This document shows positions 1 to 57,329 of a stretch of 57,329 nucleotides of DNA, piece after piece. Both the position numbers and the translations under genes were made by a program. The stretch is from NCBI GenBank assembly GCA_900317925.1, contig ONIQ01000008.1:1-57329 (forward strand). Reading direction: 5' to 3'. How positions within the stretch are numbered: position 1 is the first letter of the stretch; each line of letters starts with the position of its first letter. This DNA comes from an uncultured Bacteroidales bacterium. GTDB lineage: Bacteria > Bacteroidota > Bacteroidia > Bacteroidales > UBA932. The notes beneath the pieces were generated by a model. It was not told the DNA's origin. It did no database searches and was given only the letters and a program-made list of their open reading frames with translations.

Positions 1-324
1 CTGGGTGCCCCGGCCAGCTGCATCTACTGGGTGGCCATCTGCATCGCCTTCTGCTGCCTGTCCGCCCGGCTGTATATGCTCCACGGCATGATCGGCCTTC
101 CCGTCGGACGCTTCCTCCGGGAAGTCTTCCTGAACGAACTATGCGTGGTGCTGACGGCGATGGCCGCCGCCTGGGCCCTCTCGCTCCTGCTTCCGCTGGA
201 ACAGGCATGGGGTTTCCTGGTGCATGCCACCGCTTCGGTGCTGATCGCCGGCCTGACCATCTTCCTGCTGGGCATGAACAAAGCCGAACGCGCTTTTTGG
301 ACCCATAAACTCCTGAAACGATGA
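1..324 (+). CDS. Polysaccharide flippase, C-terminal part (cut by window edge)
   Basis: The open frame runs in from the left edge and gives 107 residues of a strongly hydrophobic C-terminus. Three membrane segments are visible, at about residues 8-25, 45-62 and 69-88, followed by a short basic tail ending KLLKR. This pattern, and its place in front of a pyruvyl transferase and glycosyltransferases, fits the end of a Wzx/MOP-type lipid-linked oligosaccharide flippase; the family call is inferred from hydrophobicity and context because the diagnostic N-terminal half is missing. The stop overlaps the next start by 4 bases, so it is translationally coupled to the FrhB-like gene. A complete second flippase lies at 14175-15641. 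Confidence 0.6.
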   Translation: MGAPASCIYWVAICIAFCCLSARLYMLHGMIGLPVGRFLREVFLNELCVVLTAMAAAWALSLLLPLEQAWGFLVHATASVLIAGLTIFLLGMNKAERAFWTHKLLKR

Positions 325-1400
325 TCCGGCTGCAACACAGGGAAGACTGCTGTGGCTGCACTGCTTGCGCCGCAGCCTGTCCGCACGGCGCCATCCGCAT
401 GGAGGCCGACGGGATGGGCTTCCCCTATCCGCATATAGACCCGGACCGCTGCATCGACTGCGGCCTTTGCGAGCAGGTCTGCGCCTTCAAGCCCCTTGAA
501 AAGACAGCCAGCCCCAAGGCCGAGGCCATCCGTTTCCCCGCCTGCCTGGAAAAGAGCCAGAGCGGAGGATTGGCTTATGCCCTGATGCACAAGGCCATCG
601 GAGCGGGTTTTCGGGTATACGGGGCCGCCCTCGACCCTGATTTTGTGGTCCGGCACCGAAGGGTAGATACGCTGGAAGGACTCGAACCCCTGCGGCTGTC
701 GAAATACGCCCAGAGCGACATGGACGGCATCGCGGAGCAGATCCTGGCAGACCTGACGGCCGGCCAGCGCGTGCTGTTTACCGGTACGCCCTGCCAGTGT
801 GCGGGCATCGGCTCGTTGTGCAAAGACCATCTCGGACAGCTGTTGCTGGCCGATATCGTCTGCCGCGCCGTTCCCTCTCCGGCCTTCTGGAAGAGTTTCC
901 TGGAAGCGAACGGGAAAGGCGGGCATTTGAAGCATGTGGTTTTCCGCGACCCTGCGCTCGGCTGGCACAATACGCAGACCCGGCTGGAATACGACGACCA
1001 TGTGGAACATCGGTCCGACTTCTATTTCTTCTTCCGGGAGAACCTGATCAACCGTCCCAGCTGCGCAGTCTGCCCCTTCACCGAGGTGCATCCTTCCGAT
1101 ATCACGTTGGGAGATTGCTGGGGGGTTGAAAAACTCCTTCCCGGCTTTGCCGATGATGACCGCGGCTGCTCCATCCTGCTGGCGAATACCCCCGCCGGAG
1201 AAGCGTTCACGCGGGATTTTCCGATGGAAAACCAGCGAACGGACGTGGATGCGGACAGCGTGCGCGCCTATTCCGGAAAGAAAGCCAATCCCCTGGCGGA
1301 TTTGGTAGAAAAAAAGTATCTTTGCAAAGGATATGCATTCGTAAACGCCCGGTTCGGCAGTAACTCGCTCAGGGAAAAGATCAAGAGCCTGATCAAATGA
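321..1400 (+). CDS. FrhB-like iron-sulfur protein (coenzyme F420 hydrogenase/dehydrogenase beta-subunit family)
   Basis: The 359-residue protein starts with a ferredoxin-type domain that has two cysteine clusters (C10/C11, C13, C16, C20 followed by P; then C44, C47, C50, C54). It continues into the FrhB N- and C-terminal domains, with GTPCQCAGI near residue 154 and a cysteine pair followed by GDCWG near residues 245-260. Members of this family in polysaccharide loci are flavin/Fe-S proteins usually next to a polysaccharide pyruvyl transferase, as here; their exact substrate is unknown and a redox role in making or tailoring a sugar or pyruvyl group is inference. It overlaps the flippase stop by 4 bases and the next start by 4 bases, so all are one operon. 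Confidence 0.85.
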   Translation: MIRLQHREDCCGCTACAAACPHGAIRMEADGMGFPYPHIDPDRCIDCGLCEQVCAFKPLEKTASPKAEAIRFPACLEKSQSGGLAYALMHKAIGAGFRVYGAALDPDFVVRHRRVDTLEGLEPLRLSKYAQSDMDGIAEQILADLTAGQRVLFTGTPCQCAGIGSLCKDHLGQLLLADIVCRAVPSPAFWKSFLEANGKGGHLKHVVFRDPALGWHNTQTRLEYDDHVEHRSDFYFFFRENLINRPSCAVCPFTEVHPSDITLGDCWGVEKLLPGFADDDRGCSILLANTPAGEAFTRDFPMENQRTDVDADSVRAYSGKKANPLADLVEKKYLCKGYAFVNARFGSNSLREKIKSLIK

Positions 1401-2380
1401 AAGTAGCCATTGTCACACAACCCCTCATGGCCAACTACGGAGGAATCCTTCAGAATTATGCCCTGCAGCAGGTTCTGAAGCAGTTGGGACATGAGCCGGT
1501 TACCATCGACTGGCTGCCGACGACGCCCTTGAAATGGTACCTGCGGGGCCTGTTGCGGATGATCGTGAAAGGAGTCCCTTACCGCCGGCTGTTCTGTGTC
1601 CGATCCGAACCCTTCGAGACCTTTGTACGGAGCAGGCTCAACCTCACCCCGACCGTCCGCTGCTACCGGAAATCGCTCACAAAAGGCATGGACGCCCTGC
1701 TGGCAGGAAGCGACCAGGTCTGGCGGCCCGGATACAGCCCCCGCCTGCTTCCGGACATGTTTTTCCGTTTCGCCGGAGACTTCCGCGGCATCCGCATGGC
1801 CTATGCCGCATCATTCGGAACAGACCACTGGGAAGCCTCCCCTTCCCTCAAGGCGCAGTGCCTCCGCTATGCGAAAGCCATCCACCCCGTATCGGTCCGG
1901 GAACAGACCGGCATCGACATTTGCCGGCAGGAACTGGGAATTGCGGCCGTCCAGATGCCGGATCCGGTTTTCCTCCTCCCGGCCGCCGCTTATCTGGACC
2001 TTTGCGCCGGCATCCCCCGGACGGAGGAGCCCTATATCGCCGCCTATATCCTGGACGATCGCGAAGAGGTGGACGCCCAGCTGGCCCGTACGGCTGCGGA
2101 GAGCGGGCTTCCCATCCGCCGCTGCACGGCCGGAAAAGACGCCACCCTGTCTGTCGAAGAATGGCTGGCGCTGTTCCGGGATGCCCGGGAAGTGGTAACG
2201 GACAGTTTCCACGGCAGCGTCATCGCCCGGCTGCTGGACAAAAAATGTACGACCCTCTGCAACGAGCAGCGGGGCAAGACCCGCTTTGATGAATTGAACC
2301 GGCTGGGAACGGACCTGGAAGCCTTGCGGCAGAAAGGCCTTTCCTTCCTCCGGGATGCGCTTTCCCATAATAACGAATAG
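1397..2380 (+). CDS. Polysaccharide pyruvyl transferase family protein
   Basis: The 327-residue protein begins with the typical Rossmann-like strand and glycine turn (KVAIVTQPLMANYGG). It has the family signature GSDQVW near residue 103 and a DSFHG motif near residue 268, which mark the polysaccharide pyruvyl transferase (CsaB-like) fold. Characterised members transfer pyruvate from phosphoenolpyruvate to a sugar of a surface polymer as a ketal; others in the family may act as plain glycosyltransferases, so the substrate is not established. It starts 4 bases inside the preceding FrhB-like gene, a pairing seen often in capsule loci. The next gene follows after 1 base if read from its second ATG. 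Confidence 0.85.
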   Translation: MKVAIVTQPLMANYGGILQNYALQQVLKQLGHEPVTIDWLPTTPLKWYLRGLLRMIVKGVPYRRLFCVRSEPFETFVRSRLNLTPTVRCYRKSLTKGMDALLAGSDQVWRPGYSPRLLPDMFFRFAGDFRGIRMAYAASFGTDHWEASPSLKAQCLRYAKAIHPVSVREQTGIDICRQELGIAAVQMPDPVFLLPAAAYLDLCAGIPRTEEPYIAAYILDDREEVDAQLARTAAESGLPIRRCTAGKDATLSVEEWLALFRDAREVVTDSFHGSVIARLLDKKCTTLCNEQRGKTRFDELNRLGTDLEALRQKGLSFLRDALSHNNE

Positions 2381-2381
2381 T

Positions 2382-3494
2382 ATGAAAAAGCTGCGCATCC
2401 TCTATGTCTGCAATGAAGACCTTGCCATCGGCGGCGCTTCCCTGTCGCTGATGAGTATGCTCCGGTCCCTGGAAGGCAAGGTGCAGCCGACGCTGCTCTT
2501 CCGCCAGGAAGGTCCGGCGGCGGAGTTGTTCCGCCAGGCGGGATACGACTGCGTGGTCATCCCCTTCCGGCGCGCCACCTTCCACGCAAAAGGGCTCGTC
2601 CGCGTGCTGCGCTTCCTGCCGCACGCCATCATGACGGCCATCGTCCAGTGGCGCTGCGTCCGCCGATGCCGGCAACGCTTCGCGGGCATCGATGCCGTGC
2701 ATTCCAATTCCGGAACGGTCGATATCGGCCTGCGCATCGCCGCCACGCTTAAGGTTCCGCACATCTGGCACATCCGCGAATACATCGATCTGGGGCTGCA
2801 TACCGCTCCCTTCCCCGGCTGGGGTCACTGGAAGCGGGAAATCTTCCGTTCCGATGCCGTTATCGCCATCTCGCCCGGCCTGTTCCGCCACCTCCGGCTG
2901 GATCAGCATCCGCACGGGATCTGCCTGCCCGATGCGGTCTGTTCCGCGGCCGATTCCGTCCTGGAGACGCCCAAAGAGAAGTTTGTCGCCTTTGTATCGG
3001 GTACCCTCTCCGCCGTCAAGCGTCCGGAAGAGGCGCTGCGCATCTTTGCCGCGGCGAAACCGGAAGGCTATACGCTCAAGATGGTCGGCAATGTCGATGA
3101 GCACATGAAGGCCGGCCTGCAGCAGCTCGCCTCCGAACTGGGAATGGCTTCCGCGCTGGAATTCCTGCCTTTTACCCGGGATATCAAGAGCCTGCTTTCC
3201 AAGGCGGCGGCCACGCTGGTGTGCACCGATTTTGAAGGCATGGGACGCGTCTGCATTGAGGCGATGTTCTATGGCTGTCCCGTCATTGCCCGCGATTCCG
3301 GCGGCTCGTCCGACCTGCTTGCCGAGGGACGGGGCTACCTGTACCAAGACCTGCCGAAGGCGGCAGCCTCTTTGCGCCAGGTACTGGACACCTTCCCAGA
3401 GGAGATGGCCGAAAAGGCCCGCCAATATGCCTTAACCAATTTTGTAACAGAAGATTACGCAGAAAAGATTCTAACAATATACCAGGCTTTATGA
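2382..3494 (+). CDS. Glycosyltransferase, family GT4 type
   Basis: The 370-residue protein has a GT-B layout. The N-terminal domain opens with KLRILYVCNEDLAIGG, and the C-terminal nucleotide-sugar domain has EGMGRVCIEAMFYG followed by PVIARDSGG near residues 283-305, including the conserved E of the retaining GT4 EX7E region. The start at 2382 was chosen because the methionine directly precedes the first beta strand and lies 1 base after the previous stop; an in-frame ATG at 2355 would overlap the upstream gene. It probably adds one sugar to the polysaccharide repeat unit on the cytoplasmic face. Donor and acceptor cannot be read from the sequence. It overlaps gmhA-like by 4 bases. Confidence 0.85.
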   Translation: MKKLRILYVCNEDLAIGGASLSLMSMLRSLEGKVQPTLLFRQEGPAAELFRQAGYDCVVIPFRRATFHAKGLVRVLRFLPHAIMTAIVQWRCVRRCRQRFAGIDAVHSNSGTVDIGLRIAATLKVPHIWHIREYIDLGLHTAPFPGWGHWKREIFRSDAVIAISPGLFRHLRLDQHPHGICLPDAVCSAADSVLETPKEKFVAFVSGTLSAVKRPEEALRIFAAAKPEGYTLKMVGNVDEHMKAGLQQLASELGMASALEFLPFTRDIKSLLSKAAATLVCTDFEGMGRVCIEAMFYGCPVIARDSGGSSDLLAEGRGYLYQDLPKAAASLRQVLDTFPEEMAEKARQYALTNFVTEDYAEKILTIYQAL

Positions 3495-4129
3495 AAGAGC
3501 TCCTTCAGACACTCACCGACCGCTATCCGGCCCTCCTGTCCTGCCGGAAGGACATCGAAGCCAGCGCGCAGCGCATCGGCGACAGTTTTGCCCGCGGCGG
3601 AAAACTCCTCATCGCCGGGAACGGCGGGTCTGCAGCCGACGCGGAGCACATCGTAGGCGAGCTGATGAAATCCTTCGTGCTCCCCCGCCCGCTGGATGCG
3701 TCGCTAATGGAGCGCATGCGGAAGATCGACCCGCAGCGGGGCGCCCTCCTGGCACAGCATCTCCAGCAGGGGCTGCCGGCCATCGCCCTGGACGGCCATC
3801 CGGCCTTATCGACCGCCTTCCAGAATGACTGCGAACCACAACTGGTCTTTGCCCAGCAGGTAATCGGATACGGGCAGGAAGGAGATGCCCTGCTGGCCAT
3901 TTCCACCTCGGGAAACAGCGAGAACGTGCTGTATGCCGCCATTGCCGCGAAGGCCAAGGGAATGGCTATCATCGGCCTTACCGGCGCCCGCGAAAGCCGC
4001 CTGTCGGCCCTGGCCGACACCTGCATCCGCGTTCCGGCCACTGAAACCTATCAGGTACAGGAGTTGCATCTGCCCGTCTATCACGCCCTCTGCATGATGT
4101 GGGAAAAACGATTCTTTGGAGCCGGTTAA
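3491..4129 (+). CDS. gmhA: D-sedoheptulose 7-phosphate isomerase-like SIS protein
   Basis: The 212-residue protein is a single SIS (sugar isomerase) domain with the GmhA signature GNGGSAADAEH at about residues 41-51 and the phosphate-binding STSGNSENV near 138. GmhA converts sedoheptulose 7-phosphate to D-glycero-D-manno-heptose 7-phosphate, the first step to ADP- or GDP-heptose. It is slightly longer than the E. coli enzyme because of a stretch at about 60-95 (RMRKIDPQRG region), common in capsule-locus homologues. No kinase, phosphatase or nucleotidyltransferase of the heptose pathway is in the window, so these must lie elsewhere if heptose is made. It overlaps the GT4 gene by 4 bases and its 3' end overlaps the convergent deacetylase gene by 4 bases. 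Confidence 0.85.
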   Translation: MKELLQTLTDRYPALLSCRKDIEASAQRIGDSFARGGKLLIAGNGGSAADAEHIVGELMKSFVLPRPLDASLMERMRKIDPQRGALLAQHLQQGLPAIALDGHPALSTAFQNDCEPQLVFAQQVIGYGQEGDALLAISTSGNSENVLYAAIAAKAKGMAIIGLTGARESRLSALADTCIRVPATETYQVQELHLPVYHALCMMWEKRFFGAG

Positions 4130-4971
4130 AGCGAGAACACCCGGGCCTTTGACCAATCGACCTGGGCGTCGGCCTGGCGGATATCCGTGAAGGAAAAATC
4201 GGTCAGGTAGCGGCGCAACTTGGATTCTGCCGTTTTCAACCCCACATACGAACGGAACTTCCGCTTGAGCGGGAGATCCGGAACCATCGGCTGCCCGGCA
4301 TCCAGGTCGCGGGGATGGATATAAGACAAGAGATAGGGCTGCCGGAGGCTCCAGGCACGGATCAGGGCATAGGGGAAGAGTCGGAAATAGCCGCCCCCGT
4401 TAAAGACGAGGTGCTTGCCGGCCACGGTCTTGAAGCTGACCGGGAACTCCTTCATCGTAATGCCATTGTACTGAATCAGCGCCGGCTCCATCACCGGGAA
4501 CGAGGGCATTCCGCCGTGCGCGTGGGCTGCCGGAAAGACCGAGGCATCGAAACGGATACCCAGTTCGTGCAAGATTTCAAAAGCCCAGCCTTCCGTTTCC
4601 CGGATGGAGAAACCGGGGGCGCGGAACGCATCCACCTTTTGACCGGTAATGTCTTCCAACATCTTGACGCCGGTATCCACATCCTGCCGGAAATCCTCCC
4701 GCGAGCCTTTCCAAACCAGCCGGTGTTCCATGGTATGGCACCCCACCTGGTATTTTTCCGCGATCCGTCGGATGGCCGCCGGATAACGCCGGGCAATCCA
4801 GCCCAGCACGAAGAAGGTCGCCTGCGAGCCGGTTTCGTCCAAAATCTGCAGGATCCGGTCCACATTCGCGTCCAGGCGGGATTCAAACCAGTCCCACTGC
4901 GCAACGGAAGCGGTCGCGTCGCAGTCCAGCAGGTGGAACCATTCCTCCACGTCAAAGGTCAGGATGTTCAT
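4126..4971 (-). CDS. Polysaccharide deacetylase (NodB-fold) family protein
   Basis: The 281-residue protein begins NILTFDVEEWFHL, carrying the first NodB metal motif (D7 with E9/E10). It has the HxxxH motif within CHTMEH near residues 77-81 and FRAPGFS near 116, which complete the catalytic core of carbohydrate esterase family 4. The VEEWF start and total length match the group linked to exopolysaccharide loci (DUF3473-type). It is expected to remove N- or O-acetyl groups from a glycan or lipid-linked sugar; no signal peptide is visible, so it probably acts in the cytoplasm on the precursor. It is the last gene of a three-gene leftward unit behind the ATP-grasp gene. Confidence 0.85.
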   Translation of the reverse strand: MNILTFDVEEWFHLLDCDATASVAQWDWFESRLDANVDRILQILDETGSQATFFVLGWIARRYPAAIRRIAEKYQVGCHTMEHRLVWKGSREDFRQDVDTGVKMLEDITGQKVDAFRAPGFSIRETEGWAFEILHELGIRFDASVFPAAHAHGGMPSFPVMEPALIQYNGITMKEFPVSFKTVAGKHLVFNGGGYFRLFPYALIRAWSLRQPYLLSYIHPRDLDAGQPMVPDLPLKRKFRSYVGLKTAESKLRRYLTDFSFTDIRQADAQVDWSKARVFSL

Positions 4972-4972
4972 A

Positions 4973-6130
4973 TCAGTGCTTTTTCTCTTTCATTTTCTGG
5001 CGGAAGTCACAAAGTCCCTGTAGCAGGAAGGCGAACCAGGGCAGCGGATCATCCCAATAAAACATCTGTTCCCGAACCCGCTTATAGCCCATCCGGCGGG
5101 GTGATTTTTGGAAGCGGTTCGGGCTGGAGAGGAACCAGAGGGCATCTGTCTGTCCGATCCGCACGCACAAGGAAGTGTCGCTGTGGGTGAAGCGGGTCAC
5201 CGTCTCACCGCGGGCATCTTCGAGAATCTGCTGCGCCAGGTTGAATCCGGACAGAAAACCGATGGTGATGGCATGGGCGGCGCGCGGGTTGATTTCGATC
5301 ACCCGGGGTCCTTTGTCCCGGTCGTCCAGCATCAAATCGACGCCGACCACACCCCGCAGCTGCATCCGGGTCACCAAGGTCGCGATGATCCGGTGGATAT
5401 CTTCCCGATCGATCAGGACATTCAGCGTGCTGGTTCCGCCCTTCTCGGGAAAGAGGTGCTTGCTGACATACAGGAAGGAACTTTTGACCTCTCCGAAGCG
5501 GTCGATATAGACGTTTCCCGACAGCACCTCACTGCTGAGGGGAATGCATTCCTGCAGGACGGAGGCCTCCAGATCAATCCCCTGCTCCCGGACATAGCGT
5601 TCCATCTCGTCCGGCGTACCGAAAGCATGGAAACCGCGCGCGCCGAAGGAACGGGCCGGTTTGATGATGGCCGGGAAAACGAGTCCCTTCTCGACGGCAT
5701 CGGCCACTGAACGGGCCCCGAATACCGTACGGGGACACGGGAGGCCGTTTTCCATGCACACCCGCATCACCTCGTTCTTGTCGTTGGCCCGGTCGAAAAC
5801 GTCGGCATCGTTGGCGCAGATGTACGCATAGGCCGACAATTCCTGCTTATGGTGGGAGAGGATCCGCGCGGAAAAGTCGAATGGCGGGAAAACAATATCG
5901 AACCGCCCGCTTTTCACCAGGTCCACGATGAAGCGTTCCGATTCCTCCGGACGGGCAAAATCGCACACCCCCAGGATCTTATGATCCGGAAGCCGGGAAG
6001 CGTAGCTGCAGTCCAACCGGGAACCGCAGAGCACGGAAACCTCGCATCCCAGTTCTTTAAACGCACGGATGAAAGGCAGGCTCTGCTTGCAGTACCCCTC
6101 CAGGATGAGGACGTGTTCGGGACGATTCAT
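4973..6130 (-). CDS. ATP-grasp ligase of a polysaccharide locus
   Basis: The 385-residue protein has a preATP-grasp domain (about 1-110) and an ATP-grasp domain with PAIIKPARSFGARG near residues 155-170 (nucleotide-binding lysine and flexible loop) and the metal-binding VIEINPRAAHA near 285. It is a carboxylate-amine or carboxylate-thiol ligase by family; its substrate is unknown, but in glycan loci such proteins often attach an amino acid to a sugar acid. I chose the ATG at 6130 (NRPEHVLILEG) because the only upstream in-frame initiator is a TTG at 6139; the start then overlaps the stop region of the upstream glycosyltransferase. The C-terminus is basic. Confidence 0.8.
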   Translation of the reverse strand: MNRPEHVLILEGYCKQSLPFIRAFKELGCEVSVLCGSRLDCSYASRLPDHKILGVCDFARPEESERFIVDLVKSGRFDIVFPPFDFSARILSHHKQELSAYAYICANDADVFDRANDKNEVMRVCMENGLPCPRTVFGARSVADAVEKGLVFPAIIKPARSFGARGFHAFGTPDEMERYVREQGIDLEASVLQECIPLSSEVLSGNVYIDRFGEVKSSFLYVSKHLFPEKGGTSTLNVLIDREDIHRIIATLVTRMQLRGVVGVDLMLDDRDKGPRVIEINPRAAHAITIGFLSGFNLAQQILEDARGETVTRFTHSDTSLCVRIGQTDALWFLSSPNRFQKSPRRMGYKRVREQMFYWDDPLPWFAFLLQGLCDFRQKMKEKKH

Positions 6131-6135
6131 GGACT

Positions 6136-7215
6136 TCAATACAGTTGTGCGTATTTCTCGGCGATCAATTGCCAGCGGTACCGCCGGTCAGCGATTTCCT
6201 TCATCTGCTGTGCCAGCGCGGGGAAATCCATTGTCCGGTTCCGGACCACCTCCCGCAGCGAGGCGGCATCGGTAAAATACAGCGCTTTCCCTTCGGTGGT
6301 CGCCCGGTTATAGACCACGTCGAACGTCACGATCGGGAGCCCGAGGAACATGGCTTCCACCAGCGAGGGATTCGTTCCGCCCACACTGTGCGGGTGGATA
6401 TACAGTTGGCAGTTGCTCCGCAGCAGGTTGATACCGGCCGGATCATAAATCGGATCCATCATCCGGATATTCGGACAGGAGGAATACTGTGCACGCAGGT
6501 TCCTTCCGTATTCACTTTTGTTCCAATTGCCGACGAGGACCAGCGTCTGCTCCGGCATCCCGGAAAAGGCCTCCAGAATGACGTGGATATTATTTTCCGG
6601 CTCGATGCGGCAGACATTGAAGCAGTACGTCCCGGCCTGCAGGCCATAGTCGGAGGCGAGCCGGGCGTCGTCCCGCACGGGGAAGGCCCCGTCGCCGCCA
6701 TATTCGATCAGGACGGGTTCCTGTCCGGAGAAATCCCGGATCATGGGCGTAATGGCATCATTGTCAGAGATATGCACATCGGAAAAACGGGCCGAGAACC
6801 GCATCAGGGTCTGCATGACCGCCTTGGCCAGCGGATTCCATTTTTCCCGCTTGAGTTCAAAGCCGTCGTAATGGTACAGGACTTTCCGGCGACCGAACAG
6901 GCGCAGCAGGGGCAGCAGATAAGAGCCGCAGTTGCCCAGTGCCAGGATGGTGTCGCAGGTAAACCAGGCATGGATCAGGCTCAGGCCGTCATAGAGCAGC
7001 GACTGCGGCCCGTTCGCGCTAAACGGGATGTATTGCAGGCGGGCCCCTTTGTAGGACGGGATTCGGTCACGATAGGCCTTTCGGCTGCAATAGACCGTAT
7101 AGGAGACATCCTCGGGGGTATAATCGAGCATATTCTCCACCATGGTCTCATATCCGCCATAACAGGCAGGAACGCCAACCGTTCCGGTAATCGCGACTCT
7201 CTTTTTCTTGGGCAT
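6136..7215 (-). CDS. DUF1972 glycosyltransferase (rhamnosyltransferase-like, GT4)
   Basis: The 359-residue protein starts KRVAITGTVGVPACYGGYETM, the signature of the DUF1972 N-terminal domain found in rhamnosyl- and other GT4 transferases such as streptococcal and enterococcal cell-wall rhamnosyltransferases. The C-terminal GT-B domain includes HSVGGTNPSLVEAMFLGLPI near residues 275-295 with the conserved glutamate. Because the neighbouring operon makes dTDP-rhamnose, use of that donor is plausible but inferred. It is the first gene of a leftward unit with the ATP-grasp and deacetylase genes, and has its own promoter element (7232-7239) in the divergent spacer. Confidence 0.85.
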   Translation of the reverse strand: MPKKKRVAITGTVGVPACYGGYETMVENMLDYTPEDVSYTVYCSRKAYRDRIPSYKGARLQYIPFSANGPQSLLYDGLSLIHAWFTCDTILALGNCGSYLLPLLRLFGRRKVLYHYDGFELKREKWNPLAKAVMQTLMRFSARFSDVHISDNDAITPMIRDFSGQEPVLIEYGGDGAFPVRDDARLASDYGLQAGTYCFNVCRIEPENNIHVILEAFSGMPEQTLVLVGNWNKSEYGRNLRAQYSSCPNIRMMDPIYDPAGINLLRSNCQLYIHPHSVGGTNPSLVEAMFLGLPIVTFDVVYNRATTEGKALYFTDAASLREVVRNRTMDFPALAQQMKEIADRRYRWQLIAEKYAQLY

Positions 7216-7231
7216 CCGTTATTAATTTGTA

Positions 7232-7239
7232 CAAATATA
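7232..7239 (-). promoter_or_regulatory. -7 promoter element TATATTTG for the DUF1972 glycosyltransferase unit
   Basis: On the minus strand the spacer reads TATATTTG, an exact match to the Bacteroidota -7 consensus TAnnTTTG. It lies 16 bases before the ATG at 7215. No clear -33 TTTG was found at the usual 19-21 base distance. Confidence 0.55.
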
Positions 7240-7260
7240 ACATTTTCAAAGATTATTCGC

Positions 7261-7268
7261 TACATTTG
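7261..7268 (+). promoter_or_regulatory. -7 promoter element TACATTTG for the GT2 gene
   Basis: TACATTTG matches the Bacteroidota -7 consensus and ends 5 bases before the ATG at 7274. With a transcription start usually some 4-7 bases after this element, the mRNA would begin at or next to the start codon, so it is predicted to be leaderless. The element also argues against the GTG at 7268 as start, which lies within it. Confidence 0.55.
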
Positions 7269-7273
7269 TGATT

Positions 7274-8173
7274 ATGGAAAAACAGGCACCCCGATACAGC
7301 ATCCTGCTCCCCGCTTTCCGCGCACGCTTCCTGAAGGTGTGTCTGGAGAGCATTCTCCGTCAGACCGAATCGGATTTCGAGCTGATTGTGGTGGACGATG
7401 CCTCCCCCGAAGACCTGGAAAGCATCGTCCGGTCCTTCCCGGATCCACGCATCCGGTATTTCCGCAACGCCGTTGGCTGCGGGGCCGAGCATCTGGTGGA
7501 TAACTGGAACATCTGCCTGGGGCATGCCCGCGGGGAATTCGTGCTCAATATGGGTGACGATGACATCCTGGAACCTCGTTGCCTGGAAGCCTTTGGAGAG
7601 TTGATCGCCCGCCATCCGGACAAAGATGTCTATCACATGCGGGCCTCGTTCATTGATGAAAACGGAACGGTCTTCCGCGTCCTGGAGGAGCGTCCCGAGA
7701 CGGAAAGCCTGGAGGAGATGGTCCGGGCCCGCTGGAAAGGCCGTCCGCAGATGATCGGGGACTATCTTTTCCGCCGCCAGCCCCTGGTGGATGCCGGAGG
7801 TTACTATGACCTCCCCTACGCCTGGTGCTCGGATGACATTTCGGTTTTCCGCGCCGCCCGCGAGAAAGGCATCGCCAATGGCAACGAGCCGCTCTTCCTT
7901 TTCCGCAAAAGCCGCTATTCCATCAGTGGAAACGCCCTGAATACGGAAGGGAAACTACGGGCGACCTGCCAATCGGAGGCCTGGTACCGCAGCGTGTTCG
8001 GGCCCCGGCCCAGTTGCCTGGAACAGGCGTATTACCGGCGGCAGCGACGGTATTTCCTGTCCTGCGACGCATCCCATCCCCTGTCCTGGTGGTTCCGGAA
8101 CCGGAAATCATTCGGGCTCAGCGGGATGGATATCCTGTCCGCCGCCCTCAAGAAAGTCATCCACCACCGGTAA
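7274..8173 (+). CDS. Glycosyltransferase family 2
   Basis: The 299-residue protein has a GT-A fold N-terminus: YSILLPAF, then DFELIVVDDASPED near residues 35-50 with the nucleotide-binding aspartates, and MGDDDILEP near 95 as the DxD metal site. It is an inverting GT2 enzyme by family and most likely adds one sugar of the repeat unit. The C-terminal 80 residues are rich in W, F, R and Y and could sit on the membrane. It stands alone on the + strand between two leftward units and ends 3 bases from the convergent GDPD gene, without an evident terminator. Confidence 0.85.
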   Translation: MEKQAPRYSILLPAFRARFLKVCLESILRQTESDFELIVVDDASPEDLESIVRSFPDPRIRYFRNAVGCGAEHLVDNWNICLGHARGEFVLNMGDDDILEPRCLEAFGELIARHPDKDVYHMRASFIDENGTVFRVLEERPETESLEEMVRARWKGRPQMIGDYLFRRQPLVDAGGYYDLPYAWCSDDISVFRAAREKGIANGNEPLFLFRKSRYSISGNALNTEGKLRATCQSEAWYRSVFGPRPSCLEQAYYRRQRRYFLSCDASHPLSWWFRNRKSFGLSGMDILSAALKKVIHHR

Positions 8174-8176
8174 TCT

Positions 8177-9049
8177 TTATCTGCGTACGTTTTTCCAACC
8201 GATAAAATCCAAGGGATAATCCGTTTCGATAATATCGGGATGGGAGGAAAAGGCAGCACGGTGACGGTCCCGACTGGTAGCCGTCGCCACCATCACCCGG
8301 ATCCCGTTGGCCCGCAACACGGCCGCCAGTTCCTGCTGGTCTTTCCCAATGGAATCGGTACAGACCCAGACCGCAACGATATTGCCCAGGACGCCCGCTT
8401 CCTCAAACTTCCGGAACTCTTCCATCGAGTGCATCCAGGCAATGATCATGACGTCCGGATCCACACTCACCATGTATCGGGCGTTGGAGGGGACCTGGGA
8501 GGAAAAGACGATATTATGCAGGTCCATCCGATGAACCAGCTCCGACATGGCCGTGAATGGAATCTCCTTCTGGTCGATATGCAGGATGACCTTGTCGCGG
8601 CTCCATTCCAGCACTTCGTTTAATGTCGGGACCCGATAGGGCGTAGTCACGCCCTTCGCATTCTTCAAAAACAGCTTGGACACTTCTGCATAAGACGTTT
8701 CCCGGAGTGTACCCTTTCCGGTTGTGGTTCGGTCCAGGGTGGTATCGTGGAGCAGCACCGCAACGCTATCCGATGTCAGACGGGGATCTATCTCATAGAA
8801 AGTGGTCATGTTTTGGATGATCCGCTTCATGGTTTCCAGACAGTTCTCCGGATAATCGGCAAAAGACCCCCCTCTGTGTCCCGATACGATGATATCGGCC
8901 TTGTCCAAAGAAAAAAACGAGCGCAATTCTTCCTTTGTCCGGATGGAATATGCATACGTATCAGGCTCTGCCAGCGCCTCTTGCTGCCGGCCGGCATTGC
9001 AGCCGGTACAAAGGATTACCAGGGCCATCAGAATTCCCTTCCTACGCAT
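8177..9049 (-). CDS. Glycerophosphodiester phosphodiesterase family lipoprotein
   Basis: The 290-residue product starts MRRKGILMALVILCTGC, a short lipoprotein signal with a lipobox cysteine at residue 17, so it is predicted to be membrane-anchored outside the cytoplasm. The GDPD catalytic set is present: HRGG (near 59), YEIDPRLT (EID metal ligands) and LLHDTTLDRTT. Family members hydrolyse glycerophosphodiesters to sn-glycerol 3-phosphate and an alcohol. I start at 9049 rather than the upstream in-frame codon at 9085 because only this start gives a signal peptide; it overlaps the end of the cytidylyltransferase gene by 8 bases. As last gene of the operon after LicD and a CDP-polyol-type synthetase, it may trim or supply a phosphoglycerol-type group; that role is inference. 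Confidence 0.85.
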   Translation of the reverse strand: MRRKGILMALVILCTGCNAGRQQEALAEPDTYAYSIRTKEELRSFFSLDKADIIVSGHRGGSFADYPENCLETMKRIIQNMTTFYEIDPRLTSDSVAVLLHDTTLDRTTTGKGTLRETSYAEVSKLFLKNAKGVTTPYRVPTLNEVLEWSRDKVILHIDQKEIPFTAMSELVHRMDLHNIVFSSQVPSNARYMVSVDPDVMIIAWMHSMEEFRKFEEAGVLGNIVAVWVCTDSIGKDQQELAAVLRANGIRVMVATATSRDRHRAAFSSHPDIIETDYPLDFIGWKNVRR

Positions 9050-9737
9050 GATGCAACTGATAGAGGCGTTCCAACAGGAAGACATCTTCCTGATAAGTCA
9101 ATTTCATGTTGGCGACATCGCCCTCCACCACATAGACCGGGGTATCGGGCAGATAGCGAAGCACCGTTCCGCAATCGTCCGTGGTCCGGAAGGAAGGATC
9201 GGCCAGCGCTTTGGCATAGGCCTCCCGGAGGACTTTGCGGCGGAAACACTGGGGGGTCTGTCCGTTCCGCAGCTGGGAGCGGACGGGAACGGAGTGGATG
9301 CAGTTCCGATCGTCCACCTGGATAATCGTATCCGTCGTCCGGACAGCCACATCCACGGCATCGTACAATTCCATTGCCGAGAGGCAATCGTCCAGGATCC
9401 GGTGGCTGAGCAGGGGCCGGACGGCATCGTGGATGATCAGGATGTCCTCATCGGCATAACGGTCCACGGCCGCGAGGGTGGAGTGGTAGCGTTCCATGCC
9501 GCCCTGCAGGACATCGGCCACCTTCCGGAAACCGGCCGCCCGGACAATGGCGCGGACCTCGGGGATGAATTCCGCCTTGGAGACGATGACCACCTCGTCA
9601 ATCCCGGGATGGGTTTCGAAAATGCCCGTCGTATGCTCCAGGACCGTCTTTCCGGCGAATTCCAGGAACTGTTTCGGACGATCGCCCCCGAACCGGGAGC
9701 CGCTTCCGCCCGCCAAAATGACGCCAACTCGTTTCAT
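9042..9737 (-). CDS. IspD/TarI-family cytidylyltransferase
   Basis: The 231-residue protein has the nucleotidyltransferase loop ILAGGSGSRFGGDRPKQFL, the aspartate-containing IHDAVRPLLS near residue 125, and QTPQCFRR near 178. These features are shared by IspD (2-C-methyl-D-erythritol 4-phosphate cytidylyltransferase, isoprenoid synthesis) and TarI/Bcs1-type enzymes that make CDP-ribitol or related CDP-polyols. The tail with EGDVANMKLTYQED is compatible with both. Its place directly after licD (4-base overlap) and before a GDPD gene, at the end of a polysaccharide operon, favours a CDP-activated substituent for the glycan; a housekeeping IspD cannot be ruled out without seeing the rest of the genome. 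Confidence 0.75.
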   Translation of the reverse strand: MKRVGVILAGGSGSRFGGDRPKQFLEFAGKTVLEHTTGIFETHPGIDEVVIVSKAEFIPEVRAIVRAAGFRKVADVLQGGMERYHSTLAAVDRYADEDILIIHDAVRPLLSHRILDDCLSAMELYDAVDVAVRTTDTIIQVDDRNCIHSVPVRSQLRNGQTPQCFRRKVLREAYAKALADPSFRTTDDCGTVLRYLPDTPVYVVEGDVANMKLTYQEDVFLLERLYQLHHA

Positions 9738-10549
9738 TTTCCTTTAAAATAATAGTTATCTCCGTGGAAATGGCGTTTTTCTACCGGAGGCAGTTTCATA
9801 TAATCTCCATAAATGCGTTTGAGGAAGGCATCCGCGTCGGCAACCCCATAGAACTGCGTATCCGCAAAGGGGTACAGCTTCGGCTCGCCCCAGACCGTAT
9901 CCAGAACCAGCTCCCGCTCGCCGTATAGGCCGTAGAGGTTGATGTGTCCTCCCCTGCCGCTCCGGGCAACCGCTTGTTCCACCCCCGCGTATTGCCGCTC
10001 GATCAGGTGCTTGCGGCGGTCGGTTCGCCAATACAGCAGGCGGATCAGCTTGCGGAGGATTTCCTTCCCCGCAGAACGGTGAAGCGATTCAAAATAAATA
10101 GCCCGTGTAAGCCGGTCGATGCGGGTTTTCACGTCCATCCAGTCCGAGAAGGCCGGATACCGGTCGGAACAGGGATCCAGGGGGAAAATATCGATGTAAA
10201 TGCCGATGCCGGCATCCTTGTTGCGGGCTTTGATGGGATCGTCCAGGACCGTGCGGGTATCCTCGATCTCGGCGAAGCAGAGCGGATATTTCGTATTTCC
10301 CGCGTGGACCAGCCGGTAAGGGGCCGGCAGATGCTCGGAAAACACCTGGATAAAGCGGTCGAAATGCTCGCGCGGGATGCCCATATCCATATCATCATCC
10401 CAGGGGATGAAGCCGCCGTGACGGACCGCCCCCAGCATGGTCCCGCCAATCATATAATACGGAATGCCATATTCCACGCAGAGGGAGTGGAAGGTCTTTC
10501 CGATGTCCAGCAGGATCTGGTGACACTGTTCGATACCGATTTTTTCCAT
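9734..10549 (-). CDS. LicD family phosphotransferase
   Basis: The 271-residue protein has the LicD signature: YGIPYYMIGGTMLGAVRHGGFIPWDDDMDMG at about residues 27-57 in a continuous block, with the GG-T-LG-RH turn and the DDDMD metal-binding cluster characteristic of this nucleotidyltransferase-fold family (the quoted span here is cut: key residues are GGTMLGAVRH and WDDDMDMG). LicD proteins transfer phosphocholine or phospho-polyols from CDP-activated donors onto glycans. No choline kinase or choline permease gene is nearby, so a donor made by the adjacent IspD/TarI-like enzyme is more likely than CDP-choline; this is inference from gene order. It begins 3 bases after the frameshifted glycosyltransferase ends. 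Confidence 0.85.
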   Translation of the reverse strand: MEKIGIEQCHQILLDIGKTFHSLCVEYGIPYYMIGGTMLGAVRHGGFIPWDDDMDMGIPREHFDRFIQVFSEHLPAPYRLVHAGNTKYPLCFAEIEDTRTVLDDPIKARNKDAGIGIYIDIFPLDPCSDRYPAFSDWMDVKTRIDRLTRAIYFESLHRSAGKEILRKLIRLLYWRTDRRKHLIERQYAGVEQAVARSGRGGHINLYGLYGERELVLDTVWGEPKLYPFADTQFYGVADADAFLKRIYGDYMKLPPVEKRHFHGDNYYFKGK

Positions 10550-10552
10550 GTT

Positions 10553-11856
10553 CTATCTAGCCTTTACAATTTCTTCATAGAGCCGGTCCATCCGGTCCAG
10601 GTGCGCGGCAAGGTCCCATTCCCACGGCAGGGAGCACCACTTTTCGTTGAATGCCGCCAAGGGGGTCCGGTCTTCCAGCAAGCGCTCCAGCTTCTTCCGG
10701 AGGGCCTCAGGGGTAGGACAGACAAAGGTCGGATCCACACGCGCAATGAGGTCGCGGGCGCCCACCGTGTCCGTAACGAGGACCGGCGTACCGAAGGAAA
10801 GGGCTTCCAAGGCGGTGAGGCTGAAAGTTTCCCGGCACAGGGACGGGACCACCAGCAGGTCCATTTCCCCATAAACCCGTTCCAGATCGGAGGCGCGGAA
10901 ACGGCCGCCGGCCCGGACGCCGGCCTGCGGTTTCGGGAGCGATGACAGGCCGTACACCGTCAGTTCCCACTGCGGGGGCAGTTGTTCCAACTGTTCCAGG
11001 AGCATCGGGAGGCCCTTATACGGGGCGGCACTGCCCACAAAGCCCAGCCGCAGCGGACGGTCGGAGGGGAAGGTCCGGCGGACCCGCCGGTCGCGGATAG
11101 CAGCGTGGGTAACGGGAATCACGGCCGAACGGGGTTCCGTTCCCAGATACCCGCAATAGGTGTCCCGGGAGACCGTGCTGTTGAAGTGGAACGCATCCAC
11201 CCGCTCCAGCATCCCTTTCCCCTGCGCCAGCAGCGCAGCATATTGTCCTTCGCGCCCTTTCATCGTCCCATCCATTTGCGGAGAAGCCTCCATTCTTTCA
11301 GCCGCAGAGCCAACCGGCTGCCCCGCAGGCGAAGCCAGGCGGATGACGGAGCCGACGCATTGCAAGCCGCACATCGTCCCGCTTCCGGTCCCTCACAGGG
11401 AGCGCCGGCCGCATCGACCAGGCTGAAACGAGGACAGATTCCATAATAATCGTGGGTGGTAAAGAGCACCTTTACCCCCTTCTCTTTCAGGAAATCCAGC
11501 ACACCGGCAGGCAGTCCCATCCAAGTATGCAGATGCAGGATATCGGGGCGGACCTGCTCGTAGAATGCCTCCAGCGATGTGCGATCCAGTTTTTTTGCCT
11601 GCAGGAAACCGCCCGGTTCCCGAACCCCGTAGGAGAGCGGTACCGGAAGCGGGTTGATGAGTTCGTACACCGCCACGTCCCCGTAATCCTTCCCGCGACG
11701 AACGCGGACCCGTCCACCGAAAGGCTTCCATCGCCCCGGATACAGCAGCGAGACCTGATGGCGGCCGCACTGGGCGGTCATCAGATCGGTTGCGTATCGG
11801 GTCAAGCCACCGGAACGTGCGGGAGGAAGACCCAGACTATAGTGCAGGATCCTCAT
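10553..11856 (-). pseudogene. Frameshifted GT4 glycosyltransferase
   Basis: Two overlapping frames together make one GT-B enzyme. The N-terminal piece (11856 to 11260) starts MRILHYSLGLPPARSGG and has LHLHTWMG and TTHDYYGICPR, typical of the acceptor domain. The C-terminal piece (ending at 10553, readable from about 11374) carries the donor domain with FVGSAAPYKGLP and ETFSLTALEALSFG. The reading frame changes between about 11290 and 11255: the first frame ends LRKWMGR-stop, while the second picks up at KGREGQYAALL and FHFNSTVSRD. The full span of 1304 bases is one base short of a multiple of three, so a 1-base insertion in the span would restore one protein of about 434 residues. It could be a real inactivation, a sequencing error at the GGGACGATGAAAGGG region, or phase variation; no long homopolymer supports the last. 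Confidence 0.75.
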
Positions 11857-13057
11857 TGTGTTGCAGATACTTGAGGGTGTACATCATGATCATGGCAAAC
11901 CAGACGATCTGGCTATTGATAACTCCGTACATAAAAACGTACAGCAGCCAAATGATCCAGGTGCCGATATTCATCCGGTTATGGATGATAAAGAAGGTAA
12001 ACAGCCAGAATATCAGCTGGAAGAGCAGGCCGTAATTGATCCAGACAGAGAAGGCGCCGCCGGTGATGACAATCGCCCCCCGTGCCGGCGTAACCAGTTC
12101 GGCATCGGCATCCACACCGTGTCCAAACCAGTCGTCGGCAGAAGAAAAGCCAATGACTTCCAAGGCATTCAGAGAGGGAACGACTCGCTGGGCCGCACTA
12201 TTATCGGCCTGATCGATGGCTTGGACATCCAGGGTCATCACCGCACGGGCAAAGCGTTCCATCCGCCGGAACTGCGGTAATTGGCGGACGACGAAGAGAA
12301 CGGGAATTATCGCGACAATCACCACCAGCAACGAAAGTTTATCCCGCTGGAAATCGACAAAGCTCAAAAACACCAAAATCATGAAAAGGAAAGCGGTGGA
12401 GCTCATCATGGTCAGGGCCGGCCACAGGAAGGCCACCCAGACACCTCCGTCCAGGATGAAACTGTTGCGCAGGGAATAATCCGGTATCTGCAGTTTGCGG
12501 ACCGACACATAGACATACATCAGCAAGGAGGTGACACGGGCGGCATGGGACGATTCACTCATCAGCGAATTCAGTTTCCACTTATCGTGGATGCCGTCAT
12601 ATCCGATACCCAGATTAAAGATCGGGAAATGGCCCAGGACGCAAATCTGCTGAATCAGCAATACGATGAAATAGGCATAGAGCAGGCCTTTCAGCACACC
12701 GGCAAAATGGTCCAGGGTAAAGGCACCATATCCCAAGACGCGGGTATAGACGAGAAAAAAGACGTAAAACAGGCAAGAGAAAAGGAAGGTGCTGATTCGC
12801 ATCGTATCCGGATGGCGCAAAGCCGGCAGGAGGAGTTGCAGGAGAATCAGAATCACCACGGCCAGTTCCACCCGCCAGTTAACCGCCGGGAAGAATAGCA
12901 ACAGCAAGGGGCTGCCGGCCATCAGGCCGATTAGCAACAGGTTACGGCTCCCCTCTCCCAGGGCAAACGCCGGAGAGGTAGAGACAAACACCAACATAAG
13001 ACTGACCATCACGACAGCCAGGGTGTTCCAAGCCTGTTCATTATTTATTCCGGCCAT
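11837..13057 (-). CDS. O-antigen/capsule polymerase-like membrane protein (Wzy type)
   Basis: The 406-residue protein is highly hydrophobic, with about ten membrane segments and a larger hydrophilic loop at about residues 255-335 (rich in R, Q, D and containing FGHGVDADAE). That layout, its single-copy position between a WbsX-like gene and a glycosyltransferase in an operon with Wzx, Wza and Wzc, is what is expected of the polymerase that joins repeat units at the periplasmic face. Wzy proteins share little sequence, so the assignment rests on topology and context. Its 3' end overlaps the glycosyltransferase start by 20 bases and its start overlaps the WbsX-like stop by 13. Confidence 0.7.
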   Translation of the reverse strand: MAGINNEQAWNTLAVVMVSLMLVFVSTSPAFALGEGSRNLLLIGLMAGSPLLLLFFPAVNWRVELAVVILILLQLLLPALRHPDTMRISTFLFSCLFYVFFLVYTRVLGYGAFTLDHFAGVLKGLLYAYFIVLLIQQICVLGHFPIFNLGIGYDGIHDKWKLNSLMSESSHAARVTSLLMYVYVSVRKLQIPDYSLRNSFILDGGVWVAFLWPALTMMSSTAFLFMILVFLSFVDFQRDKLSLLVVIVAIIPVLFVVRQLPQFRRMERFARAVMTLDVQAIDQADNSAAQRVVPSLNALEVIGFSSADDWFGHGVDADAELVTPARGAIVITGGAFSVWINYGLLFQLIFWLFTFFIIHNRMNIGTWIIWLLYVFMYGVINSQIVWFAMIMMYTLKYLQHNEDPAL

Positions 13058-14178
13058 TCCTTCAATTCTATTAGAGCATCTTTAATGGCATCCAGATAGG
13101 CATATCCATACCGCTCGTCGGGTTCCAGATAGCCCCCTTCCGCCCATTCATTCCAGGCAAAGACAAAAATCTTGTCCGTATGATATACGGTGCGCGTCCG
13201 CTCTACCAACTGCTTGAAATACAATCCAAATAATTCGGGCGACGCCCCTTGGAAAACATATCCCCGCTGCTGTTTGCGCGGCGTATTGTCCCAGTCCACA
13301 AACGCAGAAGGGAGCATCTTGTCCGACTCCGGCTTCAACCGGACAATCCGTTTCCAGTATTCCTCATAATCATAGATCCGGACCTTGTCCGGGCCGCCGA
13401 ATACGGATTGATGGATTCCGAGGAACCGTTTGATGGCGCGCGCACGCCGGACCATCCAGGAGAACAACGCCCTCCGCATCGCGCTGGAAGAGTATTGCAT
13501 CACATAGCCGGGATGGAACTGGATACCATAAGCAAAGTTGGTCCGATCCCACGAGTGATCGATACAGGCCGATACGCTCTGGTACACAAACTTGATTCCC
13601 TTCAAGCCATTCTCCCGGGCCAGGGCAATCCAGCGGTCGGTCATCCGGCGGATTTTTCCAATCAGCTGCGGCACATAGATCAGCATCAGCGGGCAGCCGT
13701 CCTCCGTCATATAGCGCGGATCGCGGAAGAAAGGAAGCAGGTAGTTGAAATGGGCGTCCCAATCGGCCTCATCGTCAAAATCATGGGCGATCAGAACCGC
13801 TTCCTTCCCCTCTTTCCGTTTCCAGGCATCCGTCCAATCGTGATTCGCCCAGCAAACGCAGTAGCGGGTTTCGATTTCCGGGTGGGCCAGCAGCATTTCC
13901 ATCGGTTTTTCCAGGAGCAGATGTCCGTTGAACCAATAATGATAAAAGCAGAAACCATAGATCCCGTGTTCCCGGGCTATCTTGCACTGCCAGCGAAGGG
14001 TTTCCACCTCACTTAAATCATAATAGTTCCCGTTCAGCGGGACACGCGGCTGATAATGTCCCTCGTACAAGGGTTTGGCCGAGCGGACGTTTACCCATTC
14101 GGTAAAGCCTTCGCCCCACCACGCATCATTTTCCGGAATGCGATGAAACTGAGGAAGATATAAGGGGATAACTTTCAT
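13045..14178 (-). CDS. WbsX-like glycosyltransferase / GH99-like domain protein
   Basis: The 377-residue protein starts KVIPLYLPQFHRIPENDAWW and has GEGFTEWVNV, HGIYGFCFYHYWF near residues 70-82, and a C-terminal FVFAWNEWAEGGYLEPD, the hallmark blocks of the WbsX family (glycoside hydrolase 99-like domain). Such proteins occur in O-antigen and capsule clusters, usually annotated as glycosyltransferases or putative lipopolysaccharide biosynthesis proteins; the catalytic activity has not been settled for the family. No signal peptide is visible, consistent with cytoplasmic action. The stop overlaps the Wzy start by 13 bases and its own start overlaps the Wzx stop by 4. Confidence 0.8.
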   Translation of the reverse strand: MKVIPLYLPQFHRIPENDAWWGEGFTEWVNVRSAKPLYEGHYQPRVPLNGNYYDLSEVETLRWQCKIAREHGIYGFCFYHYWFNGHLLLEKPMEMLLAHPEIETRYCVCWANHDWTDAWKRKEGKEAVLIAHDFDDEADWDAHFNYLLPFFRDPRYMTEDGCPLMLIYVPQLIGKIRRMTDRWIALARENGLKGIKFVYQSVSACIDHSWDRTNFAYGIQFHPGYVMQYSSSAMRRALFSWMVRRARAIKRFLGIHQSVFGGPDKVRIYDYEEYWKRIVRLKPESDKMLPSAFVDWDNTPRKQQRGYVFQGASPELFGLYFKQLVERTRTVYHTDKIFVFAWNEWAEGGYLEPDERYGYAYLDAIKDALIELKEWPE

Positions 14179-15641
14179 TTCTTGCGCAGGTTACGGAAGA
14201 TGGGGATCGCCAGCACGCCCATCAAAGCAACCCCCAGGAGGGCGCCGAAGCAGAGCCGGAGCATATCGCTTTCAAAAAGGTGGCATATGGCATAATGGCC
14301 CAGGCCGACGACCGGCAACATGCCCAGCAAAGGCAGGAAGGTCCGCATAAACCAGGCCCACGTTACCCCGGGCATGAATTTGCGGAACACCAGGATGGCC
14401 AGCACAAAGGTGGCCGCGATATTGACCACACAATACGGGATTGCCGTTCCCCGAAGGCCCATGTCCCGGGTCAGGATCCACACGCCCGGAATAATGATCA
14501 GGCCCTGGATCAGGCACAGGAGCGTGTTGATTTTGATGTTTCCTTCGGCCAGGGCCAAGAAATAGGGCGGTGTCTGGAAAGAGACAAAGATATAGGCCAC
14601 GACCAGGAAAGTGGCCGGAATAATAATCATCGGTACTGCTTCTGATTTCCCCGTCCAGATGGACAGGAATTCGGGCATGTAGAAAATAAAGGTAAGTCCG
14701 ATGGCCCCTGCGATAACGGCAACGATATAGGAATAGAGCAAGAATTGCTTCCGGCTCTGTTCGCGCTCCCCTACGCTAATCATCCGCGTCAATTCGGGAT
14801 AAAATGCCTGTCCGATGGGGCCTACGATATAATACACGGCCTGTCCCACCGTAGCGGCCAGGGAATAATAACCCAGGCTACGCAAATCCAGCAAGTGACC
14901 GGTAATCAGTTTGTCCAATTGGGTGTTCAGCGCCGAAATCAGCGACATCAGCATCATTCCCAGGGAGAATTTCCATAGCGTACGGAACAGTTCCGGATGG
15001 AATCCATACTGGGTCCCCTCGGTCCGTACGGCCTTCCACAGCAGATGACGGGTGATAAAGAAGATGACCACCAGAGAGAAAAGCTGCCAGATCAAGAACG
15101 TACCCACCTTCGGGACCAGGGCCAGCGGAATAAGGACCAGGACGCTACGGGAAAAACTGTACGAAATGGTAAGGGTATTGCTGAGAACCTGTTTCTGCAA
15201 ACCCGCCAATCCGCCGATATACAGCAGGAAAATAAAGTTCACAGACACGATACCGGCCATCAGCCGCATATGGCGGATCAGGGTTTCCCGGGGAACGGTA
15301 TCGGATTTCAAAAAGGCATCTACGATAAAGCCGGAACCGAAAAACAGGACCACGAAGACAAGCAGCGCAATGGCGAAATACACCAGCTCGAAGGTGCGCA
15401 GGAGTTTCCCCCGATATTCCTGGTCCGTACTTTCCCGGGCGAATTCCCGGGTCAGGGTGGCAGACAGTCCCATATCGGCAAAATGGATGATGGTCATCAA
15501 AATCGTATAGAACGAGATGATGCCATATCCCTCCACCCCCAGGAACTTGATCCATATGGGCACGAAGACGTACAGGGCAATGATGCCCCATACCTTTGAC
15601 GCAATGTTCGCCAATGAATTTCTTACCAATCGGACTGCCAT
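14175..15641 (-). CDS. wzx: Oligosaccharide flippase (Wzx family)
   Basis: The 488-residue integral membrane protein shows about 12-14 hydrophobic segments from start (ASKVWGIIALYVFVPIW) to end (FGALLGVALMGVLAIPIF), the layout of the MOP/polysaccharide-transporter superfamily. It is expected to flip undecaprenyl-linked repeat units across the inner membrane before Wzy polymerisation. Its length is usual for the family. It lies 9 bases after rfbB and is followed by the WbsX-like gene with a 4-base overlap. The gene symbol is by role; sequence families of Wzx are too diverse to name closer. Confidence 0.8.
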   Translation of the reverse strand: MAVRLVRNSLANIASKVWGIIALYVFVPIWIKFLGVEGYGIISFYTILMTIIHFADMGLSATLTREFARESTDQEYRGKLLRTFELVYFAIALLVFVVLFFGSGFIVDAFLKSDTVPRETLIRHMRLMAGIVSVNFIFLLYIGGLAGLQKQVLSNTLTISYSFSRSVLVLIPLALVPKVGTFLIWQLFSLVVIFFITRHLLWKAVRTEGTQYGFHPELFRTLWKFSLGMMLMSLISALNTQLDKLITGHLLDLRSLGYYSLAATVGQAVYYIVGPIGQAFYPELTRMISVGEREQSRKQFLLYSYIVAVIAGAIGLTFIFYMPEFLSIWTGKSEAVPMIIIPATFLVVAYIFVSFQTPPYFLALAEGNIKINTLLCLIQGLIIIPGVWILTRDMGLRGTAIPYCVVNIAATFVLAILVFRKFMPGVTWAWFMRTFLPLLGMLPVVGLGHYAICHLFESDMLRLCFGALLGVALMGVLAIPIFRNLRKK

Positions 15642-15650
15642 ATCCAGCGA

Positions 15651-16913
15651 TTAACGCCCCTTATACATGTTCTCGTAATACTTCTGGTAGTCACCGCTGG
15701 TCACATTGTCCAGCCAGTCCTGGTTGTCCAGGTACCACTTTACGGTCTTCTCAATCCCTTCCTCAAACTGCAGGGACGGTTCCCAACCCAGCTCCCGCTG
15801 GAGTTTGGAGGAGTCAATCGCATACCGCAGGTCGTGGCCCGCACGGTCGGTAACGTAGGTAATGAGGTCCATGTCCTCCCCTTCCTTACGGCCCAGCAGA
15901 CGATCCACCGTATTGATGAGCACCTTGATGATGTCGATGTTCTTCCACTCGTTGAAGCCGCCGATGTTGTAGGTCTCGGCAATCTTTCCGTTGTGGAAGA
16001 TGGTATCAATCGCCCGAGCATGGTCCACCACATACAGCCAGTCACGCACATTCTCTCCCTTGCCATAGACCGGAAGCGGTTTGCGGTGACGGATGTTGTT
16101 GATAAAGAGCGGAATCAACTTCTCCGGGAACTGATAGGGACCGTAATTGTTGCTGCAGTTGGTCACGAGGGTCGGAAGCCCGAAAGTATCGTGGAAGGCC
16201 CGCACAAAATGGTCAGAGGATGCTTTCGCAGCACTATACGGAGAGTGGGGCTGATACTTCAGGTCCTCCGTAAAGAACTTCTCGCCATAAGCCAGATGGT
16301 GCTTCCCGCTGCTGGCCTTCGTCGTAAACGGCGGATCAATCCCCTCCGGATGCGTCATCTCCAACGCCCCATACACCTCATCCGTACTGATATGGTAGAA
16401 ACGGCAAGGGATGCGGGTGCCTCCGACAACCGTCTCGCTTCGCTCGACCCCACCGTTCGCTTCGCTCCCGGTCCCCCCTCTTACGGTGCCGAGGGTGGCA
16501 CGGGTTGCTGGAGGCACCGGCATCCCTGCATCCATCTGCCATCCCATCGGCATCCAATACGCTTTGGCAGCTTGCAGAAGCGACAGCGTACCCATGACAT
16601 TGGTCTGCGCAAAAGTGAAAGGATCCTTGATAGAACGATCCACATGACTCTCCGCGGCCAGGTGGATAATCCCGTCCACCTGCTCCTCTTGCATGAGTTT
16701 CAGCACCCCCTCAAAATCACAGATATCCATCTTGACAAAGCGGTAATTCGGCTTGTCCTCGATATCTTTCAGGTTGGCAAGATTCCCGGCATAGGTTAGC
16801 TTATCCAGGTTGATGATCTTATAATCCGGATACTTGTTCACAAATAACCGTACCACATGCGAGCCGATGAAGCCCGCGCCACCCGTAATGATCAGTTTCC
16901 TTTTATAATCCAT
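15651..16913 (-). CDS. rfbB: dTDP-glucose 4,6-dehydratase with an in-frame repeat insertion
   Basis: The 420-residue protein catalyses step two of dTDP-L-rhamnose synthesis (dTDP-glucose to dTDP-4-keto-6-deoxyglucose). It has the NAD-binding GGAGFIGSH near residue 13, the catalytic STDEVYG near 174, the YSAAK proton-relay motif near 222, and TNCSNNYGPYQFPEKL. I start at 16913 ([12 protein letters not shown]); an upstream initiator would add 17 hydrophobic residues unrelated to the family. The family usually has about 10 residues between the helix ending AKAYW and the strand FYHIST. Here about 51 residues occupy that gap because a 119-bp inverted-repeat element (16408-16526) is inserted in frame. 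The insertion lies just before the active-site strand and could affect activity, or be tolerated as a surface loop. Confidence 0.9.
   Translation of the reverse strand: MDYKRKLIITGGAGFIGSHVVRLFVNKYPDYKIINLDKLTYAGNLANLKDIEDKPNYRFVKMDICDFEGVLKLMQEEQVDGIIHLAAESHVDRSIKDPFTFAQTNVMGTLSLLQAAKAYWMPMGWQMDAGMPVPPATRATLGTVRGGTGSEANGGVERSETVVGGTRIPCRFYHISTDEVYGALEMTHPEGIDPPFTTKASSGKHHLAYGEKFFTEDLKYQPHSPYSAAKASSDHFVRAFHDTFGLPTLVTNCSNNYGPYQFPEKLIPLFINNIRHRKPLPVYGKGENVRDWLYVVDHARAIDTIFHNGKIAETYNIGGFNEWKNIDIIKVLINTVDRLLGRKEGEDMDLITYVTDRAGHDLRYAIDSSKLQRELGWEPSLQFEEGIEKTVKWYLDNQDWLDNVTSGDYQKYYENMYKGR
16408..16526. repeat. Inverted-repeat (palindromic) element inserted in frame in rfbB
   Basis: The element is bounded by 23-base inverted repeats at 16408-16430 and 16504-16526 that match at 20 of 23 positions (left arm GGGATGCGGGTGCCTCC..., right arm its reverse complement). 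Between them are two copies of a TTCGCTTCGCTC/TCTCGCTTCGCTC-like motif (about 16433-16444 and 16456-16467) and a small hairpin GTGCC...GGCAC (16486-16501). It has no coding capacity of its own but its antisense frame is open and is read as about 40 residues rich in G, T, R and P within RfbB. The structure is that of a small non-autonomous palindromic repeat. Confidence 0.75.
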
Positions 16914-17478
16914 AATAGTTTGTGTTATAATCAAATAGATAGTCAGTATCACACAACCGGGCATGGTGCCGGTCTTTTTCGGAAAGGATGATGCTCCCGG
17001 CCGGCAACCGCCAGTCTATGCCCAGGGCCGGGTCGTCCCAGGCCAAGGCGCCCTCGCTCTGGGGGGCATAGAAAGCATCGCACTTGTACTGGAAGACGGC
17101 TTCCGGCGACAACACCGCAAATCCGTGGGCAAAGCCCTTCGGGATAAACATCTGCCGATGGTTTTCTCCCGTGAGTTCCACGGCCACATGCTGGCCGAAA
17201 GTCGGCGAACCCTTGCGGATATCGACCGCAACATCCAGCACGGCACCGCTTACCACGCGTACCAACTTGCTCTGGGCATCCTTCCCTTTCTGGAAATGCA
17301 GGCCCCGCAAGACACCGTACGTGCTTTTGCTTTCGTTGTCTTGGACAAAGGTCACCGGACGCACCTTTTCATCGAATTCCCGTTGCGAGAAGGATTCGAA
17401 AAAGTAGCCCCGTGCATCCCCAAAGACACGCGGTTCCAGAATCACGACACCGGGAATGGCTGTTTCAATTACATTCAT
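16903..17478 (-). CDS. rfbC: dTDP-4-dehydrorhamnose 3,5-epimerase
   Basis: The 191-residue protein is a cupin-fold RmlC: it has [22 protein letters not shown] at the start (key residues R and F of the substrate pocket), [17 protein letters not shown] with the catalytic histidine near residue 63, and [14 protein letters not shown] near 120. It converts dTDP-4-keto-6-deoxy-D-glucose to dTDP-4-keto-L-rhamnose. Length is usual. It overlaps rfbA by 4 bases upstream and rfbB by 11 bases downstream, so rfbA-C-B are one translationally coupled block. Confidence 0.95.
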
Positions 17479-18356
17479 AAGGCACCCTCGGCAAGTTTCA
17501 ACAGATACTGTCCATACGGATTCTTGGCCATCGGAGCGGCCAGTTCACGCAGTTTTTCAGCCGTGATCCAGCCGCTGCGGAAAGCAATATCCTCCAGACA
17601 GGCCACCTTCAGGCCCTGCCGCTTTTCAATCACCTCGATATAGGTCGAAGCCTCTGCCAGCGAATCATGGGTTCCGGTATCCAACCAGGCGAAGCCGCGG
17701 CCAAGGGTCTTGACCTTCAGTTGTCCGGCCTTCAGGAATTCCTGGTTCACCGTGGTGATTTCCAGTTCGCCCCGGGCGCTGGGCTTGATGTGGGCGGCCA
17801 CATCCACCACGCGGTTGGGGTAGAAATACAGGCCCACGACGGCATAATGCGATTTGGGTTTCGCAGGCTTTTCTTCAATGCTGAGGCAATTCCCCTGGGC
17901 ATCGAATTCGGCCACGCCGTATCGTTCGGGATCGCTGACCCAATAGCCGAATACCGTCGCCTTCCCCTGCTCTTCGGCATCTTTTACCGCCCCGGAGAGC
18001 AGTTCACGGAAACCGTTGCCATGGAAGATGTTGTCGCCCAGCACCAGGCAGGCGCAATCATCCCCGATGAATTCTTTTCCAATGATGAAGGCCTGGGCCA
18101 GGCCGTCCGGCGAGGGCTGCTCCGCATAAGAGAAATGTACGCCGAAATCGCTTCCGTCCCCGAGCAGGCGACGGAATGCCGGCAGGTCCTGGGGCGTAGA
18201 TATGACCAGGATGTCCCGGATGCCCGCCATCATAAGGGCCGATACGGGATAATAGATCATCGGCTTGTCGAAAATGGGCAAGAGCTGCTTGCTCACGCCT
18301 TTCGTAATCGGGTAAAGCCGGGTACCCGAACCTCCAGCCAAGACAATTCCTTTCAT
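17475..18356 (-). CDS. rfbA: Glucose-1-phosphate thymidylyltransferase
   Basis: The 293-residue protein has the nucleotidyltransferase signature [18 protein letters not shown] at residues 3-20, then [15 protein letters not shown] and DNIFHG near 110, which identify RmlA. It makes dTDP-glucose from dTTP and glucose 1-phosphate, the first step of dTDP-rhamnose synthesis. Length and residues are as in E. coli RfbA. It follows the UpxY-like gene after 6 bases and overlaps rfbC by 4. Confidence 0.95.
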
Positions 18357-18362
18357 ATCTAT

Positions 18363-18902
18363 CTAATTTTCAATTAATTCCAAATCTTCCATCGGGATAT
18401 AGGCCGATGCGGCGGCAATAATCCCCGGGATTTCAACCATAATGCGGCGGGACTTCTTAATCCGGACCACCGTTCCCTCAACCCCCAGAAACGGCCCGTT
18501 GATCACCCGCACCTTCGCCCCGTTGCGCAATTTCGCGGAGAGGTCCGACAAATAAAGGACTTCCTCGTTGGAGGCAGAGCAAACCCGGATGAAATCCTCC
18601 ATTTGCTTGTCCGGCACCACGATGGGTTTGTGGTCTGAGCGGTTCCACATGAAATGCGTCCGTCGCCGGTCTCCTTCCCCCAGGATGAAATCGTACAAGT
18701 ATCGGTGCGTAGCATTGACAAAAAGCAGGTTGCCTACCGCAGGCACCCATTCGTGGGAAACCTTCCCGTTCTTCTCTGTCCGGACATACTTCATGGGAAT
18801 AAATGTCCGATGTCCCTCCCCCTCCAGGATGGCCTTGATGGCCGTTTCCCGTCCATAGGAGATCCGCAGCACGAACCACTGCTCTTTGTCTGCCTTCTGC
18901 AT
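18363..18902 (-). CDS. UpxY-family transcription antiterminator (NusG-like)
   Basis: The 179-residue protein has a NusG N-terminal domain (WFVLRISYGRE at about 8-18) and a C-terminal KOW segment (LRNGAKVRVINGPFLGVEG at about 127-145). This matches the UpxY family of Bacteroides capsule loci, NusG paralogues that let RNA polymerase read through the long leader of their own operon. A GTG at 18908 is a possible alternative start; ATG at 18902 was preferred. UpxY genes are normally first in a capsule operon; here it sits fifth, between rfbD and rfbA, which is unusual. The rfbD stop lies 7 bases upstream. Confidence 0.85.
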   Translation of the reverse strand: MQKADKEQWFVLRISYGRETAIKAILEGEGHRTFIPMKYVRTEKNGKVSHEWVPAVGNLLFVNATHRYLYDFILGEGDRRRTHFMWNRSDHKPIVVPDKQMEDFIRVCSASNEEVLYLSDLSAKLRNGAKVRVINGPFLGVEGTVVRIKKSRRIMVEIPGIIAAASAYIPMEDLELIEN

Positions 18903-18909
18903 TGTCACG

Positions 18910-19788
18910 CTATCCCTTCAATCGCTCCACACACCTTTCCAGCGAATCCAGCCAATAGGGAATCCGAAGGGAAAAGGTGTTCTTGATCTTGGTTTTGTCC
19001 AGCACCGAGTAATGCGGACGGTGTACCTTGGAAGGAAACTCATCCGAATGACAAGGCTGGATGTCACAACGGTTGCCACCCAACTGGCAGATGGCAAGGG
19101 CGAAGTCGAACCAGGACGTCACCCCCTCGTTGGTATAATGATAGATGCCCGATTCCTCCACCTTGCCACCATCAACCAGATCCACGATTACGCGGGCCAG
19201 GTCTTCGGCATAAGTCGGGGTGCCCACCTGGTCGAATACGACCTTCAGGGAATCCCGCTCGGCAGTGAGCCGGAGCATGGTTTTGACAAAATTCTTCCCG
19301 TAAGGCGAATACAGCCACGCCGTGCGGAGAATCAGATACCGGCAACCGGAAGACAAGATGGCATTCTCTCCCAACAGCTTGGTGGCGCCGTAAACGCCCG
19401 TGGGATCGGGGACGGAATCCTCCCGATAAGGGACCGAAGCGTTCCCGCCGAACACATAATCCGTTGAGATGTGAACCAGCAGGGCGTTCCGCTCCCGGGC
19501 GATGGCCGCCAGGTTGGCCGGAAGCTGCCGGTTCAGCAGATCGCACAGGCCGTGGTCCGATTCCGCACCGTCCACATTGGTATAAGCCGCACAGTTGATG
19601 ATGGCGTCCACCCCTTCGGTATCGGCCACGATGCGGACGGCATCCAGGTCGGTGGCATCCAGATGCAGGGTTTCTACGCCCGGCAACTCATTCACATCGG
19701 TGAAGATATACCGGTTCCTGCTCCCTGCGGAGACGTTCCGCAGTTCGGTGCCAAGCTGGCCGTTTGCGCCTGTTACCAGAATATTCAT
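18910..19788 (-). CDS. rfbD: dTDP-4-dehydrorhamnose reductase
   Basis: The 292-residue short-chain dehydrogenase starts MNILVTGANGQLGTEL, the NAD(P)H-binding loop of RmlD. It contains NCAAYTNVDGAE near residue 66, STDYVFGG near 110, and the YGATKLLGE catalytic tyrosine-lysine pair near 135. It reduces dTDP-4-keto-L-rhamnose to dTDP-L-rhamnose. The start at 19788 is fixed by the beta strand of the Rossmann fold; the open frame extends upstream to 19926 but only over the CpsB coding region. It overlaps the CpsB stop by 4 bases. Together with rfbA, rfbC and rfbB the whole dTDP-rhamnose pathway is in this operon. Confidence 0.95.
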   Translation of the reverse strand: MNILVTGANGQLGTELRNVSAGSRNRYIFTDVNELPGVETLHLDATDLDAVRIVADTEGVDAIINCAAYTNVDGAESDHGLCDLLNRQLPANLAAIARERNALLVHISTDYVFGGNASVPYREDSVPDPTGVYGATKLLGENAILSSGCRYLILRTAWLYSPYGKNFVKTMLRLTAERDSLKVVFDQVGTPTYAEDLARVIVDLVDGGKVEESGIYHYTNEGVTSWFDFALAICQLGGNRCDIQPCHSDEFPSKVHRPHYSVLDKTKIKNTFSLRIPYWLDSLERCVERLKG

Positions 19789-20498
19789 ATTGCTTTCATC
19801 AAGGATTCCAATTGTTTGATCTGGGCCGATTTCAGCACCTTGGACGCATACTGTCCGCTGATGGAACGCATCCGGTGGCAATCCGAACCGGCCATGGTGT
19901 ACCAGCCCTTCCCCAGCAGATTCCACGCTCGGTGCATCGCGCCCTCGCCATATACGCCCAGCACCGAAGGCAGGTTCAGCTGGAAAAGCACCCCCATCCG
20001 GTGATACTGTGCGTAATCCTCTTCCGTCATATAGCGGTAGCGTTCCGGATGGGCCAGGATGGGCCGGTAGCCCTTGCTCATCATCCGGGAAAGGATCTCC
20101 TTCAGGTTGATGGGAGGAGACCAGGTCGAGGTCTCCACCAGGACGCGGTCTTCTCCGTGCAGGAGCAGGTCGCCATCCTCCAGGTGCCGTTCGAACAAGG
20201 TATCGATCATGTATTCCGAAGCCAGGTGCAACTCAATGGGGCCGCTGTACACGGCGCAAAGAGCATTGAAACGCTCTTTCAGGCCCTCCGTCGTGTTGGG
20301 GACATCCTCCATCGTATGGGGCGTGAGCCAAAGGGTTTTCAACCCCGCCTGCTCCAGATAGGAAAGGATGGACAGGGATTCCTCCTCCGTGGACACGCCG
20401 TCATCAACCCCGTACAGGATATGCGAGTGATGGTCGATGGCTCCGTTCAGGAGGCCCGACTCCAACATCGTCTTGCTACTGCTCAGGAAACCGAACAT
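19785..20498 (-). CDS. CpsB/CapC-family tyrosine-protein phosphatase (PHP domain)
   Basis: The 237-residue protein has PHP metal-binding motifs: IDHHSHILYGVDDG near residue 21, LTPHTME near 57, HPERYRYM near 142 and MAGSDCHRM near 205. This is the manganese-dependent phosphotyrosine phosphatase (CpsB/YwqE) that dephosphorylates the Wzc-type kinase and so controls chain length and export. It follows wzc directly (2 bases between) and overlaps rfbD by 4 bases, the usual kinase-phosphatase pairing. Confidence 0.9.
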   Translation of the reverse strand: MFGFLSSSKTMLESGLLNGAIDHHSHILYGVDDGVSTEEESLSILSYLEQAGLKTLWLTPHTMEDVPNTTEGLKERFNALCAVYSGPIELHLASEYMIDTLFERHLEDGDLLLHGEDRVLVETSTWSPPINLKEILSRMMSKGYRPILAHPERYRYMTEEDYAQYHRMGVLFQLNLPSVLGVYGEGAMHRAWNLLGKGWYTMAGSDCHRMRSISGQYASKVLKSAQIKQLESLMKAI

Positions 20499-20500
20499 AC

Positions 20501-22897
20501 CTAGCTTTTGTCTTGTTCACCGTAACCGTAGCCATAGCCGTAGCCGTAACCATAGTGACCATAGCCGTAGCCGTAATGGCCATATCCGCGGGAGAAGGAT
20601 TCCACACCGTTCAGGATGAGGGACATCCGGTTATACTTACCGCTCTCGTACAGGTCGTTCAGCACGGCGATACCCGGTTTGTCAAACATACCGGCACGGA
20701 CGATGAATACGGTCAAATCGGCATGAGCGGCCACAATGGACGTATCGGCCACGATATCGATAGGCGGGCAGTCGAAGAAGATGTAATCGTAATGGTCCTT
20801 CAATTCCTCCACCATGGTCTTGAAACGGTCAGAGACCAGCAGTTCGGCCGGATTCGGAGGAAGGGTTCCCACGGAAATGATGTCCAGGTGTTCGGCCACA
20901 TGCTGGACCGAATCGAGGATATGCTCGGACTTGCCGTTCAGGTAGGCCGAAACGCCATGGTTGTTGCGATCCAGTGACTTACTCAGGGTCGCCTTGCGCA
21001 GGTCAAGGTCCAGCAGGAGGACGCGGGAGCCCTTGATGGCCATACTGGCAGCCATATTCATGATAGTAAAGGTCTTACCGGCATTCGGCGTGAAGGAGGT
21101 CACCATGACCACGTGGCACCCGTCTTTCTGGCCGACCATCAAATCCAGGTTCGTACGGAGGACACGGAAAGCCTCGTTCATCATATCGCGCTTGCCGCCC
21201 TGGACGATAATCGCGCAATTGGAATCATCGAAACGGTCGGTCCGCAAACGCTTCCAGTAACTGCCATTCAAACCCATCTGCGGGATTTCCGCGAGGAATG
21301 GAAGCTTCAGATTCACCAAATCGGAACGGGTCTTGACCGAGGAATCCAGCATCTTCCTCAAGAAGAAGTAAATCAGCGGTAAGAAGAAACCCAGCAGGAA
21401 AGCCACCAGGAATACCGCCATCTTGTTCGGGGAGACCGGAGCCGGGGCGCCATTCGGGGCCATGATCAGCCGCGTATTCGCCACGTTCACCAGGGAGGAA
21501 AGCTCATTCTCCTCCCGTTTCTGGAGCAGGTAGATATACAGCTGCTCCTTAACTTTCTGCTGACGGGTAATGCTGAGCAACTGCAATTCTTCCCCGGAGG
21601 CGGAGGAGATCTTGTTCATAATCTGCCGCTGCTCCTGTTCCACCTTGTCCACCTGGAGCTGCAGGGTCGCAATCAGATTCTCCACACTGCGGCTGATGGA
21701 AAGGCGGATGGCATCCAGCGAAGCATTCATATCCCGGATAAGGGGGTTGTTCTCACTGCTGGACTTCAGCAAACGGTCCCGCTCAAGCAGGAGGGTATTG
21801 TACTCGCCGATCTGGGTGTTCACCTGATCGCTGACCAGGCCGGAATTGGCCGGAATAAGCGAACGGGCGTGGACGGGATCGCCCAGGTACTCCCGGATAT
21901 ACTTGGCGATGGAAAGCTGATTGCTCACCTCGAATTCCCGGCCGGCATACTCCTTGGACAAGTCCAGATACTGGCGGGCGGCGTCGGAGATATCCGCAAT
22001 CCCGTGACTGGCCTTATAGTCTTTCAGGTCTTCCTCAATTCCGCCCAGTTCTTCCTCGATGATCACCAGCCGGTCCTTGATGAAATCCGACGTATTCCGG
22101 GCCGAACGATTCTTGTTGCTGATCCAGTCTTCGTCATAGATATCCAGCAAGGTGCGCAGGATGCTTTCCGCACGACGCGGAAAGAGGTCCTGGATGGCCA
22201 GGACAACCACGGAAGACTGTTTGGTAGAAAGATACACATTCATGCGGGAGCAATAGCCCTTGGCCCGCGACATGGCCGTAGCCCACGAAATGCTGATATC
22301 GTTCTTCCAGTCTTCGAAATGGACCGTAGGACTGATCCGGAGGGCTCCCACCGGCGTCACCAGGGAATCACCCAGCGCTCCGGATACCGGATCGGCCTTG
22401 AGTTTATCCCCATTGACACGGAAATCCTTCAAAACAAAGGACTGGGGACCGGTCTTGGAGATAACGAACGAGAAATTGGATGCCATATTCCCTCCCAGCA
22501 ACGATAGCATCACGGGGGTTCCCGTATACAATTCGCGGGTCCGGAGGAACTGGAGATCGGTATAGGTCGTCTCCAGGTTCAGGCGGCGGACGACCTGCTC
22601 CATCAGGTCGGGAGAGGCGAAGGCCTCCATCTCGTTGTCCACATTGGTGCCCCGCCCATACCGCATCCGGTTATAACCGGCAAAGGAGGTCAGGTCACGC
22701 ATCATGGAAGATTGGGAATCTTCATCCACGATGACTTTTTCAACCCGGCTGTACGTATTGGGCGTGCGATACAGGTAAAAAACCGCAACCGCCAGGAAAA
22801 ACAGGATGGAAAACACATACCACCAGATATTGTCCCGGACCATCGCCCAGATATCAGCAATCGGAAGGGTCGTTTTTTTCTCTATGGATTCTGCCAT
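20501..22897 (-). CDS. wzc: Polysaccharide copolymerase / tyrosine autokinase (Wzc type)
   Basis: The 798-residue protein has an N-terminal Wzz domain with membrane segments at about 30-48 and 490-512, a long periplasmic coiled-coil-rich region between them, and a C-terminal BY-kinase: Walker A TPNAGKTFT near residue 604, A' LLLDLDLRKATL near 632, and B YIFFDCPPID near 705. It controls polymer length and works with Wza in export. The last 30 residues are an unusual run of GYGHYGYGYG-type repeats, the tyrosine cluster that is autophosphorylated, coded by a hexanucleotide-like repeat at about 20515-20585. It follows wza by 21 bases. Confidence 0.95.
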   Translation of the reverse strand: MAESIEKKTTLPIADIWAMVRDNIWWYVFSILFFLAVAVFYLYRTPNTYSRVEKVIVDEDSQSSMMRDLTSFAGYNRMRYGRGTNVDNEMEAFASPDLMEQVVRRLNLETTYTDLQFLRTRELYTGTPVMLSLLGGNMASNFSFVISKTGPQSFVLKDFRVNGDKLKADPVSGALGDSLVTPVGALRISPTVHFEDWKNDISISWATAMSRAKGYCSRMNVYLSTKQSSVVVLAIQDLFPRRAESILRTLLDIYDEDWISNKNRSARNTSDFIKDRLVIIEEELGGIEEDLKDYKASHGIADISDAARQYLDLSKEYAGREFEVSNQLSIAKYIREYLGDPVHARSLIPANSGLVSDQVNTQIGEYNTLLLERDRLLKSSSENNPLIRDMNASLDAIRLSISRSVENLIATLQLQVDKVEQEQRQIMNKISSASGEELQLLSITRQQKVKEQLYIYLLQKREENELSSLVNVANTRLIMAPNGAPAPVSPNKMAVFLVAFLLGFFLPLIYFFLRKMLDSSVKTRSDLVNLKLPFLAEIPQMGLNGSYWKRLRTDRFDDSNCAIIVQGGKRDMMNEAFRVLRTNLDLMVGQKDGCHVVMVTSFTPNAGKTFTIMNMAASMAIKGSRVLLLDLDLRKATLSKSLDRNNHGVSAYLNGKSEHILDSVQHVAEHLDIISVGTLPPNPAELLVSDRFKTMVEELKDHYDYIFFDCPPIDIVADTSIVAAHADLTVFIVRAGMFDKPGIAVLNDLYESGKYNRMSLILNGVESFSRGYGHYGYGYGHYGYGYGYGYGYGEQDKS
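20515..20585. repeat. GGNTAY-type short tandem repeat coding the Wzc tyrosine tail
   Basis: On the + strand the stretch is made of degenerate copies of CCGTAGCCATAGCCGTAACC, i.e. alternating Gly and Tyr codons on the minus strand with two His. About 11-12 hexamer units are present with third-base differences. Such a tract can change copy number by slippage in steps of 6 bases without breaking the frame, changing the number of phosphorylatable tyrosines. Confidence 0.7.
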
Positions 22898-22918
22898 GAT
22901 AATCAGATTATTCGGAAA

Positions 22919-23737
22919 TTAGCGGGAGAGGGTTGCGATGAAGTTGGCCGCCGTCAGCGCCACGTTGCCGATGGTGACCCAGAAGCCGACCGACTTCACG
23001 TTGTTCTGGTTGATGGTAGACTGACCGGCCCGGACCTTGTTCGGCGTCACGTAAACCATGTCATTCTGCTGCAGGTAAAAAGCCGGAGAGTCCATGAAAG
23101 CCGTATCGGTCAGGTCCAGGACGAACATCTGGCGTTTCCCATCTTGTTCCCGGAAAACCATCACATTGTCCCTGCGGCCGTAAATCGTCATGTCATGTGC
23201 CATTGCCAGGGCCTCCAGGACGGTCAGCTTATCCCCGTTCACGGCAAAGGAGCCGGCGATGTTCACCTCTCCCAGGACCGATACCTTGAAGTTCATGAAC
23301 TCCACGGTAACGACGGCATCGGTCAGCATTCCGCTGCTCCTGAGCTGGTCCTTGATCTGGGCGGACAGTTCCCAACGGCTCAGTCCGGCCACATGCATGC
23401 GGCCCAGGACGGGGAATTCGATATATCCCTCGTTATCCACCACATAACCCACCAGCCGCTGATAGCCGCTATTGATACTCGCGCTTTCCGAACCCGCCTG
23501 GTACGATACAACAGGCAAGTTGAACTGGGCGGCCAGCTCGGGACGGCCGGACGATACGATGATCGAAATCTGGTCTTTCGGCTGAATGATGATTCCGCCC
23601 GTAACGGGTACGGTCCAGGAGCTGTCTTGCGCCACATCCTGGAAATAATTGACATTCTTGTACGTATTCGGGTTGCAGGAGACCGCCAGCAGGACGGCTG
23701 CCATCGCGCAAAACGCACCAACGATTTTTCCTCGCAT
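22919..23737 (-). CDS. wza: Polysaccharide export lipoprotein (Wza type)
   Basis: The 272-residue protein has a lipoprotein signal (GAFCAMAAVLLAVSC, cysteine at about residue 21), then the poly-export domain with QPKDQISIIVSS near 50 and an SLBB domain with VSVLGEVNIAGSFAVNGDKLTVLEAL near 150-175 (key motif GEV-x-x-G-x-F). A hydrophobic C-terminal segment (TIGNVALTAANFIATL) follows. It forms the outer-membrane channel for the polymer. As first gene of the leftward operon it is preceded by a well-formed promoter (23771-23802). Confidence 0.95.
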   Translation of the reverse strand: MRGKIVGAFCAMAAVLLAVSCNPNTYKNVNYFQDVAQDSSWTVPVTGGIIIQPKDQISIIVSSGRPELAAQFNLPVVSYQAGSESASINSGYQRLVGYVVDNEGYIEFPVLGRMHVAGLSRWELSAQIKDQLRSSGMLTDAVVTVEFMNFKVSVLGEVNIAGSFAVNGDKLTVLEALAMAHDMTIYGRRDNVMVFREQDGKRQMFVLDLTDTAFMDSPAFYLQQNDMVYVTPNKVRAGQSTINQNNVKSVGFWVTIGNVALTAANFIATLSR

Positions 23738-23770
23738 ATAAATTTATATTTTAATCAAGCGATAATTAAA

Positions 23771-23802
23771 CAAATTTACAAACTTATTTCTGCAAAACCA
23801 AA
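23771..23802 (-). promoter_or_regulatory. Promoter of the wza polysaccharide operon
   Basis: Minus-strand -33 TTTG (23799-23802) and -7 TAAATTTG (23771-23778) are separated by 20 bases, matching the Bacteroidota promoter consensus. The -7 element ends 33 bases upstream of the wza ATG, which leaves a leader of roughly 28 bases, too short for a UpxY-type long untranslated region. No inverted repeats flank it, so there is no sign of an invertible promoter. Confidence 0.65.
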
Positions 23803-23818
23803 TTTATGGTTAGATTTG
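23787..23818 (+). promoter_or_regulatory. Promoter of the RNase HI gene
   Basis: -7 TAGATTTG at 23811-23818 with a near-consensus -33 TTTC at 23787-23790, 20 bases apart. It overlaps the divergent wza promoter. The -7 element lies downstream of an in-frame ATG at 23806, which supports translation from 23827. Confidence 0.55.
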
Positions 23819-23826
23819 CAGAAGAT

Positions 23827-24345
23827 ATGGCAGAACAGTCTCATACACGGCCCCCCATCTACCTGTACACGGACGGCGCCGCCAGCGGCAACCCCGGTCC
23901 GGGCGGATACGGAATTGTCTTGAAATGCGCCGGCATCTCGAAAGAGTTGTCCGGCGGGTTCCGGCTCACCACCAACAACCGCATGGAGCTCCTTGCCGTC
24001 ATCATCGGGCTGGAATCCATCCGCTGGACGAACGCCGAAGTCCACGTGGTCAGCGACTCTTCCTACGTGGTAAAAGCCATCAACGAAGGCTGGCTGGAAA
24101 AATGGGAACGGAAAGGCTTCGCAAAAGTCAAGAATCCGGATCTATGGATGCGGTTCCTGCCGCTCTGGCGGGCCCACCGGGTCACTTTCCATTGGGTAAA
24201 GGGGCACGCCGGACACCCCGAAAACGAGCGCTGCGACGCCCTGGCGGTCGCGGCGGGTGCGGGTGCGGTGGAACGCGGAGATAGCCTGCCGGCCGATACC
24301 GGCTATGAGCAGGGCATCGAACAGGGCTCAGACACCCTTCTTTAG
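23827..24345 (+). CDS. rnhA: Ribonuclease HI
   Basis: The 172-residue enzyme degrades the RNA strand of RNA-DNA hybrids. The catalytic carboxylates are visible: LYTDGAASGNPGPGG (first D), NRMELLAVIIGLE (E), VVSDSSYVVKAI (second D), and WVKGHAGHPENERCDALA (histidine and last D). A C-terminal tail of about 20 residues is not conserved. An ATG at 23806 is in frame but lies upstream of the -7 promoter element, so 23827 was chosen; the predicted leader is only a few bases. The 3' end overlaps the convergent nucleotidyltransferase gene by 18 bases. Confidence 0.95.
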   Translation: MAEQSHTRPPIYLYTDGAASGNPGPGGYGIVLKCAGISKELSGGFRLTTNNRMELLAVIIGLESIRWTNAEVHVVSDSSYVVKAINEGWLEKWERKGFAKVKNPDLWMRFLPLWRAHRVTFHWVKGHAGHPENERCDALAVAAGAGAVERGDSLPADTGYEQGIEQGSDTLL

Positions 24346-25440
24346 TTTGACGAACGCCCGGCGGAAATAATACAGGAAAAACCGGAGCGAATCCCCCGGG
24401 GCCACGCCAATCTTTTCCGCCACCTGCGGGACCGCTCGGAACAGGGAGGTTATTTTCTTGACAAAATAGACACCCTCCGCCCATCCATGGAAGGTCTTTT
24501 TCCCGAAATTCCCGTGAATGGACATCAATTGCCAGACTTTTTCCAGCACCGGCTCCTTCACCTCCCCGCAAAGCGGGAAACGGGGTGCCCCCAGATACCG
24601 GACGCAGAAGGCGCTGAACAGGGTCCAGGCATTTTCCAGCCCAATCTTCCGGAGATCTTCCGCCAGCACATCGGCATCCAGTTCCGCCGCATGGGCATGC
24701 ACGAACATCATCCAGTCGCACACCTGGCGGAGACCCACGCCCTCCTGGAAAAAGTGCTTGTACAGGTGGGAAAGGAGATACTGGGTATCGAAACGCACGG
24801 AAGGGACCGGTATCCGAAAGTCTCCCTCCTCCAGGATCCGGATGCCGCCTTCGGCAAACAATTCCCGGTGAAGCACCTCCAGACGGCAATCCGTACGACG
24901 GGTCAATTCCGATTCGATGGAGCCGTGGAATTCCACCTGCAGGTCACCGAAATACATCGCGCGATGCAGGGTTCCTTCCCCCTGCTGCTCAATGGCTTTC
25001 GCAACGGGAGCAAAAAGCGCGCAGATCCGTTCAAAGTCTTCGGGAAGGACCACGACATCCACATCCCCGCTCTGGCGACGCAACGGGACCGGATAGCAGC
25101 GGGCCACCCCCTGTCCCTTTAAAATGACGCAGGGAATCCCTTCCGCCTCGGCTTTTTGGAAGAGATAGGTAGAGAGCCGATCCATCCGCCTATTCCGCTG
25201 TTCGGTCTTCAGCAGGCCGGACGCGAATCTCTTGCGGACCTCCCGGGGAATCTCGATATCCGTCCGGGACAGGAGACTTTCCACGCCGTCGGCAACCATC
25301 GGAACCACGGTCTGCTCCTTGGCCATGAGAAAAACGGTCTCCCAATCCGTTTCTCCGGCAAACAGGGAAACCTCCGGTTCCGTTCCCCATAAGCCCGTAC
25401 GGAGCAACGAAAAAAACTGTTGATCGATCTGCTTCATCAT
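24328..25440 (-). CDS. Nucleotidyltransferase family protein (PF14907-like)
   Basis: The 370-residue protein carries PCVILKGQGVARCYPVP and RRQSGDVDVVVLPEDFER at about residues 110-145, i.e. the LKG and GDxDxxV metal-binding pattern of the uncharacterised nucleotidyltransferase family 5. Members often lie in polysaccharide or antibiotic gene clusters, but no substrate is known. It is next to, but diverges from, pdxA and ends tail-to-tail with rnhA. Two consecutive ATG codons (25440 and 25437) can serve as start. A helical C-terminal half with several tryptophans follows the catalytic part. Confidence 0.75.
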   Translation of the reverse strand: MMKQIDQQFFSLLRTGLWGTEPEVSLFAGETDWETVFLMAKEQTVVPMVADGVESLLSRTDIEIPREVRKRFASGLLKTEQRNRRMDRLSTYLFQKAEAEGIPCVILKGQGVARCYPVPLRRQSGDVDVVVLPEDFERICALFAPVAKAIEQQGEGTLHRAMYFGDLQVEFHGSIESELTRRTDCRLEVLHRELFAEGGIRILEEGDFRIPVPSVRFDTQYLLSHLYKHFFQEGVGLRQVCDWMMFVHAHAAELDADVLAEDLRKIGLENAWTLFSAFCVRYLGAPRFPLCGEVKEPVLEKVWQLMSIHGNFGKKTFHGWAEGVYFVKKITSLFRAVPQVAEKIGVAPGDSLRFFLYYFRRAFVKLKKGV

Positions 25441-25457
25441 TCTGCGGCAATTCTTGT

Positions 25458-25465
25458 CAAAGATA
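25458..25465 (-). promoter_or_regulatory. -7 promoter element TATCTTTG (nucleotidyltransferase gene)
   Basis: Exact TAnnTTTG match on the minus strand, 17 bases before the start at 25440, facing away from the pdxA element. The -33 element is not clear. Confidence 0.55.
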
Positions 25466-25487
25466 ACCTTTTTTTATGAAAAAATCG

Positions 25488-25495
25488 TATCTTTG
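25488..25495 (+). promoter_or_regulatory. -7 promoter element TATCTTTG (pdxA)
   Basis: Exact TAnnTTTG match ending 20 bases before the pdxA ATG at 25516. It is arranged back-to-back with the element at 25458-25465, 22 bases apart. Confidence 0.6.
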
Positions 25496-25515
25496 TTTCG
25501 CTAATCGATTATCGT

Positions 25516-26562
25516 ATGCAGAATAACAGGAAACCGATTGTCGGAATCACCCAGGGAGACGGCAACGGTATCGGATATGAAGTCATCATCAAATCCCTGG
25601 CCGATTCACGCATCCTCGAATCCTTCACCCCGGTCATTTACGGGTCCTCGAAACTGTTCGGATTCTACCGCAAGCTGATTCACAACATCGAAGATATCGA
25701 CACCTATGTCGTCAACTCCGCCCGGGATGCGAAACCCCGGAAGGTCAACATCGTCAACTGCCTGCCGGACAACACCTTCGTGGAACCCGGACAGAGCACG
25801 CCCGAAGCGGCCAAATCGGCCATCCGCGCACTGGAATGCGCGGTTCGCGACATCAAGTCGGGCGATATCGACGTCCTGGTCACCGCCCCCATCAACAAGC
25901 GCGCCATGTCCCAGGAGGGCTTTGGCTATACCGGCCACACGGAGTACCTGGAGAAGGAATTCGGGGTAAAAGACGTCGCCATGATCATGGTGAGCAGCAT
26001 CCTGAAAGTGGCGGTGGTTACCGGGCATATCAAACTGAAAGACGTGGCCTCCAGCATCACGGCTGAAAAAATTGTGGGCAAGCTCCGCTTGATGAAGGAG
26101 TCGCTCCAGCGCGATTTCGGGATCGACAATCCGCGCATCGCCGTGCTGGGCCTGAACCCGCACTGCGGCGACGGCGGCCTGCTGGGCGATGAAGAGCAGC
26201 AGATCATCCTTCCGGCCGTCAAGCAGGCCAACGAGGAGGGCATCGCCGCTTTCGGTCCCTACTCCCCCGACGGCTATTTCGGACTGGGCAACTTCCACCG
26301 CTTCGACGCCACCCTGGCCATGTACCACGATCAGGGGCTGGCTCCGTTCAAGGCCCTGGCCTTCGAGCAGGGCGTGAACTACACCGCCGGCCTTCCGATT
26401 GTCCGGACTTCACCCGACCACGGAACGGCCTACGACATGGCCGGACGGGACGAAGCAGACCCGCACTCCATGATGTCGTCCATCTTTACGGCCATCGACA
26501 TCTTCAAGAGCCGGCAAGCCTACGACGCGCTTCAGGCCGGGAAAATGAACAAAGAGAAATAA
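25516..26562 (+). CDS. pdxA: 4-hydroxythreonine-4-phosphate dehydrogenase
   Basis: The 348-residue protein has the PdxA blocks: IVGITQGDGNGIGYEV at the start, TAPINKRAM near residue 122, GHTEYLE near 137, GLNPHCGDGGLLG near 212 with the metal-binding histidine, YHDQGLAPFKAL near 273 and SPDHGTAYD near 298. It oxidises 4-phosphohydroxy-L-threonine in the DXP-dependent pyridoxal phosphate pathway. No other pdx gene is nearby. Its last 31 bases overlap the convergent metal-exporter gene. Confidence 0.95.
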   Translation: MQNNRKPIVGITQGDGNGIGYEVIIKSLADSRILESFTPVIYGSSKLFGFYRKLIHNIEDIDTYVVNSARDAKPRKVNIVNCLPDNTFVEPGQSTPEAAKSAIRALECAVRDIKSGDIDVLVTAPINKRAMSQEGFGYTGHTEYLEKEFGVKDVAMIMVSSILKVAVVTGHIKLKDVASSITAEKIVGKLRLMKESLQRDFGIDNPRIAVLGLNPHCGDGGLLGDEEQQIILPAVKQANEEGIAAFGPYSPDGYFGLGNFHRFDATLAMYHDQGLAPFKALAFEQGVNYTAGLPIVRTSPDHGTAYDMAGRDEADPHSMMSSIFTAIDIFKSRQAYDALQAGKMNKEK

Positions 26563-27593
26563 CCTGCGACAAGGGCCAGGGCCACTTTCAAGGCTTTGGC
26601 CCTTAAAAATGCCCCCTTGCTCTCCGCCAGCAGCGGCAGGGCGGCGTGGCCGTCCTGGACAATGGAATTGGCCAGCAGGACCGGGAACGGAATCACCCCG
26701 GAGGCAAACAGCGTAACGAACACCAGGTGAGGTCCCGATTCCGGGATCAGTCCCACCGCAATGGCCAGCAGGATCATCCAGCCGGTATTCCCGCTGATCC
26801 ACGCCTGCAGGTCGATAAAATGGAACAGCAGCCCGATTCCCAGTAGCATCCCGAAGGTCCAGGCGAAGATGGACGGCAGATGGTGGCAGACGATGTGGTG
26901 CCACAGATGCTCTTCCACGAAATGATCCGAACCAAACAAAAGCACCCCCACGACAACCAGGCTCAAGGCGGCGAACAGCCAGTAGAGCCAGATTTCATCG
27001 AAAAGGTGGAACCCCTCTTCGTCCAGTTCGTGCGCATCCTCCAGATGGCCGGACAGCAGCACCCCCAGGAAGCCCACGACGCCCAGCAGGAGGGCGATCC
27101 GATGCCAGCCCCAGTGCCGGACATCGGTATGGGGAGCATGAGGATGCTGTTCCTCTTCCTCGCAGCATTCGGTCTCGAAGGTATCGTCCAGCCGGGTAGG
27201 CAGGGTTCTGGGATGCACCACGAATTCCATCAGCAGGCCCGTCCCGATACCCAGGGCAAGGAGGATAGCGAACAGCAGGACCGCCCGTTGCGGGAACAAG
27301 GCCAGCATCAGGAAGGCTTCATCTCCCGCCGTCGCAATCAGCATGGCCAGCAACGCACCGAAACCCAGCATCTTATGGGTATAGAGCGATACCGACGCAA
27401 ACCCGCCCAGACAGCCGGGAACGCTGCCCAGCAGGGCCGATACCAACACCTGTCCCGAGCGGGATACGCGCAGGCGGTTTAACCATTTTCCATGCGATTC
27501 GATGTGGAACGACTCGATGAGCATCATCATGATGACCACCAGGCCGCTGACCAGCACGGCCGTCCGCAAAGCGTCAAGTACAATCTCTACCAT
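26532..27593 (-). CDS. Putative metal exporter (10-TM, ArsP_2-like)
   Basis: The 353-residue protein has about ten membrane helices and a central hydrophilic stretch rich in H, E, D and C (residues about 143-165: ETECCEEEEQHPHAPHTD), followed by further acidic-histidine segments (GHLEDAHELDEE, DHFVEEHLWHH). The repeated GSVPGCLGG/ GLIPESGPH motifs in the two halves suggest an internal inverted duplication. This fits the family annotated as putative manganese transporter or 10-TM heavy-metal exporter; the metal is not established. The ATG at 27593 overlaps the DUF1573 stop (TAATG); a TTG at 27605 is less likely. It is in an operon with the DUF1573 gene. Confidence 0.8.
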   Translation of the reverse strand: MVEIVLDALRTAVLVSGLVVIMMMLIESFHIESHGKWLNRLRVSRSGQVLVSALLGSVPGCLGGFASVSLYTHKMLGFGALLAMLIATAGDEAFLMLALFPQRAVLLFAILLALGIGTGLLMEFVVHPRTLPTRLDDTFETECCEEEEQHPHAPHTDVRHWGWHRIALLLGVVGFLGVLLSGHLEDAHELDEEGFHLFDEIWLYWLFAALSLVVVGVLLFGSDHFVEEHLWHHIVCHHLPSIFAWTFGMLLGIGLLFHFIDLQAWISGNTGWMILLAIAVGLIPESGPHLVFVTLFASGVIPFPVLLANSIVQDGHAALPLLAESKGAFLRAKALKVALALVAGYFSLFIFPA

Positions 27594-28753
27594 TACTCTA
27601 TCCAACCGCTGATAAACAGATTGACCATGGGACGCAGGGGCGAATTGGTCGTCAGCGTGAGGATGACCAGCACCTCCCCGGAAGGCATTCCGGAGGTGTC
27701 CAACGATGCCTTGAGTTTTCCCGATGCTCCAGGGTTGACCGCTCCGGGAACCGTCACCTTTACACGGCGGCTCTCGACATCGGCCTTATAAATGACAAAG
27801 GCTGCCTTTCCCTTGTTTTTAAAAGGGAAGACGGCTTCAACGGGCGTCCCGGCCTTGATTTTGCCAAAGGAGAAGGTACTTTCGTCAAAGAAAGGCTGGG
27901 AGCCGTTTGCCCGCTCCGCCGGGGTCAGCACGGAAAAATTTTCCTTGGTATAGGCCGTGAAACCCAGCACCTTTCCCCCTTCGGCCAACAGCGGATCTTC
28001 CCCGCTCAGGATGGCATCCCCGCCTGCCGCCGCTTCGGGCGGGACCGGTTTCCCGGTCGAAACAGAACGTTTCCCGTCCATCACCGGAACGGCATAATAG
28101 GTATTCCGGCCCCAGCGCTCGCGCGAAGCCGCAACCGCATAGTGCAGTTTGGCGGTTCCCCGGCCGGGGATGGGATTGGGAGAAACGGTGAGCGTGAGCC
28201 CGTCGGACACCTCTTCGAAAGTGATTTTCAAAGCCTTGCGCCCCAGGTTTGCCACCGTGGTTTCGCCGGTCTTCACTTCTCCCTGACTCAAATTGCCCAC
28301 CTTGACGGCCGGATTCTTCACCCCCAGGTTCCCGAAACGGACCGGATAACGTTCCTCCAGGGATAGCTTTTTGACATGGCTGACGCCCCTTAGGTGCAGG
28401 ACGATGGGCTGTTTCACGGCATTCAGGTACACCGTCAGCGTCTTGTCGAAGGGATAGCCCCCTTCGTCATTCTTATAGGTCGCCGTCACCGTCCCGACCG
28501 CCCCCGGACGTAGCGGTTCCTTCGTCCACTTGACATCTGTACAGCCGCAGGAAGAGACCACGTTGTAAATGACCAGCGGTTCGTTCGAGATATTCTTGAC
28601 GGAATAGGAGCACGAAACCGGGCCGTCCGACTGCAGGATGTCTCCAAAATCGTGTACCGTTTTGTCAAATTCCACCACTCCCCCGAACCGGTTCTGGCCC
28701 AGGGAATTGAAAGCGGTCAGCAACACCGCAGCCCAAAAAAGTATCCGTTTCAT
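27593..28753 (-). CDS. DUF1573 domain protein, secreted
   Basis: The 386-residue protein starts with a signal peptide (MKRILFWAAVLLTAFNSLGQ). It then has a typical DUF1573 Ig-like repeat: FDKTVHDFGDI, NEPLVIYNVVSSCGCTD near residues 65-80, and a second related one near 275-350 (STFSFGKIKAG, PFKNKGKAAFVIY). The SCGCT motif with two cysteines is characteristic. Function is unknown; such proteins are abundant periplasmic or surface proteins in Bacteroidota. The start at 28753 is chosen for the signal peptide; the frame is open to 28801 across the ferredoxin promoter. Confidence 0.8.
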   Translation of the reverse strand: MKRILFWAAVLLTAFNSLGQNRFGGVVEFDKTVHDFGDILQSDGPVSCSYSVKNISNEPLVIYNVVSSCGCTDVKWTKEPLRPGAVGTVTATYKNDEGGYPFDKTLTVYLNAVKQPIVLHLRGVSHVKKLSLEERYPVRFGNLGVKNPAVKVGNLSQGEVKTGETTVANLGRKALKITFEEVSDGLTLTVSPNPIPGRGTAKLHYAVAASRERWGRNTYYAVPVMDGKRSVSTGKPVPPEAAAGGDAILSGEDPLLAEGGKVLGFTAYTKENFSVLTPAERANGSQPFFDESTFSFGKIKAGTPVEAVFPFKNKGKAAFVIYKADVESRRVKVTVPGAVNPGASGKLKASLDTSGMPSGEVLVILTLTTNSPLRPMVNLFISGWIE

Positions 28754-28784
28754 TTGATACTTTGAAAATAAACATCTACATTTG
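28753..28784 (+). promoter_or_regulatory. Promoter of the ferredoxin gene
   Basis: -33 TTTG (28753-28756), 20-base spacer, and -7 TACATTTG (28777-28784): a full match to the Bacteroidota consensus. The -33 element overlaps the start codon of the divergent DUF1573 gene. Confidence 0.7.
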
Positions 28785-28790
28785 CATGCT

Positions 28791-28811
28791 CGGAACCGCA
28801 TGGTGCGGTCC
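28791..28811 (+). promoter_or_regulatory. Hairpin at the predicted 5' end of the ferredoxin mRNA
   Basis: CGGAACCGCA-TGG-TGCGGTCCG folds into a 6-bp perfect stem (ACCGCA/TGCGGT) extended by G-C pairs, with a 3-base loop. It begins 6 bases after the -7 element, thus at or just after the predicted transcription start. It may stabilise the 5' end of the message. Confidence 0.45.
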
Positions 28812-28838
28812 GGACATAACCGTTAAAAGATTATAAAA

Positions 28839-29012
28839 ATGGCTCACAAAATTTCTGAAAGCGATTGCGTCGCCTGCGGCACCTGCATGGGTGAATGCCC
28901 GACCGGCGCCATCTCCGAGGGCGATGTGTACAAGATCGATCCCAACGTGTGCATTGACTGTGGCGCTTGCGCAGCAGCCTGCCCGATGGGTGCGATCAGC
29001 CCCGCCGAATAA
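28839..29012 (+). CDS. 2[4Fe-4S] ferredoxin
   Basis: This 57-residue protein has two complete cluster motifs: C10, C13, C16 then C20-P and C38, C41, C44 then C48-P, each followed by xGAIS. It is a clostridial-type bacterial ferredoxin that carries low-potential electrons, for example for pyruvate:ferredoxin oxidoreductase or Rnf in anaerobes. Length (about 55-60) and residues are usual. It has its own strong promoter and a 5' hairpin. The stop codon directly abuts the end of the convergent M16 peptidase gene (29013). Confidence 0.95.
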   Translation: MAHKISESDCVACGTCMGECPTGAISEGDVYKIDPNVCIDCGACAAACPMGAISPAE

Positions 29013-31841
29013 TTACGGCTGAGGCTGCATCACCACATCGATGAGATTTCCGCTGTCAAGCAAAGCCTTGGCAGCGGCTTTTACTTTCTCCGGAGTCAGA
29101 TCTTTGATGGCCTGTTCGTAGTCTTCCAGAAGGTTGATCTCCTCCTGATACCAGTTCAGCAGACGGCCATACCAGAAGCCATTCTCTACCCGGCGCTCGG
29201 CAAGAGCCTTGTTGAAGTGCTCCACCGTGCGGGCGAAATAGTCGGCCGTAGGACCTTCCACGGCCAGTTTGCACAGCTGCTCGCCGGCCACCTTCCGCAA
29301 GTTGTCGGCCTTTTCGGGCTGGGTATCGAACACCACCTGCAGCATGTAGCGGCCACGCGGGTTCTTGCGGGAACGGGAAACGACACTGGCGCCATAGGTA
29401 CCGCCTTCGTCCTCACGCAGGGTATCCACATACACCATGTCCAGGATATACTCGACGGCATCCATCGCCACGTCCTCCGCCACATCGTACGGACGGTTGT
29501 CGGTATAGATCCGGAGCACCGTGGTCTTCGGGGTTTCCATCTTCACCGGGAAAATATCCTCAATGGCACCCGCGGGGATATCGACATGACGGTCGATCCA
29601 ATGCAGCGGCTTGCGGCCCTTCGGAAGCGAGCCGATGTATTTCTCCACCAGCGGCTGCAGGGTTTCCAGTTCCACATCGCCCACAATCACCATCGTGGCA
29701 CCGGCCGCACCGGAGAAGAGGCGGCGGTACACCCGCTCAATCGTTTCGAGCGAAGCGCGGTCCAGCACCGAGGCATCCAGGGTCAGCGAACGCTTGGGAT
29801 CCGTAGAGATCACCTCCGGCAGATGCTGCTGCAGCTTGAACTCGGGACGGTTCTCCAGATTCGGCAGGTAGGCCCGCAACTGGGCGATGGTATTGTCAAA
29901 TTCATCCGGGTCGAAACGAGGCTGGGTGAATTCCAGATACAGCAGCTGGAAAGCGGTCTCCAGGTCTTTCCGGGTGGAATTGCCGCTGATACCGTGAAAG
30001 AGGCCGTCGATGAACGGCTGTCCATTCAACTGTTTTCCGGAAAGCATCTTGGGCACATCCGTCCCCTTGAAACCGGCCACACCGGCATTCTGCCGGAACA
30101 GCGCCTGGACATTCCGCTCGAAGGAAGGAAGGTCCTCCGTATCGATCAGGCTCTCACCACCCTCCATAAAGAGATTGAAAAGAATCTGGTCTTTTTTGTA
30201 CTGGGTAGGCAGGACCACGACCTTGACGCCGTTGGCCAGGATCCACTCGGTAGAACCATACTTCCCGGCAAGCGTTTTCTTGACGCGAGCGCCTTTCAGC
30301 GTAGCGGGATCCAGGAATTCCCGGGCCACTTCCTCACCGGCCGGCGCCGCGATTTCGGAGGCCTCCACTTCCGCAATCCACTGCATCAGGTTCTCCCGGG
30401 AAGGAGTCGCGATACCTTCTTTTGCAGGACCGGAATAAAGGATGACCCGGGTCGAACCGCCCATCATCGCCGGCAGGATCCGGTCCAGTGTGGCTTTATC
30501 CACCTGATCAAAGAGCGCCTTTGCCATCTCGAAGGCATCCTCCGGGGTCGGATAGGCGTAGCTGTCAAAGAAATGACGGATCAGCGGCCACACATATTCG
30601 GCGTTCTTCCGGGTGGAAGCGCTGTTGGCTGCCTTCTCGTAACCGGACAGGATCTCTTCTTTGGCACGGGCGATTTCGGCCTCGGTGAAGCCGTAGCGGC
30701 GCGCCTTTTCCACTTCCGTATAAAAGGCCTTCACGCCACCGGCTATGTCCTTGTCTTTCAACGAAACCGTTGCCATGACCACATCGCTGGTCTCACAGAG
30801 GTCTCCCATCTGGACGTCTCCCGACAGGAAGGGGCAATCGGCCTTGGCCGTGATATCGGCGAAACGCTCGGACATGATCCGGCCAATCATCCTGAGGGCC
30901 AGGTCGGTCTGGAAACCGGCCGGCGTCTCGTTCAACCACTCGCTGCGGGCCGGGTTCTCCCACAGCAGCGTCAGGGATGCTTCGGTCGCTTCCGGATCGG
31001 TAATCACCCCCACGCGAGGCTGCTCTTCCTTCGGCAGGTCGATGCGTTCCTTCGGAACAGGATTCTCGACGGCGGGGATATCCGCGAAGATGCGCTTCAA
31101 CGAAGCTTCCACGGCATCGGGATCCACATCACCCACGACGATAACCGCCTGCAAATCAGGACGGTACCAGGTATGATAGAAATTAACCAGACTCTCGGGA
31201 GCAAAGGTTTTCAGGTTCTCTTCACTGCCGATGATCGTGCAACCGGCATATTTCGTATTCCCGTACAGGTAGGGCAGCGACTGTTCGAAAATCCGCCAGT
31301 CGGCCGTATTGCGCGAGCGCTTCTCCTCCAGGATTACCGGGCGTTCCTTGTCGATTTCGACCGGATCGCAAGTGACGAAGTGGGAGTAATCGTGCAGGAT
31401 GAGCAGGCAGGTATCCGCCACACCGGGGCGCACGAGCGGGATGTTGCTGAGCATGTAAACCGTCTGCTCCACCCCTGTGGAAGCGTTCACGTTGCCACCG
31501 AAGGAGGCACCGATGCTCTGCAGATAGTCCAGGATGGCTTTCCCCGGGAAATTCTTCGTGCCGTTGAAGCACATGTGCTCCAGGAAGTGGGCCAGGCCGT
31601 CCTGGTCAGGGGTCTCCTGGATGGCGCCTACATTGGTCGCCAGGTAGAATTCGGCCCGCTGGGCGGGAATGGCGTTGTGACGGATGTAATAGGTAAGTCC
31701 GTTGTCCAGCGTCCCGCGACGGACGAGCGGGTCACCCGGGATCTTCGGGATCATCGCCTTGAGTTCTTCTTCAGAATAAGACTGCGCGAAGGCGGACAAG
31801 GCCGCCGTCATCAGCGCAACAAAGATGAAAAATCTTTTCAT
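29013..31841 (-). CDS. M16 family zinc metallopeptidase, secreted
   Basis: The 942-residue protein has a signal peptide (MKRFFIFVALMTAALSAFAQ). Its first M16 domain has the inverted zinc motif HFLEH (within GLAHFLEHMCFNG, near residue 83) and the downstream glutamate in the EEKRSRNTADW region. A second, non-catalytic M16 domain begins near residue 490 (GSTEWILANGVKVVVLPT). Size and layout match the pitrilysin/PqqL-like exported peptidases of Bacteroidota that degrade small peptides. The gene is monocistronic, divergent from the LysR gene, with which it may be co-regulated. Confidence 0.9.
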   Translation of the reverse strand: MKRFFIFVALMTAALSAFAQSYSEEELKAMIPKIPGDPLVRRGTLDNGLTYYIRHNAIPAQRAEFYLATNVGAIQETPDQDGLAHFLEHMCFNGTKNFPGKAILDYLQSIGASFGGNVNASTGVEQTVYMLSNIPLVRPGVADTCLLILHDYSHFVTCDPVEIDKERPVILEEKRSRNTADWRIFEQSLPYLYGNTKYAGCTIIGSEENLKTFAPESLVNFYHTWYRPDLQAVIVVGDVDPDAVEASLKRIFADIPAVENPVPKERIDLPKEEQPRVGVITDPEATEASLTLLWENPARSEWLNETPAGFQTDLALRMIGRIMSERFADITAKADCPFLSGDVQMGDLCETSDVVMATVSLKDKDIAGGVKAFYTEVEKARRYGFTEAEIARAKEEILSGYEKAANSASTRKNAEYVWPLIRHFFDSYAYPTPEDAFEMAKALFDQVDKATLDRILPAMMGGSTRVILYSGPAKEGIATPSRENLMQWIAEVEASEIAAPAGEEVAREFLDPATLKGARVKKTLAGKYGSTEWILANGVKVVVLPTQYKKDQILFNLFMEGGESLIDTEDLPSFERNVQALFRQNAGVAGFKGTDVPKMLSGKQLNGQPFIDGLFHGISGNSTRKDLETAFQLLYLEFTQPRFDPDEFDNTIAQLRAYLPNLENRPEFKLQQHLPEVISTDPKRSLTLDASVLDRASLETIERVYRRLFSGAAGATMVIVGDVELETLQPLVEKYIGSLPKGRKPLHWIDRHVDIPAGAIEDIFPVKMETPKTTVLRIYTDNRPYDVAEDVAMDAVEYILDMVYVDTLREDEGGTYGASVVSRSRKNPRGRYMLQVVFDTQPEKADNLRKVAGEQLCKLAVEGPTADYFARTVEHFNKALAERRVENGFWYGRLLNWYQEEINLLEDYEQAIKDLTPEKVKAAAKALLDSGNLIDVVMQPQP

Positions 31842-31861
31842 AATTATATATTATCTGCATA

Positions 31862-31869
31862 CAAAGATA
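31862..31869 (-). promoter_or_regulatory. -7 promoter element TATCTTTG (M16 peptidase)
   Basis: Exact TAnnTTTG match on the minus strand, 20 bases before the peptidase start, in the 73-base divergent spacer. Confidence 0.55.
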
Positions 31870-31881
31870 AGCAGAAAAATC

Positions 31882-31889
31882 TATCTTTG
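31882..31889 (+). promoter_or_regulatory. -7 promoter element TATCTTTG (LysR gene)
   Basis: Exact TAnnTTTG match, 25 bases before the ATG at 31915. The two back-to-back elements are 12 bases apart, so the divergent promoters overlap; a palindromic TAAGAAAATCTTA follows at about 31897-31909 and could be an operator. Confidence 0.55.
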
Positions 31890-31914
31890 CAGCATATAAG
31901 AAAATCTTATTGAA

Positions 31915-32688
31915 ATGGACGATTTCAGACTGCGTATTTTCAGTGTGCTGGCCCGAACCGGCAGCTTTACCGCCACCGCCCGCGAACTGGGCATCACCCA
32001 ACCGGCCGTTAGCCAGCGAATTGCCGAACTGGAAAAGGAAACAGGTTATCCCCTCTTCGACCGAGCCCCCGGCAATGTCAGCCTAAATGAACACGGGAAG
32101 GTGTTTTTCGCCTATTCGGAACGGATCCTGCACCTGTACGATGCCGCCACGCAGGCCTTCGTCCCCGCGGGATCCCTGCCGCGTACGCTTACGCTGGCGG
32201 CCGACGACGCCCTGCGGACCACCGTTCTTCCCCGGCTCCTGCCTTCGATGATGGAACTGTCGTCCCAGACGCATATCATTATCGTTCCTTATAGCCCGGA
32301 CCTCCCGGCCGATATCCGGATGTTTACCGCTCCCGCACGGGAAAGCCTGTCGCTGGAACATTCGGCAGCCCTTTGCGGTTCGGTCCGGGCCGTCGCCACC
32401 GGGGCGCAGGACAGCCGCGCTCCCCTGCTGGTCTGGTCCGGGTACCTGGACCTGCTGCCCCCCGAAGACAAGGCCTTTGTGCGCGTCTCCCTGCCCGATC
32501 CGATGGCCGTTCTGGCCCTGGCCGCCGCCCGTCCCGAATGCCGTGCGCTGGTTCCCGAGACGGCGCTGAACCATGAAAAAATCCATCCGCAGTGCATCGA
32601 ATCGCTGCGGATGGACCGGTTTATCGAAGCGTCCGGGGACTGGGCCCGGACACAACTGTATTATTTCTTGGAGAATACGACTGTCTGA
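31915..32688 (+). CDS. LysR-family transcriptional regulator
   Basis: The 257-residue protein has a canonical N-terminal winged helix-turn-helix: FSVLARTGSFTATARELGITQPAVSQ at about residues 9-34 (key segment SFTATARELGITQPAVS) and LEKETGYPLFDR. The effector-binding part is about 40 residues shorter than in typical 300-residue LysR proteins, with weak similarity. It is divergent from the M16 peptidase gene, the usual arrangement for a LysR regulator and its target. It overlaps the convergent lipoprotein gene by 28 bases at the 3' end. Confidence 0.85.
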   Translation: MDDFRLRIFSVLARTGSFTATARELGITQPAVSQRIAELEKETGYPLFDRAPGNVSLNEHGKVFFAYSERILHLYDAATQAFVPAGSLPRTLTLAADDALRTTVLPRLLPSMMELSSQTHIIIVPYSPDLPADIRMFTAPARESLSLEHSAALCGSVRAVATGAQDSRAPLLVWSGYLDLLPPEDKAFVRVSLPDPMAVLALAAARPECRALVPETALNHEKIHPQCIESLRMDRFIEASGDWARTQLYYFLENTTV

Positions 32689-33617
32689 GCCTTCTCACGT
32701 TCGTTTTCGTCCGAGATGATCAGCTTGAAGGAATGGCTGGAACCCGAGGCCGAGGTAGCCGCCAGGGTGGACAGCAACTGTAACAGGGAAACGTCCTTGA
32801 TCAATGTCTGGCCCTTGATTTCGGTTCCCGTCGGAATGCCGAAATTCTTTACGCCGCTAACGGCGACAGGGTCGTTCACGATGTCCAGGATATGGTTGGT
32901 CTTGTTGGCCTCGACACCGATCATCGCGTCAACCATCGAAAGGAAAACGGTGTTCGTCGAAGTGACCTGGATCTTGGCACCCTTCAATTTGCCGGCCACG
33001 TCGATGGTAATCTTCAGGTTCTTGTCGGCATCCGTTTCCAGGTCATAGGCAGCCTTGTCCGGATTCAAGGTGAAGAGCGGACCGCTGGTGTAGTGGAAGG
33101 TGACCGCTTTTTTCAGGCTTTTCTCGTTTTCGTCGGACACGGTGAACGTAAAGGTGAATTCATCGCCCGTCTCCGGATTACCGCTATTGATAAAGGAGGA
33201 CAGGATCTTGCGGACATCCACGGTGGCCGTCGTCTTTCCGGAGAGCGACGCGCCCGAAGGGATGCTCAGCCTGGTCATCTCGCCCGCCACCTTATCGTCC
33301 TTGATCAAGTCCAGGACCGGCTCCTTCACGTTGGAGGAATACTTGTTCTCAGCGATGCCGATCATATTGTTCAACACACCGTAATAAATCACGTCGGGGG
33401 CTTTCACGGAAATGGTGAAAGAAGCGATTTTCCCGGGAGCGTCAATCTTGATCGGGACCGCCTTATCTTCGAAATACTCCTGTGTATCAATATTGGACGA
33501 GCCGTCCAGGCTGATGGTCGGGGCGGGGATAATGGGGCCATCCTCCTTGCTCCCGCCACAGGCGGAAAGCAGCAGAACGGCGACAAAGGCAAAACATGCC
33601 AGGCTACACTTCTTCAT
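32661..33617 (-). CDS. Lipoprotein with two tandem repeats, function unknown
   Basis: The 318-residue product has a clear lipoprotein signal (FAFVAVLLLSAC-GGSKEDG). The mature part is a tandem duplication of a unit of about 140 residues: in each, a beta-rich start (IDAPGKIASFTI / IDVAGKLKGAKI), then NNMIGI or DAMIGV, a LDLIKDD or LDIVNDP turn, IPSGASLSGKT or IPTGTEIKGQT, and an end with FTVSDENEKS or LIISDENERE. I do not recognise the family. An Ig-like or DUF4625-like surface domain is possible. The GGSKEDG after the cysteine is acidic, as in surface-exported lipoproteins of Bacteroidota. Confidence 0.75.
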   Translation of the reverse strand: MKKCSLACFAFVAVLLLSACGGSKEDGPIIPAPTISLDGSSNIDTQEYFEDKAVPIKIDAPGKIASFTISVKAPDVIYYGVLNNMIGIAENKYSSNVKEPVLDLIKDDKVAGEMTRLSIPSGASLSGKTTATVDVRKILSSFINSGNPETGDEFTFTFTVSDENEKSLKKAVTFHYTSGPLFTLNPDKAAYDLETDADKNLKITIDVAGKLKGAKIQVTSTNTVFLSMVDAMIGVEANKTNHILDIVNDPVAVSGVKNFGIPTGTEIKGQTLIKDVSLLQLLSTLAATSASGSSHSFKLIISDENEREKAQTVVFSKK

Positions 33618-33653
33618 GGTATTATTGTTTTTTGATTACTGTTTTCTCCATGG

Positions 33654-33661
33654 CAAAGTTA
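33654..33661 (-). promoter_or_regulatory. -7 promoter element TAACTTTG (lipoprotein gene)
   Basis: Exact TAnnTTTG match on the minus strand, 36 bases before the ATG at 33617, in the spacer shared with parE. Confidence 0.5.
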
Positions 33662-33674
33662 AACTTTTTTTTTG

Positions 33675-33682
33675 TAATTTTG
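33675..33682 (+). promoter_or_regulatory. -7 promoter element TAATTTTG (parE)
   Basis: Exact TAnnTTTG match, 25 bases before the parE ATG. The leader also contains AAAGGAGAG (33697-33704) a few bases before the ATG at 33708, an unusually good Shine-Dalgarno sequence for this phylum, which supports this start. Confidence 0.55.
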
Positions 33683-33707
33683 CAGAAATAAGTGCTAAAG
33701 GAGAGTT

Positions 33708-35588
33708 ATGGCTGCAGAGAACCCGCATACCTACGATGAGGCCAGTATCCGGCATCTCGACGACATCGAACATATCCGCAGGCGGCCCGGCATGTATATC
33801 GGGCGTCTCGGCAACGGCGACAACCAGGGAGACGGCATCTATGTGCTCATCAAAGAAATCGTAGACAATTCCATCGACGAGTATTCGATGGGATACGGTA
33901 AACAGATCCTCATCGACATCGTGGACCGTCAGGTTACCGTGCGCGATTTCGGCCGCGGCATCCCGCTGGGCTCGGTTGTCGTGGTCACCAGCCAGCTGAA
34001 CACCGGCGGCAAGTTTGACGACAAGAACTTCAAGAAATCCGTCGGTCTGAACGGCGTTGGAACCAAAGCGGTGAACGCCCTTTCTTCCTCGTACCGGGTC
34101 CAGTCTTTCCGCGACGGGAAGACCGCCTGGGCCGAATACAAGGGCGGCAAGCTCATCGATTCCGGAGAGAGTACCACCCACGAAAAAAATGGCACGCTGG
34201 TGGTCTTTACGCCCGATACGCTGATGTTCGGGGACTACCATTTCAAGATGGAGTATGTAGAGACCCTGATCAAGAATTACTCCTACCTCAAGAAAGGACT
34301 GGCCCTGGTATTGAACGGGGTTACCTATAAATCGGAGAACGGCCTCCTGGACCTCGTGAACGAGAACATGTCCGAGACGCCGCTCTATCCCCTCATCCAC
34401 CTGGAAGGCGAAGACATCGAGGTGGTCCTTACCCATGGCGGCAGCTACGGAGAGAACATTTCCTCCTTCGTCAACAGCCAGCACACCCGCGACGGCGGCA
34501 CCCACCTGGCAGCCCTGCGAGAGGCGGTAGCCAAGACGCTCAAGGATTTCTTCAAGAAGAATTACGCTCCGGAAGATATCCGGCAAGGCCTGGTAGGCGC
34601 CATCAGCATCCAGATCCAGGAACCGAATTTCGAAGGCCAGACCAAGACCAAGCTGGGTTCCAACTACATGTGGGAGAAGGAGAAGGACCACGGCCCCACC
34701 ATCCGCAGTTTCGTGAACGACTTCATCGCCCGCAACCTGGACAATTACCTGCGCATCCATACGGAGATCGTCCCCATTATCGAGGAGAAGATCAAATCGT
34801 CCCAGGCCGAACGGGAAGAGATTTCCAGTATCCAGAAAAAAACCCGCGAGCGCAACAAGAAGGCCAGCGTCTACAACCGCAAGCTGCGCGACTGCAAATA
34901 CCACTACGGAGACAAACTCCCCAAGGACAAACTCGATGAAGGCGAAAAGTCCAGCATCTTCATCACGGAGGGCGATTCCGCATCCGGGACCATCACCAAG
35001 GTCCGCAATGCCAACCACCAGGCCGTTTTCAGCCTGCGGGGAAAACCTTGCAACAGTTACAAGGAGAGCCGCAAGAAGGTGGCCGAGAACGAAGAACTCA
35101 ACCTGCTCATCTCGGCGCTGGGCGTAGAGGAAGAAATTGACGATCTGCGCTACAACAACATCATTGTGGCGACCGATGCCGATGACGACGGCATGCACAT
35201 CCGCATGCTGGTGCTGACCTTCTTCCTCAAATACTATCCCGACCTTATCCGTCGCGGGCACGTGTATATCCTGCAGACGCCCCTCTTCCGCGTCCACAAC
35301 AAGAAAGAGACGCGCTACTGCTACTCCCAGGAGGAGAAGGAAGCGGCTATCGCAGAGCTGAAAACCGGTGTGGAGATTACCCGGTTCAAAGGTCTGGGCG
35401 AAATATCATCCCATGAGTTCGTGGACTTTATCGGCGAGAACATGCGGCTGGATGCCGTAACCCTTTCCGATGAGGAATCCCCTGCCGAAATCATGGAATT
35501 CTACATGGGCATCAACACCATCGAGCGGCAGAACTTCATCCGCAAGAACCTGCGCTCGGAAAAAGAATTGGAGGACGTAAATATATGA
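33708..35588 (+). CDS. parE: DNA topoisomerase IV subunit B
   Basis: The 626-residue type IIA topoisomerase ATPase subunit has the GHKL ATP site (EIVDNSIDEY near residue 47, RDFGRGIP near 82, SVGLNGVGTKAVNALS near 115) and the TOPRIM domain (ITEGDSASG near 420, DADDDGMHI near 490). It lacks the GyrB insertions and is of ParE length; the EGDSASG form is usual for ParE of Bacteroidota. No parC follows; instead two lipid genes are attached, the first overlapping the stop by 4 bases. A long antisense open frame over this gene is a shadow. Confidence 0.93.
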   Translation: MAAENPHTYDEASIRHLDDIEHIRRRPGMYIGRLGNGDNQGDGIYVLIKEIVDNSIDEYSMGYGKQILIDIVDRQVTVRDFGRGIPLGSVVVVTSQLNTGGKFDDKNFKKSVGLNGVGTKAVNALSSSYRVQSFRDGKTAWAEYKGGKLIDSGESTTHEKNGTLVVFTPDTLMFGDYHFKMEYVETLIKNYSYLKKGLALVLNGVTYKSENGLLDLVNENMSETPLYPLIHLEGEDIEVVLTHGGSYGENISSFVNSQHTRDGGTHLAALREAVAKTLKDFFKKNYAPEDIRQGLVGAISIQIQEPNFEGQTKTKLGSNYMWEKEKDHGPTIRSFVNDFIARNLDNYLRIHTEIVPIIEEKIKSSQAEREEISSIQKKTRERNKKASVYNRKLRDCKYHYGDKLPKDKLDEGEKSSIFITEGDSASGTITKVRNANHQAVFSLRGKPCNSYKESRKKVAENEELNLLISALGVEEEIDDLRYNNIIVATDADDDGMHIRMLVLTFFLKYYPDLIRRGHVYILQTPLFRVHNKKETRYCYSQEEKEAAIAELKTGVEITRFKGLGEISSHEFVDFIGENMRLDAVTLSDEESPAEIMEFYMGINTIERQNFIRKNLRSEKELEDVNI

Positions 35589-36160
35589 GCATGGAAAAAC
35601 CTTGCCTCTGGGCCCGCTTCTGCGGCTGGTTACTGAAAAGAATGGGTTGGACGAGCGACGGAGGTCCCGCCCCGGAAGAGCGTTGCATCCTGCTGGGCGT
35701 TCCGCATACATCCATCTGGGATTTCATCGTTTCCTACCTGTTCTACCGGCAGTTCGACGGGCCGCGGGCACGGGTGATGATCAAGAAGGAATTCTTCTTC
35801 TGGCCCCTGGGGGGCATCATCCGCAAGATGGGCGGTATCCCGACCGACCGTTCCAACCCCACTTCCATGATCAAGAGCGTCATCGACGAAATGGAAAACG
35901 GGGGAGCTTTCCACCTGGCCATTGCCCTGGAAGGCAGCCGCAAACCGGTCAAACGCTGGAAAACCGGCTATCACCTGATTGCCCGCGCCACCAACGTTCC
36001 CGTTTACATGGCATATTTTGACTGGGGCACCAAGCACGTGGGCGCCGGTAAGAAAATCGAACTTACGGACGATGCCCGGGCCGACACCGACCGCATCCAG
36101 GCCCTCTATGAAGAAATGCATCTGGTCGGCAAACAACCGGAGGGATACATAACACATTGA
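35585..36160 (+). CDS. 1-acylglycerol-3-phosphate acyltransferase-like protein (PlsC superfamily)
   Basis: The 191-residue protein has the HX4D acyltransferase motif as PHTSIWDF near residue 37 and the second block EGSRKPVKRWKTG near 115, which mark the PlsC/glycerolipid acyltransferase superfamily. There is no clear signal or transmembrane helix. The enzyme probably transfers a fatty acyl group to lysophosphatidate or a related lipid at the inner membrane; the exact acceptor is not certain because small members of this superfamily have varied substrates. The ATG overlaps the parE stop (ATGA); the AMP-ligase gene follows after 4 bases. Confidence 0.85.
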   Translation: MSMEKPCLWARFCGWLLKRMGWTSDGGPAPEERCILLGVPHTSIWDFIVSYLFYRQFDGPRARVMIKKEFFFWPLGGIIRKMGGIPTDRSNPTSMIKSVIDEMENGGAFHLAIALEGSRKPVKRWKTGYHLIARATNVPVYMAYFDWGTKHVGAGKKIELTDDARADTDRIQALYEEMHLVGKQPEGYITH

Positions 36161-36164
36161 TCGA

Positions 36165-37922
36165 ATGAAGACCTTCTACAATACCCTGGGGCAACTCTTC
36201 GACGCCTCTACACAAAACTTTGCCAAACGGCAGATGTCCTGCTATGTCGATGGTAGCCAGGGATATACCTATGAAGGATTCCGGCGCAAATGCCTGGAAC
36301 TGTCGCACCGCCTGAGCCGCTTCGGCATCGGCGCCGGCGACAAAGTCGCCATCCTGTCGCAGAACATGCCCAACTGGACGGTGGCCATGTTCTCCTGCGT
36401 TCCCTTCGGCCGCGTGAGCGTGCCCATCCTCCCCGACTCGTCGGAAAGCGAGATCTCCAATATCCTCAGCCATTCCTCCTGCAAGGCCATTTTCATTTCC
36501 CAGCGCATGCTGCCGAAACTGAGCCAGGCCTGCATTGACAAGCTGACGCTGGTCATCGACATCGAAACGTTCACGTTCATCAAAAAGGACGATGCCGCCT
36601 TTACCTGCGAAGGCTTCGTCAAGGAGCCGCAGGCCGACGACCTGGCCACCCTCATTTATACCTCCGGCACGTCCGGAAAGGCCAAAGGCGTGATGTTGAG
36701 TCACCGGAACCTGTGCCAGAACATCGTGGAAGCCTACCACGCCCAGAAGGCCTGCAAGAAAGACCGGTGGCTGTCCATCCTGCCCATGTCGCACACCTAC
36801 GAACTGGCGCTGGCCGTGCTCTACCCTTTCTGGGCCGGTGCCTGCGTGTACTATATCCAGAAACCGCCGACTCCTTCCATCCTCATGAACGCGATGAAGC
36901 AGGTGCGGCCCACCATCATGTGCGCCGTTCCGCTCATTATCGAGAAGGTGTATAAATCCAACATCTCCCCCACCATTGAGAAGAGCCGCATCCTGTCCTG
37001 GATGAAGGAGCACATGCCTTCCATCCTGTACCGGCTGGTGGGAAAGAAGCTGTACAAGAGTTTTGGCGGCAAGTTGCGTTTCTTTGGCGTGGGCGGTGCC
37101 AAACTGGACCCGGTCGTGGAAGAATTCCTGCTGAGGGCCCGCTTCCCCTATGCCATCGGATACGGCATGACGGAGTGCGCCCCGCTCATTTCCAACGCCT
37201 GCGTGGGCAAGACCTGCGTGGGTTCCATCGGCGTTCCTTCCTATGGCATCGAAGTCAAGCTGGATAACGTAAATCCAGCTACCGGAGAAGGTGAAATCAT
37301 CGTCCGGGGCGACAACGTCATGCTGGGCTACTACAAGGATCCCGAACGCACCCGTTCCGTCGTTTCCGACGACGGGTGGCTGCACACCGGAGACCTGGCC
37401 TGCGTGGATGCAAAAGGCCGTTTCTTCATCAAAGGACGCCTGGGCAGCATGATCGTAGGCCCGTCCGGAGAGAATATCTATCCCGAAGAGATCGAGCAGG
37501 TCATCAACGGCCATCTGGGCGTGAACGAGTCCTTGGTCATGGAACGCGACGGAAAGCTGGTTGCCCTCATCAAGTTTGACGATGACATCCTCAACTGGGA
37601 CCAGGCTTCCGAAGACAAATTCTTCGAGAACCTCAACGCCCGCAAGCAAGCCATCCTGGACTACATCAACAAACGCGTCAGCAAACAGTCCAAGGTGAAC
37701 GATGTAGAGGTCATGAAAGAGCCCTTCGAGAAGACCGCCACCCAGAAAATCCGCCGTTTCCTCTACCGCGGCGCCAAGGGCGACGACGTCAAGGCAAAAG
37801 ACCAAAGCGCTTCATCACCCGCTCATAGTCCCCGGCCGGAAGGCAACGGACCACAGAACGGAGGGTGTTCTCCGGATAATCCGCAAATTTCAGCAGGATC
37901 AGACCGTCCAGGCTGTCGTTGA
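36165..37922 (+). CDS. AMP-dependent acyl-CoA/acyl-ACP synthetase
   Basis: The 585-residue adenylating enzyme has the P-loop TLIYTSGTSGKAKG near residue 163, the GYGMTECAP motif near 335, HTGDLA near 407, and KGRLGSMIVGPSGENIYPEE near 421 with the hinge, and ends in the conserved KTATQKIRRFLYR region near residue 527-540. It activates a fatty acid to acyl-AMP and then to a thioester. The last 45 residues, from about 541, are of low complexity (S, P, G, D) and are coded antisense to the end of the convergent OlsF-like gene; family members normally stop near KIRRFLY, so the natural stop seems lost. Part of the parE-plsC unit. Confidence 0.88.
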   Translation: MKTFYNTLGQLFDASTQNFAKRQMSCYVDGSQGYTYEGFRRKCLELSHRLSRFGIGAGDKVAILSQNMPNWTVAMFSCVPFGRVSVPILPDSSESEISNILSHSSCKAIFISQRMLPKLSQACIDKLTLVIDIETFTFIKKDDAAFTCEGFVKEPQADDLATLIYTSGTSGKAKGVMLSHRNLCQNIVEAYHAQKACKKDRWLSILPMSHTYELALAVLYPFWAGACVYYIQKPPTPSILMNAMKQVRPTIMCAVPLIIEKVYKSNISPTIEKSRILSWMKEHMPSILYRLVGKKLYKSFGGKLRFFGVGGAKLDPVVEEFLLRARFPYAIGYGMTECAPLISNACVGKTCVGSIGVPSYGIEVKLDNVNPATGEGEIIVRGDNVMLGYYKDPERTRSVVSDDGWLHTGDLACVDAKGRFFIKGRLGSMIVGPSGENIYPEEIEQVINGHLGVNESLVMERDGKLVALIKFDDDILNWDQASEDKFFENLNARKQAILDYINKRVSKQSKVNDVEVMKEPFEKTATQKIRRFLYRGAKGDDVKAKDQSASSPAHSPRPEGNGPQNGGCSPDNPQISAGSDRPGCR

Positions 37923-39597
37923 ACAACTTGTCTATATTGAAGCAAACCAGGCGGGCTCCCATCTTGAAATACTGTCTTACCAGAACGGGTATGCGATAAC
38001 GTCCGTCGGAAAGGCGGGCCATCAGGCGGTCCAGGTCTTCCACATCCCGGCAACCGGCGAGCAGGTCCGCCGGATTGACCTTCAACCAGTCGGGCTGGAA
38101 AGGATGGGTGGGGACGGCCACTCCGGCTTCTTCCGTAAAGGGATAATGATTCTGTAAGAAATAGACCATCATGCTTTTATAGAAGGTGGGATAGGCATTG
38201 CTGATGCTCACCGGGCCCAGGAAATAATCGCATTCCGGGTGTGCCGTCACCGTCAGGGCAAGGCCGGTGAAAAGCGATTTCAGCGCCAGCACGTCCCGCT
38301 GGTAATCCGAAACGATAAAGGAACGGCCCAGTTCGATGCACCTCGCCAGCAAGGGGGCGCAATCCTTCCCAAAACGCAACAGGCTCGTCGTATACAAGCC
38401 CTCAATTCCCCGCTCCGGAACAATCTCAGATCCCAGTCCGATACGATAGGCCCCTCCGATCCGCCCATCCGGGATATTCCACAGGATCAGATGACGATAC
38501 CATTGGTCGTAGGCATCGGAATCGGATGCATTCCCGGTTCCCTCACCCACCAGACGGAAGGTTTCTTCCCGCAGGCGGGCCAACGCCTGCAACGTGTAGG
38601 GAATCTGTTCCGCCCGCAGCAGATAACCGCGCCAGTCACCGCTTTCGAACAACATGCCGTCACGCTGGCTCTCCAGTTCAGCCGCGACAAGTGCAGGATT
38701 GCCTGCGGGGGCGATATCCTCATGAATCTCGAGCGAAGGAATGTTGGCAGCCGTTCCGCACTGTGACTCCAGCGCATAGCAGCGGTTCCGCAGATAACGG
38801 CCCAGCGAATCGGTCTGCGGAAAGGCAGCCATCTCCTCCGGGCTGATGGGACGCCCGATCCGGACCGAAACGACACGGCCCCGTTTGTTGACCAGTTCAT
38901 GCAACAGGCGCACGGTCCGCAGCTTCGGATGGATCTTCCCCATCAGGTGGAAAAGCAGTGAATTCGTTCCTTCGAAATAAACCGGGATGACCGGCAGTTT
39001 CGCGTCGCGGATAAGCCGGATGATATTGTCCGCCCAGGGAATGTCTTCCGTTACGAAATGGCCGCTCATCGAAGTGCGGCGGCTTCTCTTCTGCCAGGTT
39101 GCCACCTCACCCGCCGGGAACAGGCCCAGCGGACGTCCCTGTCCGATGTGTTCCAGGGTCATCCGAAGTCCATTGATACTCCTGGCACTGGGAGCCCCTC
39201 CGAAGTTGTTAACCGGAAGGAACGTGTCTTTCAGGCCCGGGATGAGAGACAGGATAAAGGTCGTCAAGATCTTATAGTCAGGACGGCGGGAACCGAACAC
39301 CTGAGACAGAATCAACCCGTCAATAGCCCCGAAATGGTGGTTGGAAATGGTGAAGAATCCTCCCGTTTGGGGAATCAGGTTCAACTGTTCCGCAGGGATA
39401 TCCAGCCGGATGTCCATTTCCTGCAGGACCGCTTCGGAAAATGCCGGTCCTTTCTTTCCATCAACTTTCCGGTGGATCTCATTCAACCGATGGAGACCCA
39501 GGATACGCATGAGGCAGAAAGACGCACATCTACCCCATACACCCCGTAGTCCGAGCAGGTCCGCAAATTCGCGGGTCGTCATCAAATCTTTTCCCAT
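37789..39597 (-). CDS. OlsF-like bifunctional lipid acyltransferase (PlsC-type plus GNAT-type)
   Basis: The 602-residue protein fuses two domains. Residues about 70-290 are an O-acyltransferase with HX4D (NHHFGAIDG near 90), FPAGEVATW near 160 and PVIPVYFEGTNS near 205. Residues about 320-600 resemble OlsB/hemolysin-type N-acyltransferases (IGGAYRIGLGSEI, LGPVSISNAYP, KMGARLVCFNIDKLFND). This order matches OlsF of Serratia and Flavobacterium, which makes ornithine lipid alone, and corresponds to the split glsA/glsB pair that makes glycine lipid in Bacteroides. The amino acid used here cannot be told. Its 3' end overlaps the ligase gene by 134 bases; it follows the DUF4249 gene after 5 bases. 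Confidence 0.8.
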   Translation of the reverse strand: MGKDLMTTREFADLLGLRGVWGRCASFCLMRILGLHRLNEIHRKVDGKKGPAFSEAVLQEMDIRLDIPAEQLNLIPQTGGFFTISNHHFGAIDGLILSQVFGSRRPDYKILTTFILSLIPGLKDTFLPVNNFGGAPSARSINGLRMTLEHIGQGRPLGLFPAGEVATWQKRSRRTSMSGHFVTEDIPWADNIIRLIRDAKLPVIPVYFEGTNSLLFHLMGKIHPKLRTVRLLHELVNKRGRVVSVRIGRPISPEEMAAFPQTDSLGRYLRNRCYALESQCGTAANIPSLEIHEDIAPAGNPALVAAELESQRDGMLFESGDWRGYLLRAEQIPYTLQALARLREETFRLVGEGTGNASDSDAYDQWYRHLILWNIPDGRIGGAYRIGLGSEIVPERGIEGLYTTSLLRFGKDCAPLLARCIELGRSFIVSDYQRDVLALKSLFTGLALTVTAHPECDYFLGPVSISNAYPTFYKSMMVYFLQNHYPFTEEAGVAVPTHPFQPDWLKVNPADLLAGCRDVEDLDRLMARLSDGRYRIPVLVRQYFKMGARLVCFNIDKLFNDSLDGLILLKFADYPENTLRSVVRCLPAGDYERVMKRFGLLP

Positions 39598-39602
39598 AAA
39601 CC

Positions 39603-40433
39603 TTATCGTAAATAGATTCTCTTCGGCTTGTCAACACCATACCCGATCCAGTAGCCCACGGCACCCTGGATATTGGATTCGACCTTGTTGTTTAGCCAAA
39701 TGATGCCCAGGCTCGAAGACTGTGACAATTCGAAATTCTTCCAGAAACGGTACCCATATTCATCCATCGTGCACAATTTCACCCATACATCGTCCCCATA
39801 ATACAGGTTCGGATAATTCAAATAGTCCATCATTCGCTGGGCGCAGAAAAGGGGTACTTCCGTAGGGCCGTCTATCACCTCATCCGAGACACAGGCCATG
39901 CTGGAAGGCTGCCAGCGTCTGTCTTTGTCGGAAGTCATGGTAAAGACCTTATAATAATTCCCTTTGGCCGGCGGATCCGTAAAGCAACACCCGATGGTAC
40001 AGGTTGAATCCTGACGCGTGCGGATCCGCAAGGAATCAATCGGAACCGGCTCCGGAATGGTTGTCGTGGCGGTAGCCAGATAATCCTTGTACTCCACCCG
40101 GATAGCGTAGGTCTTCCCCACCACGCCGGTAATCTCATCCGTGGAATACACGTAGGGTGGGAAATAACGCTGATCCACATATCCGGTCAGCACCACATCC
40201 CGGGTTCCGTCGGTCACCGTCACCCTTGCCCATTTGGCCATCGAGGCCACCAGATCTGCGGGATGAACATCCCGGTCCGATCCAAGGGGAATGCTCTCAG
40301 ACAGCAGGACATAGGGGTGCCCGCCGTTTTCGATCCAGCCTTCCAGGACCAGATACGATGGCAGTTCCTGCGGATCTTTGCTACACGCAGCGACTACAAG
40401 GCAGACAAGAAATAACAAGCAGGGATGCTTCAT
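39603..40433 (-). CDS. DUF4249 family lipoprotein
   Basis: The 276-residue protein has a lipoprotein signal (LLFLVCLVVAAC-SKD) and continues with YLVLEGWIENGGHPYVLLSES, typical of the DUF4249 family. These surface or periplasmic proteins are coded next to TonB-dependent receptors, as here (2 bases after the receptor gene), and probably help substrate uptake; the ligand is unknown. Beta-rich sequence with a C-terminal RIYLR end. Confidence 0.8.
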   Translation of the reverse strand: MKHPCLLFLVCLVVAACSKDPQELPSYLVLEGWIENGGHPYVLLSESIPLGSDRDVHPADLVASMAKWARVTVTDGTRDVVLTGYVDQRYFPPYVYSTDEITGVVGKTYAIRVEYKDYLATATTTIPEPVPIDSLRIRTRQDSTCTIGCCFTDPPAKGNYYKVFTMTSDKDRRWQPSSMACVSDEVIDGPTEVPLFCAQRMMDYLNYPNLYYGDDVWVKLCTMDEYGYRFWKNFELSQSSSLGIIWLNNKVESNIQGAVGYWIGYGVDKPKRIYLR

Positions 40434-40435
40434 GA

Positions 40436-42457
40436 TCAGAAAGAATAAAAATAAGCCACGGACGGCAGCAGCATGATATTGAAATACAGCGGCCGGAAAG
40501 TGAAGGTATCACTGTCATAATCGCGCATCAGCCCGTATGCAACGGCATTGTTGCGCATCAGGACGTTGTACAGGGAGAAGTTCAGGCCGCTCTTGCGCCG
40601 GGCGTCTTTATGGAAAAACCAGTTCAAGGACAAATCCACCCGGAAATAGGCGGGAAGACGGGCCCCGTTATGCTCCCCGTAATAACAGAACACCCGGTCG
40701 CCCAGAACAGAGAAGGACTCCGGACGCGTATAGGGGGTGCCGGAAGCGGCCATCAAGGTGCCGCCCAGGTTCCATCGACCGAAATCATAGGTGGCAACCA
40801 GGTCCAGCTCATGGATCCGCTCATGGTTGGAAGGATATTCTCCTTGGTAGTAGGGGTTGTCAAAGGTACGCAGGCTCCGCGAGAAGGCATAGCTCACCCA
40901 GCCGGTCAGCTTGCCGGTCCGTTTATGGAGCATGGCATTGAAACCGAAGGCCCGGCCGTCCCCCTGCTGCACACTCGAAGAAAGATCATACACAGACGTC
41001 ATAAGATCCATGATGCTGCCAAAGAATTCCAGCTGGTTGTACAACTTCTTGTAATAGGCCTCGGCGGAGAAGGCGAGCACGGAGCGTTCCACATTATAGG
41101 TAATAGAAAAACCATGCGACCGCTGCGGCGGGCACAGGTCTCCGGCGAGCGCCCAGAACTCACAGGGCAAACCGGTGGACGTATAGCCCAGCTGGAACAG
41201 ATTCTGCCGCTTCAGCACATAGCGGAGAGACAGATCGCCGTACTGCTCCAAATCTATCTGGATCGATGCATGCGGCGAGACACCCCACCAGCTCTGCTTC
41301 TCCGTCCCCAGATACCAGTTGGCTCCCAGGCCACCGGAAAGGGTCAGTCGGGCACCGATCGGGAGAGAATAATCGGCCGACACGAGGGATTCCCAGGCCC
41401 GTTGGACAGGTTCATTGCCGGTAATCGATTCATTGAAATACCCTTCCGCTTTCGGATTCTGGGGCTGGACATAATAAAAGGAATGATGGGTATCGAAGCG
41501 CCACCCGCCCCACTCCAGCGTAGCCTTATAACCGGCGTCGAGGATATGGGAATCCATGGTAGCGGTAACATCTACGACCTCGGTCCTAGGTTTGAGAGAG
41601 AACGCGGTAACATAAGCGCTTTGCCGGAGCGTCGCCTGTGGGAAATAATGTACCCAATGCAGGGCCCCCAAGTAGTTTTGCCATTTGGCGTTCAGTTGAT
41701 CGAAAACGAAGCCGGATATACTGGCTGCATCCTGGGCATAAAACGCATCTACCCATACTTTATCTGTCTTGGAAGGCTTCCACAGCCATGTCAGGTTGGC
41801 ATCCGTAAAACCATAGGAAAAGGAAAAATATTGATTCCGCATGAAAGGGGAATACAAGAGGTTCATGTAGGTGCGGCGGGCACTCAGGAAAACGGACGAT
41901 TTCCGGCCGGCCGGCATTGCCACCGTTCCCTGGGCCGAAAGCAGCCCAACGGAGAACTCACCCTTCGGACAATACACCAGGGAATCCTGCAACTGCAAGT
42001 CTATTCCACCGCCGATGCGCGATTCAGGTCCGGGCGATGTACCATAACGCATTCCCTTATAATGGGAAGAATTGAAGATTGAATACATTCCCAGCAGATG
42101 GGATACGCCATAAAGCGGGACGCCCCCCTGCGAAATGAGCGTATGGGAATGCTCGCTCCCCTGCATGTATAATCCGCCTTCATTCTCCGCGTTCAACTGC
42201 ACGCTGGGAAGCAGACGCACGAAACGCAACGGGTCGCCGTTTCCCAGGAAAGAAGGGACAGCCTGGATCTTTCCCATATTGATTTCTCCGCTGATTCCCA
42301 CGCCTTCCGAGAGAAGCTGGCGATCCCGATGCTCCGTTATGACAGACTGTTCCAGGCGATACACCTGGGAAGAGTCTGTGCGTTGCGCGAAGACAGGACC
42401 GGCCACGCAAAGCCAGAGAACCGTCAGGAAAAATTTATGAATACATCCGAAGTGCAT
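40436..42457 (-). CDS. TonB-dependent receptor-like outer membrane protein
   Basis: The 673-residue protein has a signal peptide (FFLTVLWLCVAGPVFAQ) and a plug-like domain (QAVPSFLGNGDPLRFVRLLPSVQ, QGGVPLYGVSHLLGMYSIFN) at about residues 45-150. A beta-barrel with alternating aromatic residues follows, ending in the C-terminal phenylalanine of outer-membrane proteins (YFYSF). Like other receptors paired with DUF4249, it lacks the N-terminal carboxypeptidase-like domain and is shorter than SusC. The start at 42457 is the first ATG in frame; an upstream TTG at 42466 is less likely. It overlaps the upstream lipoprotein gene by 23 bases. Confidence 0.85.
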   Translation of the reverse strand: MHFGCIHKFFLTVLWLCVAGPVFAQRTDSSQVYRLEQSVITEHRDRQLLSEGVGISGEINMGKIQAVPSFLGNGDPLRFVRLLPSVQLNAENEGGLYMQGSEHSHTLISQGGVPLYGVSHLLGMYSIFNSSHYKGMRYGTSPGPESRIGGGIDLQLQDSLVYCPKGEFSVGLLSAQGTVAMPAGRKSSVFLSARRTYMNLLYSPFMRNQYFSFSYGFTDANLTWLWKPSKTDKVWVDAFYAQDAASISGFVFDQLNAKWQNYLGALHWVHYFPQATLRQSAYVTAFSLKPRTEVVDVTATMDSHILDAGYKATLEWGGWRFDTHHSFYYVQPQNPKAEGYFNESITGNEPVQRAWESLVSADYSLPIGARLTLSGGLGANWYLGTEKQSWWGVSPHASIQIDLEQYGDLSLRYVLKRQNLFQLGYTSTGLPCEFWALAGDLCPPQRSHGFSITYNVERSVLAFSAEAYYKKLYNQLEFFGSIMDLMTSVYDLSSSVQQGDGRAFGFNAMLHKRTGKLTGWVSYAFSRSLRTFDNPYYQGEYPSNHERIHELDLVATYDFGRWNLGGTLMAASGTPYTRPESFSVLGDRVFCYYGEHNGARLPAYFRVDLSLNWFFHKDARRKSGLNFSLYNVLMRNNAVAYGLMRDYDSDTFTFRPLYFNIMLLPSVAYFYSF

Positions 42458-42956
42458 ACTTGACAATCCAATCCATAAATGGGGTAATCAGCGCAAGCGA
42501 AGTAAGAGAATAGGTCGTTCCGTCCAGGAAACGGAAAACCGGCACCGGATAACCATTGAGGCGGACAATATCCAGCTGTGCCACTCTTTTCTCACCCACA
42601 TAGACTTCTGACGGAATGCCCCGGACAGACAGGCCACCTTTCAACCACAATGTGAGAACCGGAGGTGTTCCGGGCGTCAGGGCCAAATCCAGCCACTGCA
42701 TGGAATCGTCACGAAGATAGAAATGCAAAACGCCGGCATCATCAATCGTCACCTCTCCGTTATGAATAATGAACGCACGGGCATCTTCCTTCGATTGAAG
42801 ATTCAAGTCCCGGATAAAAGCCGAAAAAGCCTCCTCCAGCAATACCTTATCGGCTTCACGTTCGGTATAATCGTGGCTTGCCGGTTGCGGATCTTCCGCA
42901 CGGTCACATCCCCATAATGCAGTGACAAGCAATAAAGATAATACAAGTTTTCTCAT
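42435..42956 (-). CDS. Hypothetical lipoprotein upstream of the TonB receptor
   Basis: The 173-residue protein has a lipoprotein signal (KLVLSLLLVTALWGC-DRAED). The mature part is mixed alpha/beta with DSMQWLDLALTPGTPPVLTLWLKGG and ends hydrophobic (FMDWIVKYALRMYS). No family recognised. As first gene of the unit with the receptor and the DUF4249 protein it may be part of the same uptake system. No -7 promoter element is visible before it; the rplI terminator lies directly upstream, so expression may depend on read-through or an unrecognised promoter. Confidence 0.7.
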   Translation of the reverse strand: MRKLVLSLLLVTALWGCDRAEDPQPASHDYTEREADKVLLEEAFSAFIRDLNLQSKEDARAFIIHNGEVTIDDAGVLHFYLRDDSMQWLDLALTPGTPPVLTLWLKGGLSVRGIPSEVYVGEKRVAQLDIVRLNGYPVPVFRFLDGTTYSLTSLALITPFMDWIVKYALRMYS

Positions 42957-42966
42957 GCTATCTCCG

Positions 42967-43004
42967 AAAAAAAGAAGGCCGACACGAATTCGGCCGACCT
43001 TCTT
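42967..43004 (-). terminator. Intrinsic terminator after rplI
   Basis: On the minus strand a hairpin of 11 base pairs (arms of AAGAA and GGCCGA types, with a 4-base bulge and a 7-base loop) is followed by seven T residues. It lies 18 bases after the rplI stop. Confidence 0.75.
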
Positions 43005-43021
43005 ATGAGTTTAAGCCGAAT

Positions 43022-43462
43022 CTATTCGGCAACGACTTCAAAGGCTAACGTAGCTTTGACAGCTTTGTACACTTTTACGACAGCCTCATAGGCACCCAGT
43101 TCCTTCACCTCGGGAACGGTGATGTCCTTCTTGTCAACCTCGACACCGGCGGCCACGAGGGCGTCTGCCAGCTGGGCGGCGGTCACACTGCCATAAATCT
43201 TTCCGGCCTCGCTCACCTTTACGGCGACCTTCACGGTCTGGGCGGCAATCTTCGCAGCCAGCGCTTCGGCATCGGCGACTTTCTTGGCCTCTTTATGTGC
43301 ACGCTGACGAAGGGTCTCTTCGTGCTGCTTGAGGTTGGAGGGGGTAGCTACGATAGCATAACCCTGGGGAACGAGGTAGTTGATGGCGTAGCCATTCTTC
43401 ACCTCGACAATCTCGTCGACTTCGCCGAGATTGGCAACTGCTTTCTTCAGAATGATTTTCAT
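43022..43462 (-). CDS. rplI: 50S ribosomal protein L9
   Basis: The 146-residue protein starts MKIILKKAVANLGEVDEIVEVKNGYAINYL, i.e. the L9 N-terminal RNA-binding domain (GxxxxVKxGYxxNxLxP, continuing PQGYA), followed by a long helix and the C-terminal domain. It binds 23S rRNA at the L1 side. Length is usual. Last gene of the rpsF-rpsR-rplI operon, followed by a terminator. Confidence 0.97.
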   Translation of the reverse strand: MKIILKKAVANLGEVDEIVEVKNGYAINYLVPQGYAIVATPSNLKQHEETLRQRAHKEAKKVADAEALAAKIAAQTVKVAVKVSEAGKIYGSVTAAQLADALVAAGVEVDKKDITVPEVKELGAYEAVVKVYKAVKATLAFEVVAE

Positions 43463-43477
43463 AACTGCGCTCTCCTA

Positions 43478-43756
43478 TTACTTAAGAAGGTCGGTAACAT
43501 ACGGAAGAAGGGCGAGGGAGCGGGCACGCTTCACGGCCTGGGCCACCTTGCGCTGGAACTTCAGGGAAGTACCGGTGATGCGGCGCGGCAGGATCTTGCC
43601 CTGCTCGTTCAGGAACTTCTTCAGGAACTCGGGATCCTTGTAATCCACATATTTGATACCTGCCTTTTTGAAACGGCAGTATTTCTTCTTTCTGACCTCG
43701 ACTGTCGGAGGGTTCAGGTAACGGATTTCTCTGTTCTGTTCGTTGGTCTGTGCCAT
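43478..43756 (-). CDS. rpsR: 30S ribosomal protein S18
   Basis: The 92-residue basic protein has the S18 signature [20 protein letters not shown] near residues 55-74 and [13 protein letters not shown]. It forms a heterodimer with S6 on the small subunit. It lies 15 bases before rplI and 16 bases after rpsF. Confidence 0.97.
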
Positions 43757-43772
43757 AATTCAATCCTCCAGA

Positions 43773-44177
43773 TTATTCAGCTTCCGCCGGTTTAACTTCT
43801 TCTTCGGCAGCGGGCTGCTCCTCAACGGCGGGAGCGGCGGCCTTGGCCTGCTTGTTGTTCCTTCTGCGCTCGGCATAAGCCTCTGCGTGCTTGTCCAGGG
43901 CCACGGTGAGGAAACGGATGATCCGCTCGTCACGGTGATACTGGGTTTCGAGCTGGGCGACGAACGCCGGATCAGCCTTGAACTGGATGAGATAATAGAA
44001 CCCGGAGGTCTTGTGCTGGATGGGATAAGCCATCGGCTTCAGGCCCCAGTCCTCTTCGTACACGACTTCTCCACCATTTTCTTTGATGAAGCCCGTGTAC
44101 TTGGCAACCGCTTCCTTCATCTGAACATCAGACAAAACGGGAGTAGCAATGAAAACGGTTTCGTACTGTTTTACCAT
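43773..44177 (-). CDS. rpsF: 30S ribosomal protein S6
   Basis: The 134-residue protein begins [15 protein letters not shown] and has [16 protein letters not shown] near residues 52-67, as in S6. A C-terminal tail of about 35 residues rich in A, E and K ([21 protein letters not shown]) is longer than in E. coli and common in this phylum. First gene of the operon; a consensus promoter and a strong leader hairpin precede it. Confidence 0.97.
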
Positions 44178-44211
44178 TTTGGGCTTAATTAATTGTTAAT
44201 AAATAATTTAC

Positions 44212-44246
44212 AGGCTAATTGCACGGATGCGCCGCACAAATAGCCT
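44212..44246 (-). promoter_or_regulatory. Leader hairpin of the rpsF operon (candidate S6:S18 site)
   Basis: AGGCTA-T-TTGTGCGG-CGCAT-CCGTGCAA-T-TAGCCT (minus strand) forms a 6-bp outer stem, a single mismatch and an 8-bp inner stem (two wobbles) around a 5-base loop. It covers the predicted first 35 bases of the mRNA. rpsF operons in many bacteria are autoregulated by S6:S18 binding a leader with a CCG motif; a CCG is present here in the inner stem. The function is inferred. Confidence 0.5.
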
Positions 44247-44247
44247 G

Positions 44248-44278
44248 CAAATATACAGCTAATTTCCGAAAAAACAAA
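44248..44278 (-). promoter_or_regulatory. Promoter of the rpsF operon
   Basis: Minus-strand -33 TTTG (44275-44278) and -7 TATATTTG (44248-44255), separated by 19 bases. It lies just after the pepD stop, so the ribosomal genes are transcribed independently of pepD. Confidence 0.7.
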
Positions 44279-44281
44279 GGA

Positions 44282-45736
44282 TTATTTCTCCGGGACGGCT
44301 TCGAGCACCGCTTTCAGATAGTCCCAGGTACGCGCCACGGAAGGAATGTCCAGACGCTCGTCCGGGGAATGGGGATAACGGATGGTCGGACCCACGGAGA
44401 CCATCTCCCAATTGGGATATTTGGCACCCATGATGGCGCACTCCAGACCGCCGTGCGTAGCCATGATCTTCATATCACGGCCATACACCTTCTTGAACTG
44501 CTCCATCATCACCTTGTTCATGGGCGTATCCAGTTTCGGCGTCCAGCCGGAATAACCGCCCTTGAAGGCAACGGTGGCGCCGGCTGCCTCGAAGATGCAG
44601 CGGACACGGTCGGCAAGGGCCGCCTTGGCCGAATCTACGGCACTGCGCATCAGGGAGTGAATCGTGATATGACCCTTTTCGGTGCGGACAATCGCCATAT
44701 TGATGGAGGTCTCCGTCAGCCCCTCCATCGTGCGGCTCATACGGATCACGCCCGAAGGGCAGGCCAAAAGGGCTTTCACCACCGAGAGGGCCACCTTGTC
44801 GCCGATATAGCGAGGTGCGGCTGCCTTGCGGGCGAAGTTCATCTGGGCGGAAGGATCGCTCTCTGCAAATTCGGCCTTGATCTGGCCGAATACCTCGTCC
44901 ACCACCTTCTTCACCGTACGGGTTGCGGTTTCGGGAACGAGAATTTCAGCGCAGGCCTCGAAGGGGATGGCGTTGCGCAGCGAACCGCCGGTAAAGGACA
45001 CCAGCTTCACCCCATGCTTTTCCATCAGGGGCAGGAGGATACGGGCGACAACCTTGTTGGCGTTGGCGCGGTAAAGCGAGATATCCATACCGGAATGACC
45101 GCCTTGCAGGCCTTTGACCGTAAGCGTATAACCCACGAAGCCTTCCGGCGAAGCAACCGTACGATAACGGAAATCCGCCTCGGCATCCAGGCCGCCGGCG
45201 CAACCCACACAGAGTTCGCCTTCGTCCTCGGAATCGAGGTTGATGAGAATATCGCCTTTGAGCACCCCCGGCTTCAGGCCGTTGGCGCCGGTCATGCCGG
45301 TCTCTTCGTCACGGGTAACCAGGACCTCCACGGGCCCATGCTTCACACCCTTGTCTTCCAGGACGGACAGGGCCAGGGCCACGCCGATGCCGTTGTCGGC
45401 ACCAAGGGTGGTCCGGTCGGCCGTAAGCCAGTCCCCTTCCACGAGGGTGGTGATGGGATCCGTCAGGAAGTCGTGTTTGCTGTCGCCCGTCTTCTGCGGG
45501 ACCATGTCCATGTGGCCCTGCAGGATCACGCCGCGGCGTTTCTCCATTCCGGGGGTAGCGGGGGCACGCATGATCACGTTACCGGCAGCATCCTTCTCTG
45601 CCTGGATGCCGTGGTTTTTGCCCCACTCAAGCAGGTACTCAATCACTTTCTCCTCATGCTTCGAGGGTCTCGGAACACGGGTCAGGCCATAAAAGTTATC
45701 CCAAACGACCTTTGGTTGTAAATCTTTGATAGTCAT
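44282..45736 (-). CDS. pepD: Aminoacyl-histidine dipeptidase (peptidase D)
   Basis: The 484-residue M20/M25 metallopeptidase has LQGHMDMVPQK near residue 75 (zinc histidine), TTLGADNGIGVA near 112 (bridging aspartate), VTRDEETGMTGA near 142 (catalytic EE), GLQGGHSGMDI near 200 and the C-terminal THGGLECA near 437. It cleaves Xaa-His and other dipeptides in the cytosol. No signal peptide. It lies 12 bases after the DUF4831 gene. Confidence 0.95.
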   Translation of the reverse strand: MTIKDLQPKVVWDNFYGLTRVPRPSKHEEKVIEYLLEWGKNHGIQAEKDAAGNVIMRAPATPGMEKRRGVILQGHMDMVPQKTGDSKHDFLTDPITTLVEGDWLTADRTTLGADNGIGVALALSVLEDKGVKHGPVEVLVTRDEETGMTGANGLKPGVLKGDILINLDSEDEGELCVGCAGGLDAEADFRYRTVASPEGFVGYTLTVKGLQGGHSGMDISLYRANANKVVARILLPLMEKHGVKLVSFTGGSLRNAIPFEACAEILVPETATRTVKKVVDEVFGQIKAEFAESDPSAQMNFARKAAAPRYIGDKVALSVVKALLACPSGVIRMSRTMEGLTETSINMAIVRTEKGHITIHSLMRSAVDSAKAALADRVRCIFEAAGATVAFKGGYSGWTPKLDTPMNKVMMEQFKKVYGRDMKIMATHGGLECAIMGAKYPNWEMVSVGPTIRYPHSPDERLDIPSVARTWDYLKAVLEAVPEK

Positions 45737-45748
45737 AGTATTTAAACA

Positions 45749-46741
45749 TTATTTTACACCAATTGGAAAGGCTTCTTCAAAGCCGAGCTGATACACCGGC
45801 ACACGATCCTGGAGGAGGAGATTCACCCCGTCGGACAGTTTTACGGTACAGACGGCCGGCACCCGGTACCAGGCCACCGTTCCCTTCGGCGCCGTCCGGG
45901 AGGCGTCCGCTTCAGCCACCGGCTGGGGAACCAGCTCCAGCAGATAGGGCTTCCCGGCCACGTTGTCCGCGCTGACCAGGCCTTCCTGATCAGACACGCG
46001 GAAAGCCACATACACCTGACTCTTTGCCGTCTTGGAAGGAACCACGTCAAATTTCATTTTCTGGACCTGAACATCGCTGTACCCGATAAAGAGGCTCAGG
46101 TACTCCTTCTCCATCCGGGAGATTTCCTGGATGGCAGCAGCCATCGCTTCTCCGCTAAACGTCGCGTCCGTATCGCCGGTCACGATCTCCACCCGTTTCT
46201 TGCGGAGCGAGAAAATCATATCGGCCGCCTCACGGGCACGCTGCTCGATGGATTTGGTAACGACCATATCCTGCTGCACTGCCACCATATTGTTTTGCAC
46301 GCTGCGATACAGGGTGGTTTGCTCGGAGGTCAGGTTGGAACTTACGCCGCGATCGGCAAAATCAGCGTCGGACGGCGAAGGGAAACGCCACTGGGAGCTG
46401 CGCCCGGACTGGCCATCGCCGACCGATACCAGGCCCTGTGCGGAAAGGCTCAGAAAGGTCTCCTTTCCCGCTCCGGTATTGACGGAGAGGCGACGCGAAG
46501 GATCGGCTTCCACCAGCGGAGTCATCCGGATTTCCGTAATCCGGCAGGAGCCGCCGTTGGTGGTCCGGGCATCGACGCCCAGGTATTTCATGGCATATTT
46601 GGCATAGGGGCCGGCATGGAACTGTTCGTTCTCGGCCGTCACTTCCAAGGAAATCACCGTCTGCGGAAGGGCATAGGTGTAGGTCTGGGCCCGGGCGCCA
46701 AGCGGCAGCATGAGGGCCAGGGCAAACATCAACTTTTTCAT
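45749..46741 (-). CDS. DUF4831 family secreted protein
   Basis: The 330-residue protein starts with a signal peptide (KKLMFALALMLPLGARAQ) and has YALPQTVISLEVTAENEQFHAGPYAKYA near residues 22-50 (key part ISLEVTAE, GPYAKYA), a hallmark of DUF4831, an uncharacterised family of Bacteroidota. The ATG at 46741 overlaps the stop of the LpxL-type gene by 1 base (TAATG), so it is preferred to the upstream codon at 46750. Confidence 0.75.
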   Translation of the reverse strand: MKKLMFALALMLPLGARAQTYTYALPQTVISLEVTAENEQFHAGPYAKYAMKYLGVDARTTNGGSCRITEIRMTPLVEADPSRRLSVNTGAGKETFLSLSAQGLVSVGDGQSGRSSQWRFPSPSDADFADRGVSSNLTSEQTTLYRSVQNNMVAVQQDMVVTKSIEQRAREAADMIFSLRKKRVEIVTGDTDATFSGEAMAAAIQEISRMEKEYLSLFIGYSDVQVQKMKFDVVPSKTAKSQVYVAFRVSDQEGLVSADNVAGKPYLLELVPQPVAEADASRTAPKGTVAWYRVPAVCTVKLSDGVNLLLQDRVPVYQLGFEEAFPIGVK

Positions 46742-47646
46742 TATTTCCATCTTTTATGTGTCCAAAGATAATTGGCGGGATCCCGGCGGATATCCGCTTC
46801 CAGCAAGTCATAATAGGAACGCATCACGGCCTCGGGCGTCATGCTAGACGCATCGCGCGTGATGAGGGTATAGGTCATCTGATAGCGGCCGCGCGCCTCC
46901 CGGTTCATGCCCAGGTAAACCACGCTGAAGCCCAGCCGGCACGCCAGGGCGGCGGCACCGGTCATGGTCTTGGTGGGCTGGTTCATGAAATTGCCGATAT
47001 GGGCGAAGGCCGCGTATCCGTAAGGATACTGATCGGTCGGGAAGAGATAGATGTGATGCTCGTTCCGGTGCGCAACGGCATAACGCAGGATGTCCTTCGA
47101 TTCCACACAGCAGTTCGCACGGTCCTGAATGGCCGCACAGCGGTTCTGTGCCATGATTTCGTCCCAAAAGTCGCTTTCGACCCGTTTGTAGACCACCGAA
47201 TAGGTATGCTCGTCGAAGGCCATCTTCGCCCCGTCGTAGAAATAGTGCTCAATCCCGCCGGAGAGTTCCCAGTTCCCGCAATGGGACGTGAGCATTACCA
47301 CACCGGGGGTATGCAGGTACACGTCATTGATGAGTTCCGGATTGGTGACCCGGACAATTTCCTGCCGGTGAAGACGCTCGTGATCCGCCGCACCGGCAAA
47401 CCAGATCGTCTCCGTCACGATATCACAGAAATGCAGGTAGAAATCCTTTTCTATCTGCTTGAGTTCACCATATTTCAACTCGGGAAACGCCCGCGCAAGG
47501 TTCACCGTAACCACCTGCCTGCGATAGTGCAGCACATGCAGCAAGAACCAGCGGAACAGGTTGGCCCATTTCTGGTGGATCCGCAGCGGCTGCAAGGCCA
47601 GCAACCGCATCAGGCCCACGACGATTTTGACGCCCAGTCGTTTCAT
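46741..47646 (-). CDS. LpxL/HtrB-family lipid A acyltransferase
   Basis: The 301-residue protein has an N-terminal hydrophobic segment and the acyltransferase motif as LTSHCGNWELSGG near residue 118 (HX4E form), followed by VYKRVESDFWDE and FPTDQYPYG near 205. This matches the lysophospholipid/lipid A late acyltransferase family, which adds secondary acyl chains to lipid A at the inner membrane. The -7 promoter element ends 5 bases before the ATG, so the message should be leaderless. Confidence 0.88.
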   Translation of the reverse strand: MKRLGVKIVVGLMRLLALQPLRIHQKWANLFRWFLLHVLHYRRQVVTVNLARAFPELKYGELKQIEKDFYLHFCDIVTETIWFAGAADHERLHRQEIVRVTNPELINDVYLHTPGVVMLTSHCGNWELSGGIEHYFYDGAKMAFDEHTYSVVYKRVESDFWDEIMAQNRCAAIQDRANCCVESKDILRYAVAHRNEHHIYLFPTDQYPYGYAAFAHIGNFMNQPTKTMTGAAALACRLGFSVVYLGMNREARGRYQMTYTLITRDASSMTPEAVMRSYYDLLEADIRRDPANYLWTHKRWK

Positions 47647-47651
47647 GTGGA

Positions 47652-47659
47652 CAAAGATA
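47652..47659 (-). promoter_or_regulatory. -7 promoter element TATCTTTG (LpxL-type gene)
   Basis: Exact TAnnTTTG match, with a TTG 20 bases upstream as possible -33. Only five bases (TCCAC) separate it from the ATG at 47646. Confidence 0.6.
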
Positions 47660-47688
47660 CGTTATTTCACAAAAAAACGCAAGCTCCC

Positions 47689-48555
47689 CTATCGGGAACC
47701 CAGATACAGGAAGAGCATGCTCACCAGCAGCAAGGCCAGGTCTATCGCTTTCGATTTCAGGTTTTTTTCCTTGAGGATCCAGGCGCCAATCCCGAAACTC
47801 ACCAGCACGCTCCCCCGCCGGATCATGGAAACCACCGCAATCAGGGCATCGGGCTGCGAAAGGGCCAGCATATACAGGTAATCGGCCGCGCACAGGAAAA
47901 GGCTGATGAACGGGATGGACCACCGCCAGCGGAACGGCGTGGTACTGTGCCGCGAGGGCATCCAGCCGACGAGCATCACCGCCGTCATCATAAGCGACTG
48001 ATAAAAGGAATACCAGCTAAGCACCTGCATCCGGTCCAGCCCCAGGTATTCGGGGGACATCAAGTATTTGTCGTACAGCCCGCTCGCCGCTCCGAGAAGC
48101 ACCGACAAAACCAGGTACAGAATCCATTTGTTCCCGGCCCGATAGCCCTCTTTTTCGCTGCTGTGCCGCATGAGGAAATAGGCCATGACGGCCAGCGCGA
48201 CGCCCGTCCACTGCAAGCCGTTCAGCTGCTCTCCGAACAGGGCGATCGCGCCCACCAGCACCAGCACGGGCCGTGTGGCGTTCACGGGTCCCACGATGGT
48301 CAGGGGCAGGTGTTTCATGGCCAGGTAGCCCGCCATCCACGAGGAAAGCACCAGGGCGCTTTTCGCAACGATATATCGCTGCACAGTCCAGCAACCAAAC
48401 CCCGTCAGGAATAATCCGGGCGAGAAAATCAAGGCGCATAGCACCGTGTTCAGGAAAAGCACCGGGATAACGGCATTGTCCTTCAGGGAAATCTTCTTGA
48501 AAGAATCATAACCGCCCAGGAACGCGGCCGATGCAAATGCCAGCAGCCACCACAT
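47689..48555 (-). CDS. DMT-superfamily (EamA) transporter
   Basis: The 288-residue protein has about ten membrane helices in two EamA-like halves: LLAFASAAFLGGYDSFKK at the start and GPVNATRPVLVLVGAIALFGE near residue 88, with a matching second-half motif (VSMIRRGSVLVSFGIGAWILKEKNLKSKA) near 240-268. It is a drug/metabolite transporter-type permease; the substrate is unknown. It is the last gene of the leftward M23-DUF3857-DUF3857 unit, 4 bases after it. Confidence 0.85.
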   Translation of the reverse strand: MWWLLAFASAAFLGGYDSFKKISLKDNAVIPVLFLNTVLCALIFSPGLFLTGFGCWTVQRYIVAKSALVLSSWMAGYLAMKHLPLTIVGPVNATRPVLVLVGAIALFGEQLNGLQWTGVALAVMAYFLMRHSSEKEGYRAGNKWILYLVLSVLLGAASGLYDKYLMSPEYLGLDRMQVLSWYSFYQSLMMTAVMLVGWMPSRHSTTPFRWRWSIPFISLFLCAADYLYMLALSQPDALIAVVSMIRRGSVLVSFGIGAWILKEKNLKSKAIDLALLLVSMLFLYLGSR

Positions 48556-48559
48556 GGAA

Positions 48560-50410
48560 TCACTCTTTGACCAATACGATGGAAGCCGCGTAGGAACGGT
48601 TCACCACCTTCGCAAAGGCGCGATAAGATTCGTACCGTTCTTTCGGGAACGCCCCTTTTTGAATCACGAAAGTCTGCACCAGGGTCACGGTCCCGTCTTC
48701 TCCCGCCCGTATGCGGGACGAGAAAGTATCCCAGTCGCAGGATTCCTCCACATCTTTCGGAAGACTCTCTATCCGGTATCCCGCAGGCAGGTGGAAGACC
48801 ACCGTATCCGTCAGGGTGGAGCCTTCTCCCACTCGGATATCGTTCACCCGCTCCTGACGCTGCACGTACAGGGATTTTGCCATCGGATTGGCCGGGATAA
48901 AAAGCCGGTTTCCGTTCACCTTGGCAAACTGGAACACATCGGCCGTAAAAGAAATATCCATCTGCGGGCAGAAATCCCGGCCGCGGTAGCCCGGCTGGTT
49001 GAAGTTATCCTGGATAGACTGCACCCGCAGATTCTCGGCATGCAGGTTCCACCCGCTGGTGAGGATCCGCGCCTGGTCCTCCGGCTTCTCGGACGAGAAA
49101 TCCAGATAAGGTTCCGTACGGTCCAGCCGCAGCGATTTGACAGCTTTCAGCGAGGCCGAACCATCGGCCCGCACCGTAATCTCGGCCCGGACCGAACTGC
49201 ATCGCAACGAATCCGGATAGGAAGGCACCCGGACCCGCTCGCCTCCGTCCTGCTTGACCAGCAGGACTTCGTGGCCGGCCACGTCCTCGTGCCGGTACCC
49301 CAGCGGGATGGCGGGATTGGTGCACTCCACCCAGAGGGTGTCCCGGTGCTCTTTCAACGGAACCGCCAGCATCACGTGATTCATCTGGCCGATGGAAACA
49401 TAGCCCGGGAACAGGGTTGCGTGCGAGGTGCTCACGGCATAATAATCCGACTCCACCCCCACGGCCGCCAGGGCCGCACGCAAAAAATTGGAAAGGGCCT
49501 TGCAGTCTCCGAAGCCGCTTTTATACACGGTCGATGCCGGGAAGGGCTTCAAGCCGCCGATGCCGAGCTGGATGCTCACGTAACGGGTATTATCCCGCAG
49601 ATAGCGGTACAGCACGGCCACCTTTTCCTCAGGTGTCTTGCAATCCTTCGTCATCTCCCGGAACTTCGCCACCGCTTCGTCCGGCAGGTCCTGCGCCCCT
49701 TCCTGCAGGCCGTACAGCCACAGGCCGATATCTTTCCAGTTGCGCTGGGAGCCGGTCTTCCCGCCATAGCTGAATTCCACGGGCGAGGCATAGACATAGG
49801 GTACGAAGGTCAGGAAAGAAGGCATCAGATGCTCTTCGCGGAAACCGTCCGGCATCGCGAATTTCCATTGATAGCGGTCGGTCTTTCCCTTTTCCACCAC
49901 CGGTTCAGCCGATGCGAAATACTGAATGGCAAATCCAGCCGGAACAATCAGGGTGTACGAGGCGCCCACCAGCGACACGTTCTCCCGGTCCAGCGGCAAA
50001 AACGTAGGGAAAGAGGCGATGCCTTTTTTACAGGAAACCGTATAGTCATATTCCACCGTAAACGGATACGGCGATGCGGGCTGATACAGGCAAATGGCCG
50101 CATCGTCGGCCAGGCCGTCTGTCAGGGAATGGTTGATCAGATCGTCCTTCCTGATCTTCCGGCTTTTTCCCTGATAGGTTATGGAACCGCTGAAGGAAGC
50201 CACCGAGTGAAAGGCGTCCGTATATTCCCAGAAGGAGGCGGTCGGCAGGCCTTTCTCATTATGCACCAACACTTTCCGGTGTACCGAATACTGTCCGCTT
50301 ACCGGAGAAGACTGTTCGTATACCAACTCTTCGGTCATAATGGTCGCATGCTGGGCACCGGCTTGCAAAACGGGGAGCAGCAGGGCCGCCAACAGGGTCA
50401 GGCGTTTCAT
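48560..50410 (-). CDS. DUF3857 / transglutaminase-like protein with intact catalytic residues
   Basis: The 616-residue exported protein has a signal peptide (LTLLAALLLPVLQAGAQ), a DUF3857 beta domain (about 25-230) and a transglutaminase-like domain with GFGDCKALSNF near residue 303 (catalytic Cys), GQMNHVMLAV near 345 (His) and LWVECTNP near 360 in the acid position. A DUF3858-like beta domain forms the C-terminus. The biochemical role of this family is unknown; a cross-linking or peptidase activity in the periplasm is possible. It overlaps the stop of its larger paralogue by 4 bases. Confidence 0.82.
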   Translation of the reverse strand: MKRLTLLAALLLPVLQAGAQHATIMTEELVYEQSSPVSGQYSVHRKVLVHNEKGLPTASFWEYTDAFHSVASFSGSITYQGKSRKIRKDDLINHSLTDGLADDAAICLYQPASPYPFTVEYDYTVSCKKGIASFPTFLPLDRENVSLVGASYTLIVPAGFAIQYFASAEPVVEKGKTDRYQWKFAMPDGFREEHLMPSFLTFVPYVYASPVEFSYGGKTGSQRNWKDIGLWLYGLQEGAQDLPDEAVAKFREMTKDCKTPEEKVAVLYRYLRDNTRYVSIQLGIGGLKPFPASTVYKSGFGDCKALSNFLRAALAAVGVESDYYAVSTSHATLFPGYVSIGQMNHVMLAVPLKEHRDTLWVECTNPAIPLGYRHEDVAGHEVLLVKQDGGERVRVPSYPDSLRCSSVRAEITVRADGSASLKAVKSLRLDRTEPYLDFSSEKPEDQARILTSGWNLHAENLRVQSIQDNFNQPGYRGRDFCPQMDISFTADVFQFAKVNGNRLFIPANPMAKSLYVQRQERVNDIRVGEGSTLTDTVVFHLPAGYRIESLPKDVEESCDWDTFSSRIRAGEDGTVTLVQTFVIQKGAFPKERYESYRAFAKVVNRSYAASIVLVKE

Positions 50411-52374
50411 ACGGCTTTCTTTTTCAGGACAAGCGTTGTATTATACATGCTGGTCAGCATCTCGTACCAGGCACGGACGTCCTTATATGCTTCAGTGGGC
50501 GCAAAATAGCTGTCCAGGACAAAGGAAAAACTCATCGAAACCACGTTCACATCCGCCTGGCGGAACTGGACGAAGGCCTGGCTCTTGATCCCCTGGGCTT
50601 TGTACGCCGCCGGTTTGGGCAGTTCCTCCAACTCGTACCCCTCCGGGATGATCATGTTCACGGTATAATTGATCCGGTAAGGATACATAAAGTCCACCGG
50701 CACGCGACGGACTTCCTCCTTAAAGGTAGAAGGGTCATGGAAATTGAGCAGGAAAAGATTCACGTACATCATATCGCCGGCCACTTCCTGCTGCTTTTCA
50801 AACGAATAAGCCATCTGGACCTGAGGGGTATATTCATCGGAACCGGAAATCGTGAAGCGATCCACCGTCAGGTTATGGTCTTTTTCTATGTTTTCATCCA
50901 CAAATTCCTCCTGGTCGCTCGCCTTCCCATACGCCCGCTTCACTGTCTGGGAGAGATTATTGAACATTTTCTCAGAGATCTCTCCCGTCATCAGGCCCTC
51001 TGCATCCACCCTAACGGTCGCCGAGGCCAGGTAGATATTCTTGCAAAGGTGGCGGAGGTCCACCCAGCTGCCCTGACCGTCCAGCGACAGCAGACGGGCC
51101 TTTTCCACCAGGAAATTATCCGACAGCACATTCAGGTAGCCATCGGAAGGAGCGGCATCCAGATAATAGGTCTGGCCGCCAGGCCCCGTCACCTGGAGGA
51201 TAAACGTGTCATAGGCATCAAGGGATACGTGGAACGGCACCAGATTGCCATTGGAACGCATCCGGACCATGACCGGTTTCACATCGAACCCTGCCGCACG
51301 GAGGGCGCTCCCGGTCAGGGCGTTCAGGTCTGCCCGGCTGCCCGACCCGTTTTTCACCACCTCCGCCGCATTGCCGGGAACCAGCCGGTTTTTCTTATCC
51401 CAGGTCACGCGGGACGCCACCAGGTTGCGGATGGCGACGATCTTTTCCTCATCGGTCCGGTCCGATGCCGCTATCCCTGCCACCTCGTCCTTGAAACGGG
51501 TGGTTGCCTTTATGCCGCGGACAATGTTGGATTCTACGATCATCTGATCCACATTTTGCCAATCGGCCGTATAATCCTTATAATAGATTCCCGGGATCTC
51601 GAAACTCCGGATCTGATACAGCACGCTCAGGCGATACTGGTCAATATCATACAGGAACTTCTCGTCCCGGATGGCCGGGATGTCATAACACGCGAATTTG
51701 TCCGCGAACACCCGGTAATTCATCAAGACACGCTCTTCCATCTTATGCTCCAGATTCTCGAAACCGCGGGAGATCCGGTTCACCTTCAGGTATTCCGGAA
51801 CAGCCACCTCCGCCGTCGCCCAGTTTACCGGGATGGAGAACTGGAAGAAAATATCGTCAATGTTCCACAGGCGGGTGCGATAGGTGTATTCGGTCTCGAT
51901 AACAGAGCCCACCTTCACGTTCTGGGCGGAAAATGCCACCCGTTTGACAGCATCGGTATAATCCTCCCGAAAAACGTAATCCTTGCTCATCTTCGTGGCC
52001 ACGACCGACCCGTTCTCCAAATTATAGGTAGTGACCTTGATACCGGAGATGGATTCTCCAGCCGTGCTTTCGGTACTGTAGAACTCCTCGTAATCACCGT
52101 ATTCCTTACCGGCTTCCTTCAGGATTTTCACCCGCTCACGTTCCTTTTTGATAAAAGCGAAACCGCCCGGGTCTATCTCCACGCTGTAATTCACCTCCTT
52201 ATACAGGTACAAGGCTACGGCCGATGTGTCCAGCGGATAGACGGTCATCTCCAGTTCGGCCTTGGAAACGTTGCCGTATTTCTTGTCAATCTTGATGCTC
52301 TGGGCAAAAAGCGTCCCCGGAGCCAGGGCCATCAGGATAGCACAGACAACTACCAAAAAGACATTCTGTTTCAT
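50407..52374 (-). CDS. DUF3857 / transglutaminase-like protein lacking the catalytic cysteine
   Basis: The 655-residue exported protein (signal peptide NVFLVVVCAILMALAPGTLFAQ) has the same domain order as its downstream neighbour. At the place of the catalytic GDCKALS it reads GSGSRADLNAL (near residue 348), so the Cys is gone, and the histidine block reads AYDTFILQV. The following YYLDAAPSDG is retained. It is therefore probably not a thiol enzyme. It may act as a scaffold or partner of the intact paralogue. It begins 5 bases after the M23 peptidase gene. Confidence 0.82.
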   Translation of the reverse strand: MKQNVFLVVVCAILMALAPGTLFAQSIKIDKKYGNVSKAELEMTVYPLDTSAVALYLYKEVNYSVEIDPGGFAFIKKERERVKILKEAGKEYGDYEEFYSTESTAGESISGIKVTTYNLENGSVVATKMSKDYVFREDYTDAVKRVAFSAQNVKVGSVIETEYTYRTRLWNIDDIFFQFSIPVNWATAEVAVPEYLKVNRISRGFENLEHKMEERVLMNYRVFADKFACYDIPAIRDEKFLYDIDQYRLSVLYQIRSFEIPGIYYKDYTADWQNVDQMIVESNIVRGIKATTRFKDEVAGIAASDRTDEEKIVAIRNLVASRVTWDKKNRLVPGNAAEVVKNGSGSRADLNALTGSALRAAGFDVKPVMVRMRSNGNLVPFHVSLDAYDTFILQVTGPGGQTYYLDAAPSDGYLNVLSDNFLVEKARLLSLDGQGSWVDLRHLCKNIYLASATVRVDAEGLMTGEISEKMFNNLSQTVKRAYGKASDQEEFVDENIEKDHNLTVDRFTISGSDEYTPQVQMAYSFEKQQEVAGDMMYVNLFLLNFHDPSTFKEEVRRVPVDFMYPYRINYTVNMIIPEGYELEELPKPAAYKAQGIKSQAFVQFRQADVNVVSMSFSFVLDSYFAPTEAYKDVRAWYEMLTSMYNTTLVLKKKAV

Positions 52375-52379
52375 ACCTA

Positions 52380-53618
52380 TTATATATTGGTTAAAGAATC
52401 AATTAACGCGCGGTAACGGACGGTCACGGAATCCAGGGCGGGCAGGTTCTCCCGACGGATCGGGTCGGTCCTGGGCGATTCCATCGTGAGCGGATTGACA
52501 GGCGTCCCGTTCTTCCAGACCCGGAAATCCAGATGCGGTCCCGTGGAAACGCCGGTCGAGCCCACGTATCCAATCACATCGCCCTGCCGTACACGGACGC
52601 CCGCCCGGATGCCTTTGGCATAGCGGGAAAGGTGCAGGTAGGCCGTGGTATAGACGGAATTGTGGCGGATCTTGACGGTATTGCCGCCTCCCCCGCTCCA
52701 GCCGGCACTGAGCACCGTACCGTCTCCGATACTCATCACGGGCGTACCCGCAGGGGCGGCATAGTCCACGGCCGTATGTGCCCGGACCTGTCCGGTAACC
52801 GGATGCTTGCGGTGATAGGTAAAACCGCTGCTGATGCGGGTATACTTCAAGGGCGCCTTCAGGAAGGCCTTCCGCAGGCTCTCGCCCTGCTCGTTCCAAT
52901 AGAGGTTCCCGCCGTCGCCCTGGTCAAACATGATGGCCGGGAAATCCTTCCCGCCGGAGGAATAGACGGAATAATACAGGGTATCTACATCGATCACCTC
53001 GCCTTCGCAGACGGTCTGGCCATAGAGAACGCGGAAACGGTCATCTTTCTGCAGGCCGAAGAAATTCACCGTCCAGGCATAGACCTCGGACAGCTGGGAA
53101 ATCAGATACGTAGGAGCTCCGGCCGCCACCATATCGTTCCACAGCGAGGTACGGATGGTGACATCGGCATATTTCAGCTCATGCTCCACCGGCTTCACCA
53201 CGCGCCAGGCCGCCAGGGAATCCGCACAGCGGAATACCGTCCGGGTGACCCGGTCGTTCTCGTACACCACATATTCGAGCCGATGGAAGATCGTATCCAG
53301 GCTGTAGTAAGCGTGCCAATGGTTGCCGGCGCGCATCTTCCGGACATCGAAAACCGTATCCAGACTGGCTGCAAGGGCATACGCCGCCGCGTCGTCCATG
53401 CCCAGCCGGACCATCAGGCCGGAGAAAGTCTCGCCGCTTCGTACCGTCCCTTCCACGCGGTCCAGCGAATCCTCCCAGAAGCCCAGCGGCGGAAGGGAAT
53501 CATTCTGAATCAATGAATGATCATCCTGTCGTCCTCCACGCGGGCCGCAGGATTGCGGGGCCTGGCAAAAAAGCCAGAACAGGCACAGGCCCATGCTTAT
53601 TTTTAAAAATTTTCGCAT
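52380..53618 (-). CDS. M23 family metallopeptidase (LytM-like)
   Basis: The 412-residue protein has an N-terminal lipoprotein-like or signal segment (FLKISMGLCLFWLFC), a middle region with an OapA/LysM-like part, and a C-terminal M23 domain: HTAVDYAAPAGTP (zinc H and D) near residue 285, YLHLSRYAKG near 330 and STGPHLDFRVWKNG near 370. The last zinc histidine of the usual HLHF is Asp (HLDF), a form often seen in this phylum. It should cleave peptidoglycan cross-links in the periplasm. It starts 5 bases after a -7 element and leads an operon with the two DUF3857 genes. Confidence 0.85.
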   Translation of the reverse strand: MRKFLKISMGLCLFWLFCQAPQSCGPRGGRQDDHSLIQNDSLPPLGFWEDSLDRVEGTVRSGETFSGLMVRLGMDDAAAYALAASLDTVFDVRKMRAGNHWHAYYSLDTIFHRLEYVVYENDRVTRTVFRCADSLAAWRVVKPVEHELKYADVTIRTSLWNDMVAAGAPTYLISQLSEVYAWTVNFFGLQKDDRFRVLYGQTVCEGEVIDVDTLYYSVYSSGGKDFPAIMFDQGDGGNLYWNEQGESLRKAFLKAPLKYTRISSGFTYHRKHPVTGQVRAHTAVDYAAPAGTPVMSIGDGTVLSAGWSGGGGNTVKIRHNSVYTTAYLHLSRYAKGIRAGVRVRQGDVIGYVGSTGVSTGPHLDFRVWKNGTPVNPLTMESPRTDPIRRENLPALDSVTVRYRALIDSLTNI

Positions 53619-53623
53619 CTTTG

Positions 53624-53631
53624 CAAAGATA
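53624..53631 (-). promoter_or_regulatory. -7 promoter element TATCTTTG (M23 peptidase), within a palindrome
   Basis: Exact TAnnTTTG match on the minus strand, five bases (CAAAG) before the ATG at about 53618. It is part of a perfect 14-base palindrome ATCTTTGCAAAGAT, so the + strand carries nearly the same element (CATCTTTG) towards trmO. Coordinates may be off by one base. Confidence 0.55.
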
Positions 53632-53643
53632 ATAAAAGAAAAG

Positions 53644-54327
53644 ATGGAAATCAAGCCAGTTGCAGATTATCACGGCCCGCTGACGACCAAATTCGGCATT
53701 CCCCGCCAAAGCGGCCTGATCGACCTTCCGGGAGAGATCGTTTTCCGGCCGGCTTTCCGCAGCCCTGACGCAGTTCGCGGGCTGGAGGGTTTCGACCGCA
53801 TCTGGCTCATCTGGGAGTTTTCCGACCATCCTGACGCCAAGACTTTCCAGGCAACCGTCCGCCCGCCCCGGCTGGGCGGAAACACCGCGCTGGGTGTCTT
53901 TGCCACCCGCTCCCCTTTCCGGCCCAACCGGCTGGGGCTTTCGTGCGTGGAACTGGTGCGCATCGACCCGGAAGGTCCCGTCCTCCACGTCAAAGGCGCC
54001 GACCTGATGGACGGCACTCCCATCTACGATATCAAACCGTATGTTCCCTATGCCGATGCCTTCCCGGAGGCGCGCGGCGGCTTTACCGACACCTCCGCCT
54101 GGGAACCGCTGCAGGTTGATTTCTCGCCGGCCGCCCTGGAGGTCCTGGCCGCACAACCCGACCCGGACGTCCTTCGCACCCGGCTGGAGCAGGTGCTCGC
54201 CCAGGACCCGAGGCCCCGTTTCCATCACGATCCCGACCGCCTCTACGGCATGCCCTTCGGCCCTTTTGACATACGTTTTCAGGTGAAGGGGGATACTTTG
54301 ATTGTGATAGGGATTATCTCTACATGA
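53644..54327 (+). CDS. trmO: tRNA (N6-threonylcarbamoyladenosine(37)-N6)-methyltransferase
   Basis: The 227-residue protein of the TrmO/TsaA/YaeB family has KFGIPRQSGL near residue 16, GLEGFDRIWLIWEF near 47, and GVFATRSPFRPNRLGLSCVEL near 84-104 (the RSPxRPNxxGLS signature), then PIYDIKPYVPYAD. It methylates t6A37 of tRNA using S-adenosylmethionine. The ATG at 53644 was chosen from the family start; an upstream open frame lies in the divergent promoter. Genes to its right differ sharply in composition. Confidence 0.92.
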   Translation: MEIKPVADYHGPLTTKFGIPRQSGLIDLPGEIVFRPAFRSPDAVRGLEGFDRIWLIWEFSDHPDAKTFQATVRPPRLGGNTALGVFATRSPFRPNRLGLSCVELVRIDPEGPVLHVKGADLMDGTPIYDIKPYVPYADAFPEARGGFTDTSAWEPLQVDFSPAALEVLAAQPDPDVLRTRLEQVLAQDPRPRFHHDPDRLYGMPFGPFDIRFQVKGDTLIVIGIIST

Positions 54328-54399
54328 GACCTGCCGTTCAAAAAAACTTGAATGTATGCGAGAAAATACAGACCATTGCAATGGATTATCCGGCTTCGC

Positions 54400-54431
54400 C
54401 TCTTTCTGTACAAGATCTCTTTCTGTACAAG
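54400..54431. repeat. 15-base tandem direct repeat upstream of the AT-rich cassette
   Basis: CTCTTTCTGTACAAG occurs at 54400-54414 and again at 54417-54431, two bases apart, 22 bases before the start at 54453. No TAnnTTTG element is visible in the 125-base spacer. The repeats could be binding sites for a regulator or the scar of a duplication. Confidence 0.6.
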
Positions 54432-54452
54432 TTGTAGAGACAATCGTACGTA

Positions 54453-55142
54453 ATGCATATGTTAAAAAGAAAAACCATTATTAGTCTTGTTTGTTTACTA
54501 TTCTCAACGATTTCTCTGGCACAGACTGTTCCAGAGAAATACGTTGTAATCGTTTTTGAGAATACCCGTTACTATTGGGAAGAGGGTAAAAATTTGCACT
54601 TTAAGGAGAATTATTATTGGATTTCTCCGGTTGATTCCCTAATAGAACGAGGCGTTGCCTATCCCTTGTATATTCCATCCGGAGAAGATTGCATTTTCGA
54701 AAAGAGGGATACCTCTATTTTTAGTAATATAGCAATGTGTAATTTAAACGGACTACTGTGTAGAAAGACGTTTCACGTAGAGGAGTCTTCTCCATCGTAT
54801 GAGACAATGAAAACAATCGATAATAATAAACGGAGGATTCTTGTGGAGGATATCCGTTACAGTTCCCGACTCGGAATCTTTCAGAAACGAAAAGAAAAAA
54901 CTGTCATTTCTTATGTTCCTGTTATTGGCCGTATTCAAAAGGGACGGTTAAGAACGGATGAAGGGGAAGAACTCATATCCTATTATATCACCTCGTTGGA
55001 GCGTGTCGGGGAAGGGATTCTTAACGAAAGAGAGGAACTGTGCGTATTGCACACTGATTATAGTATGATGGATTATAGTTGCTTCGCAGAACATAATCAG
55101 AGAATCCAGAAAGGATTTAGAAGGATGAAGCTGGGGAAATGA
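54453..55142 (+). CDS. Hypothetical secreted protein
   Basis: The 229-residue protein has a signal peptide (KTIISLVCLLFSTISLAQ) and a mature part rich in Y, E, R and K (KYVVIVFENTRYYWEEGK, RILVEDIRYSSRLG). No family recognised. Base composition is clearly AT-richer than upstream genes. An alternative start is the ATG at 54459 (LKRKT). The stop overlaps the next start by 4 bases (ATGA), so it forms an operon with the membrane protein behind it. Confidence 0.7.
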   Translation: MHMLKRKTIISLVCLLFSTISLAQTVPEKYVVIVFENTRYYWEEGKNLHFKENYYWISPVDSLIERGVAYPLYIPSGEDCIFEKRDTSIFSNIAMCNLNGLLCRKTFHVEESSPSYETMKTIDNNKRRILVEDIRYSSRLGIFQKRKEKTVISYVPVIGRIQKGRLRTDEGEELISYYITSLERVGEGILNEREELCVLHTDYSMMDYSCFAEHNQRIQKGFRRMKLGK

Positions 55143-55831
55143 AAAGCATAATAAGGAAGGTTATACTACTTTTGAAGAGTATGCGGATGATGATGAATAA
55201 TAGTTCCTTTTTCCATTGGCTGAAAGGATGCGTATATCTATTCGTCCCGTTCTTGCTTGTGTATTTAACTGTCATGGTTGTGTGCTTTGGCTATTTCTTC
55301 TTTAGTCCAAAATGGGAGGAATTACATTATGAGATTCCATTGTCAGCAGATAGGCTGGTTTTTATTGTGGATTCTACAGCCATCATCAACTCATATAAAC
55401 CCGCATTTGCTAAACGAGAAGAGGATTATTGGAGACAACAACGAAGGAAGGGGGATGAGAAAGGCTTCATCGCATTGTACCTGATTAAGTCAAAAGCGGT
55501 TATCTATATGAACATTTCCGAAACCAAGGGGGGATCATTAATAGAACTTTCTGAATGTTGCTTCGATTCAACGAGTGGCAGAACAGATTGGATAGGAAGT
55601 CCGTTTAATGGAGGCGTTTCTTTCTGCAAAGCGCATAAGATGGAAAAAGAATTTGAACGAAGGATATTGAAGAATAATAGGATTCCATATGAGAAACACA
55701 AACCCTTCTGGCTTTTTTATGCCCGATTAATGATGTACCCACTTGCTTACTGGTGGCAGACGTTAATATGTGGTTATATTTTACTATGCCTTATTATCAA
55801 CAGACCTCGCTCGAAAGGCAGGAAGCTATAG
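55139..55831 (+). CDS. Hypothetical membrane protein, paralogue A of an unknown family
   Basis: The 230-residue protein has an N-terminal membrane segment at about 32-54 (GCVYLFVPFLLVYLTVMVV), a soluble middle and a C-terminal membrane segment at about 200-220 (LICGYILLCLII). The middle shares with the gene at 56199 the blocks AKREE-YWR, GR-WIG, GGVSF-KAHKMEKEFER, KNN-IP and LMMYPL. No known family recognised. It is coupled to the secreted protein by a 4-base overlap, and followed by a terminator at 55846-55878. A role as an immunity or partner protein of an envelope toxin is only a guess from size, topology and paralogy. Confidence 0.7.
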   Translation: MKSIIRKVILLLKSMRMMMNNSSFFHWLKGCVYLFVPFLLVYLTVMVVCFGYFFFSPKWEELHYEIPLSADRLVFIVDSTAIINSYKPAFAKREEDYWRQQRRKGDEKGFIALYLIKSKAVIYMNISETKGGSLIELSECCFDSTSGRTDWIGSPFNGGVSFCKAHKMEKEFERRILKNNRIPYEKHKPFWLFYARLMMYPLAYWWQTLICGYILLCLIINRPRSKGRKL

Positions 55832-56198
55832 GTGATGTTAATTGCACTCGTTGTCATTCTTGCAACGAGGGCTTTTTCACTATCCGATGTTCGCTAGCGA
55901 GGAAACTTTCTAACAGGCAGACGGGACGAAGATTTAGCATAGGCGTTATATGCAAACATCTAAGAATCAACCAATTATAAAAACAACCCCGGACAACCAA
56001 CAGCACCCAATGTATTGCTCCGTGAGACTGGGGGCGGCGGGTTCCGTGCCACCTTGAAGCCAGGAGGAACCGAGGTTATTCGCGTTAAAAAAACGCGGAG
56101 ATGATGTTGTATAGATTGTTCCCGTTTCCATTGCATCTTCGGGAAATACTGACTATATTTACACCGGGAAGGAATCCCAGAACATTTATCCCGTTATT
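55832..56198. other. 367-base intergenic region with possible gene remnants
   Basis: After the terminator comes a perfect palindrome TCGCTAGCGA (55891-55900). A reading frame without a start codon is open from about 55965 to 56104 and would give a glycine-rich end with NVLLRETGGGGFRATLKPGG and VIRVKKTRR, of higher GC content than the flanking genes; this looks like the 3' remnant of a lost gene. Another open stretch in frame with the gene at 56199 (about 56117-56198, ASSGNTDYIYTGKESQNIYP) has no start of its own. No consensus promoter is visible; TATATTTA at about 56153 is near-consensus. Confidence 0.45.
55846..55878 (+). terminator. Intrinsic terminator after paralogue A
   Basis: CTCGTTG (55847-55853) and CAACGAG (55863-55869) form a 7-bp stem with a 9-base loop, followed by GGCTTTTTC. 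It lies 15 bases after the stop at 55831. Confidence 0.65.
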
Positions 56199-56840
56199 AT
56201 GAAAGGAAAAGTTTTCTTCTTTGAATGGTTCTTTCCATCATTGTTCCGATCTTTCGCTGCCTTTGTTTTATTCTTTGGCTTCTGCGGCGGTTTGCTCTAT
56301 TCGTCGGATTTCTATAAGGATATGAGTTTTAACACGCTCATTTCGACTGAAAGAATAGAGTATATCATCGATTCAATAGCTATAGTGAATACAAACAAAC
56401 CCGAATATGCTAAAAGAGAAGAGACCTACTGGAGAATTAAACGGCAGAGAGGAGATGGCGATGCATACGTAGTTTTGTATTTGGACAAATCAAACATAGT
56501 AGCCTATTTCTCAATTATTGAAGAAGAAAATGGAACAAAGATCATTCCTGCTGAAGTTCTACGGAATCCGGGTAAAGGACGGATATCATGGATTGGCGAT
56601 TTTGCTAGAGGGGGAGTATCTTTCCGTAAAGCCCATCAGATGGAAAAGGATTTTGAACGCGTTGTATTTAAAAATAACGACATTCCTTTTGTGAAGAAGA
56701 AGCCCCTCTCGTATTCTTTAGCGCATTTGATGATGTATCCTCTCAGTGGAATGTGGTGGCATTCGTTCTTGTTTATTTTCATAATAGTTTTCTTCTGGAT
56801 GTACTTCAGACGCTCAAAGCGCTGGAAACAGGAGAAGTAG
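56199..56840 (+). CDS. Hypothetical membrane protein, paralogue B of an unknown family
   Basis: The 213-residue protein has membrane segments at about 14-36 (FRSFAAFVLFFGFCGGLLY) and 183-203 (SFLFIFIIVFFWMYF) around a soluble domain. It is clearly paralogous to the protein at 55139: shared NKP-YAKREE-YWR, RGD, LYLDKS, GRISWIG, RGGVSFRKAHQMEKDFER, KNNDIPF, KP and LMMYPL-WW. Identity over the soluble domain is roughly 40 percent by eye. No known family recognised. The base composition is AT-rich. It is 14 bases before the next membrane-protein gene. Confidence 0.7.
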   Translation: MKGKVFFFEWFFPSLFRSFAAFVLFFGFCGGLLYSSDFYKDMSFNTLISTERIEYIIDSIAIVNTNKPEYAKREETYWRIKRQRGDGDAYVVLYLDKSNIVAYFSIIEEENGTKIIPAEVLRNPGKGRISWIGDFARGGVSFRKAHQMEKDFERVVFKNNDIPFVKKKPLSYSLAHLMMYPLSGMWWHSFLFIFIIVFFWMYFRRSKRWKQEK

Positions 56841-56854
56841 TTTAGTGGACACTA

Positions 56855-57277
56855 ATGAGTCATAATAATAAACTAATGCGTAAATGTGCAGTTGGGTATC
56901 TTTATATCTTCTACCCCGTCCTTTATCTGGGTCTTTGTGTAGTATTCTCCCCATTCCTTCTCTTTGGTAAGAAAGTCGCTAAGCATATAATGCTTAATTT
57001 TAGGAAAATGAGTACTTTTAATTATACATTTTTACATTATCGTGGGTACCCGTGGAATTTTTTAGAGACTTGTTTTACTATTGCGACAGTGTTATTCCCA
57101 TTATTCTCATTTATCCTTTTCCTATTTATGAGGATATATAATGGCCTAGATATAGATACTGCCATATTGGTATATATACTTATAATTTTTATTTTAGGAT
57201 TTATTTTTGAAATTCTTTTTGAGAATTATACCTTAATTCCGCAAAGCGGATTGCTTAAAAAAATAGCAAGCCCTTGA
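56855..57277 (+). CDS. Hypothetical small multi-pass membrane protein
   Basis: The 140-residue protein has hydrophobic segments at about 12-36 (VGYLYIFYPVLYLGLCVVFS), 73-92 (CFTIATVLFPLFSFILFLF) and 98-120 (TAILVYILIIFILGFIF) with a basic stretch (GKKVAKH) between the first two. It is not recognisable. Composition is the most AT-rich of the window. It probably shares a transcript with paralogue B. Its stop codon lies within the left arm of the hairpin at 57266-57302. Confidence 0.6.
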   Translation: MSHNNKLMRKCAVGYLYIFYPVLYLGLCVVFSPFLLFGKKVAKHIMLNFRKMSTFNYTFLHYRGYPWNFLETCFTIATVLFPLFSFILFLFMRIYNGLDIDTAILVYILIIFILGFIFEILFENYTLIPQSGLLKKIASP

Positions 57278-57302
57278 TAAAGAAACCCTTACAAGGGCTT
57301 GC
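57257..57302 (-). terminator. Strong terminator reading leftward from beyond the window
   Basis: GCAAGCCCTTG (57266-57276) and CAAGGGCTTGC (57292-57302) form a perfect 11-bp stem with a 15-base loop. The T-run that makes a terminator (TATTTTTTT) is on the minus strand at 57257-57265, so it best serves a leftward gene beyond 57329. On the + strand the stem is not followed by a T-run, though it may still end the cassette. Confidence 0.65.
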
Positions 57303-57329
57303 GTATGTCTGTGATTTCACCTAAATTAG

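Follow-up and report, generated by a model that had tools for sequence, protein, structure and literature searches.

The window examined here, meaning the whole analysed stretch of DNA, comprises 57,329 nucleotides from an uncultured Bacteroidales bacterium. On its minus strand, positions 15651–16913 encode rfbB, a dTDP-glucose 4,6-dehydratase of 420 aa whose product matches solved enzymes of that name in a sequence search of structures (best match 8du1_A, E 8e-137). From the start ATG at 16913–16911, the open frame runs through a palindromic element of 121 bp (16407–16527, minus strand, core co-directional with rfbB), which is defined by an inverted repeat, its folding, BLAST copies, and a match to the covariance model R1 (16413–16522, minus strand). 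The arms of the inverted repeat in the window (16407–16431 and 16503–16527) are 25 nt long and 88% complementary, with a spacer of 71 nt. A preliminary description had placed a 119-bp palindrome with 23-nt arms at 16408–16526; this palindrome is real, and is the same object with its ends trimmed. The roughly 40 extra residues that it had seen in the open RfbB frame are also borne out, the element corresponding to about residues 129–169. The folding energy of the element strand is −66.2 kcal/mol (z −3.65), and 1 of 200 dinucleotide shuffles folds equally well. Elsewhere in the window, positions 20520–20588 hold imperfect short tandem repeats with units of 6, 18, and 21 bases.

Copies of the element share a fold that consists, from the outside inwards, of the paired arms P1 (about 20–26 bp), the hairpin P2, a pseudoknot formed by the P2 loop, and the hairpins P3 and P4. 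In the window, where all of these parts lie on the minus strand, the 5' arm of P1 (16503–16527, core strand), whose sequence is specific to the copy, pairs with its complementary 3' arm (16407–16431). P2 (CGTGCC-ACCCTC-GGCACCG) occupies 16484–16502, and the CCCTC of its ACCCTC loop (16491–16495) pairs with a GAGGG just downstream (16476–16480). P3 (ACCG...CGGT, 16452–16472), recognized from the sequence and the alignment of copies, is the most variable of all parts in length; P4 (16432–16448) is GTC...GAC here and takes the form GTC/GAC or GCC/GGC among copies. The repeated TTCGCTTCGCTC motifs of the preliminary description are present, and their role is that of pieces of the inner hairpins P3 and P4 within this larger conserved fold.

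Two alignments were used to look for covariation. In A1 (60 copies out of 106 selected), two-sided changes occur at all 14 P1 pairs counted, at three of six P2 pairs (the other three are invariant), and at one of three P4 pairs (T-A to C-G). The covariation score of A1 is 0.342 versus 0.153 in shuffles, a value reached by 0 of 500; two of five covariation measures, the number of pairs (157/500) and of pair types (65/500), are not above shuffles. The pseudoknot is invariant in A1. Alignment A3, which adds other genera and was fitted to R1, a model built from 60 copies that lacks the pseudoknot, has CCCTC/GAGGG replaced by CCCAT/ATGGG, CCCGT/ACGGG, and CCCGC/GCGGG, for a total of 17 two-sided changes with 98.3% of cells paired. 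The score for the pseudoknot in A3 is 0.250 versus 0.074 (0/500 shuffles reach it), and no slid version comes close; here too, two measures, pairs (300/500) and types (452/500), are not above shuffles. Taken together, the pairing backed by covariation comprises P1, P2 in part, the pseudoknot, and a single pair of P4. At one ribF site, the copies L086, L198, and L201 have nearly identical flanks and wholly different P3 hairpins, and the 3' half of L201 is apparently exchanged, as if copies recombine.

The host gene was compared among 41 matched genomes, which gave 30 loci, one from the own genome and 29 from relatives. Close homologues do not carry the insert: the element is absent from all 29 of the relatives' RfbB loci examined, and the RfbB of G006, 93% identical, has 377 aa. 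The insert was found again only in G079, where 125 of 125 aligned bases are the same. The insertion site lies between the helix that follows LLQAAK and the strand FYHISTDEVYG, at a point where length varies among relatives (about nine extra residues are found at the same place in the rfbB of G035, L035). This variation in loop length would suit a normal variant of the RfbB family that involves no insertion; given the 29 of 29 relatives' loci without the element, and a core that recurs both in unrelated genes and between genes, we accord that explanation virtually no weight. Insertion into a pre-existing hairpin loop was ruled out, as the relatives' coding sequence at the site is not palindromic. 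In the rfbB of G021 (L031), the same loop holds a different, unrelated insert, about 30 residues long and including RHCEESEGRRGNL, so that repeats of more than one kind can be accommodated there.

An AlphaFold2 model of RfbB made with 26 relatives (mean pLDDT 78.4, pTM 0.81) is mostly confident in the rest of the fold, and assigns a pLDDT below 50 to residues 129–167, between the helix 99–124 and the strand 172–177 (model numbering is protein numbering plus one). Segments 92–96, 189–193, and 195–205 likewise score below 50. Because of these low scores at 129–167, the insert would most simply be read as a floppy, disordered loop, and the insert-bearing RfbB is probably still active.

All genomes used here are assemblies, mostly metagenome-derived. 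The own genome has seven BLAST matches to the element at E ≤ 1e-3, one of them a half-length remnant, and six by covariance model. Of 101 genomes in the genus, 59 gave BLAST matches, at most about eight candidates being scored per genome. Under Infernal's stricter filters, with which all covariance-model counts were made, R1 matches 49 of 61 genus genomes, for a sum of 658 matches and a maximum of 42 copies in G043. Matches extend to 36 of 149 genomes of the family (11 of 25 genera), and, when the order as a whole is scanned, to three genomes out of 198, namely the own genome, G325 from the same family, and G377 from another family. The exact core pattern occurs in at least 119 stretches of genome_contigs, in records titled Bacteroidales or Bacteroidia, and many of the matches listed come from the rumen and other ruminant stomachs. 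The same exact pattern gave 0 stretches in viral_contigs, a result that speaks against phage carriage. Searches of Rfam returned no match for eight loci at E ≤ 1, nor for five loci at the gathering score, and no earlier description of the family was found in the literature searched (subscription journals and preprints lay outside the search). A half-length remnant in a folC-like gene (L007, G000:C69) is still in frame, a possible peptide scar of partial deletion.

Many of the copies lie within genes. With a mechanical rule demanding at least 100 flanking codons, which reads some copies in an incorrect frame (in the sample, L217 and L220), 108 of the 153 well-paired copies fall in through-reading frames, eight might interrupt a frame, and 37 do neither. 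The through-frame copies lie on the gene strand in 48 cases and on the opposite strand in 60. Pfam matches were obtained for 22 of 30 randomly drawn through-frames; relative to the matched stretches, the element is outside all of them in 19 frames, between two domains in 11, and inside one in three. In a dehydrogenase E2, for example, it separates the lipoyl domain from the E3-binding domain; in RibF it separates the FAD synthetase from the flavokinase domain; and in DNA polymerase I it lies between exonuclease domains. Several genes have been struck repeatedly across species, and the RibF loop has copies in both orientations. That loop (L078, L198, L199, L202, L205) often holds a second repeat, CHSERSEES or similar, beside the element. 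A spliced intron or self-splicing RNA is disfavoured, as 108 of 153 copies keep the frame open, though it may apply to single copies. The suggestion that the palindrome is a repeat element is supported by further copies, both in the own genome and in those of relatives, by rfbB alleles without it, and by in-frame copies in many unrelated genes; a family of dispersed elements with in-frame insertions is well supported.

The preliminary description had further proposed an element adapted to insert into genes without breaking them. Core stop codons do concentrate in one of the six frames (150 of 153 copies), and the core alone leaves 4.23 of six frames open versus 3.61 in dinucleotide shuffles. 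This modest excess lends the proposal weak support, and because it is modest, survival of those insertions that happened to be harmless would explain most of the in-frame cases.

The termini, which the preliminary description called terminal inverted repeats, are not fixed repeats; they vary among copies and match only within a copy. Among 168 copies, at least 11 of 16 arm positions pair with their own partner in 153 and at least 13 in 130. Choosing the best-pairing register inflates the within-copy pairing percentages of the 153 copies kept; the fair control, the same search with swapped partners, reaches 11 of 16 in 30 copies and 13 in four. Positions 17–26, outside the optimized stretch, pair in 58% with their own and 22% with a swapped partner. 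Arms of different copies, when swapped, are 26%–37% paired (153 copies, genus of the window), and in 15 of the 168 copies the arms are poorly paired. In G377, 12 of 15 copies have the same two arms, and groups of G000 and G079 copies share arms at different places. Because copies at different places share arms, it follows that the arms travel with the element; they are heritable, and then diverge. Matching intergenic stretches in L002 (G000:C27) and L313 (G079:C41) contain elements in opposite orientation with different arms.

The arms might instead have no sequence of their own, if insertion reverse-copied the target flank and left one arm as native host sequence. Arm sequences are mostly unrelated between copies, as this would predict, and in RibF L083 the gene-upstream arm PLGQGER resembles PLGAGEQ of the empty relative L231. 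Groups of copies that share arms at unrelated sites speak against such an origin, as do shared-site pairs that diverge in place with compensation. We largely abandoned it given the shared-arm copies at different places, and regard it as quite improbable.

Where two genomes have the element at the same site, 76 compensated two-sided arm changes were counted by alignment-based pairing versus 16.3 expected (21 sites, 458 positions). The 21 sites are 15 plus another six, of which three are poorly aligned, one has few changes, and two, including rfbB, have arms that do not differ. At the 12 sites with the fewest changes (no more than eight per side), which are the safest orthologues, there are 22 compensated changes versus 2.7 expected. 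In a TrmH-type methyltransferase gene compared between G000 and G079, the core is identical at 72 of 75 positions, and the arms are changed at 7 of 22 and 6 of 22 positions, with six changes compensated. Set against a silent-site divergence of 0.37 in the flanks, a value given for this pair alone, the arms evolve about as fast as silent sites and yet remain paired. Transversions make up 32 of 64 compensated changes at the first 15 sites; as they cannot pass via a G-T step, half of the compensated changes were not reached through G-T. Some shared sites have few compensated changes (TrmO, one; E2, two; IspH, none), and some shared-site pairs may be independent insertions. As a pattern, compensated arm evolution is well supported. 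These shared-site copies would constitute a natural record of how long stems stay paired, in which selection and template switching could be directly tested against each other.

The type of mismatch indicates which strand keeps the fold. If both strands mattered alike, isolated G-T and A-C mismatches would be equally frequent. Read on the core strand, isolated arm mismatches are 55 G-T versus 21 A-C (p 1.2e-4), with ratios of 14:6 for copies in the same direction as the gene, 26:7 for the opposite direction, and 15:8 elsewhere. Counting one copy per site (112 sites) gives 40 versus 14 (p 5e-4). When mismatches are read in the mRNA orientation, G-T is not favoured (21 versus 32 A-C, p 0.17), and the G-T excess falls short of significance when only changes seen at shared sites are counted (16 versus 9, p 0.23). 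Since the core-strand excess is seen whichever way the gene runs, the fold that is kept is that of the element's own strand and not that of the host mRNA. The bias fits either movement as folded single-stranded DNA or action as the element's own RNA.

The latter would mean that the core strand folds as a functional RNA, be it a ribozyme or another small structured RNA, and that selection on this RNA keeps the helices paired. Both the core-strand G-T excess and the covariation of pseudoknot and helices around invariant unpaired bases are compatible with this. Copies lie in both orientations to genes, however, with the mRNA-orientation mismatches at 21 G-T versus 32 A-C as above; the 13 loci searched have no Rfam match, and arm sequence is free and turns over fast. 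On balance we consider a functional RNA unlikely. It may alternatively be asked whether this is an old, inactive repeat, of no present mobility or function, whose arms are paired purely by quasi-palindrome template-switch mutation. Template switching is described as maintaining hairpins (PMC8794818) and as homogenizing inverted repeats in coding DNA (PMC8604942), precedents that agree with the compensated shared-site changes and their many transversions. By itself, however, template switching accounts neither for the conservation of the unpaired core nor for a G-T excess confined to one strand, and the same-arm copies at different places (G377, G079/G000) argue for recent spread, so that the old-repeat explanation seems rather doubtful, if a little less so than a functional RNA.

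The insert in rfbB is, in our judgement, probably one of many copies of a palindromic element that is small, non-autonomous, and mobile, belongs to one taxonomic family of Bacteroidales, and has spread both within and between genes. No near-identical pair of empty and filled sites, such as would reveal the ends of an insertion, any duplication of the target, and the insertion event itself, was found among the genomes compared. We propose that the element would be mobilized in trans, with its core strand folded as single-stranded DNA, and that a single-strand HUH transposase of the RAYT-like kind may carry this out. Insertions would persist only if they leave the frame open and place their peptide in a loop or linker; RfbB would be such a case. 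After insertion, template switching between the arms at replication, with or without selection for pairing, may keep them complementary, while their sequence would drift at about the silent-site rate. A more far-reaching version is possible but tentative: the element would represent a novel kind of mobile structured nucleic acid, the pseudoknotted one-strand core would constitute its identity, its sequence-free stem would be rewritten at each site by arm-to-arm copying, and hundreds of host genes would carry translated, evolving palindromes as a source of new loops.

Candidates for the enzyme are transposase-family proteins of the Y1 (HUH) type, about 300 aa long; within the genus, they occur in 44 of the 49 genomes that carry the element and in 2 of the 12 that lack it (p 1.8e-6, kinship uncontrolled). 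Elsewhere in the family, 24 of 29 genomes with copies and 8 of 15 without have such proteins (p 0.07, kinship likewise uncontrolled), the 15 being drawn from 113 copy-free family genomes. A Y1 match is absent in G325 and G377, both of which have element copies, and none of ten Y1 loci, each about 3 kb long, contains the core motifs. A link between HUH Y1 proteins and the element, suggested by gene content, is a weak one and might be treated as a lead.

To our knowledge, palindromic elements that lie in frame have been described mainly in Rickettsia and related bacteria. The hundreds of copies seen here (658 matches, 61 genomes) in gut Bacteroidales would show that mobile palindromes that insert into proteins are not peculiar to reduced intracellular genomes. 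Rickettsia palindromic elements are described as having about 105–146 bp and a long stem-loop, and as lying between genes and in frame in many conserved protein genes (PMC2229807). The preliminary description had likened the present element to them as a different family. The likeness is upheld by in-frame copies in many unrelated genes (108 of 153 in through-frames, with 22 of 30 sampled matching Pfam) and by a length, 121 bp with 25-nt arms, that falls within the same range. Copies of one Rickettsia family generally share the palindrome sequence, arms included, whereas in the genus of the window arms differ among copies, G377 with 12 of 15 copies sharing arms being an exception. A Bacteroidales host, a pseudoknotted core, and compensated arm changes are further differences. 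Compared by description and behaviour, the element may well work as its Rickettsia counterparts do.

Inverted repeats are also kept inside coding genes in the mitochondria of Nematomorpha, where perfect repeats lie within translated genes and both arms encode conserved protein regions; unlike the present case, no mobile core is described in that account (PMC6649704). The REP/RAYT and TIR/TIRYT systems have small palindromes, sometimes inside genes, whose mobilization in trans is attributed to HUH tyrosine transposases (PMC3733652). The co-occurrence of HUH Y1 proteins with element copies in the genus is a similarity to REP/RAYT. A REP is a 20–40 bp repeat tagged GTAG or CGTC, mostly intergenic, with copies that flank the transposase gene; the element in the window is about four times longer (~120 bp), copies are mostly in open frames (108 of 153), and no element core lies beside the ten Y1 genes examined. 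The pseudoknotted core would provide a concrete target in finding the mobilizing enzyme.

Enterobacterial RU elements and Coxiella MITEs are described as non-autonomous, palindromic, and sometimes in frame (PMC2229807, PMC2759123, PMC5896051). The present element would resemble them in all three respects. MITE copies share conserved terminal inverted repeats, whereas in the genus of the window there is no fixed terminal repeat and a structured core is conserved instead, although the G377 copies do share arms. Several G377 elements (L279, L282, L293, L295) abut another short palindrome, CTCCATAAGTGGAG, which suggests composite repeats.
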